A stretch of DNA of 64,000 nucleotides, from assembly GCF_947492455.1 (NCBI RefSeq), contig NZ_CANLNB010000005.1:124001-188000 (forward strand). The letters run 5' to 3'. Numbering within the stretch: position 1 is the first letter of the stretch; every line of letters starts with the position of its first letter. A program made the position numbers and the translations under genes. This document shows positions 1-64,000 of the stretch, one piece after another. This DNA is from an uncultured Aliiroseovarius sp. Lineage in GTDB: Bacteria > Pseudomonadota > Alphaproteobacteria > Rhodobacterales > Rhodobacteraceae. The notes below the pieces were generated by a model. The model was given only the letters and a program-made list of their open reading frames with translations, did not search any database and was not told the DNA's origin.

Positions 1-678
1 GCTCGCGTTCTGTTTGACGCTTTCGGTCAGGCCGTTGGCGACTGGCAGCAGATCATCGCGCTTTTGGCTGTGCTGTCCATGTTCCTTGGGGCCTTCGCAG
101 CGATCGGTCAAACCAACATCAAGCGTCTGATGGCGTATTCGTCCATCGCCCATATGGGCTTTGCTTTGCTGGGTCTGGCCGCAGGCAGCGAATATGGCGT
201 GCAGGCGATGCTGCTGTACATGGCCGTGTACCTGACAATGAATATCGGCACCTTTGCCTTCATCATGTCGATGGAGCGCGATGGCCGGCCGGTTACCGAC
301 ATCTCTGCCCTGAACCAGTTTGCCGTAAACGACAAGCTGAAGGGTCTGGCGATGCTGATCCTGCTCTTCTCGCTGGCTGGCGTGCCGCCGATGCTGGGCT
401 TCTTTGCCAAGTATGGTGTGCTGATCGCTGCTGTTCAGGCCGGAATGGCGTGGCTGGCGGTGGCGGGTGTGATCGCCTCGGTCATCGGTGCCTTCTACTA
501 CCTGCGCATCGTCTACTACATGTATTTCGGTGAAGAAGGTGAGGGCGTCGAGCTGAACATGTCGCCTGCCGCATGGGCCGCCCTGATGGGATCGGCTGCG
601 ATCATCCTGCTGGGTGTCGTGAACTTCTTCGGCATCGAAGGCGCCGCTGCTGCGGCTGCTGAAGCCCTTGTCAAATAA
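1..678 (+). CDS. nuoN: NADH-quinone oxidoreductase subunit N, C-terminal part (5' end outside window)
   Basis: The reading frame is open from base 1 and gives about 225 residues, roughly the C-terminal half of NuoN (family length near 480). NuoN is a proton-pumping membrane subunit of respiratory complex I. What shows it is the run of hydrophobic helices with the family block around [20 protein letters not shown], followed by the [18 protein letters not shown] segment with the loop Pro and the helix Lys typical of antiporter-like subunits. The stop overlaps the next gene by 11 bases, as expected at the end of a nuo operon leading into birA. The start codon lies outside the window. Confidence 0.95.
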
Positions 679-1435
679 AGCTCTGCCCAAATGGCCCGAA
701 GGTGTTGAGAAACGCGTTCTGGCCAGTGTGGACAGCACCAATGAAGAGGCCCGGCGTATTGCGCCGGGCCTTTTGGGCCCCACATGGGTGCTTGCACATC
801 AGCAAACCGCCGGGCGCGGACGTCGGGGCAGGCCGTGGGCCGCGCCACGCGGCCACTTCTCGGCCACGCTGGTCATGCGCCCCAATGAAACCCCGGATCA
901 GGTTGCCCTGCGCAGTTTTGTGGCGTCCTTGGCGCTTTACGATGCGTTTGCCACGGCCACCGGGCGCACCAGTGGGTTGTCGCTGAAATGGCCCAATGAC
1001 GTGCTTTTGAATGGCGGGAAGGTCGCTGGCATCCTTTTGGAAAGCGCTGGCCTTGCAGGTGGGCAGGTCAGCCACATCGCCATCGGCATTGGCGTCAACC
1101 TGATCGACGCGCCGCAGACCGAGCAAGTTGAAACTACTGCCGTGGCTCCCGTTAGTTTGGCAGGCGAGACCGGCGTACAACTCACGCCCGCAGAGTTTCT
1201 GGGCTTTCTGGCCCCGGCCTATCAACACTATGAAACCCAGTTCACAACCTACGGGTTCGAGCCAATTCGCGAAGCGTGGCTGGCCCGTGCCGCCCGTCTG
1301 GGTGAGGTCATTACCGCCCGCACCACCCGCGACGAATACGTGGGACGATTTGAAACAGTGGACGCGCAGGGCAACCTTGTCCTATCAACAGCAAAATCCC
1401 GCGAGGTCATCCCCGCGGCCGAGATCTTTTTCTGA
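668..1435 (+). CDS. birA: Biotin--[acetyl-CoA-carboxylase] ligase
   Basis: Cytoplasmic enzyme that makes biotinyl-5'-AMP and transfers biotin to the lysine of biotin carboxyl carrier proteins. The 255-residue protein has the ligase signature GRGRRGRPW (about residues 49-57), [19 protein letters not shown] near 109-127 (cut here only as a description of the block), and a small C-terminal domain. There is no N-terminal helix-turn-helix, so this is a group I ligase rather than a BirA repressor. The start is a TTG inside the end of nuoN; the 11-base overlap suggests translational coupling. coaX follows after 11 bases, so the gene is part of the nuo-birA-coaX-rnj run. Confidence 0.93.
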
Positions 1436-1446
1436 AGGAGTGGCCC

Positions 1447-2226
1447 ATGCTTCTGGCCATTGACTGCGGCAATACGAACACCGTTTTCTCGATCTGGGAT
1501 GGCGAAAAATTCCTGTGCACGCTCAGAACGTCTACCCACCATTCGCGGACGGCGGATGCCTATTTCACATGGTTCTCGACGCTGATCAATCACTACAAGA
1601 TTGATCCCGAGATTACCGGCGTGGTGATCAGCTCGACTGTTCCGCGCGTGGTCTGGAACTTGCGCGTTTTCGCAGACCGTTTCTTTGGCTTGCGCCCGCT
1701 GGTTGTGGGCAAACCTGACTGCCTGCTGCCCGTCGCTCCCCGCGTGGATCAAGGGACCACGCCCGGCCCCGACCGTCTGGCCAATGCCGTAGCCGGGTTT
1801 GAACGTTATGGCGGCGATTGCATGGTTGTCGATTTCGGCACCGCGACCAATATCGACGTTGTGGCCCATGATGGGGCTTACATCGGCGGCGTGATTGCCC
1901 CGGGCGTAAACCTGTCGCTGGAAGCGTTGCACCAAGGGGCCGCCGCTTTGCCGCATGTGGACGTTACCCAACCTGACAAGGTTATCGGCACCAACACCGT
2001 GGGCTGTATTCAGTCCGGCATCTTTTGGGGCTACGTGGGTCTTGTGCAAGGGCTGGTGCAGAAGGTGAAAGACGAATACGGCCTTCCCATGAAGGTCATT
2101 GGAACCGGAGGGCTCGCGCCGCTCTTTGAACAAGGCGCGCATCTATACGACGAGATCGATGAAGATCTGACCATGCACGGGCTTGTGCGCATCTATGATT
2201 ACAATAAGGAACAGGGCAACATATGA
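1447..2226 (+). CDS. coaX: Type III pantothenate kinase
   Basis: Phosphorylates pantothenate, the first step of coenzyme A synthesis, in the cytoplasm. The 259-residue protein starts with the ASKHA phosphate-binding motif AIDCGNTNT (residues 4-12) and carries the second motif VDFGTATNIDVV near residue 130, including the acidic residue used in catalysis. GTPGPDRLANA (about residues 104-114) is the usual pantothenate-side loop. A good ribosome site (AAGGAG) lies just upstream of the ATG. Its stop overlaps the start of rnj by four bases (ATGA), so the two are likely translated together. Confidence 0.95.
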   Translation: MLLAIDCGNTNTVFSIWDGEKFLCTLRTSTHHSRTADAYFTWFSTLINHYKIDPEITGVVISSTVPRVVWNLRVFADRFFGLRPLVVGKPDCLLPVAPRVDQGTTPGPDRLANAVAGFERYGGDCMVVDFGTATNIDVVAHDGAYIGGVIAPGVNLSLEALHQGAAALPHVDVTQPDKVIGTNTVGCIQSGIFWGYVGLVQGLVQKVKDEYGLPMKVIGTGGLAPLFEQGAHLYDEIDEDLTMHGLVRIYDYNKEQGNI

Positions 2227-3884
2227 GCGCTGAGCGTCTGATTTACCTCCCGCTGGGGGGCGCCGGCGAGATCGGCATGAACGCCTATGTCTATGGCTAT
2301 GGTAAGCCCGGCAAGGAACGTCTGATCCTTGTGGATCTGGGCGTGACCTTCCCGGATATGGACACCACGCCGGGCGTGAACCTAATCATGCCGGACATTT
2401 CGTGGCTAGTGGAAAATGTCGACCGTCTGGAGGCCATCTTCATCACCCACGCGCACGAGGATCACGTGGGCGCGGTGGGTCGCCTCTATTCGAAACTGAA
2501 GGCGCCGATCCACGCGCGCCCCTTCACCCGTTACCACGCGCAGCGCAAGCTGGAGGAAGCCGGGCAAGTGCCCGAGGTCGTCGTGACCGCAGGCGTATAT
2601 CCGCAGGTGATCGAGGCTGGCCCCTTCAAGGTCAGCTATCTGCCGCTCAGCCACTCGATCCCCGAAAGCGCGGGTCTGATCATCGACACGCCCGCAGGTC
2701 GCATTGTGCACACGGGCGACTTCAAGCTGGATGAAACCCCGGTGCTGGGAGATGCGTTCGACGAAGACCTGTGGCGCGAGGTGGCAAAACCGGGCGTGAA
2801 GGCACTGGTCTGCGATTCAACCAACGTGTTCTCGCCCGCACCGGGCCGCTCCGAGGCCGAGGTCGGCCCCGAGCTGATTGAGCTTTTGAAGGACGCGCCG
2901 CATATGGTTGTTGCAACCACCTTTGCGTCGAACGTGGCGCGGGTGAAGCAGTTGGCTGAAGCTGGCAAGGCCGCCGGGCGCTCGATCTGCCTGTTGGGCC
3001 GCGCGATGCGCCGGATGATCCAAGCGGGGATCGAAACCGGCGTGCTGGACGACTTCCCGACCACCGTGACGCCGGAAGACGCGCGCGACATCCCGCGTGA
3101 AAACCTGATGCTGATCGTGACCGGATCGCAGGGCGAACGCCGTGCGGCGTCGGCCCAACTGGCGCGGGGCAAGTATATGGGGCTGTCGATGGCGGAAGGG
3201 GACATGTTCCTGTTCTCGTCCAAGACCATTCCGGGCAACGAACGCGGTGTGATCCGCATCATGAACGCGTTCTCGGAGATGGGCGTGGAACTGGTCGCCG
3301 AAAACGACCGCTATCACGTTTCGGGCCACGCGAACCGCCCGGATCTGCAGCGCGTGCATGAGATCATCAACCCCGAAATGGTCATCCCGATGCATGGCGA
3401 ACACCGCCACTTGCGCGAACATGCCAAACTGGCCGAGAAGGGCGGACGCCCCTCGATGGTCGTGGTGAACGGTGCCGTTTGCGACCTGACCGGAGACGTG
3501 CCGCATGTGGTGGAACATGTTGAAACGGATCGCATTTATTTGGATGGAGACATCCTGATCGGCGCGCTGGACGGGATCGTCCGCGACCGGATCCGGCTGG
3601 CCCTGAACGGCCATGTGATCGTTAACGTCATTCTGGACGGCGATGAGCCGCTGGGCGAGCCATGGGTCGAGCTGATGGGCCTGCCCGAGGTCGGCCATTC
3701 TAACGCGCCGCTGGTCGATGTGCTTGAAGAAGATTTGGGCCAGTTCCTGATGCGCGCCGCGAACAAGACGCTACGCGACGAAGACAAACTGGCGGATGAA
3801 CTGAAACGCATCGCGCGCAAATCCACCAATGACGAGATCGGGCGCAAGCCGGAAGTCACGGTTGTGGTCAGCCGCTTGGAGTGA
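2223..3884 (+). CDS. rnj: Ribonuclease J
   Basis: Metallo-beta-lactamase/beta-CASP RNase with endonuclease and 5'-3' exonuclease activity, used in RNA maturation and decay. The 553-residue protein has the metal-binding motif HAHEDH at residues 76-81, the beta-CASP blocks around residues 225-345, a second metal-site segment VSGHANRPDL, and the C-terminal domain ending in VTVVVSRLE. Length is the family's usual 550-560. It overlaps coaX by four bases and is followed by a strong bidirectional terminator. Together with the RNase E gene further on, this genome has both degradative enzymes, which is normal for Rhodobacterales. Confidence 0.96.
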   Translation: MSAERLIYLPLGGAGEIGMNAYVYGYGKPGKERLILVDLGVTFPDMDTTPGVNLIMPDISWLVENVDRLEAIFITHAHEDHVGAVGRLYSKLKAPIHARPFTRYHAQRKLEEAGQVPEVVVTAGVYPQVIEAGPFKVSYLPLSHSIPESAGLIIDTPAGRIVHTGDFKLDETPVLGDAFDEDLWREVAKPGVKALVCDSTNVFSPAPGRSEAEVGPELIELLKDAPHMVVATTFASNVARVKQLAEAGKAAGRSICLLGRAMRRMIQAGIETGVLDDFPTTVTPEDARDIPRENLMLIVTGSQGERRAASAQLARGKYMGLSMAEGDMFLFSSKTIPGNERGVIRIMNAFSEMGVELVAENDRYHVSGHANRPDLQRVHEIINPEMVIPMHGEHRHLREHAKLAEKGGRPSMVVVNGAVCDLTGDVPHVVEHVETDRIYLDGDILIGALDGIVRDRIRLALNGHVIVNVILDGDEPLGEPWVELMGLPEVGHSNAPLVDVLEEDLGQFLMRAANKTLRDEDKLADELKRIARKSTNDEIGRKPEVTVVVSRLE

Positions 3885-3910
3885 TCCACGCGCACGCGCT
3901 GAAACAAAAA

Positions 3911-3942
3911 CGCGACGCCCGATCAGGCGTCGCGTTTTTTTT
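3911..3942. terminator. Bidirectional intrinsic terminator between rnj and the helicase gene
   Basis: A perfect 9-bp stem (3911-3919 with 3926-3934) with a 6-base loop, flanked by A residues on the left and eight T residues on the right. It can stop transcription from both convergent genes. Confidence 0.9.
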
Positions 3943-3963
3943 GTGCATAGGGCGGGGCAGGGA

Positions 3964-5382
3964 TTATCCTGCGCGGCGCTCGTCAAAGCTCTTGGCGATG
4001 AACTCGGGCAGGTGATCACCCATGCCAACGACCTTGTTGCCGCCACCGCGCGTGTTGCCACGGCCACGGGATTTGTTGCGATCGTTGCGCTCGGGCTTGG
4101 CTTCGGGCTTCGGCTGTTCGGCTGGGGCGGCCTCGACCACCTCGTCCTTCGGCTTGGTGCTCTTGCGCTGACGGGTGGGCTTTTCGGCCTTCTCCTCGTC
4201 CGTTTTTGCGCGGCTGCGCTTGGGCTTTTCGTCTTTCAGCGGGCTGTCGACGCGCGGGATCTCTTTCTCGATCAGGCGCTCGACCGCATCCAGGTTCTTT
4301 TCATCGCGCGGCTCGCAGATCATCACGGCCTTGCCTTCGCGACCCGCACGGCCCGTACGACCGATCCGGTGGACATAGTCCTCGGCATGGCCGGGAACGT
4401 CGAAGTTGAACACGTGGCTCACATTCGGAATGTCCAGCCCACGGGCGGCCACGTCAGAGGCGCAGAGGAACTGAAGCGTGCCTTGGCGGAATCCATCCAG
4501 CACTTCCATGCGTTTGGATTGGTCCAGATCGCCGTGGATTGGCGCCGCGTTATAGCCGTATTTCTTCAGCGATTTCGCGCAGATATCCACATCTGTCTTG
4601 CGGTTGCAGAAGATGATCGCGTTGGTGCATTTTTCGCCCTCGCGTTCGATCAGCGCACGCAACAGCTTGCGCTTCTCGCTCGCAGCACGGTCGCGGCGCG
4701 AGGCCTTGAACATGCACAGTTCCTGCGTGATCGTCTCGGATGTGGTGGCCTGACGGGCGACCTCGATCCGTTCGGGGTTTGACAGGAAGGTGTTGGTGAT
4801 CCGCTCGATCTCGGGTGCCATCGTGGCCGAGAAGAACAGCGTCTGGCGGGTGAACGGGGTCAGGCCGAAGATGCGTTCGATGTCGGGGATGAACCCCATG
4901 TCGAGCATCCGGTCGGCTTCGTCCACAACCATGATCTGCACGCCGGTCAGCAAAAGCTTGCCGCGCTCAAAATGATCCAGAAGGCGGCCCGGGGTGGCGA
5001 TCAGAACGTCAACGCCGCGGTCGATCAGTTGATCTTGTTCCTTGAAGCTAACACCGCCGATCAGAAGGGCTTTGGTCAGTTTCACGTGTTTGGCGTAAAC
5101 GTCGAAGTTTTCGGCGACCTGTGCGGCCAACTCGCGTGTCGGGCAGAGCACCAGCGAGCGCGGCATGCGCGCGCGGGCGCGGCCACGTGCAAGGGCCGAG
5201 ATCATCGGTAGAGTAAACGAGGCTGTCTTGCCTGTGCCGGTCTGAGCAATGCCCAACACGTCGCGGCCTTCGAGGGCAGGGGGAATAGCGCCTGCCTGAA
5301 TGGGGGTGGGGCTTTCATAGCCCGCTTCGTCAATAGCTTTCAGCACCTTGGGGCTGAGTTTCAAGTCAGAAAATTTGGTCAT
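3964..5382 (-). CDS. DEAD-box ATP-dependent RNA helicase (RhlE type)
   Basis: RNA-unwinding ATPase. The 472-residue protein shows the canonical order: Q motif (SPTPIQ), Walker A AQTGTGKT near residues 46-53, PTRELA, TPGR, DEAD within VVDEADRMLD, SAT, and the second RecA domain with RGLDIP and HRIGRTGRAGR. A basic, Lys/Glu-rich tail with Arg-Gly repeats (about residues 380-472) is typical of RhlE-like helicases and probably contacts RNA. It is convergent with rnj and monocistronic. Its cellular substrate (ribosome assembly, cold adaptation or the RNase E complex) cannot be told from sequence. Confidence 0.93.
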   Translation of the reverse strand: MTKFSDLKLSPKVLKAIDEAGYESPTPIQAGAIPPALEGRDVLGIAQTGTGKTASFTLPMISALARGRARARMPRSLVLCPTRELAAQVAENFDVYAKHVKLTKALLIGGVSFKEQDQLIDRGVDVLIATPGRLLDHFERGKLLLTGVQIMVVDEADRMLDMGFIPDIERIFGLTPFTRQTLFFSATMAPEIERITNTFLSNPERIEVARQATTSETITQELCMFKASRRDRAASEKRKLLRALIEREGEKCTNAIIFCNRKTDVDICAKSLKKYGYNAAPIHGDLDQSKRMEVLDGFRQGTLQFLCASDVAARGLDIPNVSHVFNFDVPGHAEDYVHRIGRTGRAGREGKAVMICEPRDEKNLDAVERLIEKEIPRVDSPLKDEKPKRSRAKTDEEKAEKPTRQRKSTKPKDEVVEAAPAEQPKPEAKPERNDRNKSRGRGNTRGGGNKVVGMGDHLPEFIAKSFDERRAG

Positions 5383-5559
5383 GTATGTCCTGTATCACGG
5401 ACATCCTGCGCCCGTGCGGCTGAACGAGGGAGGCCCGTATGGCGTGCGCTTTCGCGTCCCTCTCTGATGAAGAAGTGCCTAAAGAAAAAAGGCGCTAGGG
5501 TCAATGACATGGGTCAGTTTGCGTGAATTGCGGCTGAAAACGTGCTGCTGTTGCATGGA

Positions 5560-6183
5560 TCACGCGCTTGGATGCAGTTCAGGTTGATACCCGGCGCGAA
5601 GAGTCGCGACGGTTGGGGCCGGGGTCAGGACCTCGATCTTTGCGGCAGGGCGGTTTTTCTGGGCATCATACCCATGTGGTGTAAATCGGCGCGCGGCATT
5701 CCCGATCAACAGGTGAGGTTGATTGTCATGCAGAATGAAAATTCCGTCTGGCAGATCCGCGCATTCTGCGCTGTGCCGAATTTGCTTGCGATTGCGGGTC
5801 ACGCGGGAGGTGTGCAGCAAGCGGTCCATTTTCAGATGACCCATCGGGCCATGCGCTTTCGCCCATGCTGCCTTGAAACGGCGGTAGGCGTCTGGGCGAC
5901 AATAGGCGCAGGGGCGATGGCCAGCGGCAAGGCCGACGGCCTCATCCAGAAAGAACAGTGGCGTCCACGCCCGCGTGGGCATTGGGCCGTGATAGCGGCC
6001 TTTAGGGTGCTCTAGATCGCAGATGATCCAGTGTTGATGCTTCCAACGTGAGGTGCCAAGCCGCCCCTCTGAAAAGGGCAGGATGCCGCGGTTTCCGGTG
6101 AACATCCCGCGGGATTGCTCCGCCACGATCTCGCCCGTGGGCAAAACGCGGTTTTGCAGGGGCGCGGGGCGTGGCGGGCACAT
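5560..6183 (-). CDS. Conserved protein of unknown function with a CxxC pair, downstream of prfC
   Basis: A 207-residue soluble protein starting three bases after the prfC stop, so it is probably cotranscribed with prfC. I do not recognise a named family. Visible features are a PTGEIVAEQSRGMFTGNRG block near the N terminus, a CAYCRPDAYRRF segment near residue 91 with a CxxC that could bind metal, and many His residues. The CxxCRP arrangement recalls small zinc or Ada-like metal knots, but this is only a resemblance. No signal peptide or membrane segment is seen. The ORF is well supported by codon pattern and operon spacing. Confidence 0.7.
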   Translation of the reverse strand: MCPPRPAPLQNRVLPTGEIVAEQSRGMFTGNRGILPFSEGRLGTSRWKHQHWIICDLEHPKGRYHGPMPTRAWTPLFFLDEAVGLAAGHRPCAYCRPDAYRRFKAAWAKAHGPMGHLKMDRLLHTSRVTRNRKQIRHSAECADLPDGIFILHDNQPHLLIGNAARRFTPHGYDAQKNRPAAKIEVLTPAPTVATLRAGYQPELHPSA

Positions 6184-6186
6184 GGT

Positions 6187-7803
6187 TCAGACCATCATTT
6201 CTTTGGTGGCCGATAGCCTTAGGTCCGGATAGTCTCGTTCAACACGGTCGATATCCCATTGAAGTCGCGTCAAAAACACCGGATCTCCGTCGTTGTCATG
6301 GGCGATGTGTTGCTTGTTGGCATTCACCAGCTTTTCGATCTCGTCCTTGTCGCCGATGATCCAGCGGGCTGAGGTGAACTGAGACTGTTCAAAGCGCACG
6401 GGCAGGCCGTATTCCAGCTCGATCCGACTGGCGAGGACTTCGAATTGCAGTGCACCGACGACGCCGACGATGAAGCCCGAGCCGATGTTCGGTTTGAACA
6501 CCTTTGCAGCGCCTTCTTCAGCAAACTGCATCAGCGCCTTTTCAAGGTGCTTGGCTTTCATCGGGTCGCCCGCGCGGACACCCTGCAGAAGTTCCGGCGC
6601 AAAGGACGGAATGCCAGTGGCGCGGATCATCTCGCCCTCGGTCAGGGTGTCGCCGATGCGCAACTGCCCGTGGTTCGGGATGCCGATGATATCGCCTGCC
6701 CAGGCCTCTTCTGCGAGCTCGCGGTCAGAGGCGAGGAACAGCACCGGGTTCGACACCGCCATCGGCTTTTTCGAGCGCACATGGGTCAGTTTCATGCCGC
6801 GCTTAAAGTGGCCCGAGGCCAGACGCATGAACGCCACGCGGTCGCGGTGTTTCGGGTCCATGTTGGCCTGAACCTTGAAGACAAAACCGGCGACTTTCTT
6901 TTCCTCGGGCGCGATGGCGCGGGGATCGGCCTGTTGCGGCTGCGGTTCCGGGCCGTAATTCGCGATGCCCTGCATCAGTTCCTGCACGCCGAACGAGTTG
7001 ATCGCCGAGCCGAACCAGATCGGCGTCATGTGGCCTTCCAGCACGGATTTGGGGTCGAGTGCGGGAAGAAGTTCTTTCGCCATCTCGACCTCTTCCAGAA
7101 ACTTCTCAAGCAGATGCTCGGGCACATGCTCGGCCAGTTTCGGGTCGTCCAGACCGTTGATCTCGATGGTTTCGGCGACGACATTTCGGTCGGCGCGGTC
7201 CATCAGCTCTAGACGGTCATTCAGCAGGTCATAGCACCCCATAAAATCACGCCCCATGCCGATCGGCCAGCTGGCGGGCGTCACATCAATGGCGAGGTTT
7301 TCTTGGATTTCGTCAATGATATCAAACGTATCACGGCTTTCCCGGTCCATCTTGTTACAGAAGGTCAGGATCGGAAGATCGCGCAGGCGGCAGACTTCGA
7401 ACAGTTTCTGCGTCTGGCTTTCCACGCCTTTCGCCCCGTCGATCACCATCACGGCCGCGTCCACTGCGGTCAGCGTGCGATAGGTGTCTTCCGAGAAGTC
7501 CGAGTGGCCGGGCGTGTCGACAAGGTTGAAGCGGTACTTGCCGAAATCAAACGACATGGCGGATGCCGAGACCGAGATGCCCCGGTCCTGTTCCATCTTC
7601 ATGAAGTCGGATCGCGTGCGACGTGCCTCGCCCTTGGCGCGCACCTGTCCGGCCATCTGAATGGCGCCACCATACAGAAGGAATTTCTCGGTCAGGGTCG
7701 TCTTGCCGGCATCCGGGTGGCTGATGATCGCAAAGGTGCGACGGCGCGCAATCTCGGGCGGCAATTCGGGGCGGTTTGTGTTCGTATCCAACATGGGTCG
7801 CAT
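6187..7803 (-). CDS. prfC: Peptide chain release factor 3
   Basis: Translational GTPase that recycles RF1/RF2 from the ribosome after peptide release. The 538-residue protein has the G1 motif SHPDAGKTTLTEK near the N terminus, DTPGHSDFSEDTYRT (G3), NKMDRE (G4), and the RF3-specific domains II and III. Length is standard (about 530). The in-frame start at 7803 gives MRPMLDTNTN; a second ATG at 7794 (MLDTNTN) is equally plausible and neither has a clear ribosome site. The gene downstream starts after three bases. Confidence 0.95.
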   Translation of the reverse strand: MRPMLDTNTNRPELPPEIARRRTFAIISHPDAGKTTLTEKFLLYGGAIQMAGQVRAKGEARRTRSDFMKMEQDRGISVSASAMSFDFGKYRFNLVDTPGHSDFSEDTYRTLTAVDAAVMVIDGAKGVESQTQKLFEVCRLRDLPILTFCNKMDRESRDTFDIIDEIQENLAIDVTPASWPIGMGRDFMGCYDLLNDRLELMDRADRNVVAETIEINGLDDPKLAEHVPEHLLEKFLEEVEMAKELLPALDPKSVLEGHMTPIWFGSAINSFGVQELMQGIANYGPEPQPQQADPRAIAPEEKKVAGFVFKVQANMDPKHRDRVAFMRLASGHFKRGMKLTHVRSKKPMAVSNPVLFLASDRELAEEAWAGDIIGIPNHGQLRIGDTLTEGEMIRATGIPSFAPELLQGVRAGDPMKAKHLEKALMQFAEEGAAKVFKPNIGSGFIVGVVGALQFEVLASRIELEYGLPVRFEQSQFTSARWIIGDKDEIEKLVNANKQHIAHDNDGDPVFLTRLQWDIDRVERDYPDLRLSATKEMMV

Positions 7804-7898
7804 ATAGCGACGCGGGCAGGGGCGCGCAACATGCAGGTTGCGTTCCCACAGCGTGGACCGCTAGGTGTTGGACAACAACAAATGCAGCGGAGGGTCAC

Positions 7899-8678
7899 AT
7901 GGATCTGGGAATTTCGGGAAAGAAGGCGCTGGTCTGTGCGTCGTCCAAAGGGCTGGGCCTTGGTTGTGCGCAAGCTTTGGCGCGCGAGGGCGTGTCGTTG
8001 GTGATGAATGCGCGGAACGAGGGGCCTTTGTTAGAGGCAGCTGACGCGATCCGCGCGGAAACCGGGGTCGAGGTTGTAACGGTCGCTGCCGACATCACCG
8101 CGGAAGACGGGCGCGCAGAGGTTCTGAAGGCGGCGGGCGAGGTCGATATCCTTGTGACCAACGCAGGCGGGCCGCCGCCTGGCACTTGGACAGATTGGGA
8201 GCGGGACGCATTCATCGACGCGTTTGACGCCAACATGCTGACCCCGATTGCGTTGATGCAGGCCCTGATCCCGGGCATGGCAGATCGCGGCTGGGGTCGT
8301 GTCGTCAACATCACCAGCGTCTCGGTCAAAGCGCCGATCGCGGTTCTGGGCCTGTCCAATACGGCGCGGACTGGATTGACTGGCTTCGTCGCAGGTGTCT
8401 CGCGCCAGATGGCGGGGCAGGGGGTGATCATCAACAACCTGTTGCCGGGGTTGCATGACACGGACCGCATGATTTCGCTGGATCAGGCCGCAGCGGATGC
8501 AGGCGGTGTGTCCTTTGACGAAGCGCGCGCCCAGAAGTATGCCACGCTTCCCGCAGGCCGTTACGGCACAAAGGAAGAGTTCGGCGCCACCTGTGCTTTC
8601 ATGTGCTCGCAGCACGCGGGGTTCATGGTGGGCCAGAATGTGCTGCTGGATGGCGGCGCCACGAACACCACGCTTTAA
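7899..8678 (+). CDS. SDR-family oxidoreductase with altered catalytic residues
   Basis: A 259-residue Rossmann-fold protein of the short-chain dehydrogenase/reductase family. The start at 7899 is chosen because GCGGAGGG precedes it; the frame is open further upstream. The cofactor motif is ASSKGLGLG (about residues 14-22), and NAGG is present. The catalytic Ser remains (NITSVSV), but where classical enzymes have YxxxK the sequence is SNTARTGL, giving Tyr to Ser and Lys to Arg. The C-terminal LLDGGATNTTL matches FabG-like proteins. It resembles a divergent 3-oxoacyl-ACP-reductase-like subgroup; substrate unknown. An aldo-keto reductase gene follows about 100 bases downstream. Confidence 0.88.
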   Translation: MDLGISGKKALVCASSKGLGLGCAQALAREGVSLVMNARNEGPLLEAADAIRAETGVEVVTVAADITAEDGRAEVLKAAGEVDILVTNAGGPPPGTWTDWERDAFIDAFDANMLTPIALMQALIPGMADRGWGRVVNITSVSVKAPIAVLGLSNTARTGLTGFVAGVSRQMAGQGVIINNLLPGLHDTDRMISLDQAAADAGGVSFDEARAQKYATLPAGRYGTKEEFGATCAFMCSQHAGFMVGQNVLLDGGATNTTL

Positions 8679-8783
8679 ATCCACAAAGATCGGGTCGCGG
8701 CGCGGGGGAAGGCTTGTGATTTTCCCCGGCATGCATACCTTTGCCGTCACACCAAATTGACCGTCCGATAAGGGAGACACAGG

Positions 8784-9827
8784 ATGCGTATGAACAAGCT
8801 TGCCGGTGGCGTACTCGAAGTCAGTGCGCTTAGCCTTGGCTCGATGCTGTGGGGGTCAACGAATACCGAGGCCGAAGGTCACGCGCAGATCGACATGTTC
8901 CTGGATCATGGCGGCAACTTCATTGATACCGCCGAGATGTACCCGGTGAACCCGATCAAGGCCGAGCGCTGTGGCGCGTCAGAGGCCGTTATCGGCACTT
9001 GGCTGGCAAAATCGGGGCGCCGCGATGAGGTGGTCATCGCCACCAAAGTCTCGGGCGACAATCCGGGCTGGAAGCGTGACGGTAAGGGCTATGACGGTGC
9101 AATCATCCATCAGGCGGTGGACGAGTCGCTTGAGAAGCTGCAGACCGACTATATCGACATTTATCAAACCCATTGGCCGCTGCGCGGCAGCTATGCCTTC
9201 CGCCAGAACTGGACCTTTGACCCGTCTCACCAGAATCGCGAAGAAACCGAAGCGCATATGCGCGACGTGCTGACCGCAATGGCCGAGGTCGTGGCGGCCG
9301 GCAAGGTCCGCCATTTCGGTCTGTCCAACGAAAGCGCGTGGGGAACGGCCCAATGGCTGCGTATCGCCCGCGAAATGGGCGCGCCCGAGGTGATCTCGAT
9401 CCAGAACGAATACAGCCTGATGTGCCGCTTGGCCGACACGGATCTGGCCGAGCTCTGCATGAACGAAGGCCCGCGGGTTCTGTCCTATTCGCCTTTGGCG
9501 ACGGGGCTTCTGACCGGGAAATACCAGAAGGGCGCCGTTCCGGAAGGCTCACGCATGACGCTCGCCCCGGGTCTTGGGGGGCGTGCCACTGAACGCGCTT
9601 TCCCTGCCGTGGATGCCTATCAGGCGGTGGCTGACAAGCACGGGCTAGATCTGGTCCAGATGGCGCTGGCGTTCTCAGTCTCGCGGCCCTTCATGGGCTC
9701 GACGATCTTCGGCGCATCCTCGATGGAGCAGCTGGGGCGCATTCTGGATGGCAAGGATTTGGTCTTGTCGGACGAGGTTCTGGCCGATATCGACGCCGCG
9801 CATCGCGCGCATCCGATGCCGTTCTAA
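8784..9827 (+). CDS. Aldo/keto reductase, Tas-like
   Basis: NADP(H)-dependent oxidoreductase with a TIM barrel. The 347-residue protein keeps the catalytic tetrad: Asp and Tyr in NFIDTAEMY (about residues 49-57), Lys in VIATKVSG and His in DIYQTHWP. The long loop after THWP with FRQNWTFDP is like E. coli Tas. The NADP-binding C-terminal part includes FGASSMEQL. A GGGAGAC ribosome site precedes the ATG. It lies between the SDR gene and a lipocalin gene on the same strand, with only ten bases to the latter; a shared substrate is possible but not shown. Confidence 0.92.
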   Translation: MRMNKLAGGVLEVSALSLGSMLWGSTNTEAEGHAQIDMFLDHGGNFIDTAEMYPVNPIKAERCGASEAVIGTWLAKSGRRDEVVIATKVSGDNPGWKRDGKGYDGAIIHQAVDESLEKLQTDYIDIYQTHWPLRGSYAFRQNWTFDPSHQNREETEAHMRDVLTAMAEVVAAGKVRHFGLSNESAWGTAQWLRIAREMGAPEVISIQNEYSLMCRLADTDLAELCMNEGPRVLSYSPLATGLLTGKYQKGAVPEGSRMTLAPGLGGRATERAFPAVDAYQAVADKHGLDLVQMALAFSVSRPFMGSTIFGASSMEQLGRILDGKDLVLSDEVLADIDAAHRAHPMPF

Positions 9828-9837
9828 GGAAACCAAT

Positions 9838-10359
9838 ATGATAGACCGACGTACTGTGCTGAAACTTGGTGTGGCCGCTGTTGCGCCCACCTTGGTCACG
9901 GCCTGCGTCGGTGGCGGCGGGATCGAATTTCATCGCAACACCCGCCGCCCCATCAGTTCGACCACGCGGTTTGACGCGGCGCGGTTTGCTGGGGACTGGG
10001 TGATCCGGGGAGAGTTCGTGCATCCGGGCGAGGCACCGCTTTTTGGCAAGGTGTCCATCGAACATGGCGCACGAGGCATCACCGGCATCACGCTGAGCAA
10101 CGCGGCCAGTTCGCGCGAACGCTATGACGCGCAGATGAAAACGCCTGGCCGGATCGTCGTGGGCACGCCGCCGTTCGGGACCGAATACTGGGTGCTGTGG
10201 GTGGATGCAGACTATCGCACCGCAGCGATTGGCACGCCGTCGGGCAGCTTCGGCTGGATCATCGACCGAAAGCGCACCGGGGGCGCAGATCGCATCAAGG
10301 CAGCGGCGGATATGCTGGCCTTCAACGGATACGCCACGGATCGGCTGCAAACGCGGTAA
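9838..10359 (+). CDS. Lipocalin-like protein, probable Tat-exported lipoprotein
   Basis: The 173-residue protein starts MIDRRTVLKLG, a twin-arginine type signal, and runs into the lipobox LVTAC, so the mature protein would begin at Cys near residue 23 and be lipid-anchored. The rest (FAGDWVIRGEF as the GxW-like first strand, TEYWVLWVDADYRTAAIGTP as the last strands) is the pattern of bacterial lipocalins such as Blc. Bacterial lipocalins bind hydrophobic ligands at the outer membrane. It starts ten bases after the aldo-keto reductase, so an operon is likely. Confidence 0.82.
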   Translation: MIDRRTVLKLGVAAVAPTLVTACVGGGGIEFHRNTRRPISSTTRFDAARFAGDWVIRGEFVHPGEAPLFGKVSIEHGARGITGITLSNAASSRERYDAQMKTPGRIVVGTPPFGTEYWVLWVDADYRTAAIGTPSGSFGWIIDRKRTGGADRIKAAADMLAFNGYATDRLQTR

Positions 10360-10403
10360 GCCCCGCGCTTGCGACTGGGCGCAGGACATGCGAAGCCGTT
10401 TGC

Positions 10404-11306
10404 ATGCAAGCTTGGATCCCCATCACCATTCTGGCCGCGTTCTCGCAAAACCTGCGTTTCATGCTGCAAAAGCGGCTGAAGGACACGCGGCTCAGTGCGA
10501 CCGGGGCCACTTTCGCGCGGTTCGTCTATTCGGCACCGTTGGTCGCCGTACTGATGGCGGGCTATTTCGCGGTCACGGGGATTGACGTCCCGCAGCCTGA
10601 CACGCGGTTCTTCGCTTTTGCCTTCACCGGCGGGATTGCCCAGATTTTGGCAACGATCTGCGTGGTCGCGCTGTTTGCCGAGCGCAATTTTGCGGTTGGG
10701 ATCACCTTCAAAAAAACCGAAGTGGTGCTGACGGCCCTCACTGGCCTTCTGGTGCTGGGCGAAGGCGTCGGCACGGCCGGAGCGCTGGCAATTGGGATCG
10801 GGTTTTTCGGGCTGATCCTGCTGTCGGACCCGCCCGAAGGCGGGCAGGGTTGGCGGCGCTTCTTCAACAAAGCCGCGGCACTGGGGCTTGGGGCAGGGCT
10901 GCTCTTTTCCTTTTCCGCCATCGGTTATCGCGGCGCGTCGCTGTCACTGGGCGTCGAGGATGTGGTGGCGCGCGCGGGCTTTACCTTGGCTGTCGTCACG
11001 GCGTTCCAATCACTGATCATGGCGGGCTGGATGGTCTTGCGCGAAAAGGGTGAGGTCACACGCGTGTTTGCCGTGTGGCGCGTGGGCGTGCTGGTGGGGC
11101 TCAGCTCGATGATCGGCAGCTTCTGCTGGTTCACCGCCTTCACGCTGCAAAACGCAGCCCTCGTGAAAGCGCTTGGCCAGATCGAGCTGCTGTTCTCTTA
11201 CACCGCCACACTGTTCGTGTTCCGCGAAAAGGTCAGCGGGCGTGAATATGCCGGCACCGCGTTGATCCTCGCCTCGGTTCTGGTGCTGGTTTTGTACTTG
11301 AAATAA
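10404..11306 (+). CDS. DMT/EamA-family membrane transporter
   Basis: A 300-residue inner-membrane protein with about ten hydrophobic helices in two homologous halves, the layout of drug/metabolite transporters (EamA). The start at 10404 (MQAWIPITILAAFSQNL) is chosen because it begins directly with the first helix; longer readings in this frame enter the lipocalin gene. The second half includes the conserved Lys-Ala-Leu-Gly-Gln-Ile-Glu block (ALVKALGQIELLFSYT). Substrate is not predictable. It lies 44 bases after the lipocalin gene and is convergent with the Nudix gene. Confidence 0.88.
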   Translation: MQAWIPITILAAFSQNLRFMLQKRLKDTRLSATGATFARFVYSAPLVAVLMAGYFAVTGIDVPQPDTRFFAFAFTGGIAQILATICVVALFAERNFAVGITFKKTEVVLTALTGLLVLGEGVGTAGALAIGIGFFGLILLSDPPEGGQGWRRFFNKAAALGLGAGLLFSFSAIGYRGASLSLGVEDVVARAGFTLAVVTAFQSLIMAGWMVLREKGEVTRVFAVWRVGVLVGLSSMIGSFCWFTAFTLQNAALVKALGQIELLFSYTATLFVFREKVSGREYAGTALILASVLVLVLYLK

Positions 11307-11311
11307 GGCCC

Positions 11312-12013
11312 TTACAGAGCGGCGGACAGCGGGCCGACACCGCCCAGACGCTCGAACAGGCTTTCTTCGTCCGAGTTGTTGAAGAACGGAACCTGAGCGG
11401 GGGCGCCGAGGTTGGGCAGGTTGCCCACGATTTCGGCCAGCACAACCTCGGTGATGAAGGGCAGGTCAAAGCGGCGGACGTCATCGAGCGGGATCCATTG
11501 CAGGTGGCTCAGCTCGTCCGACGCGCGCGAGAAATCGTCGATGTCGGTCTGAAGCTCGTCCGCATCCACCGCAAAGAAGCGCGCATCAAAGCGGCGCGGG
11601 CGCCCTTTGGGCGTGATGGCGCGGAAAACAAAGGACATGCCTTTGGCCGAGGGGATAAAGCCCGCATCTGCGAAGCTCTGCCAATCGCCGGGGATGTCGC
11701 CAGCCCATGCGCCAGCCTCGCCCAAGATCTGGCCGGTTTCTTCCCACAATTCGCGAATGGCCGCGACCAACAGCGCCTGCGCTTTCGAGGCATCCGCCTG
11801 TTCGCCCAGACGGGTCAGGCAGGGCTCGGCCCCGGCGTCCGCCAGCGGCACTTGCGCGTCGGTGGCGTCCAAAGCGCCGCCCGGAAAGACGAACTTGTTG
11901 GGCATGAAGGCGGCCTTTGCACCGCGCTGTCCCATCAGAACTTGGGGGCGGGTGGCCTTGTCCCGGATCAGAATGACGGTTGCTGCGTCGCGGATGATCT
12001 TGGATTTGTCCAT
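11312..12013 (-). CDS. Nudix hydrolase with an insertion in the Nudix box
   Basis: A 233-residue protein. The start at 12013 (MDKSKIIRDAATVILIRD) is chosen because an AGGGGC ribosome site precedes it and longer readings run into the DUF983 gene. The Nudix box is split: the FPGGALDATD part is followed by about 35 extra residues before AAIRELWEETGQIL, which carries the REx2EExG metal-binding residues. A comparable insertion is known in the NUDT7/NUDT19 (CoA-diphosphatase-like) group. The substrate may be a nucleoside-diphosphate conjugate such as a CoA ester, which is inference. It follows the DUF983 gene by 22 bases. Confidence 0.87.
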   Translation of the reverse strand: MDKSKIIRDAATVILIRDKATRPQVLMGQRGAKAAFMPNKFVFPGGALDATDAQVPLADAGAEPCLTRLGEQADASKAQALLVAAIRELWEETGQILGEAGAWAGDIPGDWQSFADAGFIPSAKGMSFVFRAITPKGRPRRFDARFFAVDADELQTDIDDFSRASDELSHLQWIPLDDVRRFDLPFITEVVLAEIVGNLPNLGAPAQVPFFNNSDEESLFERLGGVGPLSAAL

Positions 12014-12035
12014 GTCGGCCCCTGATAGTGCTCTG

Positions 12036-12455
12036 TTATTTCGGTCCAGCAAACCCATGCATACGTTTCGCCCACTGAAAGGCAATCATAAAGCCCTTGA
12101 AACGGGGCAGAAGGTAAAGTGACGCAGCGACAGTCCCGACCGTGAAGATGGTGGCCAGGATCAGAGGGTCACTCACGACGTGTACATAGAAGACGTGCAG
12201 CAAAGGCGCCATGATGTGCCCCACCACAATAATGGTCAGATAGGCCGGGCCATCATCTGCGCGCTGGTGGTGCAGCTCTTCTCCGCAGACGGTGCAGTCA
12301 TGATGGACCTTTAGATAGCCCTGAAAAAGTTTGCCCGTGCCACAGTTCGGGCACCGCTTCGCCCAGCCCTTGCGCAGGGCGGGTTTCATCTCGCGTTCAG
12401 CGTCGGTCAGCGTTGGCATTACGTCATCCGCAGTCATCTGGGCGTTCTCGGTCAT
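12036..12455 (-). CDS. DUF983 membrane protein with zinc-binding Cys pairs
   Basis: A 139-residue protein with two CxxC motifs (CPNCGTGKLF near residue 35, CTVCGEEL near residue 54), followed by two hydrophobic helices. This arrangement matches DUF983, common in alphaproteobacteria and often near cytochrome oxidase genes or, as here, a Nudix gene. Function unknown; a zinc ribbon on the cytoplasmic side is likely. It is divergent from the EF-hand gene, with 194 bases between them. Confidence 0.85.
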   Translation of the reverse strand: MTENAQMTADDVMPTLTDAEREMKPALRKGWAKRCPNCGTGKLFQGYLKVHHDCTVCGEELHHQRADDGPAYLTIIVVGHIMAPLLHVFYVHVVSDPLILATIFTVGTVAASLYLLPRFKGFMIAFQWAKRMHGFAGPK

Positions 12456-12649
12456 CTGGGAATCCTTTATCGCGCGTCAGACCATCATACAGAACTTCAC
12501 ATGTAAATCAGGCCCAGAAACACGCTTGCGTCGGGATGTCGCGGAAAAATGCGCAGAACGGCGACGGAAAACTGACGCCCACGCGTTGAAGATACATAGC
12601 GACACGGAAACACGGTGTTGCAAGAGGCAAGAAATCTTAGGAGATCGTT

Positions 12650-13231
12650 ATGAAACTGAACAAGAAAACTGCTGCGACCGCCATTGCTCTGGGCCTGGGT
12701 GCCGCGCTGACGTTGACCTCGACCGCTGCCATGGCTTTTGGGGGCAAAGACGGCGACCGTGGCCCGATGGGCCGTAAAGGCGGGTTCATGCAGATGGAGT
12801 TCGTCGATGTTGATCTGGATAAGAACGGTCAAATCACCGTCGAGGACCTGCAGGCCGCTGCCAAGGCACGGTTTGATACGGCTGATGCCAATGGTGACGG
12901 CGCACTGACGCTGGATGAGCTGAAAGCCCAGGCCGAAAAGCGCATGGCAGATCGTATGGCTGCAAAAGGCGACGGTAAGGGTGACGGCAAAGGCAAGATG
13001 TTCCAAAAGCGCATGGGCTGGAAGCTGGAAGACATGCTGGCCAAGAAAGACGCGGACGGCAATGGCAGCCTGAGCTTTGATGAAATGTCGCCTGATCAGG
13101 CCAAGCTTGAGCGTATGATCGACCGGTTCGACACGGACGATGACAACGCGATTTCGGCGGCCGAGTTCGATGCGGCCCAGAAAGAGATGTTCATGCGTCA
13201 TGGCGGTAAAAACCGCGACCGCAAGGGCTAA
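12650..13231 (+). CDS. Secreted EF-hand calcium-binding protein
   Basis: A 193-residue protein with a Sec signal peptide (cleavage probably after AAMA near residue 28). Four EF-hand-like loops follow: DVDLDKNGQITVEDL, DTADANGDGALTLDEL, DADGNGSLSFDEM and DTDDDNAISAAEF. The linker between the second and third loops is rich in Gly, Lys and Asp. It has a strong ribosome site (TAGGAG). Its product should bind Ca2+ in the periplasm or outside the cell. The neighbour on its right is an ECF sigma factor operon, and a stem-loop at 13241-13270 separates them. A link between the two is suggested only by adjacency. Confidence 0.85.
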   Translation: MKLNKKTAATAIALGLGAALTLTSTAAMAFGGKDGDRGPMGRKGGFMQMEFVDVDLDKNGQITVEDLQAAAKARFDTADANGDGALTLDELKAQAEKRMADRMAAKGDGKGDGKGKMFQKRMGWKLEDMLAKKDADGNGSLSFDEMSPDQAKLERMIDRFDTDDDNAISAAEFDAAQKEMFMRHGGKNRDRKG

Positions 13232-13240
13232 ACCTGACGT

Positions 13241-13270
13241 GGATGCCCCGCCTGACGGGGTGGGGCATCC
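13241..13270 (+). terminator. Stem-loop between the EF-hand gene and the sigma factor gene
   Basis: Nine-base arms (13241-13249 and 13262-13270) pair perfectly around a 12-base loop. No T tract follows, so it may act as an attenuator or mRNA 3'-end stabiliser rather than a full terminator. Confidence 0.5.
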
Positions 13271-13310
13271 GCACATTGTCATGGGTCAGGGAACGGGCTA
13301 GGCAGGGTAT

Positions 13311-13898
13311 ATGAACATGGCCTTGGACGCGTATGAAGGTGCTTCGGATGAGGCGTTGCTGGTGCTTTACGGCAATGGCGACCCTATGGCAGCGCAGCTG
13401 CTGACCCATCGGCTGGCACCGCGCGTCTTGGGCTTTGCGACACGCCTTCTGGGCGGGGATCGCGCCGAGGCCGAGGACGTCACGCAAGAAGCGATGTTGC
13501 GTCTGTGGAAACAGGCCGCAAGCTGGCGCAGCGGCGAGGCTCAGGTCTCGACCTGGCTGTATCGAGTGGTGTCGAACCTCTGCACGGACCGGCTGCGGAA
13601 ACGGCGGACCGTTGATCTGGACGCGGCGGGTGACCCGGAAGATGGTCAGCCCTCGGCGGTTGAAAATATGATGGATGTCGATCGGGCCACGGCCTTGCAA
13701 GACGCGCTGAACCGCTTGCCGGATCGACAGAAAGTTGCGGTGACGCTTCGACACATAGAAGGGGCAACGAACCCCGAGATCGCCCAGATCATGGGCATCA
13801 GCGTCGAAGCGGTGGAAAGTCTGACCGCACGGGGAAAAAGGGCACTGGCCAAGGATTTGGCCGGACGACGAGAGGAGTTGGGATATGGCGAAGACTGA
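13311..13898 (+). CDS. ECF-type RNA polymerase sigma factor
   Basis: A 195-residue group 4 sigma factor. Region 2 contains the core-binding and -10-recognition block AEDVTQEAMLRLWKQ (about residues 58-72) and STWLYRVVSNLCTDRLRKR; region 4 has LPDRQKVAVTLRHIEG and the helix-turn-helix NPEIAQIMGISVEAVESLTARGKRAL. The next gene overlaps its end by 14 bases and encodes a probable membrane-bound anti-sigma factor. A third gene encodes a Spy/CpxP-like protein, so the trio resembles metal- or envelope-stress sigma systems. The start may instead be the ATG two codons later. Confidence 0.9.
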   Translation: MNMALDAYEGASDEALLVLYGNGDPMAAQLLTHRLAPRVLGFATRLLGGDRAEAEDVTQEAMLRLWKQAASWRSGEAQVSTWLYRVVSNLCTDRLRKRRTVDLDAAGDPEDGQPSAVENMMDVDRATALQDALNRLPDRQKVAVTLRHIEGATNPEIAQIMGISVEAVESLTARGKRALAKDLAGRREELGYGED

Positions 13899-14292
13899 CA
13901 ATCAGCCGATGCAAGACGACGAGCTGGACCTGTTCTTTGAGGCGGCCCGGCAGGATGTGGCGGAACCCTCGGATGCGCTGATGGCGGCGATCATGGCCGA
14001 CGCGCAGGCACATATGCCTGTGGTCGATCCGCTGCCTGCTCCGAAGGCACAAACGAAAGGGTGGTTCGCCTCGATCTGGAGCGCGATTGGCGGGCTGCCG
14101 GCCGCAGCCAGCCTTGCGACGGCAACCGTGGCTGGCGTCTGGATCGGGTTCACGCAGCCCGTGCAACTTGAAACGCTCTCTGGCGGGCTGGTGCTGGCCG
14201 GGGACTATGTCACCACGGATACGTCTTACGCGCTGGAAGACCTTGCGCCCGGATATTTGGGAACGACACTCTTTGCAGAGGATGAGGGATAA
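13885..14292 (+). CDS. Probable membrane anti-sigma factor
   Basis: A 135-residue protein with an acidic cytoplasmic N-terminal part (DDELDLFFEAARQDVAEPSDALMAAIMADA), one membrane segment near residues 70-88 (LPAAASLATATVAGVWIGF) and a short outer part. The first motif lies where anti-sigma domains bind their sigma factor. There is no zinc HxxxCxxC motif, so it is not a ZAS-type anti-sigma. The role is inferred from the 14-base overlap with the ECF sigma gene and the topology. The next gene begins two bases after its stop. Confidence 0.72.
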   Translation: MAKTDNQPMQDDELDLFFEAARQDVAEPSDALMAAIMADAQAHMPVVDPLPAPKAQTKGWFASIWSAIGGLPAAASLATATVAGVWIGFTQPVQLETLSGGLVLAGDYVTTDTSYALEDLAPGYLGTTLFAEDEG

Positions 14293-14294
14293 TC

Positions 14295-14819
14295 ATGTCA
14301 GAACAGACACCGCAGACACCGACCTCGGATCCGCGCGCGCCCCGACGCTGGACGCGCGTTGTGCTGGTGGTCTCGTTGACGCTGAACCTTCTGGTTCTGG
14401 GATTGATCGTGGGGGCCAAGGTTTCGGGCCATCGCGGGGATGATTTTGATCACCGCGGACCCGAGCGTGGTGCGATCCGCGATCTGGGGTTCGGCCCGAT
14501 TGCCAAGGCTCTGGATCACAAGGACCGGCGCGAAATCGGGCGTGCGTTTCGGCGTGAAAGCGGATCGTTCAAGGATAATCGCGCGGTGCTTGAGCGGGAT
14601 TTTGTGATGCTTCTGCAGATCCTGCGCAGTGACAGCTTCGACGCGGCTGCTTTTGAAGCCACGTTGGCCCAGCAGGCCGAGCGTCTGCGTCTGCGTGGCG
14701 AGACCTTGCGGCATCTTCTTGTCGAGCAGATCGACGGCATGTCTGTGACAGACCGCAAGGCTTTTGCCGATCGCTTGGAAAGCGCTGTGGATCGTGGGCC
14801 GAGGCCCAAGGAACGTTAA
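14295..14819 (+). CDS. Spy/CpxP-like periplasmic (heavy-metal-sensor-type) protein
   Basis: A 174-residue protein with one N-terminal membrane anchor (about residues 21-41) and a helical periplasmic region: repeated charged helices with FRRESGSFKDNRAVLERDF and LAQQAERLRLRGETLRHLL resemble the LTxxQ/periplasmic heavy-metal-sensor families. As the third gene of the sigma/anti-sigma operon it may serve as the sensor, as CnrX does for CnrH/CnrY. Metal binding is not proved: few His residues and no Cys are present in the periplasmic part. Confidence 0.72.
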   Translation: MSEQTPQTPTSDPRAPRRWTRVVLVVSLTLNLLVLGLIVGAKVSGHRGDDFDHRGPERGAIRDLGFGPIAKALDHKDRREIGRAFRRESGSFKDNRAVLERDFVMLLQILRSDSFDAAAFEATLAQQAERLRLRGETLRHLLVEQIDGMSVTDRKAFADRLESAVDRGPRPKER

Positions 14820-14855
14820 TTTCAGGTGGGCTGCGTCTGTACGTGGCCCGTCTGC

Positions 14856-16241
14856 TTAGGCCGCAGACCGTCCGAAGGTGACCACGTTGCGGCCATCGGA
14901 TTTCGACGCATATAGCGCTTGATCCGCAGCCCGTGTCAGCTCATGTGCGCTGCGCGAGTCGTTTGGCTGATCCCCCCAAACCGCAACCCCGACCGAGACT
15001 GTGACCGCAATTGGAAAAGTGGCCTCGGCGACGTAAATCGGCAGATCCCCGATGGCGCGGCGCAGGCGCTCTGCCATGGCCATCACATCCTTTTGGCTGA
15101 CATCCGGCAGGGCGACCATGAACTCCTCGCCGCCAAACCGCGCCAGAAGGTCAAAGGCACGTAGGTTGTCGCGCAGACGATTTGCGACCTCGATCAGCAC
15201 CTGATCGCCAACACCATGGCCGAACCGGTCGTTGATGGATTTGAAGTGGTCCAGATCCAACACCATGATCGCATAGGGCTGCCCGTTGGTCAGTGCCTCT
15301 TGCTCCAGCCGGTTCAGATAGCTTTGTGCGTAGCGGCGGTTGTGCAGCCCGGTCAGCGGATCCTGCACCGCCAGTGACAGGTTGTGGTCAAAGCGTTTGC
15401 GTAGGGCATCCAGCTCTCGTTTGCGTGCCAGAAGGGTTTTCAGGCGCACGGCAAGTTCTGTCGCATCGAACCCGCAATTCAGGATCGCATCCGCCCCCAG
15501 ATCCAATGCCATCGCGCCATCGTGGGGGCGATCCCGGTCATGGATAACCACGATAATCGCGTTACGAGTATGCACACGCGAGCGCAGCTCGCTTACCAAT
15601 CGCAGACCGTCGGACTCCCCTGCCAGTGACGCGCTTATCACAAAGGCGTCGGGGGCATTCTTAAGGGTGCTCACGTCGCTGAGTGCCTGAGATTTCGTCA
15701 GCACATCCAGGCGGTGCGGAAGCTCGAGCCCAAGTTTGCGGCGCCACAGAAGCCCATGTTCTGGTTCCGGCGCGACAAGGGCAATATGGGCTGCGGGAAC
15801 AAAGCTCGCCGCGTCCTCGGCGCATCCGAACTCGGCCGAGATGTCGCGATGGCGCATGATCTCGTCATATGTGCCGCGCATGCGGATCAAATTTCGTACC
15901 ATCGCCGACAGCGTGCTTTCTTTCACGTCCGGCGAATAGACATCATCGGCCCCCGCTTCCAATGCAGCAATTCGGTTGTGCTGGCTGTCCTTGTCGGCAA
16001 ACAAGATGACCGGAATGGTGTGCAGGTTTGCGTCCTTTTTCAGAGCGCTGCAGATCGTCAGGCTTTGACCAGATTGTCCGCGTCCCAAGATGATCAGGTC
16101 AGGCTGCGCCCGCCGCGCCGTTTCCAGCACGTCGTCGATCCGCTCGACCTGAATCACATCATATCCTGACACGGTGAACTTCACCTTCAGGACGATGCGA
16201 TTGGTCGCAAGATCGTCTGCTATCAAGATCCTTCCGCTCAT
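14856..16241 (-). CDS. pleD: PleD-like diguanylate cyclase with degenerate receiver domains
   Basis: A 461-residue protein with two receiver-like domains (about residues 1-120 and 150-275) and a GGDEF domain. The cyclase is intact: LARFGGEEF active site and RAFD five residues upstream, the RxxD inhibitory site. The first receiver keeps the acidic pair (IADD) but has Gly in PDLIILGRGQSG where PleD has the phosphoacceptor Asp, and lacks the conserved Thr and Lys (YSPDV instead of LTKPI). The second receiver also has no Asp at the site (FVISASL). It should make cyclic di-GMP, but control by phosphorylation looks lost. Confidence 0.9.
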   Translation of the reverse strand: MSGRILIADDLATNRIVLKVKFTVSGYDVIQVERIDDVLETARRAQPDLIILGRGQSGQSLTICSALKKDANLHTIPVILFADKDSQHNRIAALEAGADDVYSPDVKESTLSAMVRNLIRMRGTYDEIMRHRDISAEFGCAEDAASFVPAAHIALVAPEPEHGLLWRRKLGLELPHRLDVLTKSQALSDVSTLKNAPDAFVISASLAGESDGLRLVSELRSRVHTRNAIIVVIHDRDRPHDGAMALDLGADAILNCGFDATELAVRLKTLLARKRELDALRKRFDHNLSLAVQDPLTGLHNRRYAQSYLNRLEQEALTNGQPYAIMVLDLDHFKSINDRFGHGVGDQVLIEVANRLRDNLRAFDLLARFGGEEFMVALPDVSQKDVMAMAERLRRAIGDLPIYVAEATFPIAVTVSVGVAVWGDQPNDSRSAHELTRAADQALYASKSDGRNVVTFGRSAA

Positions 16242-16331
16242 CAGGCCGTTTCGCTAAATGTTGAATTGAGTTGGAGACATCCTGCGGCGGATTGGTTAAG
16301 AAATCCTTTCCAAATGAAAAGGAGTGTTAAA

Positions 16332-16610
16332 TTGACGTCGGATCAAGCCGAACGGATTGCGCTGAATATGCTGGCCTGGCTGGTGTCAAATGACGACCTT
16401 TTGCCGATTTTCATGGGGGCGACCGGGGCAGGGCAGGACACGTTGCGGGATCGCGCGGGCGAACCCGAGTTTCTTGCCGCGATGCTCGATTTTCTGATGA
16501 TGGATGATCAATGGATCATGCAAGCCTGTGATGCGCAGGGGCTGGCCTATGATCAGGTTGCGCAGGTCCGACACGCTTTGCCGGGCGGATCAGAAATGCA
16601 CTGGACCTGA
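16332..16610 (+). CDS. DUF3572 family protein
   Basis: A 92-residue soluble, mostly helical protein. The start is a TTG at 16332, chosen because AAGGAG (16318-16323) lies at a good distance and family members begin with this SDQAERIALNMLAWL block; an ATG at 16314 has no ribosome site. LLPIFMGATGAG and FLAAMLDFLMMDDQWIM are the family's conserved blocks. Function unknown. It sits between the divergent pleD and a HAD phosphatase gene, an order I believe recurs in Rhodobacterales. Confidence 0.82.
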   Translation: MTSDQAERIALNMLAWLVSNDDLLPIFMGATGAGQDTLRDRAGEPEFLAAMLDFLMMDDQWIMQACDAQGLAYDQVAQVRHALPGGSEMHWT

Positions 16611-16657
16611 TGGTCTGATATGGGCAGTGTGGCCTTGAAACGCAGCTAGGAGCACCC

Positions 16658-17350
16658 ATGATGATCAAGGCCCTTCTCTTTGACAAGGACGGCACGCTTT
16701 TCCAGTTCAAGGCAACGTGGGAGGCCTGGGCGCATGCGGTGCTTTTGCGCCTGACGAACGGTGATCATGCGCACGCGGCCGAGGTGGGCCGGGACATCGG
16801 GTTCGATATGGAGACGCAGTCATTTGCACGTGACAGCGTGGTGATTGCCGGCACCCCGGCCGAGATTGTCTCGGCTCTGCAAAAACACTTCGATTTGTCA
16901 GCTAACGCGCTGGAAACCATTCTTAACGACGAGGCTGAAACCGCGCCTCAGGTTGAAGCGGTCGCCTTGGTGCCTTTGATGGAAGAGCTGCGTGCCCGAG
17001 GGTTGGCCTTGGGTGTAGCGACAAACGACGCCGAGCGCCCTGCGCGACAGCATTTGGAAGGGGCAGGCGTGTCGAATCTGTTCGATTTTATTTCGGGCTA
17101 TGACAGCGGAAATGGCGTCAAGCCGGACGCCGCTCCCTGCCTCGCCTTTGCACGGGCGGTGGAGGTGAGCTCGGATCAAGTCGCGATGGTGGGCGACAGC
17201 CTGCATGACCTGAAAGCGGGGCGTGCGGCTGGGATGCGCACGATTGGGGTATTGACGGGGTTGGCGACACACAGCGAACTGTCACCCTTCGCAGACGTTG
17301 TGCTGGACGATATCGGGCAAATCCCGGCGTGGCTGGATCAGAGCGCCTGA
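16658..17350 (+). CDS. HAD-superfamily hydrolase (phosphoglycolate-phosphatase-like)
   Basis: A 230-residue cytoplasmic phosphatase. Motif I is FDKDGTLF (nucleophile Asp near residue 9), motif II GVATND, motif III the Lys of GVKPDAAP, motif IV VGDSLHDLKAGRAAGM. A helical cap lies between motifs I and II. Substrate is unknown; Gph-like or nucleotide phosphatases are the nearest types. The first two codons are both ATG; either could start. An AGGAGC ribosome site precedes them. Confidence 0.9.
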   Translation: MMIKALLFDKDGTLFQFKATWEAWAHAVLLRLTNGDHAHAAEVGRDIGFDMETQSFARDSVVIAGTPAEIVSALQKHFDLSANALETILNDEAETAPQVEAVALVPLMEELRARGLALGVATNDAERPARQHLEGAGVSNLFDFISGYDSGNGVKPDAAPCLAFARAVEVSSDQVAMVGDSLHDLKAGRAAGMRTIGVLTGLATHSELSPFADVVLDDIGQIPAWLDQSA

Positions 17351-17407
17351 CGAACAGATGCGCATTTTCGAATTGTTAAGACTTGGGGTCTAAAACATCA
17401 CCGTTAG

Positions 17408-18016
17408 ATGACGCGTGTGATGACAATGCATGGCTTGATTTTATGGATATTCGAAGCCTTTGTGCGCCTGACCTATGGGGATCAGGTGTGGGAAAAGGCG
17501 CTGACGGATCTTGATCTTCATGTTCAATCCGTCGAGCCGATGTTTCACTATGACGATCAGATTGGTCTTTCGATCTTAAGGCAGTTGGCGATCCAGCAAA
17601 ACCGAGACCGGACCTCGATCTTAGAAGATTTCGGCACATTTCTTGTCACTGACCCTCGGGTCGAACGCGTACGGCGTTTGTTGCGCTTTGGTGGGGTTGA
17701 ATACACTGATTTCCTGCACTCACTGGAAGATCTTAAAGGACGTGCGCGTTTGGCGGTTCCAGACCTGACCCTGCCGGACATACAGGTGGATGAAGTCCAA
17801 CTCCATGTGTTTCAGATCACATGCGAAAACACCCCCAAAGGCGCCCCATATGTTCTGCTGGGGGCCTTGCGTGCGCTGGCGGATGATTATGGTTCGCTCG
17901 CATATCTCGAGATATTGGCCGAGCAACAGGACAGCGTTGTCGTGAACGTCAGTTTGTTGGAACGTCAGCATGCCGAGGGACGCGAATTTGTGTGGGCAAC
18001 GGACGGTGCACCATGA
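17408..18016 (+). CDS. H-NOX-like protein lacking the heme-ligating His
   Basis: A 202-residue protein matching the heme NO-binding (H-NOX) family along its length: MHGLILWIFEAFVRLTYGDQVW at the start (20 or fewer residues are key: HGL, YGD, W), FGTFLV near residue 75, DFLHSLEDLK near 101-110. In the family the last position of DFLxxLDxLH is the proximal heme His; here it is Lys110. The YxSxR motif that holds the heme propionates is also absent (LHVFQITCEN). ATGs at 17408, 17420 and 17426 are all possible; the family pattern favours the last. It overlaps the HNOBA-GGDEF gene by four bases, so the two products probably form a pair. Confidence 0.85.
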   Translation: MTRVMTMHGLILWIFEAFVRLTYGDQVWEKALTDLDLHVQSVEPMFHYDDQIGLSILRQLAIQQNRDRTSILEDFGTFLVTDPRVERVRRLLRFGGVEYTDFLHSLEDLKGRARLAVPDLTLPDIQVDEVQLHVFQITCENTPKGAPYVLLGALRALADDYGSLAYLEILAEQQDSVVVNVSLLERQHAEGREFVWATDGAP

Positions 18017-19026
18017 ATATTGAACGGCCTATTCCTTTTACCTGTGGCGCCTTGGATCATGTGCTTCCCTTGCACATGATCATCGACGGTTCCGGAGTGG
18101 TGCGCCACGCTGGGCCAACGATCCAGAAAGTCTTTGGTAAGCGCAAAGTGATAGGCCGGAATGTTTTTGGTTTGCTCGAGCTCAGGCGGCCCAGAAGCAT
18201 TTCGCGAATCGAAGATGTTGCCAAGATTGATGCGCGGCGGGTGCTGCTGAAAATCCGGGATGAATACCGCATGTCCGTGACCGGTGCGGTAACCGTGATG
18301 CCGGATTTGGATAGCGTGCTGCTAAACCTTTCCTTTGGCTATTCCATATCCGAAGCGGTCGCGCGCTATGAACTGACTGGCTCGGATTTTGCGCCAACTG
18401 ACTTAGCGGTTGAGATGCTGTATCTGGTTGAAGCGAAGTCTGCCGTGATGGAGATCGCCACCCAGTTGGCGCATCGTCTTCAGGGCGAAAAGGAAGTTGC
18501 CCAGACGCAGGCGCTAACGGATGGCTTGACCGGTCTTGCCAATCGGCGTGCCCTTGAACTGCGGTTAGAGCGGCAGTTTTTGCGGGGTGTGCCATTCTCG
18601 TTGATGCATCTCGATCTGGATTTTTTCAAATCGGTTAATGATACATATGGTCACGCGGCGGGGGACGCCGTGCTCGAATCTGTCGCCCAGATCCTGCGGG
18701 AAGAAACTCGTAAAGAGGATCTTGTCGCGCGGGTTGGTGGGGACGAGTTCGTGATTGTTTTGGACAATCAGGTCTATCCAACGCGGTTGGAAAAAATATC
18801 CACGCGTCTGATCAGGCGGATCGAAAGCCCAATATTGTTTCAGGACCAAGAATGCCGGGTGTCGGCCAGTATTGGTGTTGTGCCGTCGACAAACTATGCA
18901 AACCCGGATCAAACCATAATGGCCGAGGACGCGGACAAGGCGCTTTATGCATCGAAACACGCTGGGCGGGCAGGGTTTACGATTGCGGGTCGACCTGACG
19001 CGGTGGGGCGTTCTCTGATGAATTAA
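18013..19026 (+). CDS. HNOBA-GGDEF diguanylate cyclase, partner of the H-NOX-like protein
   Basis: A 337-residue cytoplasmic protein. Residues 1-140 match the HNOBA (H-NOX-associated, PAS-like) domain, with PLHMIIDGSGVVRHAGP and the region after it. A helical linker (about 140-170) leads to a GGDEF domain with LTDGLTGLANRRAL, the active site ARVGGDEF and RKED five residues upstream as the RxxD inhibitory site, so it should be active and product-inhibited. The start at 18013 overlaps the previous stop (ATGA). H-NOX/diguanylate cyclase pairs are an established NO-sensing arrangement in bacteria, including Dinoroseobacter; here the sensor partner seems unable to bind heme in the usual way. Confidence 0.92.
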   Translation: MNIERPIPFTCGALDHVLPLHMIIDGSGVVRHAGPTIQKVFGKRKVIGRNVFGLLELRRPRSISRIEDVAKIDARRVLLKIRDEYRMSVTGAVTVMPDLDSVLLNLSFGYSISEAVARYELTGSDFAPTDLAVEMLYLVEAKSAVMEIATQLAHRLQGEKEVAQTQALTDGLTGLANRRALELRLERQFLRGVPFSLMHLDLDFFKSVNDTYGHAAGDAVLESVAQILREETRKEDLVARVGGDEFVIVLDNQVYPTRLEKISTRLIRRIESPILFQDQECRVSASIGVVPSTNYANPDQTIMAEDADKALYASKHAGRAGFTIAGRPDAVGRSLMN

Positions 19027-20037
19027 CAGATGCCGGGGTGGGTCTCAACGCAACGTTGCCCCCCTCGCGTCAGAGCGCCAACATCATTGCTATCGCGTGT
19101 AATAAAGCGTTCAACGGTCGCTGAAATTGGACGTTTTACTGATGCCGGTTGGTGGAGCTGCACAGGCCGGAGAAATCATCTGTCCTCTCCCTTAGGCATC
19201 CATTGAATCGCGCGGAGGTGTCGGAAGCCGATATTCACGCAGATTGATCGCTTGATTGGGTATTTAGTGGCCTCTCGTTCGCGGGGACATGGACCTAGGA
19301 AGGCGGCAATTGCTGCCGACAGATTATGCGTGCTCTGACGGGTGCGTCGATCTGTGTGTCCGTGCGTGCAGATCACGCCCCCGATGGCGTGGTTCGTGTC
19401 GTGATTTTCGAGGGGCCGTGTGGTCCCGCGAGGTTTGATGTCGGACACTAATTGTACTGGCTGAACTCCAATCCGAATAACGGATGTCTGTACATTAGCT
19501 GATTTCAAGAGCTCCAACTGGCAGTGCGGGCAGTTTAGAGCTAACCAGTCTCCGCTGAATTTCGCGATTTACTGGGAATTCACAGGGAAATTACGGCTAG
19601 TTTTGACTGTGATATGCCAAAACGGGGAAAAGCCACCTGATAAAACTCAAAAAAAGAGGGGTGTTGAAGGCAATTTCCCTGTTAGTGAAACAACAGGGAA
19701 TATGGTTTTGGATTTTAGGGAAATCCTGCCGCTGATCCTCCGTTTCCTAACCATAGCGGCGGACCATTTCAGTGGGGGAGGATCAACGATTGTCATGGGC
19801 TCTCTGCAGACCTCGGAGGCGGCGCAAAAACGACAAAACCAAGGGCTTATAGTAAGACGATGACGGCCCAGAGTATGGTCAGTCGATGCCGCAGCTGCTA
19901 CCCGTATTCCAGATATTGGCAAAGCCTTGAGAAGACCGTAGGTTGAGTTAGTTAGCCTCTGAATCCTGATGCGCAAAACTCAGCATTCAGTGTATGAGCG
20001 TTTTGAAAAGGGTAGCGCATCAAGCGTGAAGCAAAAA
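19027..20037. other. Long non-coding, AT-richer stretch with an inverted repeat
   Basis: No convincing gene is seen in about 1 kb. Base composition is visibly lower in GC than the flanking genes. It contains an 11-bp perfect inverted repeat (acagggaaatt at 19582-19592, complement at 19672-19682) and further copies of the CAGGGAA word near 19692 and 19724. Possible reading frames here are short and have no recognisable protein pattern. The stretch may be the scar of past insertions and may carry the promoter of the protease gene. Confidence 0.55.
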
Positions 20038-22170
20038 ATGAGATTTTCGAAGTATATCGCCGCGTTACTGGTTTGTCCGACGGTTCTTTTAACGGGGTGT
20101 GTAGGAGATGACACATCTTCTGGTGGGGGAGGAGAAACCGGCTCACCTCCCTCGACGAGTGACGCGCTGCAGGCTTACTTTCTTCAAAGTCTTGATACGG
20201 TGCGTGCTGAGGCGAACCGATTGCTCAATGATGACTCGCGGTACCAGCTTCAAGACACTCCGACTGGTGCCTACGCGGACTTGAATGGGAACGGTGTCTA
20301 CGATCCCATTGTGGATGTACTATTGAATGGAAGCCCTCTCAGGCATGCTGGTATTCACTATGCGCATGCTGCGGGCTTAACCGGGGCGGGCGAAGTTATC
20401 GCGATCTCGGATGCTGGATTTCTTACGAGCCATGAAACTCTGGCAGGAAAGACACTGACCACAGGATCAAACTTATTAGTAGATAATCACGGCACTTTTG
20501 TCGCATCCGTGGCGGCCGGCAACTCGGATGACATGATTGGCGTTGCCCCAGAAGCAGATCTGATTTTAGGCAACTTCGGGAGCTTCGAACAGCTGCGCGA
20601 AACAGCCTTGAGCGCGGCTTCTCTCGGAGCTGTTGCCCTCAACAATTCTTGGGGATTTGATGGTTTGGACGCCACGATATCGGACTATAGCGAGATGCAA
20701 TCATATTCCGGTGCACAAAGCTACATTCAGGGATTGGAAACCTTTGCCCAAGATGGGATTGTTCTTTTCGCTGTTTCGAATGACAACGAGAATCCCACAA
20801 TCGGATTGATGGCAGGCTTGCCATTACTCGAGCCAGATCTAGAGGATAGTTGGCTCGCTGTCGTCAATGGTGTGCCTGTCATGCAAGATGATGACATTGT
20901 TTCTGCTCGACGGGTATCTGGCGCCTGCCTTGAGGCCGCAGCTTGGTGCATAGCTGCAGATGGAAGTTGGATTGGTGCAACTGCAGGTGGCATAGATAGC
21001 TATGCATTTGGCACAGGCACGTCTTATTCTGCTCCACTAGTTGCCGGAGCACTTGCTCTTTTGGCTGAAGCCTTTCCAACTCTGACACATCAAGACCTTC
21101 GGGTTCGACTTCTAGCCACAGCTGACAACAGCTTCACAGGTTTTGAGACGAGTGGCTCAGTGGAACTGGCCGATGGGTTTTATCACGACTACAGCGACGA
21201 GTGGGGGCACGGGTTTATAGATGTAGCGGCCGCGCTGTTGCCAATTGGGCAGCCCGTGGTGACGCTGGAAAGCGGTTTCGAGTTGGACGTTGGACGAGAT
21301 CCGTTAGCCGCTTCTGGTGGTGCTAGTGGTGATGCGGTTGCCCGCGCCCTGAATGGGGTTGAAGTTGTCAGTCTGGATGCCTTTTCAGCACCGTTTGCAA
21401 TCGAAGCATCTTCCCTAGTCGCGCAGCGATCGTCTGCTCCACTATTCTCTCCCAGTGAGCTTCATAAAAGGGATCGTCTTAAGGAAAGCAGCTTCCGTAG
21501 AGATGCTTTTTTTGGTCAAGGTGTCAGGGTGCCGCTTCAGGGGGGGGAGTCAGATCTCGAAATATCCTACTATAATAGCAGTTTAAGTGGTGTAGATTCT
21601 TATGGACTAGGCCTTAGTCGCACATTTGATTTTAGCAATGCTTCCTTGCAGCTGAGTGCAGGCATTGGGCATGACACAGCAAACTTGCTTTCGACATGGA
21701 ATGGCAGTTCAAGCTCAACGCTCTTTACTGTTGGGATGGCATATGCCGCGAATTTGTCTAGCAGCACCAGCGCCAGTTTTGAAGTTGGTTACGCATCGGG
21801 CCGAGAGGCTTCTATGTTAGCCCAACCCGCAGATGTATTAATGAACTCAGCTACTCTCTCGCTATCACACAGGAATGCTTTCACGCGAAACGATACTATT
21901 TCAATTTCGCTTTCCTTACCTGCGGCAGTCACTTCAGGAAGTACGTCTCTTTCACTTCCCACGTTTTCTGAGACGAACAAGATTGTCTACACTAACATTC
22001 CGGTCAGTCTCGCACCCGAACGGCGCGAAATGCAGTTGTCGTTGACCTATGAGCGTCCTATTGCATCTGGGGCTACTTTAGGCCTGACCTTGCGGCATGC
22101 CGAGAACCAAGGCAACATTTCGGGAGCCCGAGACACCGGAGTTCTGTTCACGCTAAATAGGGTTTTTTGA
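20038..22170 (+). CDS. Lipidated subtilisin-type (S8) serine protease autotransporter
   Basis: A 710-residue protein. The start at 20038 is chosen because it places a lipoprotein signal at the N terminus: lipobox LLTGC with Cys21, then a Gly/Ser-rich linker. The S8 domain (about 75-390) has all catalytic blocks: Asp in IAISDAGF, His in DNHGTFVASVAAG, Asn in ALNNSWG, Ser in GTSYSAPLVAGALALL. About 100 linker residues lead to a C-terminal beta-barrel region (about 490-710) of alternating strands, ending in Phe (LFTLNRVF). The plan is that of NalP and SphB1, surface proteases that process other secreted proteins. The gene is AT-richer than its neighbours (26 of 60 bases GC in 21841-21900), which suggests transfer. 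The ribosome site is weak. Confidence 0.85.
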   Translation: MRFSKYIAALLVCPTVLLTGCVGDDTSSGGGGETGSPPSTSDALQAYFLQSLDTVRAEANRLLNDDSRYQLQDTPTGAYADLNGNGVYDPIVDVLLNGSPLRHAGIHYAHAAGLTGAGEVIAISDAGFLTSHETLAGKTLTTGSNLLVDNHGTFVASVAAGNSDDMIGVAPEADLILGNFGSFEQLRETALSAASLGAVALNNSWGFDGLDATISDYSEMQSYSGAQSYIQGLETFAQDGIVLFAVSNDNENPTIGLMAGLPLLEPDLEDSWLAVVNGVPVMQDDDIVSARRVSGACLEAAAWCIAADGSWIGATAGGIDSYAFGTGTSYSAPLVAGALALLAEAFPTLTHQDLRVRLLATADNSFTGFETSGSVELADGFYHDYSDEWGHGFIDVAAALLPIGQPVVTLESGFELDVGRDPLAASGGASGDAVARALNGVEVVSLDAFSAPFAIEASSLVAQRSSAPLFSPSELHKRDRLKESSFRRDAFFGQGVRVPLQGGESDLEISYYNSSLSGVDSYGLGLSRTFDFSNASLQLSAGIGHDTANLLSTWNGSSSSTLFTVGMAYAANLSSSTSASFEVGYASGREASMLAQPADVLMNSATLSLSHRNAFTRNDTISISLSLPAAVTSGSTSLSLPTFSETNKIVYTNIPVSLAPERREMQLSLTYERPIASGATLGLTLRHAENQGNISGARDTGVLFTLNRVF

Positions 22171-22816
22171 GAGCAGACGTAAATGGCGACCGAAGATGTG
22201 ACGTCTGAGCTATTCCCCGATGTTTGGATAAGTTTGAGCGTAATTTTAGCGACTCTCTGCTCTCGCTGATCGGGTTTCCTGTTTTCTGTATCCAACTGGT
22301 AAACTACTGGCGGGCGGCTTGTCGCTATGAAAGCAGCAAGCCTACCCGCGTTCGCGCTTGTCGCCCCGCCTTGAACACGGGGCGCATTGTCGGTCAAAAA
22401 CGACCGCTCAAGCCAAAACTCGTTGAGCGTGAAGCCTAGATCCCGATCTTTCACCCTTGTGCAATGAGCAGAACCATTCACCTAGACACACTGAACACTC
22501 GCGCCCAAGCCGCCAATGCGTGGCTCAGAAACGTCGTTGGAATGAGAGAGCGCGGGTAATACTGGAAAACATAACACCCCACCAACCGAAAGAGTTCTTT
22601 GCAATTTCGCCCCCTTGTGACCTTAGAAGGAACTAAAACCAGATTTCTCGATCTCTCAAACTGGGAAGACGTAATTGGTGGACAGAGACACGTCGTCCAA
22701 ATCAGCCGCAATGGTCTCCGAAAGCGCGTCTCTACCTACCAGGTCATTTGGGAATTCTTTGAATACCCCGCGCAATACCGGTCAGCTAAGAGAGACAACT
22801 AAACAAGGGATGTGGG
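22171..22816. other. Non-coding stretch between the protease gene and tRNA-Glu
   Basis: About 650 bases with several short overlapping reading frames but none with a recognisable family, signal or ribosome site. It is AT-richer than the core genes. A short hairpin-like CGGTCAAAAACGACCG lies near 22390. It could hold remains of an integrase or other mobile gene next to the tRNA, but I see no integrase motif and no partial tRNA repeat. Confidence 0.45.
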
Positions 22817-22891
22817 TGGCAGCCCGTAGGGGAATCGAACCCCTCTTTCCAGGTTGAAAACCTGGCGTCCTAACCGATAGACGAACGGGCC
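22817..22891 (-). tRNA. tRNA-Glu (TTC), copy 1
   Basis: On the minus strand 75 bases fold as a cloverleaf: acceptor GGCCCGT/ACGGGCT, D-arm, anticodon arm CCAGG-TTTTCAA-CCTGG with anticodon TTC, T-arm with GGTTCGATTCC, and an encoded CCA. The first acceptor pair would be G-U. Identical to the copy at 23041. Confidence 0.95.
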
Positions 22892-23040
22892 ACGCTGTTG
22901 GTAGGCGGCTTATAAGGCCAGCCGAATTGTGAGCGCAAGAGCTGAAATGCGGGAAAGGCGAAAAAAATCCAAAGCGGTGTTCATGCCGTGCAATTACGGC
23001 ACCGAGTGCGATGGAAGACTAATTTCGATCTGGGAGAAAA

Positions 23041-23115
23041 TGGCAGCCCGTAGGGGAATCGAACCCCTCTTTCCAGGTTGAAAACCTGGCGTCCTAACCG
23101 ATAGACGAACGGGCC
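23041..23115 (-). tRNA. tRNA-Glu (TTC), copy 2
   Basis: Same 75-base sequence as the copy at 22817, with anticodon TTC and encoded CCA. The identity extends seven bases past the 5' end of the tRNA (acgctgt on the plus strand), giving an 82-base direct repeat. The two genes are 149 bases apart and may be cotranscribed. Confidence 0.95.
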
Positions 23116-23203
23116 ACGCTGTGGTGAGGGGTTTCTATGTCAAAGCCCCAACCCGTGCAAGAGGCATTTTCACTTTTTTCGACGATCGGAAAATATACTA
23201 TTT

Positions 23204-24952
23204 TCAGGCCTTTGCGGCATCTTCCAAGCGTAGCTGCGGGCTGAGCCGTCCCTGCCAATGATTCACTTCGAGTCGTCCCGCCAGATGGAACCTGACGCCG
23301 CCATGCTGTTCCAACATGGGGCCAAGCGGTCCGTCAAAGGCGCCAAAGGCAATCGCGTCGATCCGCGTGCCTAGGCCGTCTCCAAAGCTGACCTTCAGAT
23401 GATTTTGGCCGACTCGTTTGGCAAACAGGATCTGCACATCCGGAAACGCAAAGCGTGGGGCGGGGGCGGAGGCCCCGAACGGGCCAGCTTCTTCCAGCTG
23501 TTCGATCAGATCGACCGATGCTGCAGATGGCATAAGGATACCATCCAGCTTCAGGTCCGCGGCGCCCAGTTCCCCGGCCCCTTGCTTTTCCATAAGCTCG
23601 CTGAGGCGCGCCATGGCAGGTTCCAATTGGTCGCGGGTCAGGCTGAGGCCCGCGGCCATTTTATGCCCGCCGCCTTTTTCGATCAGACCGTCTGCGGCCA
23701 GCTTCTGAATCGCCGCGCCAAGATCGATGCCGGTGACAGATCGCCCTGACCCTTTGCCGTCATCCCCATCAAATCCAATGACAATCGCGGGGCGGTTGGT
23801 GGCTTCTTTTAGGCGGCTGGCGACAATGCCAACGACACCGGGATGCCAGCCGCCCCCTGCGGCCCAGACCAGCGGGGCATCTAGCCCGCGATCCTCGGCC
23901 TGATCTATGGCCAGTTCTTGTACGCGGGCCTCGATTTCACGGCGTTCGGCGTTGAGTTCGTTCAGCCTTTCGGCGATCGACTGGGCTTCATTCGCATCGG
24001 TTGTGGACAGCAAGCGAGCGCCCAAATCCGCCTTGCCAATCCGTCCGCCAGCGTTTACGCGCGGCCCCAGAAGATAGCCCAGATGATAGGCGCGGGGGGC
24101 TTCATTCAGGCCAGCGACATCCGCCAGCGCGACCATGCCGGGGCGCGCGCGCCGCGCCATGATTTTCAGCCCTTGGCGCACAAGGGCGCGGTTGGCGTCA
24201 ATCAGCGGGGCGACGTCGGCCACGGTGCCAAGCGCCACAAGGTCGAGCATCGAGATTAGGTCCGGTCCAGAGCGTCCCGCCTCGCGCAGCAGGCGGCCCA
24301 GTTCGACCAGCACAAGGAACACCACACCGGCCGCGCAGAGGTATCCCGGCGCGTCGGCCTCGTCCTGTCGGTTCGGGTTCACCACGGCGATGGCGTCGGG
24401 AAGAGTTTCGGCCCCAAGGTGGTGGTCCAGCACGATCACATCGGCGCCCTTCGCACGGGCGGCAGCGATGGGTTCAAAGCTGAGCGTGCCGCAATCCACG
24501 CAAATGATCAGGCTGTGATCGGCGGCCAGTTTTTCCATCGCGGGTGTGTTGGGGCCATAGCCTTCTTCAATCCGGTCTGGGATATACAGCGTGACCTGCC
24601 GATTGAACTGTCGAAACCAGTCGATCAGCAAGGTTGCCGATGTCGCGCCATCCACGTCGTAATCGGCGAAAATGGCGACCCGCTCGGATTGGTCCAGAGC
24701 GGTCAGGATGCGGGCGGCGGCTTTGTCCATGTCCTTCAGCTTGCGCGGATCGGGCAGAAGATCGCGCAGGGTCGGGTCCAGAAAACCGGTCGCTTCGTGC
24801 GGGGGGATGCCGCGTTGGGCCAGAAGTGTACACAGGGCAGCAGGCAGTTGGGTGTGCTGGCCAATGGCCTCGGCCTGACGTTCGACCTCGGCCGTGGGAC
24901 CAAGCCATTTGCGCCCGGTCAGAGAGCTTTCAACTCCAAGGAATGCGCTCAT
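23204..24952 (-). CDS. recJ: Single-stranded-DNA-specific 5'-3' exonuclease RecJ
   Basis: DNA repair and recombination exonuclease of the DHH superfamily. The 582-residue protein has IFADYDVDGATSATL (motif I) near residue 97, ICVDCGT, the DHH motif VLDHHLGAE near 175, and KGSGRSVTGIDLGAAI plus KGGGHKMAAGLSL of the DHHA1 part, then an OB-fold end. Length fits the family. Its ATG overlaps the stop of the upstream hydrolase gene (ATGA), suggesting coupling in a glpX-hydrolase-recJ operon. Confidence 0.95.
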   Translation of the reverse strand: MSAFLGVESSLTGRKWLGPTAEVERQAEAIGQHTQLPAALCTLLAQRGIPPHEATGFLDPTLRDLLPDPRKLKDMDKAAARILTALDQSERVAIFADYDVDGATSATLLIDWFRQFNRQVTLYIPDRIEEGYGPNTPAMEKLAADHSLIICVDCGTLSFEPIAAARAKGADVIVLDHHLGAETLPDAIAVVNPNRQDEADAPGYLCAAGVVFLVLVELGRLLREAGRSGPDLISMLDLVALGTVADVAPLIDANRALVRQGLKIMARRARPGMVALADVAGLNEAPRAYHLGYLLGPRVNAGGRIGKADLGARLLSTTDANEAQSIAERLNELNAERREIEARVQELAIDQAEDRGLDAPLVWAAGGGWHPGVVGIVASRLKEATNRPAIVIGFDGDDGKGSGRSVTGIDLGAAIQKLAADGLIEKGGGHKMAAGLSLTRDQLEPAMARLSELMEKQGAGELGAADLKLDGILMPSAASVDLIEQLEEAGPFGASAPAPRFAFPDVQILFAKRVGQNHLKVSFGDGLGTRIDAIAFGAFDGPLGPMLEQHGGVRFHLAGRLEVNHWQGRLSPQLRLEDAAKA

Positions 24953-25500
24953 GCAAGCACCTGATCGGTGGCGACTACGGTGGCGAATTCGCCGTTCAAC
25001 TGGTCCAGAGCTGCGGTATGGATGTCCTCAGCGGATGGGGCTGGTCCATCGCGCCAGGCGCTGTCCGCATTGCCCGTGAAGGCCGCGCAGGCGTCGTGGA
25101 CCAGCGTCACGTCAAAGCCCAGATTGGCCGCCATGCGGGTGGTGGTCGAGACACAATGGGGGGTCGTCAGGCCACAGATTGTAACCCTCTCAACATCCTG
25201 CTTTCGCAGCATTTTTTCAAGATCTGTGCCGATGAAACCCGAGTTCACATTCTTGGCCATGACCGTCTCGCCCTCGCGCGGGGCGACCATGGACTTCAGG
25301 GCCACAAGTCCGCCATCTGGGTGCAGGGGGCTGCCCGGCGTGGTCGACAGGTGCTGAATGTGAAAAACGGGCGCATTTTGCGCCCGCCAATGGGTCAGAA
25401 GCCGGGCGGCGTTGGCCTCGGCGTCCGGATTGTTGCGCGTGCCCCAGAACGGGTCGTCAAACCCTTCCTGAATGTCGATCAGGATCAGGGCACCCAGCAT
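24949..25500 (-). CDS. Isochorismatase-like cysteine hydrolase
   Basis: A 183-residue protein of the isochorismatase/nicotinamidase fold. The catalytic triad is visible: Asp in ALILIDIQEGF, Lys in VMAKNVNSGF, Cys in TTPHCVSTTTR. The start at 25498-25500 overlaps the glpX stop by one base (TGATG), and its stop overlaps the recJ start, so three genes are tightly coupled. The small amide-type substrate is unknown. It has no obvious functional link with its neighbours. Confidence 0.88.
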   Translation of the reverse strand: MLGALILIDIQEGFDDPFWGTRNNPDAEANAARLLTHWRAQNAPVFHIQHLSTTPGSPLHPDGGLVALKSMVAPREGETVMAKNVNSGFIGTDLEKMLRKQDVERVTICGLTTPHCVSTTTRMAANLGFDVTLVHDACAAFTGNADSAWRDGPAPSAEDIHTAALDQLNGEFATVVATDQVLA

Positions 25501-26465
25501 CAAGCGACCGGGTTGCGATAGATCATACGACGGACCGAGCCGGTTTTCGAACGCATCAGCAGCGTTTCGGTCGTCAGCCAGCCGGGCTCGCGTTTGATGC
25601 CCGAAACGATCGAGCCATCGGTCACGCCGGTCGCGGCAAAGATCACGTCCGCTGTGACCATCTCGTCGCGCGAATAGATGCGGTCCAAATCGGTGATGCC
25701 GGCTTTGGCAGCACGGCCACGTTCGTCGTCGTTGCGGAAGGTCAGCTGACCCCACATCTGACCGCCCATGCATTTCAGCGCGGACGCTGCCAGAACGCCT
25801 TCAGGCGCACCGCCGCGACCCATATACATGTCGATGCCGGTGATGTCGGCTTCGGCACAGTGGATCACGCCAGCCACGTCACCATCGGTGATCAGGCGGA
25901 TGGCGGCGCCGGTCGAGCGGATGCCTTCGATCATTTCTTCGTGGCGCGGACGCTCCAGAACACAGACGGTGATGTCCTTGGTCTCGCAACCTTTGGCCTT
26001 GGCCAGAGCTTCGACACGCTCTTTCGGCGACATGGCCAGCGACACGACGTCTTTGGGGTAGCCCGGGCCGATGGCCAGCTTTTCCATGTAGACGTCGGGG
26101 GCGTGCAACAGCGTGCCGCGCGGGGCCATCGCGATTACGGTCAGTGCGTTCGGCATGTCTTTGGCGGTCAGCGTGGTGCCTTCCAGCGGGTCCAGCGCGA
26201 TGTCGACGGCGGGGCCTTCGCCAGTGCCGACTTCTTCGCCGATGTACAGCATCGGGGCTTCGTCGCGTTCACCTTCGCCGATCACAACGGTGCCTTGGAT
26301 TTCCAGCAGGTTCAGCTGGTCACGCATGGCGTTCACGGCGGCTTGGTCTGCGGCTTTTTCGTCCCCGCGACCCACAAGGTCGGCACTGGCCATGGCAGCG
26401 GCTTCGGAAACACGGGCCAAACCAAGCGAAAGCATACGGTCGGCGAAAACGACTTTATCGGCCAT
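25500..26465 (-). CDS. glpX: Fructose-1,6-bisphosphatase class II
   Basis: Gluconeogenic and Calvin-type phosphatase producing fructose 6-phosphate. The start is placed at the ATG at 26465 (MADKVVFADRM) because GAGG lies ten bases upstream; a TTG three codons earlier is too close to it. The 321-residue protein has GEGERDEAPML near residues 57-67, the metal and phosphate block DPLEGTTLTAKD near 86-97, and YMGRGGAPEGVLAA near 200. Normal length. First gene of the glpX-hydrolase-recJ group. Confidence 0.95.
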   Translation of the reverse strand: MADKVVFADRMLSLGLARVSEAAAMASADLVGRGDEKAADQAAVNAMRDQLNLLEIQGTVVIGEGERDEAPMLYIGEEVGTGEGPAVDIALDPLEGTTLTAKDMPNALTVIAMAPRGTLLHAPDVYMEKLAIGPGYPKDVVSLAMSPKERVEALAKAKGCETKDITVCVLERPRHEEMIEGIRSTGAAIRLITDGDVAGVIHCAEADITGIDMYMGRGGAPEGVLAASALKCMGGQMWGQLTFRNDDERGRAAKAGITDLDRIYSRDEMVTADVIFAATGVTDGSIVSGIKREPGWLTTETLLMRSKTGSVRRMIYRNPVA

Positions 26466-26565
26466 AAGGGGCAATCCTCACTGTCTCTAGTTGCTTTCCG
26501 GTTTAAGGGCCGGTGGGGGCAGGGGCAAGGGCATTACGCGACGAAAAGGCACGGTTGCGAAGGTT

Positions 26566-27327
26566 TCAGGTGGCAAAGCGCAGGTCGGGACTGCGGATGA
26601 GCCCCTGAAACAGAAGCGCGATCATGGTTCCGTTCAGGATGTGCCAGATGAAATGGGTACCGATTGGCCAGATTTCGCACAGGTGCATGTCAAACGTGCG
26701 GAAGGTGAGCGAGATCATGAAGATCACCGTGGCCGCGGTGATCCACGGTGCAATTTCGTGTCCGTTGCGGCGGGTCAGGAAGGTGAACGCCAAGAGCGCC
26801 AGCACGGCGGGCAGATACTGTTCGGATCCATTGAGCAGGCTGTTTGCTTCGGCGTGATCATGGGGGGCGTCGCCAGAGATTGAGGGTGCGGCGGGCGTAG
26901 TCTCTTCGGTCGCAATGCTGTCGCTGGTTTGACTGCCAGAGCCATCGCCCCCGAAAGCAAACAGCACCGCGATGACTGCGGCCACCACGGCGACCCCAAT
27001 TCCGATGCGTCCGGGGCGAATACCCGCCACCCGGCGCAGGGCGACCAAAACGAACAGCAGGACGAAAGTCCAGATTGGGATCACATCCGCCAGACTGGAC
27101 CACGCATTCGCAAAGGTATGAAACAGGAAACTGCCAATGCCAATCATGCCAGCCAGCAAGATCAGGACCATGGTCATCGGGTCCAGCCGATCCCGGCGCT
27201 TGGCCTCGATCCAGCCCCAAAGGGCGGCAAGGATGAACGCAAGGTTCGAGATCGCATTCAGCGGTTCCGCCCAGAAGGCCGCGCTGACGCGTTCGCAGTA
27301 GATATCGATTGGGGTGAACCAGTCCAT
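26566..27327 (-). CDS. Ceramidase-family (CREST) membrane protein
   Basis: A 253-residue inner-membrane protein with about seven helices. It carries the alkaline ceramidase blocks: YCERVSAAFWAEPLNAISNLAF near the start (key residues Glu12 region, EP, N), GIGSFLFHTFANAWSSLADV (the Ser/His/Asp metal-site residues) and GTHFIWHILNG near the end (two further His). These are the zinc ligands and Ser of the CREST superfamily. A hydrophilic stretch of about 40 residues rich in Ser, Thr, Asp and His lies in the middle. Bacterial members are rarely characterised; the substrate might be a sphingolipid or other amide lipid. It lies between hom and glpX on the same strand. Confidence 0.82.
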   Translation of the reverse strand: MDWFTPIDIYCERVSAAFWAEPLNAISNLAFILAALWGWIEAKRRDRLDPMTMVLILLAGMIGIGSFLFHTFANAWSSLADVIPIWTFVLLFVLVALRRVAGIRPGRIGIGVAVVAAVIAVLFAFGGDGSGSQTSDSIATEETTPAAPSISGDAPHDHAEANSLLNGSEQYLPAVLALLAFTFLTRRNGHEIAPWITAATVIFMISLTFRTFDMHLCEIWPIGTHFIWHILNGTMIALLFQGLIRSPDLRFAT

Positions 27328-27359
27328 GAGCGCCTCCTGTGGGTGAGGTCACTCTGGCC

Positions 27360-27378
27360 GGACCGGCGGGGCCGGTCC
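27360..27378 (-). terminator. Strong GC hairpin between hom and the ceramidase-like gene
   Basis: Seven-bp perfect stem (27360-27366 with 27372-27378) and 5-base loop just downstream of the hom stop. No T tract, so termination would be partial or factor-dependent. Confidence 0.45.
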
Positions 27379-27411
27379 AGTGCCAATACAGCTGACGTTG
27401 CGCGAGGGCGC

Positions 27412-28704
27412 TTACAGCTCTTCGATGCGGATTGCGACGGGTTCGCCGTCGACTACGCCGGTGTCCGCGAAGCCCTTGATGGCTGCATCCAGCGCGTCGC
27501 GGGTGCATTTGTGCGTGACGATCAGCACCGGGGCCAGTTTCTCGTTGTGGCTGGTCTGGCGCATGCGGTTGATCGAAACGCCAGCATCGCCCAGAACCGA
27601 AGCGACTTTCGCCATCGCGCCGGGTTTGTCCAAGAGGAACAGGCGCAAGTAATAGGGCGCAGGCTTGGCGGCCTTGGCGCCGGTCACCGGGCGCAGGGTT
27701 GTCGCGGGTTGTCCGAAGGTTGGGATATTGATCCCGCGCGCAATGTCCATCACGTCGCCCATCACCGCGCTGGCGGTCGGGCCTTCCCCCGCGCCGGGTC
27801 CGCGCAGGACGACTTGCTCGACTGCGTCGCCTTCTACGACGACCATATTGGTGCCGCCTTCCAACTGCCCCAGAGGCGAGCTTGCGGGCACAAGACAGGG
27901 CGACATGCGCTGCTCCAACCCGCGGCCGGTCATCTGGGCCACGCCCAGCAACTTGATGCGGAAGCCCATTTCCGCAGCATGTTCAATGTCTTCCAGCTGA
28001 ATGCGCTGAATGCCTTCAAGCTCGACCGCGTCGAAATTGACCTGTGTCCCGAACGCAATCGAGGACAGGATCGACAGCTTGTGACCGGCGTCGATGCCGC
28101 CCACGTCTAGGTTCGGATCGGCCTCCAGATAGCCCAGCTCGGCGCATTCATCGAACAGCGCGTTATAGCCGCGGCCCGTGGCCTGCATCTGGGTTAGAAT
28201 GTAGTTGCAGGTGCCGTTCATCACGCCCATGACGCGGGTAATCTCGTTCCCGGCCAGACCTTCCAGCAGAGACTTGATGATCGGAATGCCGCCAGCCACA
28301 GCGGCTTCATAGCGGATGCGCACGCCTGCGGCTTCGGCGGCCAGCGCCAGTTCCTGCCCGTGATGGGCCAGAAGCGCTTTGTTCGCAGTGACGATGTCTT
28401 TTCCGGCGGCAATCGCAGCCTCGACCGAGTCTTTCGCCGGGCCTTCGTCGCCACCCATCAGTTCGACAAACACGTCCACATCGTCACGCTGTGCCAGAGC
28501 CACGGGATCGTCTTCCCATGCATAGTCCGACAGATCGACGCCACGATCTTTGTCTTTCGAGCGGGCAGAGATGGCAGTGATCACCACCGGACGCCCGGCG
28601 CGATCTTGCAGAAGTGCGGCCTGACGTCGAACGATCTTCACCACGCCGATACCGACGGTGCCAAGACCTGCAATTCCAAGGCGCAGGGGGGCGGTATCAG
28701 TCAT
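27412..28704 (-). CDS. hom: Homoserine dehydrogenase
   Basis: Reduces aspartate semialdehyde to homoserine for threonine, methionine and isoleucine synthesis. The start at 28704 (MTDTAPLRLGIAGLGTVG) has GGAG upstream; the longer reading has no support. The 430-residue protein shows the nucleotide-binding GLGTVGIGV, the catalytic block near YEAAVAGGIPII and EADPNLDVGGIDAGHKL, and a C-terminal ACT domain (YYLRLFLLDKPGAMAKVASVLGD...; key residues PG, M) for threonine feedback. Confidence 0.95.
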   Translation of the reverse strand: MTDTAPLRLGIAGLGTVGIGVVKIVRRQAALLQDRAGRPVVITAISARSKDKDRGVDLSDYAWEDDPVALAQRDDVDVFVELMGGDEGPAKDSVEAAIAAGKDIVTANKALLAHHGQELALAAEAAGVRIRYEAAVAGGIPIIKSLLEGLAGNEITRVMGVMNGTCNYILTQMQATGRGYNALFDECAELGYLEADPNLDVGGIDAGHKLSILSSIAFGTQVNFDAVELEGIQRIQLEDIEHAAEMGFRIKLLGVAQMTGRGLEQRMSPCLVPASSPLGQLEGGTNMVVVEGDAVEQVVLRGPGAGEGPTASAVMGDVMDIARGINIPTFGQPATTLRPVTGAKAAKPAPYYLRLFLLDKPGAMAKVASVLGDAGVSINRMRQTSHNEKLAPVLIVTHKCTRDALDAAIKGFADTGVVDGEPVAIRIEEL

Positions 28705-28809
28705 TTCAGTCTCCGTCGGCTGGTGTGTCGTCCCGGGACGTGTATCCAAAGCGGCAAGGCTGTGCAATCCACGGCTTGGCCGCAGCGTTGAATTTCTTGA
28801 GGGTGTCGC

Positions 28810-29097
28810 TTAGCGCCGCGCCAATGCTGCCTGCATTCGCCCACGCGTCTGCCCGTCTACGACCGAGGTCCGACGCAATCGGCTCGCGCGGGCACGCAGG
28901 GCGGCAGCACGGCTGGCCAAAGATCCGGTGCCATAGTCGCCCTGTTCGGCGGGAAGTTGTCCAAGGATATCGTTCATCGACACGATCTGCGGGTAGGGGG
29001 CGTTTGCCGCAGCGCCGTCAGCGAAATCCGGAATGTCCGAGCACGCCACCAGAACGCTGAACCCCAGAAACAGGCAGGTTTTAAGCGGTCGGGTCAT
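28810..29097 (-). CDS. Small lipoprotein of unknown function
   Basis: A 95-residue protein. The start at 29097 (MTRPLKTCLFLGF) gives a lipoprotein signal with lipobox VLVAC at residues 15-19. The mature part has a conserved-looking block, PYPQIVSMNDILGQLPAEQ, and an Arg/Ala-rich helical tail. I do not recognise the family. It is divergent from the TetR gene at 29255 and upstream of hom on the same strand. Confidence 0.7.
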   Translation of the reverse strand: MTRPLKTCLFLGFSVLVACSDIPDFADGAAANAPYPQIVSMNDILGQLPAEQGDYGTGSLASRAAALRARASRLRRTSVVDGQTRGRMQAALARR

Positions 29098-29226
29098 ACG
29101 GCGGCGGTCCTTCAAGCTGTCGTCACGGCGACCATAGACAGGGTGGGCTGGCGCTGCAAGGCAGCATGGCATTTGCGGCAGCGGGTGGCGGGACGTTGCG
29201 AAACTTGGGGGCGAAACGCTTGGATA

Positions 29227-29255
29227 TGAACGATTGTTCAGTTACCAATCTGGTA
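29227..29255. promoter_or_regulatory. Two palindromes upstream of the TetR gene, candidate operators
   Basis: TGAACGATTGTTCA (29227-29240) has perfect 5-bp arms around 4 bases; TACCAATCTGGTA (29243-29255) has perfect 5-bp arms around 3 bases and ends on the A of the start codon. TetR-family regulators usually bind such palindromes in front of their own gene. Confidence 0.55.
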
Positions 29256-29842
29256 TGGCGCGTAAAACCGGATCCCACAGCGAAATCACAGGCCCCCGCG
29301 TGCGCGCGGCGGCGCTGACCTTGTTTGCCCGTCACGGCTTTGCCGCCGTGTCGATGCGTCAGATCGCGCGTGAAGTGGGTGTTCAGGCCGGTGCCTTGTA
29401 CCTTTATACGAAGGACAAGCAAAGCCTGCTCTTTGACCTGATGCGCACCCATATGGACGAGCTATTGGCCGCGTGGGCGGACGAGCCCAAGGGGGACACT
29501 GCTCTGGATGCGCTCGAAGCTTTCTCGCGCTTTCACATCCGATTTCACCTTGAACGCCCCGACGCCGTTTTCATTGCCTATATGGAGCTGCGCAACCTGA
29601 CGGACGAGAACTTCGCTGCCATCGAAGCCCTGCGCCGTCAGTACGAGGGCGAGCTGGAGGCGATCTTGCGGGCAGGCCAAGAGGCCGGTGAACTGGACCT
29701 GTCCGACATCCGCCTGAGTTCCATGGCGATCATCGCCATGCTGACCGGGGTGAACACTTGGTATCGCGAGGGCGGTCGCCTGTCGCGCGAAGCGGTGGCG
29801 GATCGCTATTGGGATATGGTAAAAGGTGCTGTCGGGGCGTGA
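29255..29842 (+). CDS. TetR/AcrR-family transcriptional regulator
   Basis: A 195-residue regulator. The start is the ATG at 29255 (MARKTGSHSEITG). The N-terminal helix-turn-helix is clear: RVRAAALTLFARHGFAAVSMRQIAREVGVQAGALYLYTKDKQSLL (key blocks HGF, SMRQIA, GALYLY). The C-terminal ligand domain is helical with the HFHLERPDAVFIAYMELRNL segment seen in regulators of acyl-CoA metabolism (TetR_C of the FadR/AcuR-like type), which is only a hint. No catabolic operon lies directly next to it. It probably represses itself through the palindromes at its start. Confidence 0.88.
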   Translation: MARKTGSHSEITGPRVRAAALTLFARHGFAAVSMRQIAREVGVQAGALYLYTKDKQSLLFDLMRTHMDELLAAWADEPKGDTALDALEAFSRFHIRFHLERPDAVFIAYMELRNLTDENFAAIEALRRQYEGELEAILRAGQEAGELDLSDIRLSSMAIIAMLTGVNTWYREGGRLSREAVADRYWDMVKGAVGA

Positions 29843-29881
29843 TCTCGACTCACGTTTCGCTTGACACAACAGTAAGAGTTC

Positions 29882-31843
29882 ATGTCGCTGCCACCCGGTT
29901 TTCTTGATGAACTGCGCACGCGCCTTAGCCTGACCCAAGTCGTCGGGCGTAAGGTCATGTGGGACCAGCGGAAATCCAATCAGGCCAAGGGTGATATGTG
30001 GGCGCCGTGCCCCTTTCATCAGGAAAAAACCGCGTCTTTTCATGTGGATGACCAGAAGGGGTTCTACTACTGCTTTGGCTGTCACGCGAAGGGCGATGCG
30101 ATCTCTTTTGTGAAAGAGACCGAGAATGTCTCGTTCATCGAAGCGGTCGAAATTTTGGCCGGTGAGGCCGGGATGAAAATGCCCGCCCGCGATCCCAAGG
30201 CGCAGGAAAAGGCGGACCGACGCACACAACTGGTCGAAGTGATGGAGATGGCGGTCAGCCATTTCCGGCTGATGTTGAAGACCGGTGCGGGGGCCGAGGC
30301 GCGCGAGTATCTGACCCGGCGCGGGCTGAATGAAGCCGCGCTGGATCGCTGGGAAATCGGCTTTGCGCCAGATGCGTGGCAGGGGCTGTGGGATCACCTG
30401 AAGGGCAAGAATGTCGAGGATGATTTGATCCTTGGCGCAGGTCTGGCCAAGCCCAGCCAGAAGGGTGGCAAACCCTATGATACCTTCCGGGGCCGCATCA
30501 TGTTCCCGATCCGCGACGCGCGCGGGCGGGCGATTGCGTTTGGCGGCCGCGCGATGGACCCGAATGACAACGCGAAATACCTGAACTCACCCGAGACCGA
30601 GCTGTTCGACAAGGGGCGCAACCTTTACAACCAAGGTCCCGCCCGCGAGGCTGCTGGCAAAGGCCAGCCGCTGATCGTGGCCGAGGGCTATATGGACGTG
30701 ATCGCCCTGTCCGAGGCTGGGTTCAACGCCACCGTTGCCCCGTTGGGCACGGCGATTACCGAAGACCAGCTACGTCTGCTCTGGCGTATCGCGCCCGAGC
30801 CTATCATTGCGCTGGATGGTGACACGGCAGGTCTGCGCGCCGCGATGCGTGTCATCGACTTGGCGCTGCCGATGCTGGAGGCCGGTCAAAGCCTGCGCTT
30901 CTCGATCATGCCGGAAGGCAAAGATCCGGATGACCTGCTGAAGGAAAGCGGGGCCAGCGCGATGCAAACGCTGATCGACGGGGCCATGCCCATGGTCGAT
31001 CTGCTCTGGCGACGCGAGACCGAGGGTAAAGTCTTTGACAGCCCCGAACGCAAAGCCGCGCTGGATAAGGATCTACGCACTGCGATTGCGCGCATTCAAG
31101 ATCCCTCGATCCGCAACCATTATGGTCAGGCGATCAAAGACAAGCGGTGGGAATTGTTTCGCGCCCGCCCCTCGGGGCAGGGAGGTAACAAACGCCCGTG
31201 GCAGCCCGGTGGAAAGCGCGGATGGCAGGCAACGCCGCCTGTTTTAGCCTCGACCAAGGGGTCTGTACTGGCCAGTGCCGATGAGCGTGCACAAGACGCC
31301 CTGCGCGAGGCTGTCATTTTGGCGATCCTGATCCGCCGTCCCGATATGCTGGACCAAGTGGAAAGCCGGATGGAGCGGCTGGACATGGTCGGCCCGGATC
31401 ACGATACGCTGCTGCGCTGCGTTCTGACCACGGCGCATCATGGCGCAGAGGCGTTGGAAGAGCGGCTGCTGAACAGCGTCGGGGGCGATGTGCTCGACCG
31501 GCTGTTTTCCCTCAATCACGTGCGGATCACCCCCGCCATTCGGATGAGCAACGATGACGAGATCGTGCTGGCTTGCCTGACCGAAGAGCTGACCAAACTG
31601 GAAGCCAAGCGCGGCGTGGCGCGTGAAATCCGGGACGCCGAAGCCGACATGGATGCGCTGCCGGACGAGGGCGTCACGTGGCGTCTGGGGCAGGCGGCCG
31701 AGGCGCGCAACAAGGCGCTGCGCAGCCAAACCGAAGACAAAACCACCTATGAAGTGGCTGACAACGGGTCGCTGATGGACCGTGAAGAGCTAGAGCAACG
31801 CGACCGCGTCTTCGACAGCATCACCTTCGAGAAAAAGAGATAA
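29882..31843 (+). CDS. dnaG: DNA primase
   Basis: Makes RNA primers at the replication fork. The 653-residue protein has the N-terminal zinc finger (CPFHQEKTASFHV with later CFGCH, residues about 41-64), the RNA polymerase domain with RNLYNQGPAR-type basic block, the TOPRIM acidic motifs EGYMDVIAL and ALDGDTAGLRA, and a C-terminal DnaB-binding region. A low-complexity linker follows residue 425. It precedes rpoD, the usual macromolecular-synthesis order in this group. Confidence 0.96.
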   Translation: MSLPPGFLDELRTRLSLTQVVGRKVMWDQRKSNQAKGDMWAPCPFHQEKTASFHVDDQKGFYYCFGCHAKGDAISFVKETENVSFIEAVEILAGEAGMKMPARDPKAQEKADRRTQLVEVMEMAVSHFRLMLKTGAGAEAREYLTRRGLNEAALDRWEIGFAPDAWQGLWDHLKGKNVEDDLILGAGLAKPSQKGGKPYDTFRGRIMFPIRDARGRAIAFGGRAMDPNDNAKYLNSPETELFDKGRNLYNQGPAREAAGKGQPLIVAEGYMDVIALSEAGFNATVAPLGTAITEDQLRLLWRIAPEPIIALDGDTAGLRAAMRVIDLALPMLEAGQSLRFSIMPEGKDPDDLLKESGASAMQTLIDGAMPMVDLLWRRETEGKVFDSPERKAALDKDLRTAIARIQDPSIRNHYGQAIKDKRWELFRARPSGQGGNKRPWQPGGKRGWQATPPVLASTKGSVLASADERAQDALREAVILAILIRRPDMLDQVESRMERLDMVGPDHDTLLRCVLTTAHHGAEALEERLLNSVGGDVLDRLFSLNHVRITPAIRMSNDDEIVLACLTEELTKLEAKRGVAREIRDAEADMDALPDEGVTWRLGQAAEARNKALRSQTEDKTTYEVADNGSLMDREELEQRDRVFDSITFEKKR

Positions 31844-31970
31844 CGCGCGATTTGGGCCTGATCCGCAGGGCGCAAACTCGGTTCGCGTAGAAAAAGTCAC
31901 TGAAGCGCACGTCAGGCCCGGTCGTCTGCTTGCAAACAGCCCGTAAAGCACCCACCTTACCTTTGTGGAC

Positions 31971-32008
31971 GAATCACTGATTCGAATCAGGATCGTTCGA
32001 CCCGAATC
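31971..32008. promoter_or_regulatory. Cluster of four GANTC (CcrM methylation) sites upstream of rpoD
   Basis: GANTC occurs at 31971, 31979, 31984 and 32004 within 38 bases; the first two form the palindrome GAATCACTGATTC. GANTC is the CcrM methyltransferase target in alphaproteobacteria. The position, 84-120 bases before the rpoD start, fits a promoter region. Confidence 0.55.
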
Positions 32009-32091
32009 ACCCAAGCGCGGGTGGCTGTGGACAGGGGACGCCTTGTCAGACCAGATCAGCCCATCCCGCGCCTTTCGTGCAAGGAGAGCCC

Positions 32092-34071
32092 ATGGCTGCC
32101 AAAGACACCGCCAACGATCAAAAAGACGAGCAGCACGCCGAGCCGATGACGGACATGTCGCAAGCTGCGGTCAAAAAGATGATCGCCGAAGCGCGCGAGC
32201 GTGGCTACATCACCTACGATCAGCTGAACCAGGTGCTGCCGCCAGAGCAGGTTAGCTCGGAACAGATCGAAGACGTGATGTCGATGCTGTCCGAGATGGG
32301 CATCAACATCATCGAAGATGAAGAGGCGGAAGAGGAAGAGAAGGGTTCGACCGAAGTTGTCGTGAAAAACGCGGGCGGCGAAGTTGCCGTCGCTGGCGCC
32401 GAGACCGAAAAGCTCGACCGCACCGATGACCCGGTCCGCATGTATCTGCGCGAAATGGGCTCCGTCGAGTTGCTCAGCCGTGAAGGCGAGATCGCGATTG
32501 CCAAGCGGATCGAAGCTGGCCGCAACACGATGATCGCCGGTCTGTGCGAAAGCCCGCTGACCTTCCAGGCGATCACCATCTGGCGCGAAGAACTTCTGAA
32601 CGAAGACATTCTGCTGCGTGACGTGATCGACCTTGATGCGACCTTCGGCAATCAGCTGGATGACGACGAGGAAGAAGACGTCGCGCCCGCTGCGGGTGGC
32701 GCTGCCCCTGCCGAGAAGAAAGAAAAGGCGCAGGAACTCGACGCGGACGGCAACCCGATCAACAACGACGACGACGATGATGACGAGGATGAAGCCGCCA
32801 ACATGTCGCTGGCTGCGATGGAAGCCGCGCTGAAGCCGCGCGTCTTGGAAACCCTCGAACTGATCGCGCGTGACTACGAGCAACTGTCTGAAATGCAGGA
32901 TCTGCGGATGTCCGCGACCCTGAACGAAGATGACAGCTTCTCGAAAAAAGAAGAGGGCGCGTATCAGAAGCTGCGCTCGGAAATCGTGCTGCTGGTGAAC
33001 GAATTGCACCTGCACAACAACCGTATCGAAGCGCTGGTCGACCAGCTCTATGGCATCAACCGCCGCATCATGTCGATCGACTCGTCGATGGTGAAACTGG
33101 CTGACCAAGCGCGCATCAACCGCCGTGAGTTCATCGAAGCCTATCGCGGTCGTGAACTCGACCCGACCTGGCTGGACGAGATGGGCGAGAAGACCGGCCG
33201 CGCATGGCAAAGCTTCATCGAACGCTCGACCGACAAGGTTGAAAAGCTGCGCGGTGACATGGCGCAAGTTGGTCAGTATGTCGGCGTCGACATCCCTGAA
33301 TTCCGCCGCATCGTGCAGCAGGTTCAGAAGGGTGAAAAAGAGGCGCGTCAGGCCAAGAAGGAAATGGTGGAAGCCAACCTGCGTCTGGTGATCTCGATCG
33401 CGAAAAAGTACACCAACCGCGGCCTGCAATTCCTTGATCTTATTCAGGAAGGTAACATCGGCCTGATGAAGGCGGTGGACAAGTTTGAATACCGCCGCGG
33501 CTATAAGTTCTCGACATATGCGACGTGGTGGATCCGTCAGGCCATCACCCGTTCGATCGCGGACCAAGCCCGCACGATCCGTATTCCGGTCCACATGATC
33601 GAAACGATCAACAAGCTGGTCCGTACCGGTCGCCAGATGCTGCACGAGATCGGCCGCGAGCCGACCCCGGAAGAACTGGCCGAGAAGCTGCAGATGCCGC
33701 TTGAGAAGGTGCGCAAGGTGATGAAGATCGCCAAGGAGCCGATCAGCCTTGAGACCCCGATTGGCGACGAGGAAGACAGCCAGCTGGGCGATTTCATCGA
33801 GGACAAGAATGCCGTGCTGCCGCTGGATAGCGCCATTCAGGAGAACCTCAAAGAGACCACGACTCGGGTTCTGGCCTCGCTTACGCCGCGCGAAGAGCGT
33901 GTGCTGCGGATGCGTTTTGGCATCGGCATGAACACTGACCACACGCTGGAAGAGGTTGGTCAGCAGTTCAGCGTAACCCGCGAACGGATCCGTCAGATCG
34001 AGGCAAAGGCGCTGCGCAAGCTGAAGCACCCGAGCCGCTCGCGCAAGCTGCGCTCGTTCTTGGATCAGTAA
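32092..34071 (+). CDS. rpoD: RNA polymerase primary sigma factor RpoD
   Basis: Housekeeping sigma-70. The start at 32092 follows AAGGAG (32081-32086). The 659-residue protein has region 1.1, [11 protein letters not shown] (1.2), an acidic non-conserved segment near residues 190-240 (DDDEEED and a run of Asp), the core region 2 with [24 protein letters not shown] and [13 protein letters not shown], region 3, and region 4 with the helix-turn-helix [29 protein letters not shown] clear terminator follows. The large antisense frame across this gene is a codon-bias artefact. Confidence 0.97.
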
Positions 34072-34099
34072 GCCTACAGCTTTGTAATACTAACAAAAA

Positions 34100-34126
34100 A
34101 CGCCTCGCCTCCTGCGGGGCGTTTTT
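34100..34126 (+). terminator. Intrinsic terminator of rpoD
   Basis: Nine-bp stem with one G-U pair (34100-34108 with 34114-34122), 5-base loop and a T run; preceded by an A run. Confidence 0.9.
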
Positions 34127-34331
34127 CTTTGGGAAAGGAAATCCGACGTGGTGTCGACGTCGTTTCTGTCCCAGCGCTCATGGGGGCGCGCGCCGTATTG
34201 AACAGATTGTTTCCAGTCAATTTAAGAAAAAACACGCTAAACGGTTTTGAATTTCAGTTATTTTGTGGCACAAATGTGGCGGGGAAATGTTCTGGTCAGT
34301 TATTTTGCTGACAACACACTGGGTGAATTTA

Positions 34332-34523
34332 ATGAATTATGTTGTGAGGGAAAAGCCATTGGCCCTAGAGCCAGACTGGCAAGTAGATGAACCGTCAAAG
34401 CGGAGATTTGCGAAACAGGGGCCGGTATCCGTGCGCTTGGGTCGTGAACTTGCGTTGAAGAATCTGAAAAAACGGAAGCAGATGGGAAGGAAAGTAGAGC
34501 GTCCTTCCTTCTCGGCTCTGTAA
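34332..34523 (+). CDS. Possible small basic protein
   Basis: A 63-residue reading frame beginning MNYVVREKPLALEPDW and ending in a Lys/Arg-rich stretch (KNLKKRKQMGRK). It lies between the rpoD terminator and a second terminator at 34612-34641, so something in this interval is probably transcribed. No family recognised, and the ribosome site (GGGTGA) is modest. It could equally be part of a non-coding RNA leader. Confidence 0.4.
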   Translation: MNYVVREKPLALEPDWQVDEPSKRRFAKQGPVSVRLGRELALKNLKKRKQMGRKVERPSFSAL

Positions 34524-34641
34524 CGGATTCAGACGGGTCGTTGTCCGACCGGGAAATGGGGCATGACGCTTGCGCGTTGTGGCATGGGGTCTTGGTCGGG
34601 TAAGGAATAAGCCAGCGTCCAATTTCGGCGCTGGTTTTTTT
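34524..34641 (+). ncRNA. Candidate small RNA ending at a strong terminator
   Basis: The interval folds into a small hairpin (GGTCG 34536-34540 with CGACC 34546-34550), a second (ACGC-TTGC-GCGT near 34565) and ends in a terminator stem CCAGCG (34612-34617) / CGCTGG (34629-34634) followed by seven T residues. rpoD already has its own terminator, so this one must end another transcript. No promoter was located with certainty. Confidence 0.35.
34612..34641 (+). terminator. Intrinsic terminator upstream of yjbQ
   Basis: Six-bp perfect core stem extendable by A-T and G-U pairs, 11-base loop, seven T residues. It lies 16 bases before the yjbQ start, so yjbQ needs readthrough or has a very short leader. 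Confidence 0.8.
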
Positions 34642-34656
34642 CTTTTGTGGGGGCGC

Positions 34657-35076
34657 ATGGCGGGCGTGTTTGAGATCTCAACCAATGGGCAAGGGCTTTA
34701 TGAATTCACCGCTCAGGTGCAAGGCTGGCTGCGCGAGACGGCAGCGGGTGACGGGCTGCTGACATTGTTTGTACGTCACACGTCTTGTTCGCTTCTGATT
34801 CAGGAAAACGCGGACCCCGAGGTGCAGACAGATCTGCGCAACTTCTTTCACCGCTTGGTTCCGCCGACGACCGATCCCTCCATGTCCTATCTGACGCATA
34901 CCTATGAAGGGCCGGACGACATGCCCGCCCATATCAAAGCCGTGATGATGCCGGTCAGCCTGTCGATTCCCGTCATAGAGGGCCGTTTGGCGCTTGGGAC
35001 ATGGCAGGGGATCTATCTATTCGAACATCGTGACGCCCCGCATCGGCGGCAGGTGGTGGGTCATTTGTCATCCTGA
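34657..35076 (+). CDS. YjbQ/UPF0047 family protein (secondary thiamine-phosphate synthase type)
   Basis: A 139-residue protein with the family pattern: TLFVRHTSCSLLIQENADP near residues 38-56, YLTHTYEGPDDMPAHIKA with conserved His residues near 86-103, and LGTWQGIYLFEHRD near the end. Members form trimers with a possible metal site; E. coli YjbQ has weak thiamine phosphate synthase activity, so the name is a provisional one. The start at 34657 is chosen because the preceding terminator would otherwise lie inside the gene. Confidence 0.9.
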   Translation: MAGVFEISTNGQGLYEFTAQVQGWLRETAAGDGLLTLFVRHTSCSLLIQENADPEVQTDLRNFFHRLVPPTTDPSMSYLTHTYEGPDDMPAHIKAVMMPVSLSIPVIEGRLALGTWQGIYLFEHRDAPHRRQVVGHLSS

Positions 35077-35207
35077 CACGCGAAATGTGCCCTTATCTTG
35101 GGGCGTGGGTTTTCCCCCTACACAAGACCTAGGCGCTGCCCTATAGTGCCTGTGGATAAGTGGTCAAACCCACACCAACGGGGAACAGTGAAGAAAAGGG
35201 GTCGCCA

Positions 35208-35678
35208 ATGCGCTGTCCGTTTTGCGGTAATATCGACACTCAGGTGAAAGACAGCCGACCGGCCGAAGATCACGTGGCGATCCGTCGCCGTCGCTTCTGC
35301 CCGGCCTGTGGTGGGCGCTTCACGACCTATGAGCGCGTTCAGCTGCGCGATTTGGTGGTGATCAAGTCGAACGGCCGCCGCGAAGACTTTGATCGCGAAA
35401 AACTCGAGCGTTCGATCCGTATTTCAATGCAGAAACGCCCCGTTGAACCGGAACGCATTGACCAGATGATCTCGGGCATCGTGCGCCGGCTGGAAAGCAT
35501 GGGCGAGACGGACATTCCGTCCAAAACCATTGGCGAGATTGTAATGGAGGCTTTGGCCCGCATCGACACCGTCGCCTATGTACGGTTTGCCAGTGTTTAC
35601 AAGAATTTCCAGGCGGCAGACGATTTCGATAAATTCGTCAGCGAACTGCGCCCGGATATCCCAGCAGAAGACGAGTAA
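35208..35678 (+). CDS. nrdR: Transcriptional repressor NrdR
   Basis: Zinc-ribbon and ATP-cone repressor of ribonucleotide reductase genes. The 156-residue protein starts MRCPFCGN, has the second pair CPACGGRF (zinc ribbon, residues 3-34), then the ATP-cone with [16 protein letters not shown]. Length is standard. It heads the nrdR-ribD pair common in proteobacteria; ribD starts within ten bases of its stop. Confidence 0.96.
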
Positions 35679-35684
35679 CCGTCG

Positions 35685-36794
35685 ATGATGTCGCAGAATT
35701 CAGGCGCAGATCTTCGGTATATGCGCCTGGCCCTGTCGCTTGCGCGGCGCGGGCTTGGACGTGTGTGGCCGAACCCTGCGGTGGGCTGTGTGATCGTGAA
35801 TGGCGGGCGGATCGTCGGGCGGGGCTGGACCCAGCCAAGCGGGCGTCCACATGCCGAGGTCGTGGCACTGGCGCAGGCCGGGGAGGCTGCGAAAGGCGCA
35901 ACAGCCTATGTCACGTTGGAGCCTTGCGCCCATCACGGAAAAACGCCGCCCTGTGCCAAGGCTCTGATCGCTGCGGGTATCGCGCGTGTCGTCTGCGCGC
36001 TGGGTGATCCCGATCCGCGCGTGGATGGCGGAGGTTTTGACATGCTGCGCACCGCAGGGATCGAGGTGCAAACCGCGCTGTGCGAGGATGAGGCGCGTGT
36101 CGATCAGGCGGGGTTTCTCAGCCGCGTCACGCAGGGTCGTCCTATGCTGACCCTGAAACTGGCCAGCAGCTTTGATGGACGGATTGCGACGGCCAGCGGC
36201 GAAAGCCAATGGATCACCGGACCCGAGGCGCGGCGTCATGTGCACGCCATGCGCGCCAGCCATGATGCCGTGATGGTGGGCGCTGGGACGGCGCGGGATG
36301 ATGATCCCTCGCTGACCGTGCGCGGGCTGGGTGTGGACCATCAGCCGGTGCGCGTGGTTCTGTCGCGTCATCTGGATCTGCCCTTGGACAGCCAGCTTGG
36401 CCGGACGGCGCGCGAGGTGCCGGTCTGGATTTGCCACGGTCGCCGCGCCGCACCCGAGCTGATTGCGGCGTGGGAAGGTATGGGGGCCGTGCTGATCGAA
36501 GTGAATGAGGCGCAGGGGACGCTCGACCCGGCTGCAGTTCTTCAGGCACTTGGAGACCGTGGCCTGACCCGCGTCTATTGCGAAGGGGGCGGGGGGCTTG
36601 CTGCATCGCTTCTGGGGGCAGGGCTGGTCGATGAACTGGTGGGGTATGGTGCCGGAGTAGCGATCGGGGCCGAGGGCCGCCCGTCGCTGGCCGCGATGGG
36701 GATTAGCCGTCTGGCAGAAGCGCCTCGGTTTGATCTGGTAGAGTGTCGCGACATTGGCGGCGATGTGCTGCACCGCTGGCGGCGGAAAACCTAG
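35685..36794 (+). CDS. ribD: Bifunctional riboflavin biosynthesis protein RibD (deaminase/reductase)
   Basis: Catalyses deamination of the pyrimidine intermediate and reduction of its ribosyl chain. The 369-residue protein has the cytidine-deaminase-like zinc site HAEVVAL and PCAHHGKTPPCAKAL (residues about 53-90) and the reductase domain beginning near RPMLTLKLASSFDGRIA, with SQWITGPEAR and VYCEGGGGLAASLL. The two ATGs at the start are interchangeable. The rest of the riboflavin operon resumes only at 41597, after capsule genes on the opposite strand. Confidence 0.95.
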   Translation: MMSQNSGADLRYMRLALSLARRGLGRVWPNPAVGCVIVNGGRIVGRGWTQPSGRPHAEVVALAQAGEAAKGATAYVTLEPCAHHGKTPPCAKALIAAGIARVVCALGDPDPRVDGGGFDMLRTAGIEVQTALCEDEARVDQAGFLSRVTQGRPMLTLKLASSFDGRIATASGESQWITGPEARRHVHAMRASHDAVMVGAGTARDDDPSLTVRGLGVDHQPVRVVLSRHLDLPLDSQLGRTAREVPVWICHGRRAAPELIAAWEGMGAVLIEVNEAQGTLDPAAVLQALGDRGLTRVYCEGGGGLAASLLGAGLVDELVGYGAGVAIGAEGRPSLAAMGISRLAEAPRFDLVECRDIGGDVLHRWRRKT

Positions 36795-38851
36795 CGCCAC
36801 AGATAGGCATAGCTGGCGAATAGTCCCTGTAGCTTGGCAAGCAGCCGCGTGCCGCTCCGCCCTTTGGGGATCTCGCCCGAGGTCAGCCGATCCACCACCA
36901 CCTCAACCGGACAAGCCGTTTTGATGACGGGATCGAAATAGCGCGGATAGTCGATCAGGACCGCGTGGGTCAGCGCGATCAGATCGGGGCGGGCCTGCCG
37001 CCGATCCGGCACCTGTCCCAGATCCGTCGTCAGTCCCCAACCCGCATAAAACGGCGCGCCCAGACAGGTGACGGGCACCCCGCGCAACAGCGCCTCGAAC
37101 CCCATGGTCGAGGTCATGGTCCACAGCGCATCCACATGCTCCAGCAGTGCAATCGGGTCGGCTTGATCAGCGATCAGGTCGGCATATTGCGCAGCCTCGT
37201 CCGGCGGAATCCGGCCTTCACGCAGGCCCGCTTCCACATCCGGGTGGGGCTTGTAAATGATCACGGCGTCCGGATTGTCGGCGCGCGCGCGTTTCAAGAG
37301 GTCCAGATTGGTCGAGACCTCTGACGTGCCCAACCGGATCGAGGCATCGTCTTCCACTTGTCCCGGCACCAGAATGCGTGGCCTATCTGGCAGCGTATCC
37401 AACCCGGCGGGCAGGGGGCGCTCCAGATTGTACTTCCCCAAACGGTTTTCGGTGATCTTTGTGATCAGGCGTTCGGCGCGGTCCCGGGCGTGATCGGGCA
37501 GGGCGGTCGCCGCCGCGATATGCCGCTCTAACCGGCTTTCGTGTGTCGGGTCATAGTAGATGCCCAGATCATCGCGCACCAAAGACAGAGGGGGCACAAG
37601 CTCGGCCCCCAATCCACGCGAGCGCAGGAAGCCATCTTCGATGCGCAGCGGGGGCCGGTGCGTGCTGTGGGCAGGCTCTTCCTTTCCGGCCCAGACCATC
37701 AGAGGGCGTTCCAGCGTCTCGGCCCCCTCGGATGCGCGCGCGGCAGTGTCATCAAAGACCATCGCGGCGTCGCCCTTAAAAAACTCGGCCAAGGGGCGGC
37801 GTTTCCATAGGCGCATACCGCTGGCGACATAGCCCTGATGGTCCTCGCGCCACGCGCGGGCGCGCGCCTCGAGCGTGTCCAGAACCTGTTCAATCTCGCA
37901 CAATTCGTCGCGATAGGGATCGTACCACGTGGGATAGAGCATCATCGCGCCGGCAAATAACTGCGCGCGGGTTAGGTTCCGGCCGCGCCGGTTCACCGGC
38001 TGTCGGTCTTCAGTTAGGCCCCAGCCCGCATAGAAAGGCTGGCCAAAGACATGGGGCTTGTGACCGGCCAGAATGGCCTCGAACCCCATGCCGGAACTGA
38101 CGGTATAGACGGCCATCGCCCCATCCAGCAGCGCCCAAGGGCTAACGGGATCTGTGATCAACTGCACCTGTGTGTTCTCGTCCTCGGGTCCGTAATGCCC
38201 CGTACGATGACCCGCCTGTGTTTCGGGGTGGGTCTTGATCAGGATGCGCGCATGGGGATGTTCCAGCCGCGCGGCCACCAGCATGTCGCGGAACGAGGCT
38301 TCCGTTGCACCTCCATAGCGGATCGAGGCATCCCCTGCCGTCTGGTCCAGCACCAGCACATAAGGCGCATCGGGGACGTGCAGATCGGGGTGGAAGGCGT
38401 TGTATTTCGACAGGTGAGCAGATTTCATCCGGTCCATCGCCGCACGCGCCCGCTTCAGAAGCGCACTGTCATCCAACGGGTCGTGTTTCAGGATCTGCTC
38501 AAGCCGCGACGGCGCAGACCCGTCGAAATGTACCCCCAGATCATCCAGCATCAGGCCCAAGGGCGGCTCGCCAGACCGACCGGGGTGGACCGAACGCAGG
38601 AAAGCGTCTTCGACTCGAAGAACCGGATTTTTCCGACGTGAAGCGACCGCCTCGCCCCGGCCCGAGGTTGGGCTTTTTCCCCACGTCCCAACCCAATCCC
38701 CATCACCCGGAAGGCCAAGCCGGATCTGGTAACCCGCAAGCGCAAGGATGCGCTTTATGCGCGGTTGGGTCAGAAAGCCACCATTGTAAACGAAAAGCCG
38801 CCGGGGCTGTGACGACCCGACGGCAAGAGGTTCTTTGATGTCTTTGATCAC
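36791..38851 (-). CDS. kpsC: Capsular polysaccharide Kdo transferase KpsC-like
   Basis: A 686-residue cytoplasmic protein of two related glycosyltransferase halves. Paired blocks show the repeat: VEDAFLRSVHPGR and IEDGFLRSRGLGA; ILIKTHPETQAGHR and IIYKPHPDVEAGLR; GFEAILAGHKPHVFGQPFYAGWGL and GFEALLRGVPVTCLGAPFYAGWG (each cited partly). In characterised KpsC these are the GT99 and GT107 beta-Kdo transferases that build the lipid-linked Kdo primer of group 2-type capsules. The GTG at 38851 is the likely start, 14 bases after the exporter gene; longer readings overlap that gene. Its end overlaps ribD by four bases on opposite strands. Confidence 0.88.
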   Translation of the reverse strand: MIKDIKEPLAVGSSQPRRLFVYNGGFLTQPRIKRILALAGYQIRLGLPGDGDWVGTWGKSPTSGRGEAVASRRKNPVLRVEDAFLRSVHPGRSGEPPLGLMLDDLGVHFDGSAPSRLEQILKHDPLDDSALLKRARAAMDRMKSAHLSKYNAFHPDLHVPDAPYVLVLDQTAGDASIRYGGATEASFRDMLVAARLEHPHARILIKTHPETQAGHRTGHYGPEDENTQVQLITDPVSPWALLDGAMAVYTVSSGMGFEAILAGHKPHVFGQPFYAGWGLTEDRQPVNRRGRNLTRAQLFAGAMMLYPTWYDPYRDELCEIEQVLDTLEARARAWREDHQGYVASGMRLWKRRPLAEFFKGDAAMVFDDTAARASEGAETLERPLMVWAGKEEPAHSTHRPPLRIEDGFLRSRGLGAELVPPLSLVRDDLGIYYDPTHESRLERHIAAATALPDHARDRAERLITKITENRLGKYNLERPLPAGLDTLPDRPRILVPGQVEDDASIRLGTSEVSTNLDLLKRARADNPDAVIIYKPHPDVEAGLREGRIPPDEAAQYADLIADQADPIALLEHVDALWTMTSTMGFEALLRGVPVTCLGAPFYAGWGLTTDLGQVPDRRQARPDLIALTHAVLIDYPRYFDPVIKTACPVEVVVDRLTSGEIPKGRSGTRLLAKLQGLFASYAYLWR

Positions 38852-38865
38852 GGGCTGAGGCCCGA

Positions 38866-40038
38866 TTACTCGGTCAGGCTTTGGTTCAGCGCCGCGATGG
38901 ACCCCGCCGTCGACAACGAGCCAGTCAGAGCCGACAGGACCTTGGTCCACTGCGTGTAGGGCGCATCGGTGATATACACCGTGTCACCGTCGCGGATCCC
39001 GAAGTCGCGTGCCAGAAACAACCCGTTGGTGCCGGTCAGATCGAGAACATAAATCATGCGCTGCGGGACGTTCAGATCGCTGCGCCCCAGAACCGAATTG
39101 GCGATCTCTGGGCGTTCATCACGAAGGACGAACACACCCTTGGGATCAGCCGCAGCGCCGGACAAGCCACCGACCTGTGCGATGGCCTCGACTGCCGACA
39201 GCGTCTGGCTGGCAAACCCGACACGGTTTTGCGCGCCGGTTGCACCAAGGGCTGTGAAAGTGCGGGGATCGGCCTCGACCAGGATGCGGTCACCACCACG
39301 CAGGGCAATGTCCATCTGCGGGTATTTGAACAGATCTTCGAACCAGATCTCGCCCACTTTCGCGCCGCGGATCACTTTGACCTTGGCAATCTCAGGCTCG
39401 ATCGAGACGCCGCCGGCACGTGCCAGCATGGCATTCAGGGTGCGCGTGGGACGTTCGATGGGATAAACACCTTGGCCACCGACCGAACCGGTGACCGACA
39501 CGGTAGCTCCGTCGCCCGCGGTGCGGCGTACGGTGACTTGCGGGTCGGGTGTTTGCTCGGCCAGTTTGCGGGTGATGATACGGCGAATAGCCTCGGGCGA
39601 GTTGCCTGCGGCTTTCACGCGGCCTGCATAGGGAATGAAGATGTAGCCTTCGCCATCGACCTGCACAGATTCCAGCGCGGCAGGAGCGCCAGCGGTGGTC
39701 AGGATGCCGTCTTCGACGTTCTCCCAGATCGAGATGGTCAGCGTGTCGCCAGCTCGAATCGTGTCCGATCCAACCAGCGCACGGTTCTGGAATTCCGGGC
39801 TAAACCCAAGCGGCGGAACAACCGCCGTTGCACGGGTAACATGGTCAGTGACCTCGACGATATGTGCGTTGCCTTGCTTCTGGACCGAGCCTGCAATGAG
39901 TTCCTGCTTGGTCGGACCGGTGCGGGGCAGCCCACAGGCGCCAAGCGCGAGCACAGCAGTCGCCAAGATCAAGTGCTTGGCCCAATTGGATTTATTTGTT
40001 GTCACTGCCCGTCCACCCTGAATGGAAATCTGATTCAT
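38866..40038 (-). CDS. Outer-membrane polysaccharide export lipoprotein (Wza/KpsD type)
   Basis: A 390-residue protein with a lipoprotein signal (lipobox LALGAC near residue 35) and the Poly_export/SLBB pattern: IRAGDTLTISIWENVEDG near residue 90, VDGEGYIFIPYAGRVKAAG, then soluble ligand-binding beta-grasp domains (VSVTGSVGGQGVYPI, LNAMLARAGG) and DGDTVYITDAPY. It forms the channel for capsule export. A GTG at 40005 with GGTGGA upstream would give a shorter, more usual signal peptide and may be the real start. It lies between kpsS and kpsC. Confidence 0.9.
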   Translation of the reverse strand: MNQISIQGGRAVTTNKSNWAKHLILATAVLALGACGLPRTGPTKQELIAGSVQKQGNAHIVEVTDHVTRATAVVPPLGFSPEFQNRALVGSDTIRAGDTLTISIWENVEDGILTTAGAPAALESVQVDGEGYIFIPYAGRVKAAGNSPEAIRRIITRKLAEQTPDPQVTVRRTAGDGATVSVTGSVGGQGVYPIERPTRTLNAMLARAGGVSIEPEIAKVKVIRGAKVGEIWFEDLFKYPQMDIALRGGDRILVEADPRTFTALGATGAQNRVGFASQTLSAVEAIAQVGGLSGAAADPKGVFVLRDERPEIANSVLGRSDLNVPQRMIYVLDLTGTNGLFLARDFGIRDGDTVYITDAPYTQWTKVLSALTGSLSTAGSIAALNQSLTE

Positions 40039-40091
40039 TTGCCAAAACTTATCGTGAGATCGGACTAAATTCCAGAAAAGGCATTTTTAGG

Positions 40092-41384
40092 TCAGTTGAC
40101 CACGCTCAACTGTTGCCTTGGTGCCGCTGTTCCCCGCTCCAAAGCCTGATACGGATCGTCCGAAGAAAGCATCATATCCACCACTTGGCGTAGCAATTGA
40201 CGTCGTCCACGCGCAGAATAGAACCCGCCTGCAACTTGGCTGGTTTCCAAAAGGAAATGCCGATAGTCGCGATAGGCGCGTTTGTCAGGCCGGGTGGGGA
40301 TGTCAAAGAACTCGGACAGGGGCTGTTCCGACACAAACTCGGGCTTGGCATAGACCGCATTGCCAAACAGCTTTAGCGGAAGCCCCCGCCACAACACCTG
40401 CTGGGCGGCGGTCGAGTTGATTGTCACGGCAGAGCGTGCGTGATCCAGCAGCTTGGCCAGTTTCCCACCGCGTACATAGTGGACGCGATCCGCGATGCCA
40501 TGCGCCTGCGCCAACCTGCGGATCTCGCGCCGTTGCGGTACGCGACCGTCTTCCAGTGGATGAGCTTTGAATACCAGATGGTGGTGCGTGGGGGCGCCAT
40601 CCTCAAAGCCTGCGATCACCAGCTCCAAAAACTCGGTCATGGTGGAAAAAGGGCTGTGCATCTGGAAGCTTGAATCATGCTCCAGCTGCAGAAGCGCCAG
40701 ATGATAGGGGAAGCCGCCATAGCGGATACGCAGCGTGGCGCGGATGCGGTCCGCTGCAATGACAGGCATCAGGACAAGACGCTGAAGGTACAGAAGAAAC
40801 TCTTTACCCACACCGATAGACCGGTGGGGTCTAAAATTGCGATAGCGCTGGTTCAGGAACATGACGAACCAGTGATAGAGTGCGCCGTAAAAGACGTGAT
40901 GGCGCATGTCGCCCCAATGGGCGGGGGCCTCGGGCATGTCTGGCTCGGCGTCTTCAAGAATGCGCTGCATCTGCGGCACGTCACAATCCATTAGGCGTGA
41001 ATTGCCATTCGTGCCGTCCCGTTCATACGTCACCCAATAGGGGCGCAGATAGCCTTCCTCGAAGACATGAACGGTTAAGCCCTGTGCACGTGCCCGCTCG
41101 ACCGCGTGGGCATGGATGGGGCGGGTATCGCCATAGAGCACGATGTCGGTGATATCATGCGCATCAACAATTTGGTCGAAGCGGCTGATCCACTGGTCTT
41201 GCGGTTCGGTGAAGGGAATGTAAGTCGTCTTGTCAGGCCAAAATGCCTGATCGCCACGGTTGAACCCAACGCGCCACACCTTGGCCCCGGATCGGCGCAG
41301 CATCTTCGCCAGCCGTCCGAAGAAAGGCCCGTGTGGACCTTGCAGGAAAAGGAAGTTTCGGTTTTCGCCCGTGATGCGCGCCAT
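40092..41384 (-). CDS. kpsS: Capsule polysaccharide synthesis protein KpsS-like
   Basis: A 430-residue cytoplasmic protein of the KpsS/capsule synthesis family. Blocks include FLFLQGPHGPFFGRLAKML near the start, IVLYGDTRPIHA, VFEEGYLRPYWVTYE, HHLVFKAHPLEDGR and INSTAAQQVLWRGLPLKLFG. KpsS adds the first Kdo to phosphatidylglycerol before KpsC extends it. The ATG at 41384 is used rather than a TTG three codons earlier. It is the first gene of the kpsS-exporter-kpsC group; the ABC transporter and the serotype genes are not in the window. Confidence 0.9.
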   Translation of the reverse strand: MARITGENRNFLFLQGPHGPFFGRLAKMLRRSGAKVWRVGFNRGDQAFWPDKTTYIPFTEPQDQWISRFDQIVDAHDITDIVLYGDTRPIHAHAVERARAQGLTVHVFEEGYLRPYWVTYERDGTNGNSRLMDCDVPQMQRILEDAEPDMPEAPAHWGDMRHHVFYGALYHWFVMFLNQRYRNFRPHRSIGVGKEFLLYLQRLVLMPVIAADRIRATLRIRYGGFPYHLALLQLEHDSSFQMHSPFSTMTEFLELVIAGFEDGAPTHHHLVFKAHPLEDGRVPQRREIRRLAQAHGIADRVHYVRGGKLAKLLDHARSAVTINSTAAQQVLWRGLPLKLFGNAVYAKPEFVSEQPLSEFFDIPTRPDKRAYRDYRHFLLETSQVAGGFYSARGRRQLLRQVVDMMLSSDDPYQALERGTAAPRQQLSVVN

Positions 41385-41444
41385 GCCTGCCAATCACCAA
41401 ATCACTAACAGCGTTATTCGCCTTATAGACCTACAAAAAGAGGG

Positions 41445-41460
41445 TTACAGGGCAATTAAC
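41445..41460. promoter_or_regulatory. Near-consensus CtrA box upstream of kpsS
   Basis: TTAC-N7-TTAAC (spacer AGGGCAA), one mismatch to the CtrA consensus TTAA-N7-TTAAC, about 60 bases before the kpsS start. Weak evidence alone. Confidence 0.35.
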
Positions 41461-41596
41461 AATGGCATACGGCAAAAATTGGGCCGAGCAGAGGAATTTC
41501 TCGACGGGGGTGGATTGGCCGGTGCTGCGCATCATGGCTTCAATCCGGGTCGCGTTTCCGCTACAGCAGTTACACCAACCCGATGCAGGAGGCGAC

Positions 41597-42190
41597 ATGT
41601 TCACTGGGATCATCACCGATGTGGGGCGCGTTGAGGCGCTGGAGCAAGCTGGCGACATGCGTGCGCGGATCGTAACCGCGTATGACACTGCCGGGATTGA
41701 TCTGGGGGCGTCGATTGCCTCGGACGGGGTGTGCCTGACCGTCGTTGCTTTGGGTGACAATTGGTATGACGTTGATATTTCGGCAGAAACCGTGTCGAAA
41801 ACCAATCTGGGTGATTGGGAAGTTGGCCGCCGTGTGAACCTTGAACGTGCCCTGAAAGTGGGCGATGAACTGGGCGGGCACATCGTGTCCGGGCACGTCG
41901 ATGGTGTGGCTCAGATCGTGTCGATGCATGTTGAAGGTGACAGCACCCGCGTACGCTTCCGCGCCCCATCCGAACTGGCGCGATTCATCGCCCCAAAAGG
42001 CTCGGTTGCGCTGAACGGCACCTCGCTGACCGTGAACGAGGTCGAAGGCGACGAGTTTGGCGTGAACCTGATTTCGCACACCAAGGAGGTGACGAATTGG
42101 GGGCAGGCGCAAGTTGGGGACCGCATCAACCTCGAGATCGACACGCTGGCGCGCTATGTGGCCCGGCTGGCGGATTACGGACAGTCCTGA
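41597..42190 (+). CDS. ribE: Riboflavin synthase, alpha subunit
   Basis: Dismutates two 6,7-dimethyl-8-ribityllumazine molecules to riboflavin. The start at 41597 (MFTGIITDVG, the invariant N terminus) follows AGGAGG (41587-41592). The 197-residue protein contains the two lumazine-binding halves, with GASIASDGVCLTV and GHIVSGHVDG, then GSVALNGTSLTVN. Standard length. Confidence 0.96.
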   Translation: MFTGIITDVGRVEALEQAGDMRARIVTAYDTAGIDLGASIASDGVCLTVVALGDNWYDVDISAETVSKTNLGDWEVGRRVNLERALKVGDELGGHIVSGHVDGVAQIVSMHVEGDSTRVRFRAPSELARFIAPKGSVALNGTSLTVNEVEGDEFGVNLISHTKEVTNWGQAQVGDRINLEIDTLARYVARLADYGQS

Positions 42191-42284
42191 ATTCGGGCCT
42201 GATTTCCGTTTGACGTGATCTCTGTTTGAAATATTCGTATATGGGCATATGATTGGCGAAATTCCTTTGTGACGGAGATCGCCC

Positions 42285-43250
42285 ATGTCCCTTATTCGCC
42301 CCACTCGCCGTGATCTTCTGCGCCTCGCCGCAGTTGCGCCCGCTTTTGCCATGCCTGCTACTGCGCGGGCCATGTTGGGTGCGCCCACCGAAGGCAATCC
42401 GGCGCATTTCAGTTTCACGCTGGGGCAGGCGAAGATCACAATTGTGTCGGACGGCTATTTCACCATCCCATTCGGCGGGCAGGCGATGAATGCGCCCGAG
42501 GATGAAAAGCTGGCCTTCATGGCCGCGCATTACATCGACCCCGAGGTTGGCTATTCCCACACCAACCACATGTATATCGAGCTGGGCGACGCAAAAGTCT
42601 TGGTGGATGTGGGCTCGGGCACCCGTTGGTTCGATACTACGGGCCGGTTGATGGAGAACCTCGAAGCCGCCGGGATCGATCCGATGGGCATCACACACGT
42701 CGCGATCACCCACGCACACCCCGATCACATCTGGGGTGTGCGCGATGACTTTGACGAGCCCATCATCCCCGACGCGGAATACGTGATGGGGCAGGCCGAG
42801 CATACACATTGGCTGCAAGACGGTCTGGTGGATCGCGTCGCGCCCGAGAACCAGCAATTCGTGCTGGGAGCCGTGAACTCGATCAATACCGAAGGGCTGG
42901 AATGGACCTTGGCCGCGAACGACCACGAAGTTGCGCCGGGTATTCGCCTGATCGACACGCCCGGCCACACGCCCGGCCATATGTCAGTGGCGGTGGAAAG
43001 TGACGGCCAACAGCTGATCGCGCTGGGCGATTGCATGACCCATGCCATCCTGAACTTCGCGCATCCCGAATGGTATTCCGAGCGCGATTCCGATGGGGCG
43101 CAAACCGGGGCCACGCGCAACCGCCTGCTGGATATGGCGGCCACGGATCGGATCGCTGTTTTGGGCTATCACTTCCCGTTCCCCGGCGTGGGTCATGTGC
43201 GCCGCGATGGGGATGCCTATCAGTTTGTTCCGGCGCTCTGGCAGTTCTAA
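42285..43250 (+). CDS. Tat-exported metallo-beta-lactamase-fold hydrolase
   Basis: A 321-residue protein. The N terminus (PTRRDLLRLAAVAPAFA) is a twin-arginine signal, so the folded enzyme should be periplasmic. The zinc site THAHPDHIWG lies near residue 146; further ligands are in GHTPGHMS and LGDCMTH. Substrate unknown; the sequence resembles the lactonase/quorum-quenching-like and general MBL-fold group. It lies between ribE and ribB on the same strand, with no evident role in riboflavin synthesis. Confidence 0.88.
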   Translation: MSLIRPTRRDLLRLAAVAPAFAMPATARAMLGAPTEGNPAHFSFTLGQAKITIVSDGYFTIPFGGQAMNAPEDEKLAFMAAHYIDPEVGYSHTNHMYIELGDAKVLVDVGSGTRWFDTTGRLMENLEAAGIDPMGITHVAITHAHPDHIWGVRDDFDEPIIPDAEYVMGQAEHTHWLQDGLVDRVAPENQQFVLGAVNSINTEGLEWTLAANDHEVAPGIRLIDTPGHTPGHMSVAVESDGQQLIALGDCMTHAILNFAHPEWYSERDSDGAQTGATRNRLLDMAATDRIAVLGYHFPFPGVGHVRRDGDAYQFVPALWQF

Positions 43251-43350
43251 CCTGTTTTCGTGACGTCTTGGTGATGTTTCCCGCCGCCTTTGGGCTGGCA
43301 ATGGGCGCGTGGCTGCGGTAGTCACGCGCAAGCCTGAAGGGGAACGCGCC

Positions 43351-44481
43351 ATGTCTGAAAGCACCACCTACGAAACACCCGGTCCGGTCGAAGCTGGATT
43401 GTCCGATGCCATCGCCTCGGCGGAAGAGATCATTGCTGAGGCTCGCGCGGGTCGGATCTATATCCTCGTCGATCACGAAGACCGCGAAAACGAAGGTGAC
43501 TTCGTCATTCCGGCGGATGCCTGTGACGCGGCGGCCATCAACTTCATGGCAACCTATGGCCGCGGGCTGATCTGTCTGCCGATGGAGTCTAAACGGATCG
43601 ACGAGCTGGGCCTGCCGATGATGGCGATGCACAATTCCTCGCGTCACGAAACGGCATTCACCGTGTCGATCGAAGCGCGCGAAGGCGTGTCGACCGGCAT
43701 CTCTGCGGCTGACCGCGCACTGACCGTCGCCACCGCGATCAACCCCGACAATGGCCCGGCCGAGATCGCGACCCCCGGTCACGTCTTCCCGCTGCGTGCG
43801 CGCAACGGTGGTGTGCTGGTGCGCGCAGGGCATACCGAAGCCGCCGTGGACATCTCGCGCCTTGCAGGCCGCAATCCCTCGGGCGTGATCTGCGAGATCA
43901 TGAATGAAGACGGCACCATGGCGCGTCTGCCGGAACTGGTTGAAATTGCTAAGAAACACGCAATTAAGATCGGCACGATTTCCGATCTGATCGCCTATCG
44001 CCGCCGCCACGACAATCTGGTGCGTGAAACGGGCCGCGAGACCATCACCTCGGAATTCGGTGGTGAATGGGAGATGCGCATCTTCACCGACATGACCCAC
44101 GAGATCGAGCATGTGGTGTTGATCAAAGGCGACATCTCGACTGATGAACCGGTTCTGGTCCGTACCCACGCGCTGCAAGAAGCGCAGGACGTGCTGGGTC
44201 TTGGCCCGAAACCTGCGGACGAGTTGCCGCGTGCGATGAAGATCATCGCGGACGAGGGCAGGGGCGTTGTCTGCCTGTTCCGTGAACCGCGCAAGACGTT
44301 GCATGCGGATGAAGAAGAAGGCCCGCGCACGGTGCGCCAGATTGGCCTCGGCTCGCAAATCCTGTCGACGCTGGGTCTGAACGAGATGGTTCTTTTGACC
44401 GACAGCCCCGAAACCCGCTATGTGGGTCTGGACGCTTACGGGCTGACCATCACCGGCACACGCCCCATTCAGAAGGACTGA
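43351..44481 (+). CDS. ribB: 3,4-dihydroxy-2-butanone 4-phosphate synthase with degenerate GTP cyclohydrolase II domain (RibBX type)
   Basis: The N-terminal domain (about residues 20-220) makes the four-carbon riboflavin precursor; its motifs are DHEDRENEGDFV, MATYGRGLICLPM and RHETAFTVSIEAREGVSTGIS (key residues His, Thr, Glu). The C-terminal domain has the cyclohydrolase fold, but the segment that should hold the three zinc Cys (CxxxxxxxxxxCxC) reads VRTHALQEAQDVLGLG without Cys. Such RibBX proteins are known in proteobacteria and lack cyclohydrolase activity, so a separate RibA must exist elsewhere. The start at 43351 has AGGGGAA upstream. Confidence 0.92.
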   Translation: MSESTTYETPGPVEAGLSDAIASAEEIIAEARAGRIYILVDHEDRENEGDFVIPADACDAAAINFMATYGRGLICLPMESKRIDELGLPMMAMHNSSRHETAFTVSIEAREGVSTGISAADRALTVATAINPDNGPAEIATPGHVFPLRARNGGVLVRAGHTEAAVDISRLAGRNPSGVICEIMNEDGTMARLPELVEIAKKHAIKIGTISDLIAYRRRHDNLVRETGRETITSEFGGEWEMRIFTDMTHEIEHVVLIKGDISTDEPVLVRTHALQEAQDVLGLGPKPADELPRAMKIIADEGRGVVCLFREPRKTLHADEEEGPRTVRQIGLGSQILSTLGLNEMVLLTDSPETRYVGLDAYGLTITGTRPIQKD

Positions 44482-44484
44482 ACC

Positions 44485-45036
44485 ATGGCCACCGCAGAAC
44501 AGCATTACATTCTGGACCGCCCCAGCTTTGATAAGCCGGTGAAGATCCTGATCGTTGTCGCGCCGTACTATAAGGACATCGCGGACAATTTGGTCGCTGG
44601 CGCCAAGGCGGAAATCGAGGCCGTTGGTGGCACTTGGGACATCGTTGAAGTGCCCGGTGCGCTGGAAGTGCCCACTGCGATCTCGATTGCGGATCGCCTT
44701 TCGAACTTCGATGGATATGTGGCGCTGGGCTGCGTGATCCGGGGCGAGACGACCCACTATGAAACCGTCTGCAACGACAGCTCGCGCGCCATTCAACTGA
44801 TGGGTCTGAATGGGCTGTGCATCGGCAACGGTATCCTGACGGTCGAAAATCGCCCGCAGGCCGAAGTCCGCGCGGATGTGAACGATCAAAATAAAGGCGG
44901 CGGGGCTGCTGCTGCGGCCTTGCATCTGGTCGCGCTTTCGCGCAAATGGGCGTCTTCAAGCAAGGGTGTCGGGTTCAAGTCGATCTCGGATTCGATCAAA
45001 CTTGCTGGTGACACGAAGGATACCCCAACCGCATGA
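44485..45036 (+). CDS. ribH: 6,7-dimethyl-8-ribityllumazine synthase
   Basis: Condenses the RibB and RibD products to lumazine. The 183-residue protein has VPGALEVPTAI (about residues 55-65), ALGCVIRGETTHYETVC with the catalytic His, and GNGILTVEN. It starts four bases after ribB, and its stop overlaps the nusB start by four bases, so the operon is tightly coupled. Confidence 0.95.
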   Translation: MATAEQHYILDRPSFDKPVKILIVVAPYYKDIADNLVAGAKAEIEAVGGTWDIVEVPGALEVPTAISIADRLSNFDGYVALGCVIRGETTHYETVCNDSSRAIQLMGLNGLCIGNGILTVENRPQAEVRADVNDQNKGGGAAAAALHLVALSRKWASSSKGVGFKSISDSIKLAGDTKDTPTA

Positions 45037-45500
45037 CGCTTTCCGGCAACCAGAAACGCAAGATGAAATCCGCCGCCCGCTTGTTCGCGGTGCAGGCGTT
45101 GTTTCAGATGGAGGCTGCGGGCCAGACCATGGACCGCGTGATGGTCGAGTTCGAAGACCACCGCTTTGGCGAAGAGTTCGACGACTACACCATGGCCGAG
45201 GGCGACAGCCGCCTGTTCCGCAAACTGGTGGGGGATGCGGTGAACCATCAGGCCAAGATCGACCAAATGACCGACCGCGCGTTGGTGGCAAAATGGCCGA
45301 TCGCGCGCATCGACCCCACCCTGCGTGCGCTGTTCCGTGCCGCTGGGGCTGAGATGGTCGAAGGCGACACTCCGCCCAAGGTCGTGATTACCGAGTTCGT
45401 TGACGTGGCACGTGCATTCTTCCCGGAAGGGGACGAGGCAAAGTTCACCAACGCCGTTCTGGATCACATGGCCCGCGAGGCGAAGCCCGAGGCGTTTTAA
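45033..45500 (+). CDS. nusB: Transcription antitermination protein NusB
   Basis: A 155-residue all-helical RNA-binding protein that works with NusE in rRNA antitermination. Motifs: RLFAVQALFQME near residue 12, KWPIARIDPTLRALFRAAGAEM and the C-terminal block VVITEFVDVARAFFPEGDEAKFTNAVLD (key FVDVAR, FxNAVLD). The ATG overlaps the ribH stop (ATGA), the conserved ribH-nusB arrangement. Confidence 0.95.
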   Translation: MTLSGNQKRKMKSAARLFAVQALFQMEAAGQTMDRVMVEFEDHRFGEEFDDYTMAEGDSRLFRKLVGDAVNHQAKIDQMTDRALVAKWPIARIDPTLRALFRAAGAEMVEGDTPPKVVITEFVDVARAFFPEGDEAKFTNAVLDHMAREAKPEAF

Positions 45501-45610
45501 ACACCGGCGAAACTGTAGAGTTCAGAGGCCACTGGGATGCGACCCATTGGCCTCTTTTCATTTGGGACAGGGGCTTTCATACTGGTCATATTCACCGAGG
45601 GGAATGTGAT

Positions 45611-45913
45611 ATGCCAAAACTCGTCCGCGTCTACATCAAGAACGTTCTGGTTGGATTTGCGCTGTCCGCAGCTTTTGTGGCGGCGTTGCTTTACATGAAC
45701 GTGGGCAACCTGTGGCACCTGATCTCGACCTCGGACATGGGGTGGATCGCGGTCCTGATGCTGTTCATGTTCAACGGGATCGTCTTTGCAGGCGTCCAGT
45801 TCGCCTTCGTTATCATGCGAATGGAACAACGTGACGACACGCCTAAAGGCGGCAAGCGTCAGCCTGTCATCACCGGCGAACCTGCCCGCGTGAAAGTGGC
45901 CGCCAACCGCTGA
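45611..45913 (+). CDS. Small two-helix membrane protein of unknown function
   Basis: A 100-residue protein with two hydrophobic helices (about residues 10-30 and 45-70) and a basic, hydrophilic tail. No named family recognised. A GAGGGGAA ribosome site precedes the ATG. It lies between nusB and the zinc-finger gene, with its own leader of about 110 bases after nusB. Confidence 0.7.
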   Translation: MPKLVRVYIKNVLVGFALSAAFVAALLYMNVGNLWHLISTSDMGWIAVLMLFMFNGIVFAGVQFAFVIMRMEQRDDTPKGGKRQPVITGEPARVKVAANR

Positions 45914-45970
45914 GCCTCTTGCAGGGCGCGCGAATTGAGGTCATGATTCCCCATCAATGAAAGGGATCCC

Positions 45971-46240
45971 ATGGCCGGTGGATGGGCGCGCGATGGCGCG
46001 GTAAGCGAACAGATTGAAGCATCGGTCTCCGATGAATTGGCCCGCATGAAGGCCAAGTCCCAGCCCGTGGGCGAAAGCTTTACCCATTGTGCAGAATGCG
46101 ACGAGGAAATCCCTCAAGCTCGGCGTGAAGCTTTGCCCGGCGTGAAACTGTGTATCGACTGTGTGCAGGAACGCGACGCGGCGTTCAAGAAACGACCGGG
46201 GATCAATCGGCGCGGGTCGAAAGACAGCCAGCTGAAATAG
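45971..46240 (+). CDS. DksA/TraR-type C4 zinc finger protein
   Basis: An 89-residue protein with the DksA-type finger CAECDEEIPQARREALPG and LCIDCVQE (two CxxC pairs, about residues 37-60). It is much shorter than DksA and lacks its long coiled coil, like E. coli YbiI and phage TraR. TraR-type proteins bind the RNA polymerase secondary channel; for this short form such a role is inference. An AGGGATCC site precedes the ATG. Confidence 0.85.
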   Translation: MAGGWARDGAVSEQIEASVSDELARMKAKSQPVGESFTHCAECDEEIPQARREALPGVKLCIDCVQERDAAFKKRPGINRRGSKDSQLK

Positions 46241-46268
46241 GGGCGAAACCCTCTTTTCCGCGTTTCAA

Positions 46269-46411
46269 ACGGGTGCTAAAAGCCTTTCAGGACACGGCGA
46301 TGGCGTCGCCGCGAGGGTACCCTCGGTTCCTTTTCCACGCTCCTGTACGCCGGGACTTTCAATCGGGAGATTGAAGGCCCCGCCTTGCCTCCCACCAGAT
46401 AGGAGGCATCC
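46269..46411 (+). promoter_or_regulatory. Structured leader of the amidinotransferase gene, possible riboswitch
   Basis: Three strong hairpins lie in about 90 bases: CGGCGA/TCGCCG (46295-46300, 46306-46311), the palindrome CGAGGGTACCCTCG (46312-46325), and a 9-bp stem (46356-46364 with 46369-46377) with a GGGA loop. TAGGAGG just before the start is the ribosome site. No riboswitch class was confidently recognised; short words such as GCCGGGAC...CGGGAGA recall the ykkC/guanidine-I class but the core is not convincing. Confidence 0.4.
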
Positions 46412-47533
46412 ATGGCCTGGTCGCCGGACAAAACTGAAGTCAAAAGCTGGAACGAATGGGACACGTTGCGCCATGTGATCGTGGGCCGTGCCGATGATTG
46501 CCATATTCCGCCGGAAGAGCCCGCACTGGATGCGAAAGTGCCCGAAGACAGCGACATGCGCGGCCAGTGGGGCCGCCGCCCGCAGGAAACCATCGACCGC
46601 GCGAATGAACTGTTGGACAATTTCGCCGACCTGCTGCGCAAGCGTGGCGTGCGCGTGGACCGTCCTGTCTCAATCGATCATTCGCAGCCCGTGACCACGC
46701 CGGATTTCCACACCGACAGCCAGTTTGGCTGCATGCCGCCGCGTGACGTGCTGCTGACCGTCGGGCACGAGATGCTGGAAGCGACCATGTCCTATCGTTG
46801 CCGCTGGTTCGAGTATCTGAACTATCGCCCGCTGCTGAAGCAATACTGGGAAGAAGACCCGAACTTCCGTCACGAAGCCGCGCCGAAGCCGCGCCTGACG
46901 GATGCGGACTATCACCCGGATTACCTGTCGGACAAAATCGGCGTCGAGAAGCGCCTGCAATGGGCTGCCGAGAAGTTCTTTGTCACCACCGAGGAGGAGC
47001 CCTTGTTCGACGCGGCTGACGTCCTGCGCTTCGGCAAGGATCTGGTCGTTCAGCACGGCTTCACCACCAACCTGAAGGGCATCGAGTGGCTGCGCCGCCA
47101 CTTCCCCGATCACCGCGTGCACACGGTGAACTTCCCCGGCGATCCGTACCCGATCCATATCGACGCGACCTTCACGCCGTTGCGCCCCGGCCTGATCCTG
47201 AACAACCCGCAGCGCCGCCTGCCGGAAGAGCAGCGCGGGATGTTTGAAAAGAACGGGTGGGAAATCGTGGACGCCGCCCAACCGGCCCACAACACGCCGC
47301 CGCCCTTGTGCTATTCCTCGACATGGCTGTCGATGAACGTCTTGGTGCTGGACCCGAAAACCGTTTGTGTCGAGAAGTCCGAGGTCTATCAGGCCGAGCA
47401 GATGGACAAGCTGGGTATGGAAGTGGTCGAGGTCGAGCTGCGCGACGCCTACGCGTTTGGCGGCGGCTTGCATTGCTGTACGGCGGATGTGTACCGCGAT
47501 GGCGACTGCGAGGATTACTTTCCGAAGCAGTAA
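46412..47533 (+). CDS. Amidinotransferase (glycine-amidinotransferase-like)
   Basis: A 373-residue enzyme of the guanidino-group-modifying fold. The N-terminal block NEWDTLRHVIVGRAD matches arginine:glycine amidinotransferase, as do DVLRFGKDLVVQHGFTTN (the Asp/metal-free active-site region), HIDATFTPLRPGL with the catalytic His, and the catalytic Cys in GGGLHCCTADV near the C terminus. It should move an amidino group from arginine to an amine acceptor; glycine is one option, other amines (for example taurine or an inosamine) cannot be excluded. It has a structured leader and its own terminator, so it is probably monocistronic and regulated. Confidence 0.87.
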   Translation: MAWSPDKTEVKSWNEWDTLRHVIVGRADDCHIPPEEPALDAKVPEDSDMRGQWGRRPQETIDRANELLDNFADLLRKRGVRVDRPVSIDHSQPVTTPDFHTDSQFGCMPPRDVLLTVGHEMLEATMSYRCRWFEYLNYRPLLKQYWEEDPNFRHEAAPKPRLTDADYHPDYLSDKIGVEKRLQWAAEKFFVTTEEEPLFDAADVLRFGKDLVVQHGFTTNLKGIEWLRRHFPDHRVHTVNFPGDPYPIHIDATFTPLRPGLILNNPQRRLPEEQRGMFEKNGWEIVDAAQPAHNTPPPLCYSSTWLSMNVLVLDPKTVCVEKSEVYQAEQMDKLGMEVVEVELRDAYAFGGGLHCCTADVYRDGDCEDYFPKQ

Positions 47534-47554
47534 GTTCTTCGCTTTAGAAACAAG

Positions 47555-47580
47555 AAACCCGCGCTTTCCGGCGCGGGTTT
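47555..47580 (+). terminator. Intrinsic terminator of the amidinotransferase gene
   Basis: Ten-bp perfect stem AAACCCGCGC (47555-47564) with GCGCGGGTTT (47571-47580) and a 6-base loop. Confidence 0.85.
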
Positions 47581-47591
47581 AGTTATTTTGT

Positions 47592-47654
47592 GGGGGAGGG
47601 GCGCTGCCCCTCTTGGCCTTCGGCCAATTCACCCCGAGATACTTATGACAAGAA
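47592..47654. repeat. REP-like palindromic intergenic element
   Basis: GAGGGGCGCTGCCCCTC (47596-47612) is followed by TTGGCCTTCGGCCAA (47613-47627) and CACCCCGAGATACTT. Two stacked hairpins in this arrangement are, to my knowledge, a frequent dispersed repeat in Rhodobacteraceae intergenic regions. Only one copy was noticed in this window. Confidence 0.6.
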
Positions 47655-47683
47655 AATGCGATGAGCTTGCGAGCGCACCTGTT

Positions 47684-49510
47684 TCACTCCATCGCCTCAA
47701 GCTCATCAATGAAGCCTTCGATCATCGACAGACCCTTGGCCCAGAAGTTGGGATCCGAGGCGTCCAGCCCGAAGGGTGCTAGAAGCTCTTTGTGGTGTTT
47801 GGATCCGCCGGCTTTCAGCATCTCGAAATACTTCTCTTGGAAGTCCGCGTCGCCTTCTTCGTAGACGGCGTAAAGCGCGTTCACCAGACCGTCGCCGAAC
47901 GCGTAGGCGTAGACATAGAAGGGCGAGTGGACGAAGTGGGGGATGTAGGACCAGAAGGTCTCGTATCCGGGCATGAAATCAAAGGCTTCGCCCAGGCTTT
48001 CGGCCTGCACGGACATCCAGATGGCGTTGATGTCATCGGGCGTCAACTCGCCTTCGGCGCGGGCGGCGTGGAGTTTGCATTCGAAGTCGTAGAAGGCAAT
48101 CTGGCGCACGACCGTGTTGATCATGTCTTCGACCTTGCCCGCCAGAAGAACTTTCTTCTCTTCTGCGGTTTTGGCCTCCGACAGCAGCTTGCGGAAGGTC
48201 AGCATCTCGCCAAATACGGATGCGGTTTCAGCCAGCGTCAGCGGTGTGGAGGACAGCATCTCGCCTTGGTCAGCGGCCAGCACTTGGTGGACGCCGTGGC
48301 CAAGTTCATGCGCCAAGGTCATCACGTCACGCGGTTTGCCCAGATAGTTCAGCATCACATAGGGATGCGCGTCGGTGACGGTCGGGTGGGCGAAGGCACC
48401 GGGGGCCTTGCCGGGTTTGACGCCCGCGTCGATCCAGCCATCGGTGAAGAAGGGTTTGGCGATCTCGGCCATGCGCGGATCAAACGCGGCATAGGCGTCC
48501 ATCACGGTCTTTTCGGCCTCGGGCCAGCTGACCAGCGTGTCATCTTCCATCGGAAGCGGTGCGTTGCGGTCCCAGACCTGCATCCGGTCCAGCCCAAGCC
48601 ATTTGCGCTTCAGCTCGTAATAGCGGTGCGAGAGGCGCGGATAAGCGTCGACCACAGCATTGCGTAGGGCTTCGACCACTTCGGGTTCCACGTGGTTGGA
48701 CAGGTGGCGCCCGGTCTGCGGGGTGGGCATGTTGCGCCACTGATCCTCGATGGATTTTTCCTTGGCGAGCGTGTTGTGCACGCGCGAGAAAATCTTGATG
48801 TTTTCACCCAGTACCCGCGCGATCTCTTCCGAGGCGGCTTGGCGTGTGGCACGGTCCTGTTCGGTCAGCAGGTTGGCGGTCGCTTCCAGCCCGCGCTCTT
48901 CGCCGTTCACAGTGAACATCAGCCCGGCGACGGTTTCGTCAAACAGCGTATTCCACGCCGATGCCCCGACCGAGGATTTGTCATGCAGGAACTGCTCCAG
49001 CTCGTCCGACAGCTGATAGGGGCGCATGGCGCGCAGGCGGTCGAAGACGGGTTTGTAGCGGGCCAGGTCGGCGTTGTCGGCGAACCAGCCGTTCAGCACG
49101 GTGTCATCAATCCGGTTCACTTCGAGCGAAAAGAAGACCAAGGGAGCGGTGAAGACGGTGATCTGTTCTTGGCAGTTTTGGAAGAACTGTGCGCGGTCCG
49201 CATCGGTGGTTTCCTGATAATAGCGCAGGCCCGCAAAGGACATGATGCGGCCGCCGATCATCTCGATCTTTTCATAGGCCAGCACGCAGTCGAGCATACC
49301 CGCAGCATCCAGCCCTGCCAGTTTCCCCTGATAGGTCTGGGCGAAGTCTGCACAGGCGTTCTCCAGCCAGCCCAGATCACGCTCAAGCTCGGGCGCGTCC
49401 TGTGACGGGTACAGATCCGACAGATCCCATTCCGGCAGATCTCCAAACGGGTTGTCGCCCGTACCGGCAGTTGCATCGCGCAGAATTTGAGGGGGTAGGG
49501 TGGAAAGCAT
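47684..49510 (-). CDS. pepF: Oligoendopeptidase F (M3 metallopeptidase)
   Basis: Cytoplasmic zinc peptidase that degrades oligopeptides. The start at 49510 (MLSTLPPQILRDA) has GGAGG just upstream; the frame remains open further but without a ribosome site. The 608-residue protein has the M3 active site LAHELGHGVHQ (HExxH, near residue 402) and the C-terminal block FVHSPFYVYAYAFGD. Length is usual for PepF. Confidence 0.94.
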   Translation of the reverse strand: MLSTLPPQILRDATAGTGDNPFGDLPEWDLSDLYPSQDAPELERDLGWLENACADFAQTYQGKLAGLDAAGMLDCVLAYEKIEMIGGRIMSFAGLRYYQETTDADRAQFFQNCQEQITVFTAPLVFFSLEVNRIDDTVLNGWFADNADLARYKPVFDRLRAMRPYQLSDELEQFLHDKSSVGASAWNTLFDETVAGLMFTVNGEERGLEATANLLTEQDRATRQAASEEIARVLGENIKIFSRVHNTLAKEKSIEDQWRNMPTPQTGRHLSNHVEPEVVEALRNAVVDAYPRLSHRYYELKRKWLGLDRMQVWDRNAPLPMEDDTLVSWPEAEKTVMDAYAAFDPRMAEIAKPFFTDGWIDAGVKPGKAPGAFAHPTVTDAHPYVMLNYLGKPRDVMTLAHELGHGVHQVLAADQGEMLSSTPLTLAETASVFGEMLTFRKLLSEAKTAEEKKVLLAGKVEDMINTVVRQIAFYDFECKLHAARAEGELTPDDINAIWMSVQAESLGEAFDFMPGYETFWSYIPHFVHSPFYVYAYAFGDGLVNALYAVYEEGDADFQEKYFEMLKAGGSKHHKELLAPFGLDASDPNFWAKGLSMIEGFIDELEAME

Positions 49511-49707
49511 GGGACCTCCGAAAATGTCGTTTCCCAAGACATAGGCGGTGGGGGGCGGGGTTGCAATCGGGCGCACGCAGGTTCTGGTCATGGGCGCAAA
49601 GCCTACGCGTAAGGGGCGGGAAATGGCCGATTTTCCCCCTTGGGGGGTTTTGACCCGGCCCGGTGGTCCCTTTATAGGAAAGGCAACCATCCTTAGGAGC
49701 GTGCGGC

Positions 49708-52242
49708 GTGATCAGATTCGTCCTTGGTATATTCGGTGCGATGTTTACCGGCATCACCCTTGCGATCTTCATGGCCGCCTTGGTCGTGGGGGGCGTTTTC
49801 TGGATGTATTCCAGGGACTTGCCCAGCCACGAACAGCTGGCGAACTATACGCCCGCGACGATCAGCCGGGTCTATTCCGGCGAAGGTCAATTGATGGACG
49901 AGTTCGCACAGGAGCGTCGCCTGTTTACGCCCGCGGACGAAATTCCCGACCTTGTGAAGCATGCTTTCATCTCGGCCGAGGATAAAAACTTCTATAACCA
50001 CGCAGGCTTTGACCCCCGCGGGATCGCCGCTGCTGCGCTTGAAGCGGCGCGCGGTGGGGCGCTGCGCGGGGCGTCGACCATTCCGCAGCAGGTGGTGAAG
50101 AACTTCCTACTGTCCTCGGAACGATCCGCCGAGCGGAAGATTAAGGAGTTGATCCTGTCGGTGCGTTTGGAAAATACCCTGTCCAAGGATGACATTCTGG
50201 CGCTGTATCTGAACGAGATCTTCTTGGGCCAGAACTCCTACGGTGTAACAGCGGCGGCGCAGACTTACTTCAACAAGACGCTCGACCAGTTGGAGCCGCA
50301 CGAGGCTGCCTATTTGGCGACCCTGCCGAAGAAGCCCGCGAAACTGCACCCAGTTCGCAACAAGGAAGCCGCTCTAGGGCGCCGCAACTATGTGCTGCGC
50401 GAGATGTATCAGAACGGTTATCTGGATCAGGCGATCTATGAGGCCGAGAAAGAGCTGCCCCTGCGCTCGGTCCAAAACGGCGATTTCGAGGGCTTCCGCA
50501 CCGCACTGCCGGATCGTGACTATTTCACTGACGAAATTCGCCGCCAGTTGAGCCGCGATTTCGGCGAAGAAGAGTTCTTTACCGGTGGTCTGACCATTCG
50601 TGCGACTGAGAACCCCAAATTGCAAGATGTGGCCGCAGCCAGCCTGCGCCAAGGGCTTGAAGAATATGACCGGGGCCGGGGTGTCTGGCGTCCCACCGGC
50701 GTGACACTGCCCGAAGGCGCGCTGTCGGATGAGGCAAGCTGGCGTCAGGCGTTGGCTGACACCAAATTCCCGCGGGACATCGAGGGTTGGTATCCTGCCG
50801 TTGTGCTTGAGGTCGGTAACAATGACGCGCGCATTGGCATTGAAGGTGTCGAAGAGGATGATGACGGGCACTGGATCCCGGCCAAGGATGTGACATGGGC
50901 ACGTCGCTTGGGCGAAGATGGAAGCCTCGGGCGCAAGGCCCGTGTGGCGGGCGATCTTCTGAAGGTCGGCGAGGTTGTGCATGTACGCCGCTTGGTCAAA
51001 GACGATGATGGCAGCTTTGTCCGCTGGACCCTGCGCCAGATCCCGGAAGTACAGGGCGGCTTTATGGCGATGGACGTCAACACCGGGCGTGTGATCGCGA
51101 TGCAGGGTGGCTTTAGTTATCAGCATTCAGTCTATAACCGTGCCACACAAGCGCAGCGCCAGCCGGGATCAAGCTTCAAACCCTTCGTCTACGCGGCCGC
51201 GTTGGACAGCGGATTTTCCCCGGCCACTATCGTGATTGACGCGCCAATTGAGGTTGAGAGCGGCGGCAAAATCTGGCGCCCGAAGAATGCTTCGAACGAG
51301 TTTTACGGCCCGACGCCCTTGCGCACCGGGATCGAGCAATCGCGAAACCTGATGACTGTGCGTCTGGCTCAGGAAATCGGCATGGACACGGTGGCAGGCT
51401 ATGCCGAGCGATTTGGCGTCTATGACCAGATGAACCCGTTCCTCGCCAACTCGCTTGGGTCTGAGGAAACTACGCTGTTCAAGATGGTGGCGGCTTATGC
51501 GATGTTTGCCAATGGCGGCGAACGGGTTGAGCCTACGCTGGTCGACCGCGTGCAGGACCGCTGGGGGCGGACGATCTATCGCCACGACCGCCGCGACTGT
51601 GTGGATTGTGACGATCCGGTGCTGGCCGCCGGGGCCGAGCCGTGGATCAAAAGCAACCGGGAACGCGTGATGGACGCGATCACGGCGTATCAGTTGACCT
51701 CGATGATGCGCGGTGTTGTGCAGCGCGGGACGGCCAGCCGGACTGTAAACCTGCCGGTGCCTGCTGCTGGCAAGACGGGCACGACCAACGATGCGCGTGA
51801 TGTGTGGTTCGTAGGCTTTACGTCGAACATCGTGGCGGGCTGCTATATTGGCTACGACCGTCCGCGCAGCATGCCCGGCGCTTCGGGTGGCGGCATGTGT
51901 GGCCCTGTCTTCAATCGTTTTATGGCGGAAGCGGTGAAAGAACTGGGCGGCGGTGAATTCGAGGTGCCGGAAGGCGGGCATTTCATCAAGATCGACCGCT
52001 TTTCGGGTGCGCGTCTTCCGGATGATGCCACCGGCGAGTATGTGGTGGCCGAGTATTTCCGCGATGGCGAAGAACCGCTGTTCGGTGTGATGTTCGATGG
52101 TGGCTTTGCCATGGGATCGAACCTGCCGTTGTTTGATCGTGACGGTGCAGGGGGCGAAGAAGTTCGGACTTCGACCGGGAAAACGGTCGTTGTGCCGGAT
52201 AAAGCGGATTTCGGAACGCTGTCCTCGGGTGGTCTCTACTGA
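49708..52242 (+). CDS. mrcA: Penicillin-binding protein 1A
   Basis: Bifunctional peptidoglycan synthase. The 844-residue protein has one N-terminal membrane anchor (about residues 7-32), a GT51 transglycosylase domain with EDKNFYNHAGFDPRGI and STIPQQVVKNFLL and ALYLNEIFLGQNSYGV (residues about 90-180), an OB-like insertion, and a transpeptidase domain with SSFK (catalytic Ser), SRN and KTGTTNDARD. A long acidic stretch is absent. It may start at GTG 49708. A short interval separates it from the divergent pepF; rne follows after a long leader. Confidence 0.95.
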   Translation: MIRFVLGIFGAMFTGITLAIFMAALVVGGVFWMYSRDLPSHEQLANYTPATISRVYSGEGQLMDEFAQERRLFTPADEIPDLVKHAFISAEDKNFYNHAGFDPRGIAAAALEAARGGALRGASTIPQQVVKNFLLSSERSAERKIKELILSVRLENTLSKDDILALYLNEIFLGQNSYGVTAAAQTYFNKTLDQLEPHEAAYLATLPKKPAKLHPVRNKEAALGRRNYVLREMYQNGYLDQAIYEAEKELPLRSVQNGDFEGFRTALPDRDYFTDEIRRQLSRDFGEEEFFTGGLTIRATENPKLQDVAAASLRQGLEEYDRGRGVWRPTGVTLPEGALSDEASWRQALADTKFPRDIEGWYPAVVLEVGNNDARIGIEGVEEDDDGHWIPAKDVTWARRLGEDGSLGRKARVAGDLLKVGEVVHVRRLVKDDDGSFVRWTLRQIPEVQGGFMAMDVNTGRVIAMQGGFSYQHSVYNRATQAQRQPGSSFKPFVYAAALDSGFSPATIVIDAPIEVESGGKIWRPKNASNEFYGPTPLRTGIEQSRNLMTVRLAQEIGMDTVAGYAERFGVYDQMNPFLANSLGSEETTLFKMVAAYAMFANGGERVEPTLVDRVQDRWGRTIYRHDRRDCVDCDDPVLAAGAEPWIKSNRERVMDAITAYQLTSMMRGVVQRGTASRTVNLPVPAAGKTGTTNDARDVWFVGFTSNIVAGCYIGYDRPRSMPGASGGGMCGPVFNRFMAEAVKELGGGEFEVPEGGHFIKIDRFSGARLPDDATGEYVVAEYFRDGEEPLFGVMFDGGFAMGSNLPLFDRDGAGGEEVRTSTGKTVVVPDKADFGTLSSGGLY

Positions 52243-52818
52243 TAAGGCTTTGCAGCCATAGATTGAACGGTTTTGCCACGGTCCTGCCGGACCACTCTGA
52301 AAACTTATGCACAGAATCGCATTTTGCCCATTGTCTTTCCATGGGGTGAACACTTATGTTCTGAGAACGGTGGTGCGTTTTGAATAGCACCCCGCACAAG
52401 AGTTTCGCTGTCATGGCGACGGATGCCGGCCCAAAGACGCCGCAGACCACATCATGACAGGCTAAGAGCGCTTCGGGACGCAGCCGCATGACGGACTGGC
52501 CGCCGAAGCCGGAAATTGATGACCCGGCAGCAGGTTCGTAAAAAACTTGCCCCGATGTCTGAAAATACGCCCGACTTTGCAAAGCGAAGGGGGCACATGA
52601 ATGGGTTTCGCACGAACCGCCGGTGTAACCGGACAGGATAGGCGAGACCGGAGAAGAAACGCGATGATGCGTGCGAGGATCGAGCAAGGACAGGCAATGG
52701 GGCGTATGCCCCTTCAGCTGTTGTCCCATCCCCCGCATCTGCTCGCCCTGACAAGTCACCCCTTTCCTGTTGCGCGTCCCCCGGGGCGGGCGCGGCGATC
52801 CGGGTGCAGAAAGACAAC
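52243..52818 (+). promoter_or_regulatory. Long structured leader of the RNase E gene
   Basis: About 575 bases without a plausible gene precede rne. Visible structure includes CTGTCATG (52408-52415) pairing with CATGACAG (52453-52460), and GCTTCGG (52470-52476) pairing with CCGAAGC (52503-52509). rne mRNAs in other bacteria have long leaders through which RNase E controls its own synthesis, so this is a likely autoregulatory 5' UTR; the transcription start was not identified. Confidence 0.5.
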
Positions 52819-55815
52819 ATGGCAAAGAAGATGCTTATCGACGCCACCCACGCCGAGGAAACTCGGGTTGTGGTGGTCGACGGGAACAAGGTTGAAGAAT
52901 TTGACTTTGAATCCGAAAACAAACGCCAGCTCGCTGGCAACATTTATCTGGCAAAAGTAACACGGGTCGAACCGTCGCTTCAGGCGGCATTTGTCGACTA
53001 TGGCGGAAACCGCCACGGGTTCCTGGCGTTTTCGGAAATCCACCCGGATTACTATCAGATCCCGGTCGCCGACCGTGAAGCGCTGCTGGAAGAAGAGCGC
53101 GCCTATGCAGAAGCAATGGCCGCCGAGGACGACAAGCCCAAGACACGCCGCCGCCGCCGCTCGCGTTCGCGCTCGAAGGCGGAAGAGACCAAGTCGGATG
53201 ATGCGGTCGCCACCAAAGAGATCGATCAGTCCGCCAGCGGGATGGATGTGATTGATCTGGACGATGGCGGATCGGATGCCGAAGAAGGTCATTCGCCGAT
53301 GGATCTGGTTGCGGAAACGCCGGTGGAAGAGCCGGTGGAAGACGCAGCCATGGAGGCAGCGGAAGATGCAGCAGAGGCAACCGCTGCTGAAGCTGAGGCT
53401 GCACCGGAAGCTGAAGCATCAGAAGATGACGTGGCCGAGGTCGCCGACGCCGACGAGGCGCCTGCTGCGGATGCAGAAGCTAAGGACGCTGACGCGGGCG
53501 ACGATGCTGACAAAGCTGGTGACGATGCCGGTGAAGACAGCGATGACACCGATAGCGACGACGAAGACGACGAAGACGAGCCGCTGGAAGCCTCCGAGAA
53601 GGACGACCAGATCGAGCGCGTGGCCGACGACGACTCGACCGAAGAAATCCGTCCGCGCCGCAAGCCGCGCCCGAAGCGTTACAAGATCCAAGAAGTAATC
53701 AAGGTTCGCCAGATCCTTCTGGTTCAGGTCGTGAAAGAAGAGCGTGGCAACAAGGGCGCTGCCCTGACAACTTATCTGTCGCTGGCCGGTCGGTACTGCG
53801 TCCTGATGCCCAACACCGCACGCGGTGGCGGGATCAGCCGCAAGATCACCAACGCTTCGGACCGCAAGAAGCTGAAAGAAATCGCTGCCGAGATCGACGT
53901 GCCGAAGGGTGCGGGCCTGATCGTTCGGACAGCGGGCGCCAAGCGCACCAAGACCGAGATCAAGCGCGACTATGAATATCTTCAGCGCCTGTGGGAGCAG
54001 ATCCGCGAACTGACGCTGGAATCGATCGCGCCCGCTAAGATTTACGAAGAAGGCAACCTGATCAAACGCACGATCCGCGATCTGTACTCGCGCGAGATCG
54101 ACGAAGTGTTTGTGGAAGGCGAGGCTGGCTATCGCGTGGCCAAGGACTTCATGAAAATGATCATGCCGTCCCACGCCAAGAATGTGAAACACTACCAAGA
54201 TCCCATGCCGCTGTTCGCGCGCTATCAGGTGGAAAGCTACCTGTCGGGCATGTTCAATCCGACCGTTCAGTTGAAATCCGGTGGCTATATCGTGATCGGC
54301 GTGACGGAAGCGCTGGTCGCCATCGACGTGAACTCGGGCCGGGCCACCAAAGAAGGCTCGATCGAGGAAACCGCGCTGAAGACCAACCTTGAGGCCGCGG
54401 AAGAAGTGGCGCGTCAGCTGCGTCTGCGCGACCTTGCGGGCCTTATCGTGATCGACTTCATCGACATGGACGAGCGTCGCAACAACACCGCCGTTGAAAA
54501 GCGGATGAAGGACAAGCTGAAGACCGACCGCGCGCGCATTCAGGTGGGCCGCATCTCGGGCTTTGGTCTGATGGAGATGAGCCGTCAGCGTCTGCGTCCC
54601 GGCATGATCGAGGCAACGACACAGCCCTGCAACCACTGCCACGGCACCGGCCTGATTCGCTCGGACGACAACCTTGCCCTGAACATCCTGCGTCAGCTGG
54701 AAGAAGAGGGTGTGCGCCGTCGCTCGCGCGAGGTTCTGGTGAAGGCCCCGGTCGGCATCGTGAACTTCCTGATGAACAACAAGCGCGAGCATATCGCGCA
54801 GATCGAAGCGCGGTATGGCATGTCGGTGCGGATCGAAGCTGATCCGTTCCTGATCTCGCCGGATTACACGATCGAGAAGTTCAAAACCGCCACGCGCGTG
54901 GTGCCGGATGCGGCGCCCGTAGTGTCTGTCGATGCGTCCATCATGGCCGATATCGATGACGTCGAAGAGGCCGAGGTGATTTCGGAAGAAACCCCGGAAG
55001 CCGAAGGCGAGGACAAGCCCAAGAAGCGCCGTCGCCGCCGCCGTCGTCGTCGCGGTCGCGGTGGGGATGACCAGCAAGAGAACGGTCAGACCGAGAACGG
55101 CGAGGCCGAGCAGGCCGCGTCGGAAGGTGACTCAGGCGCCGAAGCTGCTTCGGACGCGGAAGAGGCGCCTAAGGAGTCCGCTGAAGAGGCGACCGAAGAA
55201 AAGCCCAAGCGCAAGCGCGCCACCCGGTCGCGCAAGAAGAAGACCGACGAGGTTGCGGCGGATGCTGAAGGCACCGACGCCGTTGCCACCGAGACCGCAG
55301 AAGCCGAAGCCCCTGCTGAGGAAGAAAAGCCCAAGAAGCCCGCGCGCAAGCGTCGGACCTCGAAGGCGAAAGCCGAGGAAGAGGCGAAAGCGGCCGAGGC
55401 GGACACTTCCGAGGCGGCGGAAGAGGCCAAGCCGGAAGCTTCGGAAGAGGTTGCGGAAGAAAAGCCCAAGCGCAAGCGGGTGAGCCGTGCGAAGAAGCCG
55501 AAGGCAGAGGAGGCTCCAGTAGAAGCAGAGGCCGAAGCCAAGGCGGAAGACGCCCCCGCGGAGGAAGAGAAGCCCAAGAAGACCACGCGCAAACGTACAA
55601 CGCGCAAGAAGGTCGAACCGGTTGCGGAAGAAGCTGCACCTGCACCTGCCGAGGCAGCTCCTGCAGAGCCAGCACCGGCCCCGGTTGAGGTGGCCGTTGC
55701 CGAAGCACCCGCTGTCGCAGCCGAACCCGCGCCGGAACCCACTCCGGTGGCCGAGGTTGCCTCGGACGAGCCGCCGAAGCCCAAGCGCAAAGGGTGGTGG
55801 TCGCTGAACCGCTGA
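52819..55815 (+). CDS. rne: Ribonuclease E
   Basis: Endoribonuclease and degradosome scaffold. The start at 52819 (MAKKMLIDATH) is the family's usual one; a GTG five codons earlier is possible. The S1 domain (LAGNIYLAKVTRVEPSLQAAFVDYG, key residues GNIYxGxV, AAFV) is split by a long acidic Asp/Glu/Ala insertion (about residues 105-290), known in alphaproteobacteria. The catalytic DNase I-like domain has VAIDVNSGR and IVIDFIDM (Mg-binding Asp), and the zinc-link is CNHC. The tail (about 700-998) is disordered Ala/Glu/Lys/Arg with repeated EEKPKRKR-type blocks and probably binds partners and RNA. Confidence 0.95.
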   Translation: MAKKMLIDATHAEETRVVVVDGNKVEEFDFESENKRQLAGNIYLAKVTRVEPSLQAAFVDYGGNRHGFLAFSEIHPDYYQIPVADREALLEEERAYAEAMAAEDDKPKTRRRRRSRSRSKAEETKSDDAVATKEIDQSASGMDVIDLDDGGSDAEEGHSPMDLVAETPVEEPVEDAAMEAAEDAAEATAAEAEAAPEAEASEDDVAEVADADEAPAADAEAKDADAGDDADKAGDDAGEDSDDTDSDDEDDEDEPLEASEKDDQIERVADDDSTEEIRPRRKPRPKRYKIQEVIKVRQILLVQVVKEERGNKGAALTTYLSLAGRYCVLMPNTARGGGISRKITNASDRKKLKEIAAEIDVPKGAGLIVRTAGAKRTKTEIKRDYEYLQRLWEQIRELTLESIAPAKIYEEGNLIKRTIRDLYSREIDEVFVEGEAGYRVAKDFMKMIMPSHAKNVKHYQDPMPLFARYQVESYLSGMFNPTVQLKSGGYIVIGVTEALVAIDVNSGRATKEGSIEETALKTNLEAAEEVARQLRLRDLAGLIVIDFIDMDERRNNTAVEKRMKDKLKTDRARIQVGRISGFGLMEMSRQRLRPGMIEATTQPCNHCHGTGLIRSDDNLALNILRQLEEEGVRRRSREVLVKAPVGIVNFLMNNKREHIAQIEARYGMSVRIEADPFLISPDYTIEKFKTATRVVPDAAPVVSVDASIMADIDDVEEAEVISEETPEAEGEDKPKKRRRRRRRRRGRGGDDQQENGQTENGEAEQAASEGDSGAEAASDAEEAPKESAEEATEEKPKRKRATRSRKKKTDEVAADAEGTDAVATETAEAEAPAEEEKPKKPARKRRTSKAKAEEEAKAAEADTSEAAEEAKPEASEEVAEEKPKRKRVSRAKKPKAEEAPVEAEAEAKAEDAPAEEEKPKKTTRKRTTRKKVEPVAEEAAPAPAEAAPAEPAPAPVEVAVAEAPAVAAEPAPEPTPVAEVASDEPPKPKRKGWWSLNR

Positions 55816-55834
55816 TCGGACGCACAGAACGAAG

Positions 55835-55862
55835 AAGCCGGGCACTAAGCCCGGCTTTTTTC
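55835..55862. terminator. Intrinsic terminator between rne and tusA
   Basis: Nine-bp perfect stem AAGCCGGGC (55835-55843) with GCCCGGCTT (55849-55857), 5-base loop, T run. Lies between convergent genes. Confidence 0.9.
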
Positions 55863-55864
55863 AT

Positions 55865-56101
55865 TTAGCCGTGTTTGATGAAGTAATAGGTCACGCCGTC
55901 CGGGCCTGATGTCTCATCTTGCCCCACAAGCTCGTGGCCTTGTTCGGCGCAAAAATGCGGAACATCAATCACGGCGGCGGGGTCTGTGGCCTGAAGCCGC
56001 AGGATTTGGCCCGGTTCCAGCGATTTCAAGCGCTTGCGGGCTTTCAGAACGGGCAGGGGGCACAAAAGCCCGATGGCATCCAGATCGTCATCATAGGTCA
56101 T
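55865..56101 (-). CDS. TusA-family sulfurtransferase
   Basis: A 78-residue sulfur carrier. The start at 56101 (MTYDDDLDAIGLLCPLPVLKAR) contains the signature CPLPVLKAR with the persulfide Cys near residue 14. Roles in the family include 2-thiouridine synthesis and other sulfur relays. It is divergent from ccdA, which handles thiol-disulfide exchange; a functional link is possible but only suggested by proximity. Confidence 0.9.
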   Translation of the reverse strand: MTYDDDLDAIGLLCPLPVLKARKRLKSLEPGQILRLQATDPAAVIDVPHFCAEQGHELVGQDETSGPDGVTYYFIKHG

Positions 56102-56217
56102 GATTTTCCTTAATCCCTGCGGAATTCCCTGTCCATCCGCCACGCGATCGCAAATTGTCGCGCAGATGTGACAAAGCGGCAGGTGACGCGGCCCGAAACC
56201 CGCGCTATGTGAAGTTT

Positions 56218-56970
56218 ATGTTTGGAATTGAACTGATCGACGCAAGCCTTGTGCCTGCCCTGACCATCGCGTTTATCGCGGGCATCCTGAGCTTTCTCAG
56301 CCCCTGCGTGCTGCCCATTGTGCCGCCCTATCTGGCCTATATGTCCGGGGTCAGCATGTCCGAGATGAACGACCGTGGTGCGGGCCGGGGGAAGGTCTTG
56401 CTGGCCGCGCTCTTCTTCGTGCTGGGCTTGTCGACGGTGTTTCTGTTCCTAGGCTTTGCGGCCTCCGCCTTCGGGGCGATGTTCCTTGCCAACCAGACGC
56501 TGTTTGCGGGCATCGCAGGCGTGGTCGTCATGGTCTTCGGCGCGCATTTCCTTGGCGTGATCTCGATCCCGTTTCTGAACCGCGAGGCGCGACTGGACGC
56601 GGGTGACCAAGGCGGCAGCGCTTTTGGGGCCTATCTGCTGGGTCTGGCCTTTGCGTTTGGGTGGACGCCCTGTATTGGGCCTCAGCTTGGTGCCATTCTG
56701 GCACTGGCCGCCAGCGAAGGCTCGGTTGCACGGGGTACGTTCCTGCTGGCCGTTTATGCGATTGGCCTCGGCATTCCATTCTTGCTGTTCGCGGCCTTCT
56801 TTGCGCGGCTCGGCGGCCTCATGGCCTTCATGAAGCGCCATATGGAGCGGATCGAGCGGATCATGGGCCTGCTTCTGTGGACCATTGGGCTCTTGATGCT
56901 GACGGGCGGTTTCTCGCGCTTCTCGTACTGGCTGCTCGAGATGTTCCCGGCCATGGCAACGCTGGGCTAA
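56218..56970 (+). CDS. ccdA: Cytochrome c biogenesis protein CcdA
   Basis: A 250-residue inner-membrane protein with six helices that carries reducing equivalents from cytoplasmic thioredoxin to periplasmic partners. The two redox Cys are visible in FLSPCVLPIVPPYLAY (near residue 32) and GWTPCIGPQLG (near residue 147). The start at 56218 (MFGIELIDASLVPAL) places the first helix at the N terminus. Standard length for CcdA. Confidence 0.93.
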   Translation: MFGIELIDASLVPALTIAFIAGILSFLSPCVLPIVPPYLAYMSGVSMSEMNDRGAGRGKVLLAALFFVLGLSTVFLFLGFAASAFGAMFLANQTLFAGIAGVVVMVFGAHFLGVISIPFLNREARLDAGDQGGSAFGAYLLGLAFAFGWTPCIGPQLGAILALAASEGSVARGTFLLAVYAIGLGIPFLLFAAFFARLGGLMAFMKRHMERIERIMGLLLWTIGLLMLTGGFSRFSYWLLEMFPAMATLG

Positions 56971-57051
56971 CTTCGACCGTGAATTCTGCATCCCGGGGGT
57001 TATGTCCTTAACCATTCCGGTTTAACCTGCCAGAAATTACAGGCCGGGCAG

Positions 57052-58296
57052 ATGAATAACCACGCCGACTCATCAAAAATCGTGCGCCGTCGCCGGGTGT
57101 TTTACATCCCCGGCTATGACCCGATTCATCCCCGCCGCTATCGCGAGCTCTATCGCACCGAGGGGGCCGCGCAGGCCGACATCTCGGGCTATGAGATTGA
57201 TCTGATTGGGCGGCAAGGCGCCGCCACCTATGGCTGGCAGGTGCTGGGCCGGATCGACGGTCACGAGGTCGAGGCCGAGTTCGACGTGCTTGTCTGGTCC
57301 GACATCGTGCGCGACAGTATGCAGCTGAACATCGCGCAGACCTACCTGATGATGGCGCGCACCGCGTGGACCTATACCAGCACAGGGGCGCTCAGACGGT
57401 TGATGTGGCTGCGCAAGGGGCCGGTAATTGCAGCGCTCTATCCGGTGGTGGCGTTGGTCCTGCAACTGATCTTGGCGTTGGTCGTCGGCGGGATCCTTGG
57501 CGGGCTGGTCGAGTGGATCGTCAGCGGGCTGTCGCCGCTTCTGGGGTCTATTCTGGGCTGGATGGTGATGCTGGCGATTGCCGCGGCCTTGCTGATCTGG
57601 TTTCGCAAGATCGACAACAAGCTGTTCATTTACTACCTGATGCACGACTACAGCTATTCGGCCTCGACCAAGGGCGCTAACCCGCCCGAGCTTGAGGCGC
57701 GGATGGCGCAGTTTGGCGATCAGATTGCCGAGGCACTGGCCACCGATGTGGACGAGGTACTGGTGATCGGCCATAGCTCGGGCGCGCATCTGGGTGTGTC
57801 GATCCTGTCGGATCTTCTGGCGCAGGGCAGGGTGCCCAAAACCGGCCCGCAGCTGAATTTTCTGACGCTTGGCCAAGTGGTCCCCATGGTCAGCTTTCTG
57901 CCCAAGGCCGGGCGTCTCAGGCGTGACCTGCATCTGATGAGCCAGCAAGATCAGATCGCGTGGGTCGATGTGACCGCGCCGGGGGATGGCTGCGCCTTTG
58001 CGCTGTGCGATCCAGTCGCCGTGTCTGGCGTTGCGCCGGATCGCGGCAAACGCTGGCCTTTGGTGTTCTCGGCCGCCTTTACGCAATCGCTATCGCCCGA
58101 ACGCTGGGCCGAGCTGCGCTGGCGGTTCTTCCGGCTGCATTTCCAGTATCTCTGCGCCTTCGACCGTCCGCGGGACTATGACTATTTCCAGATCACCGCC
58201 GGGCCGAAAACACTGCGGGATCGCTATCGCGACCGCCGCCCGTCGAAAAGCCGCATTGACGTCCCGGCCTCGAAATACAGATCGATGGTGCCATGA
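57052..58296 (+). CDS. Membrane protein with an alpha/beta-hydrolase-like domain, coupled to a P450
   Basis: A 414-residue protein. It begins with a hydrolase-like strand (RRRRVFYIPGYDPIHPRRY), has two hydrophobic helices near residues 120-185, then a GHSSG nucleophile elbow (VLVIGHSSGAHLGVSIL near residue 235), and later basic regions. The family is not one I can name; the GxSxG motif and the first strand suggest a serine hydrolase or esterase anchored in the inner membrane. Its stop overlaps the P450 start by four bases, so the two products are likely made together and may act on one, probably lipophilic, substrate. Confidence 0.78.
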   Translation: MNNHADSSKIVRRRRVFYIPGYDPIHPRRYRELYRTEGAAQADISGYEIDLIGRQGAATYGWQVLGRIDGHEVEAEFDVLVWSDIVRDSMQLNIAQTYLMMARTAWTYTSTGALRRLMWLRKGPVIAALYPVVALVLQLILALVVGGILGGLVEWIVSGLSPLLGSILGWMVMLAIAAALLIWFRKIDNKLFIYYLMHDYSYSASTKGANPPELEARMAQFGDQIAEALATDVDEVLVIGHSSGAHLGVSILSDLLAQGRVPKTGPQLNFLTLGQVVPMVSFLPKAGRLRRDLHLMSQQDQIAWVDVTAPGDGCAFALCDPVAVSGVAPDRGKRWPLVFSAAFTQSLSPERWAELRWRFFRLHFQYLCAFDRPRDYDYFQITAGPKTLRDRYRDRRPSKSRIDVPASKYRSMVP

Positions 58297-59666
58297 CGGA
58301 TCCGTTGCCCCCCAAGCCGCCCTCACGCCCCGGTCGGGTGTCGCTGTGGCGCTATGCGAAGCTGTTTCGCAAAGATATCCTGTCAGCCCAACCGGCGCGG
58401 CTGTATCGCGCGTGGATGGCTGAGTTTAGGACCCCGTTTTTCCGCAGCTATATGTGCAATGATCCCGAGCTGGTCGATCTGGTGCTAAAGGGGCGCCCGG
58501 ATGGTTTTCCGAAATCCGACCGAATCCGCGAGGGGCTGGCGCCGCTTCTGGGGAACTCGGTCTTTGTCACCAACGGTGAAGTCTGGAAACGCCAGCGGCG
58601 CATCATTGACCCGGCCTTCGAAGGTGGCCGCCTGCGCGAGGTTTTCCCGGCCATGTGGGACGCCGCCAACGCCGCTGTCGCGCGGTTTGAGGCCCATGCG
58701 AAAGGCCAGCCGGTCGAGATTGAAAGTCACACCAGCCACGCCGCTGCTGACGTGATTTTCCGCACGCTCTTTTCGATCCCGATCGAGCATGAGGTCGCCA
58801 GCCGTGTTTTTGCCGAGTTCAAGGACCACCAGCGCACCCAGCCTGTGTTGAACCTTGGAGCATTTCTGCCGCTGCCCAAGTGGTTCCCGCGCTTTCATAA
58901 GCGCGACACTAAACGCACGGCCAAGGTTATCCGTGGTTTGATCCAGCAGCTGACGCGGGATCGGATGCAGGCCATTCAGGCCGGCACCGCGCCGGATGAT
59001 CTGGCCACCAAGATCATGACCACGCCAGACCCGGAAACGGGCGTGTGTTTCGACACGGACGAGATGGTCGATCAGGTCGCGATCTTCTTTTTGGCGGGGC
59101 ACGAAACCAGCGCCTCGGCTTTGGCATGGGCGCTGTACCTTCTGGCGCTCTATCCCGATTGGCAGGAACGGGTGGCCAAAGAGGCGCAGGAACAAATAGA
59201 CCCCGAGAAAGTCTATTTCTCGGTCATGTCCAAGTTGCGCCTGTCGCGGGACGTGTTCCGCGAAACCATGCGCCTCTATCCCCCGGTGCCCATGATGGTG
59301 CGCGAAACGACCTGTCCCGAGCAGTTCCGCGCCCGCAAGGTCCCTGTGGGCAGCCAGATCGTTCTCAGCCCATGGCATCTGCATCGCCATGAACGCCTCT
59401 GGGACCAGCCTGACGCGTTCGACCCCGAACGGTTCCAGACTCAAAACGGGAAAGAGGGCCTGCGCGATGCCTATATCCCGTTCTCGGCCGGGCAAAGGGT
59501 CTGCCCGGGCTCGGGGTTTGCGATGATCGAGGGGCCGTTGATCCTATCGATGTTGGTGCGCGCTTATCGATTCGAGATCGTGACGGATCGCCCCGCCATG
59601 CCCGTGGCTCATTTGACAGTGCGCGGGAAGGATGGGATCTGGTTAAAGCTGACCCCGCGGGCGTAG
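58293..59666 (+). CDS. Cytochrome P450
   Basis: A 457-residue heme monooxygenase. Motifs: AGHETSASALAWAL in the I helix (oxygen-activating Thr), ExxR in FRETMRLYPP, and the heme-binding FSAGQRVCPGSGF with the Cys ligand near residue 400. No membrane anchor is evident. The sequence resembles bacterial CYP102-like or CYP4-like fatty acid hydroxylases in general layout. The ATG overlaps the hydrolase stop. No ferredoxin or reductase gene is nearby, so electrons must come from partners encoded elsewhere. Confidence 0.92.
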   Translation: MTDPLPPKPPSRPGRVSLWRYAKLFRKDILSAQPARLYRAWMAEFRTPFFRSYMCNDPELVDLVLKGRPDGFPKSDRIREGLAPLLGNSVFVTNGEVWKRQRRIIDPAFEGGRLREVFPAMWDAANAAVARFEAHAKGQPVEIESHTSHAAADVIFRTLFSIPIEHEVASRVFAEFKDHQRTQPVLNLGAFLPLPKWFPRFHKRDTKRTAKVIRGLIQQLTRDRMQAIQAGTAPDDLATKIMTTPDPETGVCFDTDEMVDQVAIFFLAGHETSASALAWALYLLALYPDWQERVAKEAQEQIDPEKVYFSVMSKLRLSRDVFRETMRLYPPVPMMVRETTCPEQFRARKVPVGSQIVLSPWHLHRHERLWDQPDAFDPERFQTQNGKEGLRDAYIPFSAGQRVCPGSGFAMIEGPLILSMLVRAYRFEIVTDRPAMPVAHLTVRGKDGIWLKLTPRA

Positions 59667-59668
59667 TA

Positions 59669-59711
59669 CGGGAAATTACAATTTCCCGGTTCGTTTTCTT
59701 GCAAGAAAACG
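59669..59711. terminator. Two palindromes between convergent genes
   Basis: CGGGAAATT/AATTTCCCG (59669-59677, 59680-59688) with a two-base centre, then the 20-base perfect palindrome CGTTTTCTTGCAAGAAAACG (59692-59711). They end the P450 gene and the small gene on the opposite strand. The second may also be a protein-binding site. Confidence 0.6.
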
Positions 59712-59712
59712 G

Positions 59713-59940
59713 CTAGACGATGCGACGGATCGGTTCTTGATTGCAGAAGATCACCAACTGACCGGCATTCTCGACCGCGTGATAGCCACGTCGCCGAAGT
59801 TCATCCTCAAACCGATCACGACCGACATAGCGTTCAATATCGCGCAGCTTACGTCTGATGACCGCGCCTTGGCGCGCTGCTTTCGAGCTGAAAAGGTCGA
59901 TCATCCAGGCTTCTGGCGTGAGAGGAGCAGGTACGGGCAT
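59713..59940 (-). CDS. Small conserved protein of unknown function
   Basis: A 75-residue protein: MPVPAPLTPEAWMIDLF followed by RQGAVIRRKLRDIERYVGRDRFEDEL and a hydrophobic end. I believe close relatives occur in many Rhodobacterales, sometimes under an anthranilate isomerase label that the length does not support. No catalytic motif is seen. A perfect CtrA-type box lies 24-39 bases before its start. Confidence 0.7.
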   Translation of the reverse strand: MPVPAPLTPEAWMIDLFSSKAARQGAVIRRKLRDIERYVGRDRFEDELRRRGYHAVENAGQLVIFCNQEPIRRIV

Positions 59941-59963
59941 ACTGTCACGCTACGCCAGCTTGG

Positions 59964-59979
59964 TTAACCCGCAATTAAC
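59964..59979. promoter_or_regulatory. Perfect CtrA-type binding box
   Basis: TTAACCCGCAATTAAC matches TTAA-N7-TTAAC exactly, and also on the other strand. It lies between the RHH gene end and the start of the 75-residue gene, both on the minus strand. Confidence 0.5.
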
Positions 59980-60187
59980 TGCGATAATAATCCAGCACAT
60001 AGACCCGGATCGCCGAGGCCAAGCCGCGATCCACACCACGCGCGTTGTCAATTTCGGCAGCGAGTGCGTTCAAGGGCAGGCCGCGCGCTTTTGCGATGTC
60101 CTGAAAGGCTTTCCAGAACTCTGGTTCTAGTGAAACCGAGGTTCGGTGGCCATGCAGGGTCAGGGAATGTTTGGCAGGTCGGCTCAT
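59975..60187 (-). CDS. Ribbon-helix-helix domain protein
   Basis: A 70-residue protein starting MSRPAKHSLTLHGHRTSVSLEPEFW, the pattern of the RHH_4 family (strand TSVSLEPEFWKAF then two helices). Such proteins are short DNA-binding regulators, though family members are largely uncharacterised. It overlaps the DUF4169 gene upstream by four bases and forms a small operon downstream of fumC. Confidence 0.82.
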   Translation of the reverse strand: MSRPAKHSLTLHGHRTSVSLEPEFWKAFQDIAKARGLPLNALAAEIDNARGVDRGLASAIRVYVLDYYRS

Positions 60188-60365
60188 GTGTCTCGATCCT
60201 GTTTGTGGCCGTCAAACAGCCGCGTGATCCGCGCTGTTTCGGCTTTCTCGGCGTTTTTCTGGGCCTTGGTCCGGCCAAATTTCACCGCGTTCTGGTCTGC
60301 GCGGGCCTTTTTGTCGGCCCGCGCTTTTTCTTTTCGATACCGGTTCAGGTTGACCGGCTTTTCCA

Positions 60366-60366
<1 letters not shown>
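60184..60366 (-). CDS. DUF4169 family protein
   Basis: A 60-residue, highly basic protein (MEKPVNLNRYRKEKARADKK then repeated Lys/Ala/Arg). The pattern VNLNRxRKxKARA matches DUF4169. It starts on the fumC stop (overlap of one base) and overlaps the RHH gene, so the three are one transcription unit. Function unknown; nucleic-acid binding is plausible from charge. Confidence 0.8.
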
Positions 60367-61760
<1,394 letters not shown>

Positions 61761-61915
61761 GTCTTTGCGCCTTTGTCAAAAAAACCGCGTTCTTCATACC
61801 GGAATGGGCGCAAAGTTCAATCCTGTATACCGTGGGATACCGCTAACGATTGCGGTAATTTCAGCGCGAAGCGATGTCTGCGTGGTTGGTGGCAGACTGC
61901 ACGGGGCGATAAGGA

Positions 61916-62437
61916 CTATTTGCGGAAACTGTCCAAGCTGACGATTTCGGCGTCGTGCTGCTCTTCTTCCACATCCTCGGCAAAACCTGCTTCGGCATCG
62001 TCATGTTCCGGGTCCGCCACGGGCTGCTCTTCTTCGGCCAGAAGGTCTTCGTCTCCGGCCAGATGCAGATCGGGGTGATGCTCTTCCTGAAGTTCAAACC
62101 GCAGGCCGAACTCGACCGAGGGGTCCACGAAGGTGCGGATGGCATCAAAGGGCACGTAAAGGCGCTCGGGTACGTCGCCGAAATTCAGCGTCACGGCGAA
62201 TCCATCCGGGCGCAGGTCCAGATCCTCGAACCAGTGTTGCAGAACGATGGTCATGTCGTCAGGGAAGCGGTCATGCATCCAGTCGGCGATCTCGACATCT
62301 TCGTGATGCGTGTCGAAATTGATGAAGAAATGGTGCTCTCCGGGCAGGCCGTCACGCGCGACATCGTCCAGAACTTTGCGGATCAGACTGCGCATGGCGT
62401 CATGCATCAGGTTTCCATAGTCGATCTGGTCGGACAT
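61916..62437 (-). CDS. sspB: SspB-family adaptor protein
   Basis: A 173-residue protein of the alphaproteobacterial SspB family, which brings ssrA-tagged proteins to ClpXP. The folded part (about residues 1-125) has DYGNLMHDAMRSLIRKVL and HHFFINFDTHHEDVEI, LNFGDVPERLYVPFDAI. The acidic flexible tail ends in VSLDSFRK, the short basic ClpX-docking end. The coding piece of ssrA lies about 1.4 kb away on the same strand. Confidence 0.9.
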   Translation of the reverse strand: MSDQIDYGNLMHDAMRSLIRKVLDDVARDGLPGEHHFFINFDTHHEDVEIADWMHDRFPDDMTIVLQHWFEDLDLRPDGFAVTLNFGDVPERLYVPFDAIRTFVDPSVEFGLRFELQEEHHPDLHLAGDEDLLAEEEQPVADPEHDDAEAGFAEDVEEEQHDAEIVSLDSFRK

Positions 62438-62505
62438 GCGGGCGATCCTCCTGCGCTTTGGGTCAGAATAGGGGCAGGCGGCGGGGAAGGGAAGATGGGA
62501 AGTGC

Positions 62506-63750
62506 TCAGGCGAGCAGATTGTAGCCAAGCCCGGCCAGCGCCATGCAGATCAGGGTGACGGGTAGGGACAGACGGGTGAGCAACAGGGCCGAAAGGGCGC
62601 AGAGGCCGACGGCTGTCAGATCAACCGAGCTTACGACCGGGCGCGCGCCGGGCAATCCCTCCCAGATTGGAAGGGTGCGGGCGAAGAACACCGCCATGGC
62701 GAACCAGAGCATCAGGTTGGCGATGACGCCGACAATGGCGGCGGTGATGGCGCGCAGGGCCGCGTCCAGCCGGGGTTGGCTGGTCAGCCATTCCACATGG
62801 GGGGCTGCGGTAAAGATCCATAGAAAGCAGGGCACAAAGGTGGTCCAGAGCGTCATCAGACCAGCCGCGAAGGCCAAGCCGACGCTTGCCAGATTGTAGC
62901 CCGCCATGAAGCCCACGAACTGTGTGACAAGGATCAAGGGGCCGGGGGTGGTCTCGGCCAGTCCCAGCCCGTCGACCATCTGGCCCGCGCTGATCCAGCC
63001 CTCGGCCTCGACCGCGGCCTGTGCCATATAGGCCAGTACCGCATAGGCGCCGCCAAAGCTGACCACGGCGAGTTTCGAGAAGAAGAGCCCGACATCCACA
63101 AGGAAGTCGGCGCCTAAGAGAAGCGCGAGAATGATCGGTGTGGTCCAGAGCGCGCCCCAGAGGGCGATGGTGGCGAGGGTCGCGCGGGTCTGCGGGGTCG
63201 GCGCAGGCTCAACAGTGCTTTGAGAGACGGGGCGCAACGCACCAAAAGCGGCGGCTGCGACGATCACCAGAGGGAACGGAAGTCCAAACAGATAGAGCGC
63301 CACGAAGGCCATAATCGCGATGCCCCAATGCAGCGGGCGTTTCAGGGTTTTCCGCCCCAACCGCCACAGGGCTTGCAGCACCACGACGATGACGGTGGCC
63401 TTGATCCCAAGAAACAGCGCCTCGACCGCTGGGACATTGCCCCAGTGCGCATAGGCCAGAACCAGCGCGAACATGACGGCGGCGCCGGGAAGGACGAACA
63501 GAAGCCCCGCGATCAGCCCGCCCAACGTGCCGCGCAGCCTCCAGCCTGCGTAGGTACACAGTTGCATCGCCTCGGGTCCGGGCAAGAGCATACAAAAGGA
63601 CAGCGCACGCAGAAATTGATCCTCGGTCAGCCACGGGCGGTCCTCGACCAATTCCTTGTGCATGACGGCAATCTGCGCCGCTGGCCCGCCAAAGGACATC
63701 AGGCCAATGCGGGTGAAGACACGGGTAAGATCGGACAGCGACGGGCTCAT
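62506..63750 (-). CDS. chrA: Chromate transporter ChrA
   Basis: A 414-residue inner-membrane protein of the CHR family in the long two-domain form. Each half begins with a conserved block: RIGLMSFGGPAAQIAVMH near residue 13 and KLAVVSFGGAYAVLAYM near residue 230, with GLGLAETTPGPLILVTQFVGF in the second half and LLPGPEAMQLCTYAGW in the first. CHR proteins export chromate or related oxyanions. There is no neighbouring chrB regulator. Confidence 0.92.
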   Translation of the reverse strand: MSPSLSDLTRVFTRIGLMSFGGPAAQIAVMHKELVEDRPWLTEDQFLRALSFCMLLPGPEAMQLCTYAGWRLRGTLGGLIAGLLFVLPGAAVMFALVLAYAHWGNVPAVEALFLGIKATVIVVVLQALWRLGRKTLKRPLHWGIAIMAFVALYLFGLPFPLVIVAAAAFGALRPVSQSTVEPAPTPQTRATLATIALWGALWTTPIILALLLGADFLVDVGLFFSKLAVVSFGGAYAVLAYMAQAAVEAEGWISAGQMVDGLGLAETTPGPLILVTQFVGFMAGYNLASVGLAFAAGLMTLWTTFVPCFLWIFTAAPHVEWLTSQPRLDAALRAITAAIVGVIANLMLWFAMAVFFARTLPIWEGLPGARPVVSSVDLTAVGLCALSALLLTRLSLPVTLICMALAGLGYNLLA

Positions 63751-63840
63751 GCGCGGATAGGGGCGCGAAGCGGGTCCGATTGCAAGCGAAAATGTGGGGG
63801 GGAAGTGCAGGCTTCTGTTGCCAGGTGCCTGCGAACCCCG

Positions 63841-64000
63841 CCCTAAGCGGCTAGGCCTAGGGGCTTAAGTTTCGGCGACCCGAACTGCTTACGCAGCCAG
63901 AGCCATTGCCGGAGCTTTGTTGTCGTTTGCAACTAGCTTAAGTGAACCGATAACGGTGGTATCTCACCGAAACAAAGCTAACCCCTTTAGACGTCCGTCG
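63841..64000 (-). ncRNA. ssrA: tmRNA, coding piece of a permuted two-piece ssrA (runs off the window)
   Basis: On the minus strand, bases 63930-63889 encode the tag ANDNKAPAMALAA followed by TAA. The tag is of alphaproteobacterial type (ANDN...ALAA). Upstream of the tag lies the GGGG-containing tRNA-like 5' part (near 63984) and a pseudoknot-like region. In alphaproteobacteria the gene is permuted, with the acceptor (CCA) piece placed before the coding piece, so that piece should lie beyond base 64000. The exact 3' end of this piece, set here near 63841, is uncertain. Confidence 0.85.

Follow-up and report, generated by a model that had tools for sequence, protein, structure and literature searches.

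The locus studied here raises the question of what an H-NOX protein can do for its partner enzyme once the histidine that should hold its heme has been replaced. It lies in the window, by which we mean the whole 64,000-nucleotide stretch of DNA that was analyzed, and consists of an H-NOX gene followed by an overlapping diguanylate cyclase gene, whose open reading frames are both intact between positions 17408 and 19026. The original prediction was that the H-NOX protein carries Lys in place of the proximal heme His and lacks the YxSxR heme-propionate motif, and that it either binds heme through this Lys or senses something other than NO.

The H-NOX (HNOB) gene occupies positions 17426 to 18016 on the forward strand and encodes 196 amino acids when read from Met7 of the longer frame. 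This start is more likely than the upstream in-frame ATG at 17408 because the residues that follow it, MHGL, align with the first residues of other family members. The frame is whole and matches PF07700 (HNOB) with 61.4 bits against a cutoff of 25.5, as expected of the intact gene that had been predicted. The cyclase gene (18013 to 19026, forward strand) would encode 337 amino acids from ATG 18013 or 344 from GTG 17992. The former start is more likely and gives an ATGA overlap (18013 to 18016, forward strand) in which the cyclase starts on the H-NOX stop codon, an arrangement that may couple the translation of the two genes. In 117 of the 187 members of the clade described below, the H-NOX stop codon lies in the same ATGA.

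The partner has the HNOBA and GGDEF domains and the catalytic motif of an HNOBA-GGDEF diguanylate cyclase. Its HNOBA match (PF07701; 18037 to 18258, forward strand) is, at 26.2 bits, barely above the cutoff of 23.4 and covers 74 of 216 profile positions, a third of the profile length. The GGDEF domain (PF00990, 138 bits; 18511 to 18969, forward strand) includes the catalytic GGDEF motif at 18736 to 18750 and, five residues N-terminal of it, the sequence RKED (18709 to 18720), which fits the RxxD pattern of an inhibitory I-site. By these features the cyclase appears to be active, in agreement with what was originally proposed for it.

Several neighbors of the pair were noted. A response-regulator-GGDEF protein (14856 to 16241, reverse strand), with PF00072 and PF00990 both above cutoff, lies about 1.2 kb away; used as a query it matched 171 of 171 clade loci, a result that was put down to cross-matching with the partner cyclase and discarded. 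DUF3572 and HAD-hydrolase genes lie upstream (16266 to 17350, forward strand). Matches to them occur in at least 53 and at least 93, respectively, of the 171 clade loci that exceed 5 kb, whose flanks differ, and this upstream neighborhood appears to be loosely conserved. Downstream, at 19969 to 22170 on the forward strand, is a 733-aa subtilase-family protein (PF00082) with a lipoprotein-like start; its C-terminal part looks beta-rich by eye, and the protein is possibly an autotransporter. No CtrA-like site (TTAA-N6..8-TTAA) was found near the H-NOX gene, the single match in the window being at 59964.

Three alignments placed Lys110 (codon AAA, 17735 to 17737, forward strand) at the site of the proximal heme His. 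These were a phmmer alignment with Nostoc Alr2278, an alignment of a 22-sequence profile with Alr2278, in which a single one-residue gap, well upstream, precedes the site, and a MAFFT alignment in which Lys110 shares a column with the His of the canonical H-NOX L002. The predicted register is thus borne out. His104 had been named as a residue whose placement at the proximal site would overturn it, and none of the three alignments puts it there; it was ruled out as the proximal ligand. The YxSxR motif is absent as well, as predicted, its place being taken by C139-E-N-T-P143 (17822 to 17836, forward strand) in all three alignments. The window protein therefore has neither the proximal His nor the propionate motif of a heme-binding, NO-sensing H-NOX. 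One element near the heme pocket is retained: Pro123 (17774 to 17776, forward strand), which is kept in 187 of 187 clade members, lies opposite Pro118 of Alr2278, which we take to be the Pro that touches the heme in canonical H-NOX proteins.

The window protein is nonetheless predicted to be a complete H-NOX fold. Its AlphaFold model has a pLDDT of 87.6, and the best Foldseek match of this model is the Nostoc H-NOX 2o09 (TM 0.81, E 3.7e-10). The model of a Pro-bearing relative, L235, which we take to be the Rhodobacter sphaeroides chromosome 1 locus, was built from 57 sequences and reached a pLDDT of 93; in it the ligand helix (residues 93 to 110) is predicted to run unbroken through Pro104, and its best structural match is also a Nostoc H-NOX (3tf8).

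To place the window gene among its relatives, the HNOB profile was run on 295 Rhodobacteraceae genomes, one per genus, of which 221 matched with scores forming two groups. (Rhodobacteraceae is used here as the family name; NCBI now places Aliiroseovarius in Paracoccaceae.) The clade set comprises most matches among those listed from this sample, lower-scoring members, apart from the window's own, falling outside it. The set was extended with the 80 best of 528 named relatives that a genome scan had found, an addition that biases it toward the window's relatives; the best of the 80 is from A. marinus, with 94% identity over the whole protein, which puts the window's genome in Aliiroseovarius or very close to it. 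The 206 loci with a match gave 191 distinct sequences, 4 canonical ones that served as the outgroup and 187 clade members. For comparison, 28 canonical, non-clade loci in the family were chosen from the high-scoring HNOB matches among those listed.

The residue at the ligand site differs sharply between the two groups. Among the 187 unique clade sequences it is Pro in 128, His in 16, Arg in 9, Ser in 9, Lys, Ala, and Glu in 5 each, Asn and Gln in 3 each, Thr in 2, and Asp and Gly in 1 each, and Tyr was found at the Tyr column of YxSxR in none. Within the 116 clade sequences of the one-per-genus sample the distribution is similar (Pro 80, His 15, Lys 2, others 19). The canonical loci, in contrast, have the His in 27 of 28 cases and the full YxSxR in 27 of 28. 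Judged by these alignments, the His-less H-NOX is a trait of a clade spread through Rhodobacteraceae, and the window gene is a member. In the class at large, the clade profile matched 6 of 289 genomes; four of the six belong to the same family, and three score like canonical proteins (one of these three in the family).

Three sequences deserve mention, the first two being the exceptions among the 28 canonical loci. L029:1501-1977 (genome G086), of the canonical type, carries Gln where the proximal His is expected (GELQAEVHKLYP) and has a His four residues farther on, and its YHSDR keeps YxSxR. L033:3482-3958 (genome G017), outside the clade, keeps the proximal His and has YDHCR (Y-x-H-x-R) in place of YxSxR. 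L132 (JAHVJD010000007.1) is titled Nocardioides marinus, and its clade H-NOX closely resembles the Leisingera and Phaeobacter proteins, probably through an error in the name or the assembly, or else through gene transfer.

A search of related genomes had been suggested as a way to see whether the His-to-Lys change is shared by a clade that keeps the gene pair. The loss of His is shared by such a clade; the Lys is not, as it is found in 5 of 187 members, and these counts rule out Lys ligation as a clade trait. Its bearers are the window protein, three Aliiroseovarius relatives that are 87 to 94% identical to it (L092, L093, and L094), and the unrelated L208. Other Aliiroseovarius proteins have Ser (L095), Arg (L100), or Pro (L096 and L098) in a nearly identical helix. 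Over the 187 clade sequences, the column entropy is 1.86 bits at site 110 and 1.56 at site 111, compared to 0.25 at Leu109 and 0.23 at Arg112. The ligand site thus looks like a released position rather than the seat of a new ligand.

The His-bearing members are scattered. On a FastTree tree built without the site and with the four canonical rows included, there are 14 changes between His and non-His. When this tree is rooted on the canonical sequences, the His members L028, L087, L203, and L072 lie on early branches together with Arg, Gly, Ser, and Ala types, whereas others adjoin Pro, Arg, or Asn types. Since many branches have weak support, the tree fits early loss followed by regain as well as repeated loss. 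L072 is apparently the Dinoroseobacter shibae H-NOX. Its genome has no other HNOB match, a GGDEF frame comes next to it, and its His stands in the sequence DDLHDR. In 964 tests for columns linked to the His, Trp141 was found in 7 of 16 His-bearing members compared to 8 of 171 others, and Ser14 in 13 of 16 compared to 48 of 171. Kinship was considered for the six strongest columns, and with three supported independent pairs, a covariation signature of the His-bearing members was not established.

Purifying selection acts on the H-NOX gene. Among the four Lys-bearing Aliiroseovarius genes, the six possible pairs gave dN/dS values of 0.04 to 0.06, which are rough for the five pairs in which dS exceeds 1. 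Because this constraint goes together with a loss of His that the relatives share, the change in the window protein would be more than a chance event. The gene is also tied to the cyclase. A GGDEF frame lies downstream in the same orientation in 186 of 187 clade members, the exception being at a contig edge, and these partners have the GGDEF motif in 185 of 186 cases and the I-site pattern in 183 of 186. At the canonical loci, a GGDEF frame was seen in 3 of 28 cases within the flanks retrieved, which for the most part were 1.5 kb long.

Published work, cited here from the portions of each text that were covered, already describes this kind of protein and asks what it senses. A 2022 review (PMC8738867) defines an H-NOX "group 5" around Paracoccus denitrificans in which fewer than 10% of members have the proximal His and most have Pro; it describes the group as being without a conserved Cys and asks how such proteins sense anything. 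By that description the window gene would be a Rhodobacteraceae group 5 H-NOX. The clade shows the replacement of His, chiefly by Pro (Pro 128 and His 16 of 187), and the nearby GGDEF gene shown for P. denitrificans (186 of 187). Cys139 (17822 to 17824) is frequent, being present in 124 of 187, but not invariant, and 12 of the 187 proteins lack Cys altogether. A 2017 study (PMC5588039) reports that the P. denitrificans H-NOX lacks the His, as in R. sphaeroides, which agrees with the Pro at this site in L235. Biofilm formation was reduced in its hnoX mutant and increased in its dgcAB mutant; the authors' reading is that NO stimulates inhibition of DgcA through the His-less H-NOX and acts also without H-NOX, and the review repeats the model of NO-stimulated DgcA inhibition through H-NOX. 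In D. shibae, which has one H-NOX gene, adjoining dgc1 (PMC6473078), the NO-bound H-NOX is reported to inhibit Dgc1 (PMC7232146, PMC8846402).

The reading we favor, with a probability of about one-half, is that the clade H-NOX is a dedicated regulatory subunit of the overlapping cyclase that works without ordinary His-heme NO sensing and restrains the cyclase by default. Regulatory subunit is the most likely role of the protein in the pair, and cyclase inhibitor is probably the form that this role takes. The H-NOX fold would have given up both the His-heme and the YxSxR anchoring; the protein would bind the cyclase, with the HNOBA domain as the probable contact, and would hold it back by default, so that less c-di-GMP is made. 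Any remaining signal input would be something other than canonical His-ligated heme-NO sensing. According to the part of PMC12329717 covered, NO is thought to activate H-NOX proteins by rupture of the Fe-His bond, and in an ordinary H-NOX the His-released form would then act on the partner. A protein that has no His to release may, by the same logic, rest in or near the NO-released "on" form. It is this rupture model, taken with the P. denitrificans mutant phenotypes (PMC5588039), that suggests inhibition by default, and in this we depart from the NO-stimulated inhibition proposed by those authors. We are more tentative, and would not put the odds as high as even, about a fuller version in which the subunit is heme free, was frozen in the NO-activated state or rebuilt from it, exerts constitutive or new-ligand control of the cyclase, and has let the ligand site drift to Pro, with His kept or regained in a few lineages.

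Some observations count against a role apart from NO. The scattered His in 16 of 187 members would be surprising in a clade for which heme had no relevance at all, and the NO-dependent inhibition reported for D. shibae concerns an apparent clade member. If the inhibitor were purely constitutive, there would also be little point in retaining a distinct, sensor-like subunit across so many genera. Finally, nnrS, a gene related to NO, tends to accompany the clade: 102 of 127 NnrS-positive genomes are clade positive compared to 111 of 168 NnrS-negative ones (P = 0.008, not corrected for kinship), where clade-positive genomes are those with an HNOB match minus eight with a canonical match only, sequences having been read for matches in the listed part. 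This association is modest and not decisive. The 27 genomes with a canonical match, 19 of which are also clade positive, show no association with NnrS (12 of 127 and 15 of 168).

In the main rival reading, which we consider unlikely, heme would still be bound through another axial ligand, namely, His8, His104, or Cys139, and NO or redox state would still be sensed. The best candidate is His8, the second residue if translation starts at Met7, which is kept in 178 of 187 members, whereas canonical relatives mostly have Lys or Tyr at this position. His104, six residues before the site, is present in 133 of 187. Cys139 stands where the YxSxR Tyr used to be and is found in 119 of 171 His-less members compared to 5 of 16 His-bearing ones, counts that are not corrected for kinship. 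The invariance of Pro123 is a further point in favor, and NO sensing is assumed by the P. denitrificans authors in the text covered (PMC5588039). However, none of these alternative ligands is invariant, and some proteins, as noted, are without Cys. Lys110 itself is a very improbable ligand. The window protein shares this Lys with three close relatives, and it is kept across AAA and AAG codons, but the rarity of Lys in the clade, the Pro, Ser, or Arg of the sister Aliiroseovarius proteins, and the loss of YxSxR all speak against Lys ligation as an evolved feature, the first of the two options originally put forward.

The second option, a sensor for something other than NO, may hold and has already been raised in print. 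One specific form of it, a pocket that holds a different small molecule so that something other than NO or O2 is sensed, is rather improbable, though less so than Lys ligation. The fold is kept and the heme anchors are gone, and E73, D74, R89, R90, R93, D159, and Y161 are conserved in at least 98% of the 187 sequences. By their titles, the solved structures 4iae and 5mnw have activator drugs in H-NOX domains. Drugs of this kind take the place of the heme. Yet the neighboring genes point to no ligand, and the conserved charged residues could equally form the interface with the cyclase. That the gene is decaying and functionless is scarcely credible. Both heme motifs are lost, but the low dN/dS, the HNOB matches in 221 of 295 genomes, and the coupling to a cyclase in 186 of 187 members contradict decay.

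The implications extend beyond this locus, as the scan of named genomes found 528 stretches encoding a relative. The Pfam name of the domain is heme-NO-binding, and most clade members examined are without the ligand by which an NO sensor is defined. If clade members use no heme, the NO/c-di-GMP models for these bacteria will need revising. In the portions of the literature covered, direct-assay evidence of NO sensing was found cited for one apparent clade member, that of D. shibae (PMC8846402). Because this protein is apparently among the few with the His, extrapolation from it to the rest of the clade is unsafe. The His/Pro/Lys variation within one gene pair would make the question of sensing directly testable.

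Against the small part of the literature that was compared, what seems new are the counts, including the absence of the YxSxR Tyr from every clade member examined; the coupling to a cyclase relative to canonical loci; the local nature of the Lys; and the apparent position of the D. shibae protein as a His-bearing exception. A study that compares c-di-GMP genes across this class (PMC9756655) contains none of six H-NOX terms sought in its text, and no publication settling what the His-less members sense was found in that same part of the literature.

Among known systems, the closest are those of group 5, which resemble the window protein's clade in that the proximal His is mostly replaced by Pro; the window member differs from the majority in having Lys. 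The P. denitrificans H-NOX gene, like that of the window, overlaps a GGDEF gene (PMC5588039). The D. shibae H-NOX/Dgc1 system, if L072 is correctly identified, belongs to the same clade and has the same gene pair but differs in its proximal His and in the NO dependence of Dgc1 inhibition (PMC7232146, PMC8846402). Nostoc Alr2278 (2o09) shares the fold and aligns co-linearly across most of the window protein, but it has His105 and Y134-S136-R138 and binds heme. The H103G variant of the Shewanella oneidensis H-NOX (2kil) is a structural match of both models and lacks the proximal His, presumably His103, as the window protein does. Its state is reportedly NO-on-like; unlike the window protein, however, it is a laboratory mutant of a heme protein. 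A natural counterpart is the H-NOX-like domain of the soluble guanylate cyclase alpha subunit, which sits in a cyclase and has no heme. The window model matches it weakly (8hbe_A, TM 0.51, chain A being, we assume, the alpha subunit), and it differs in being eukaryotic, fused, and partnered with a heme-bearing beta subunit.
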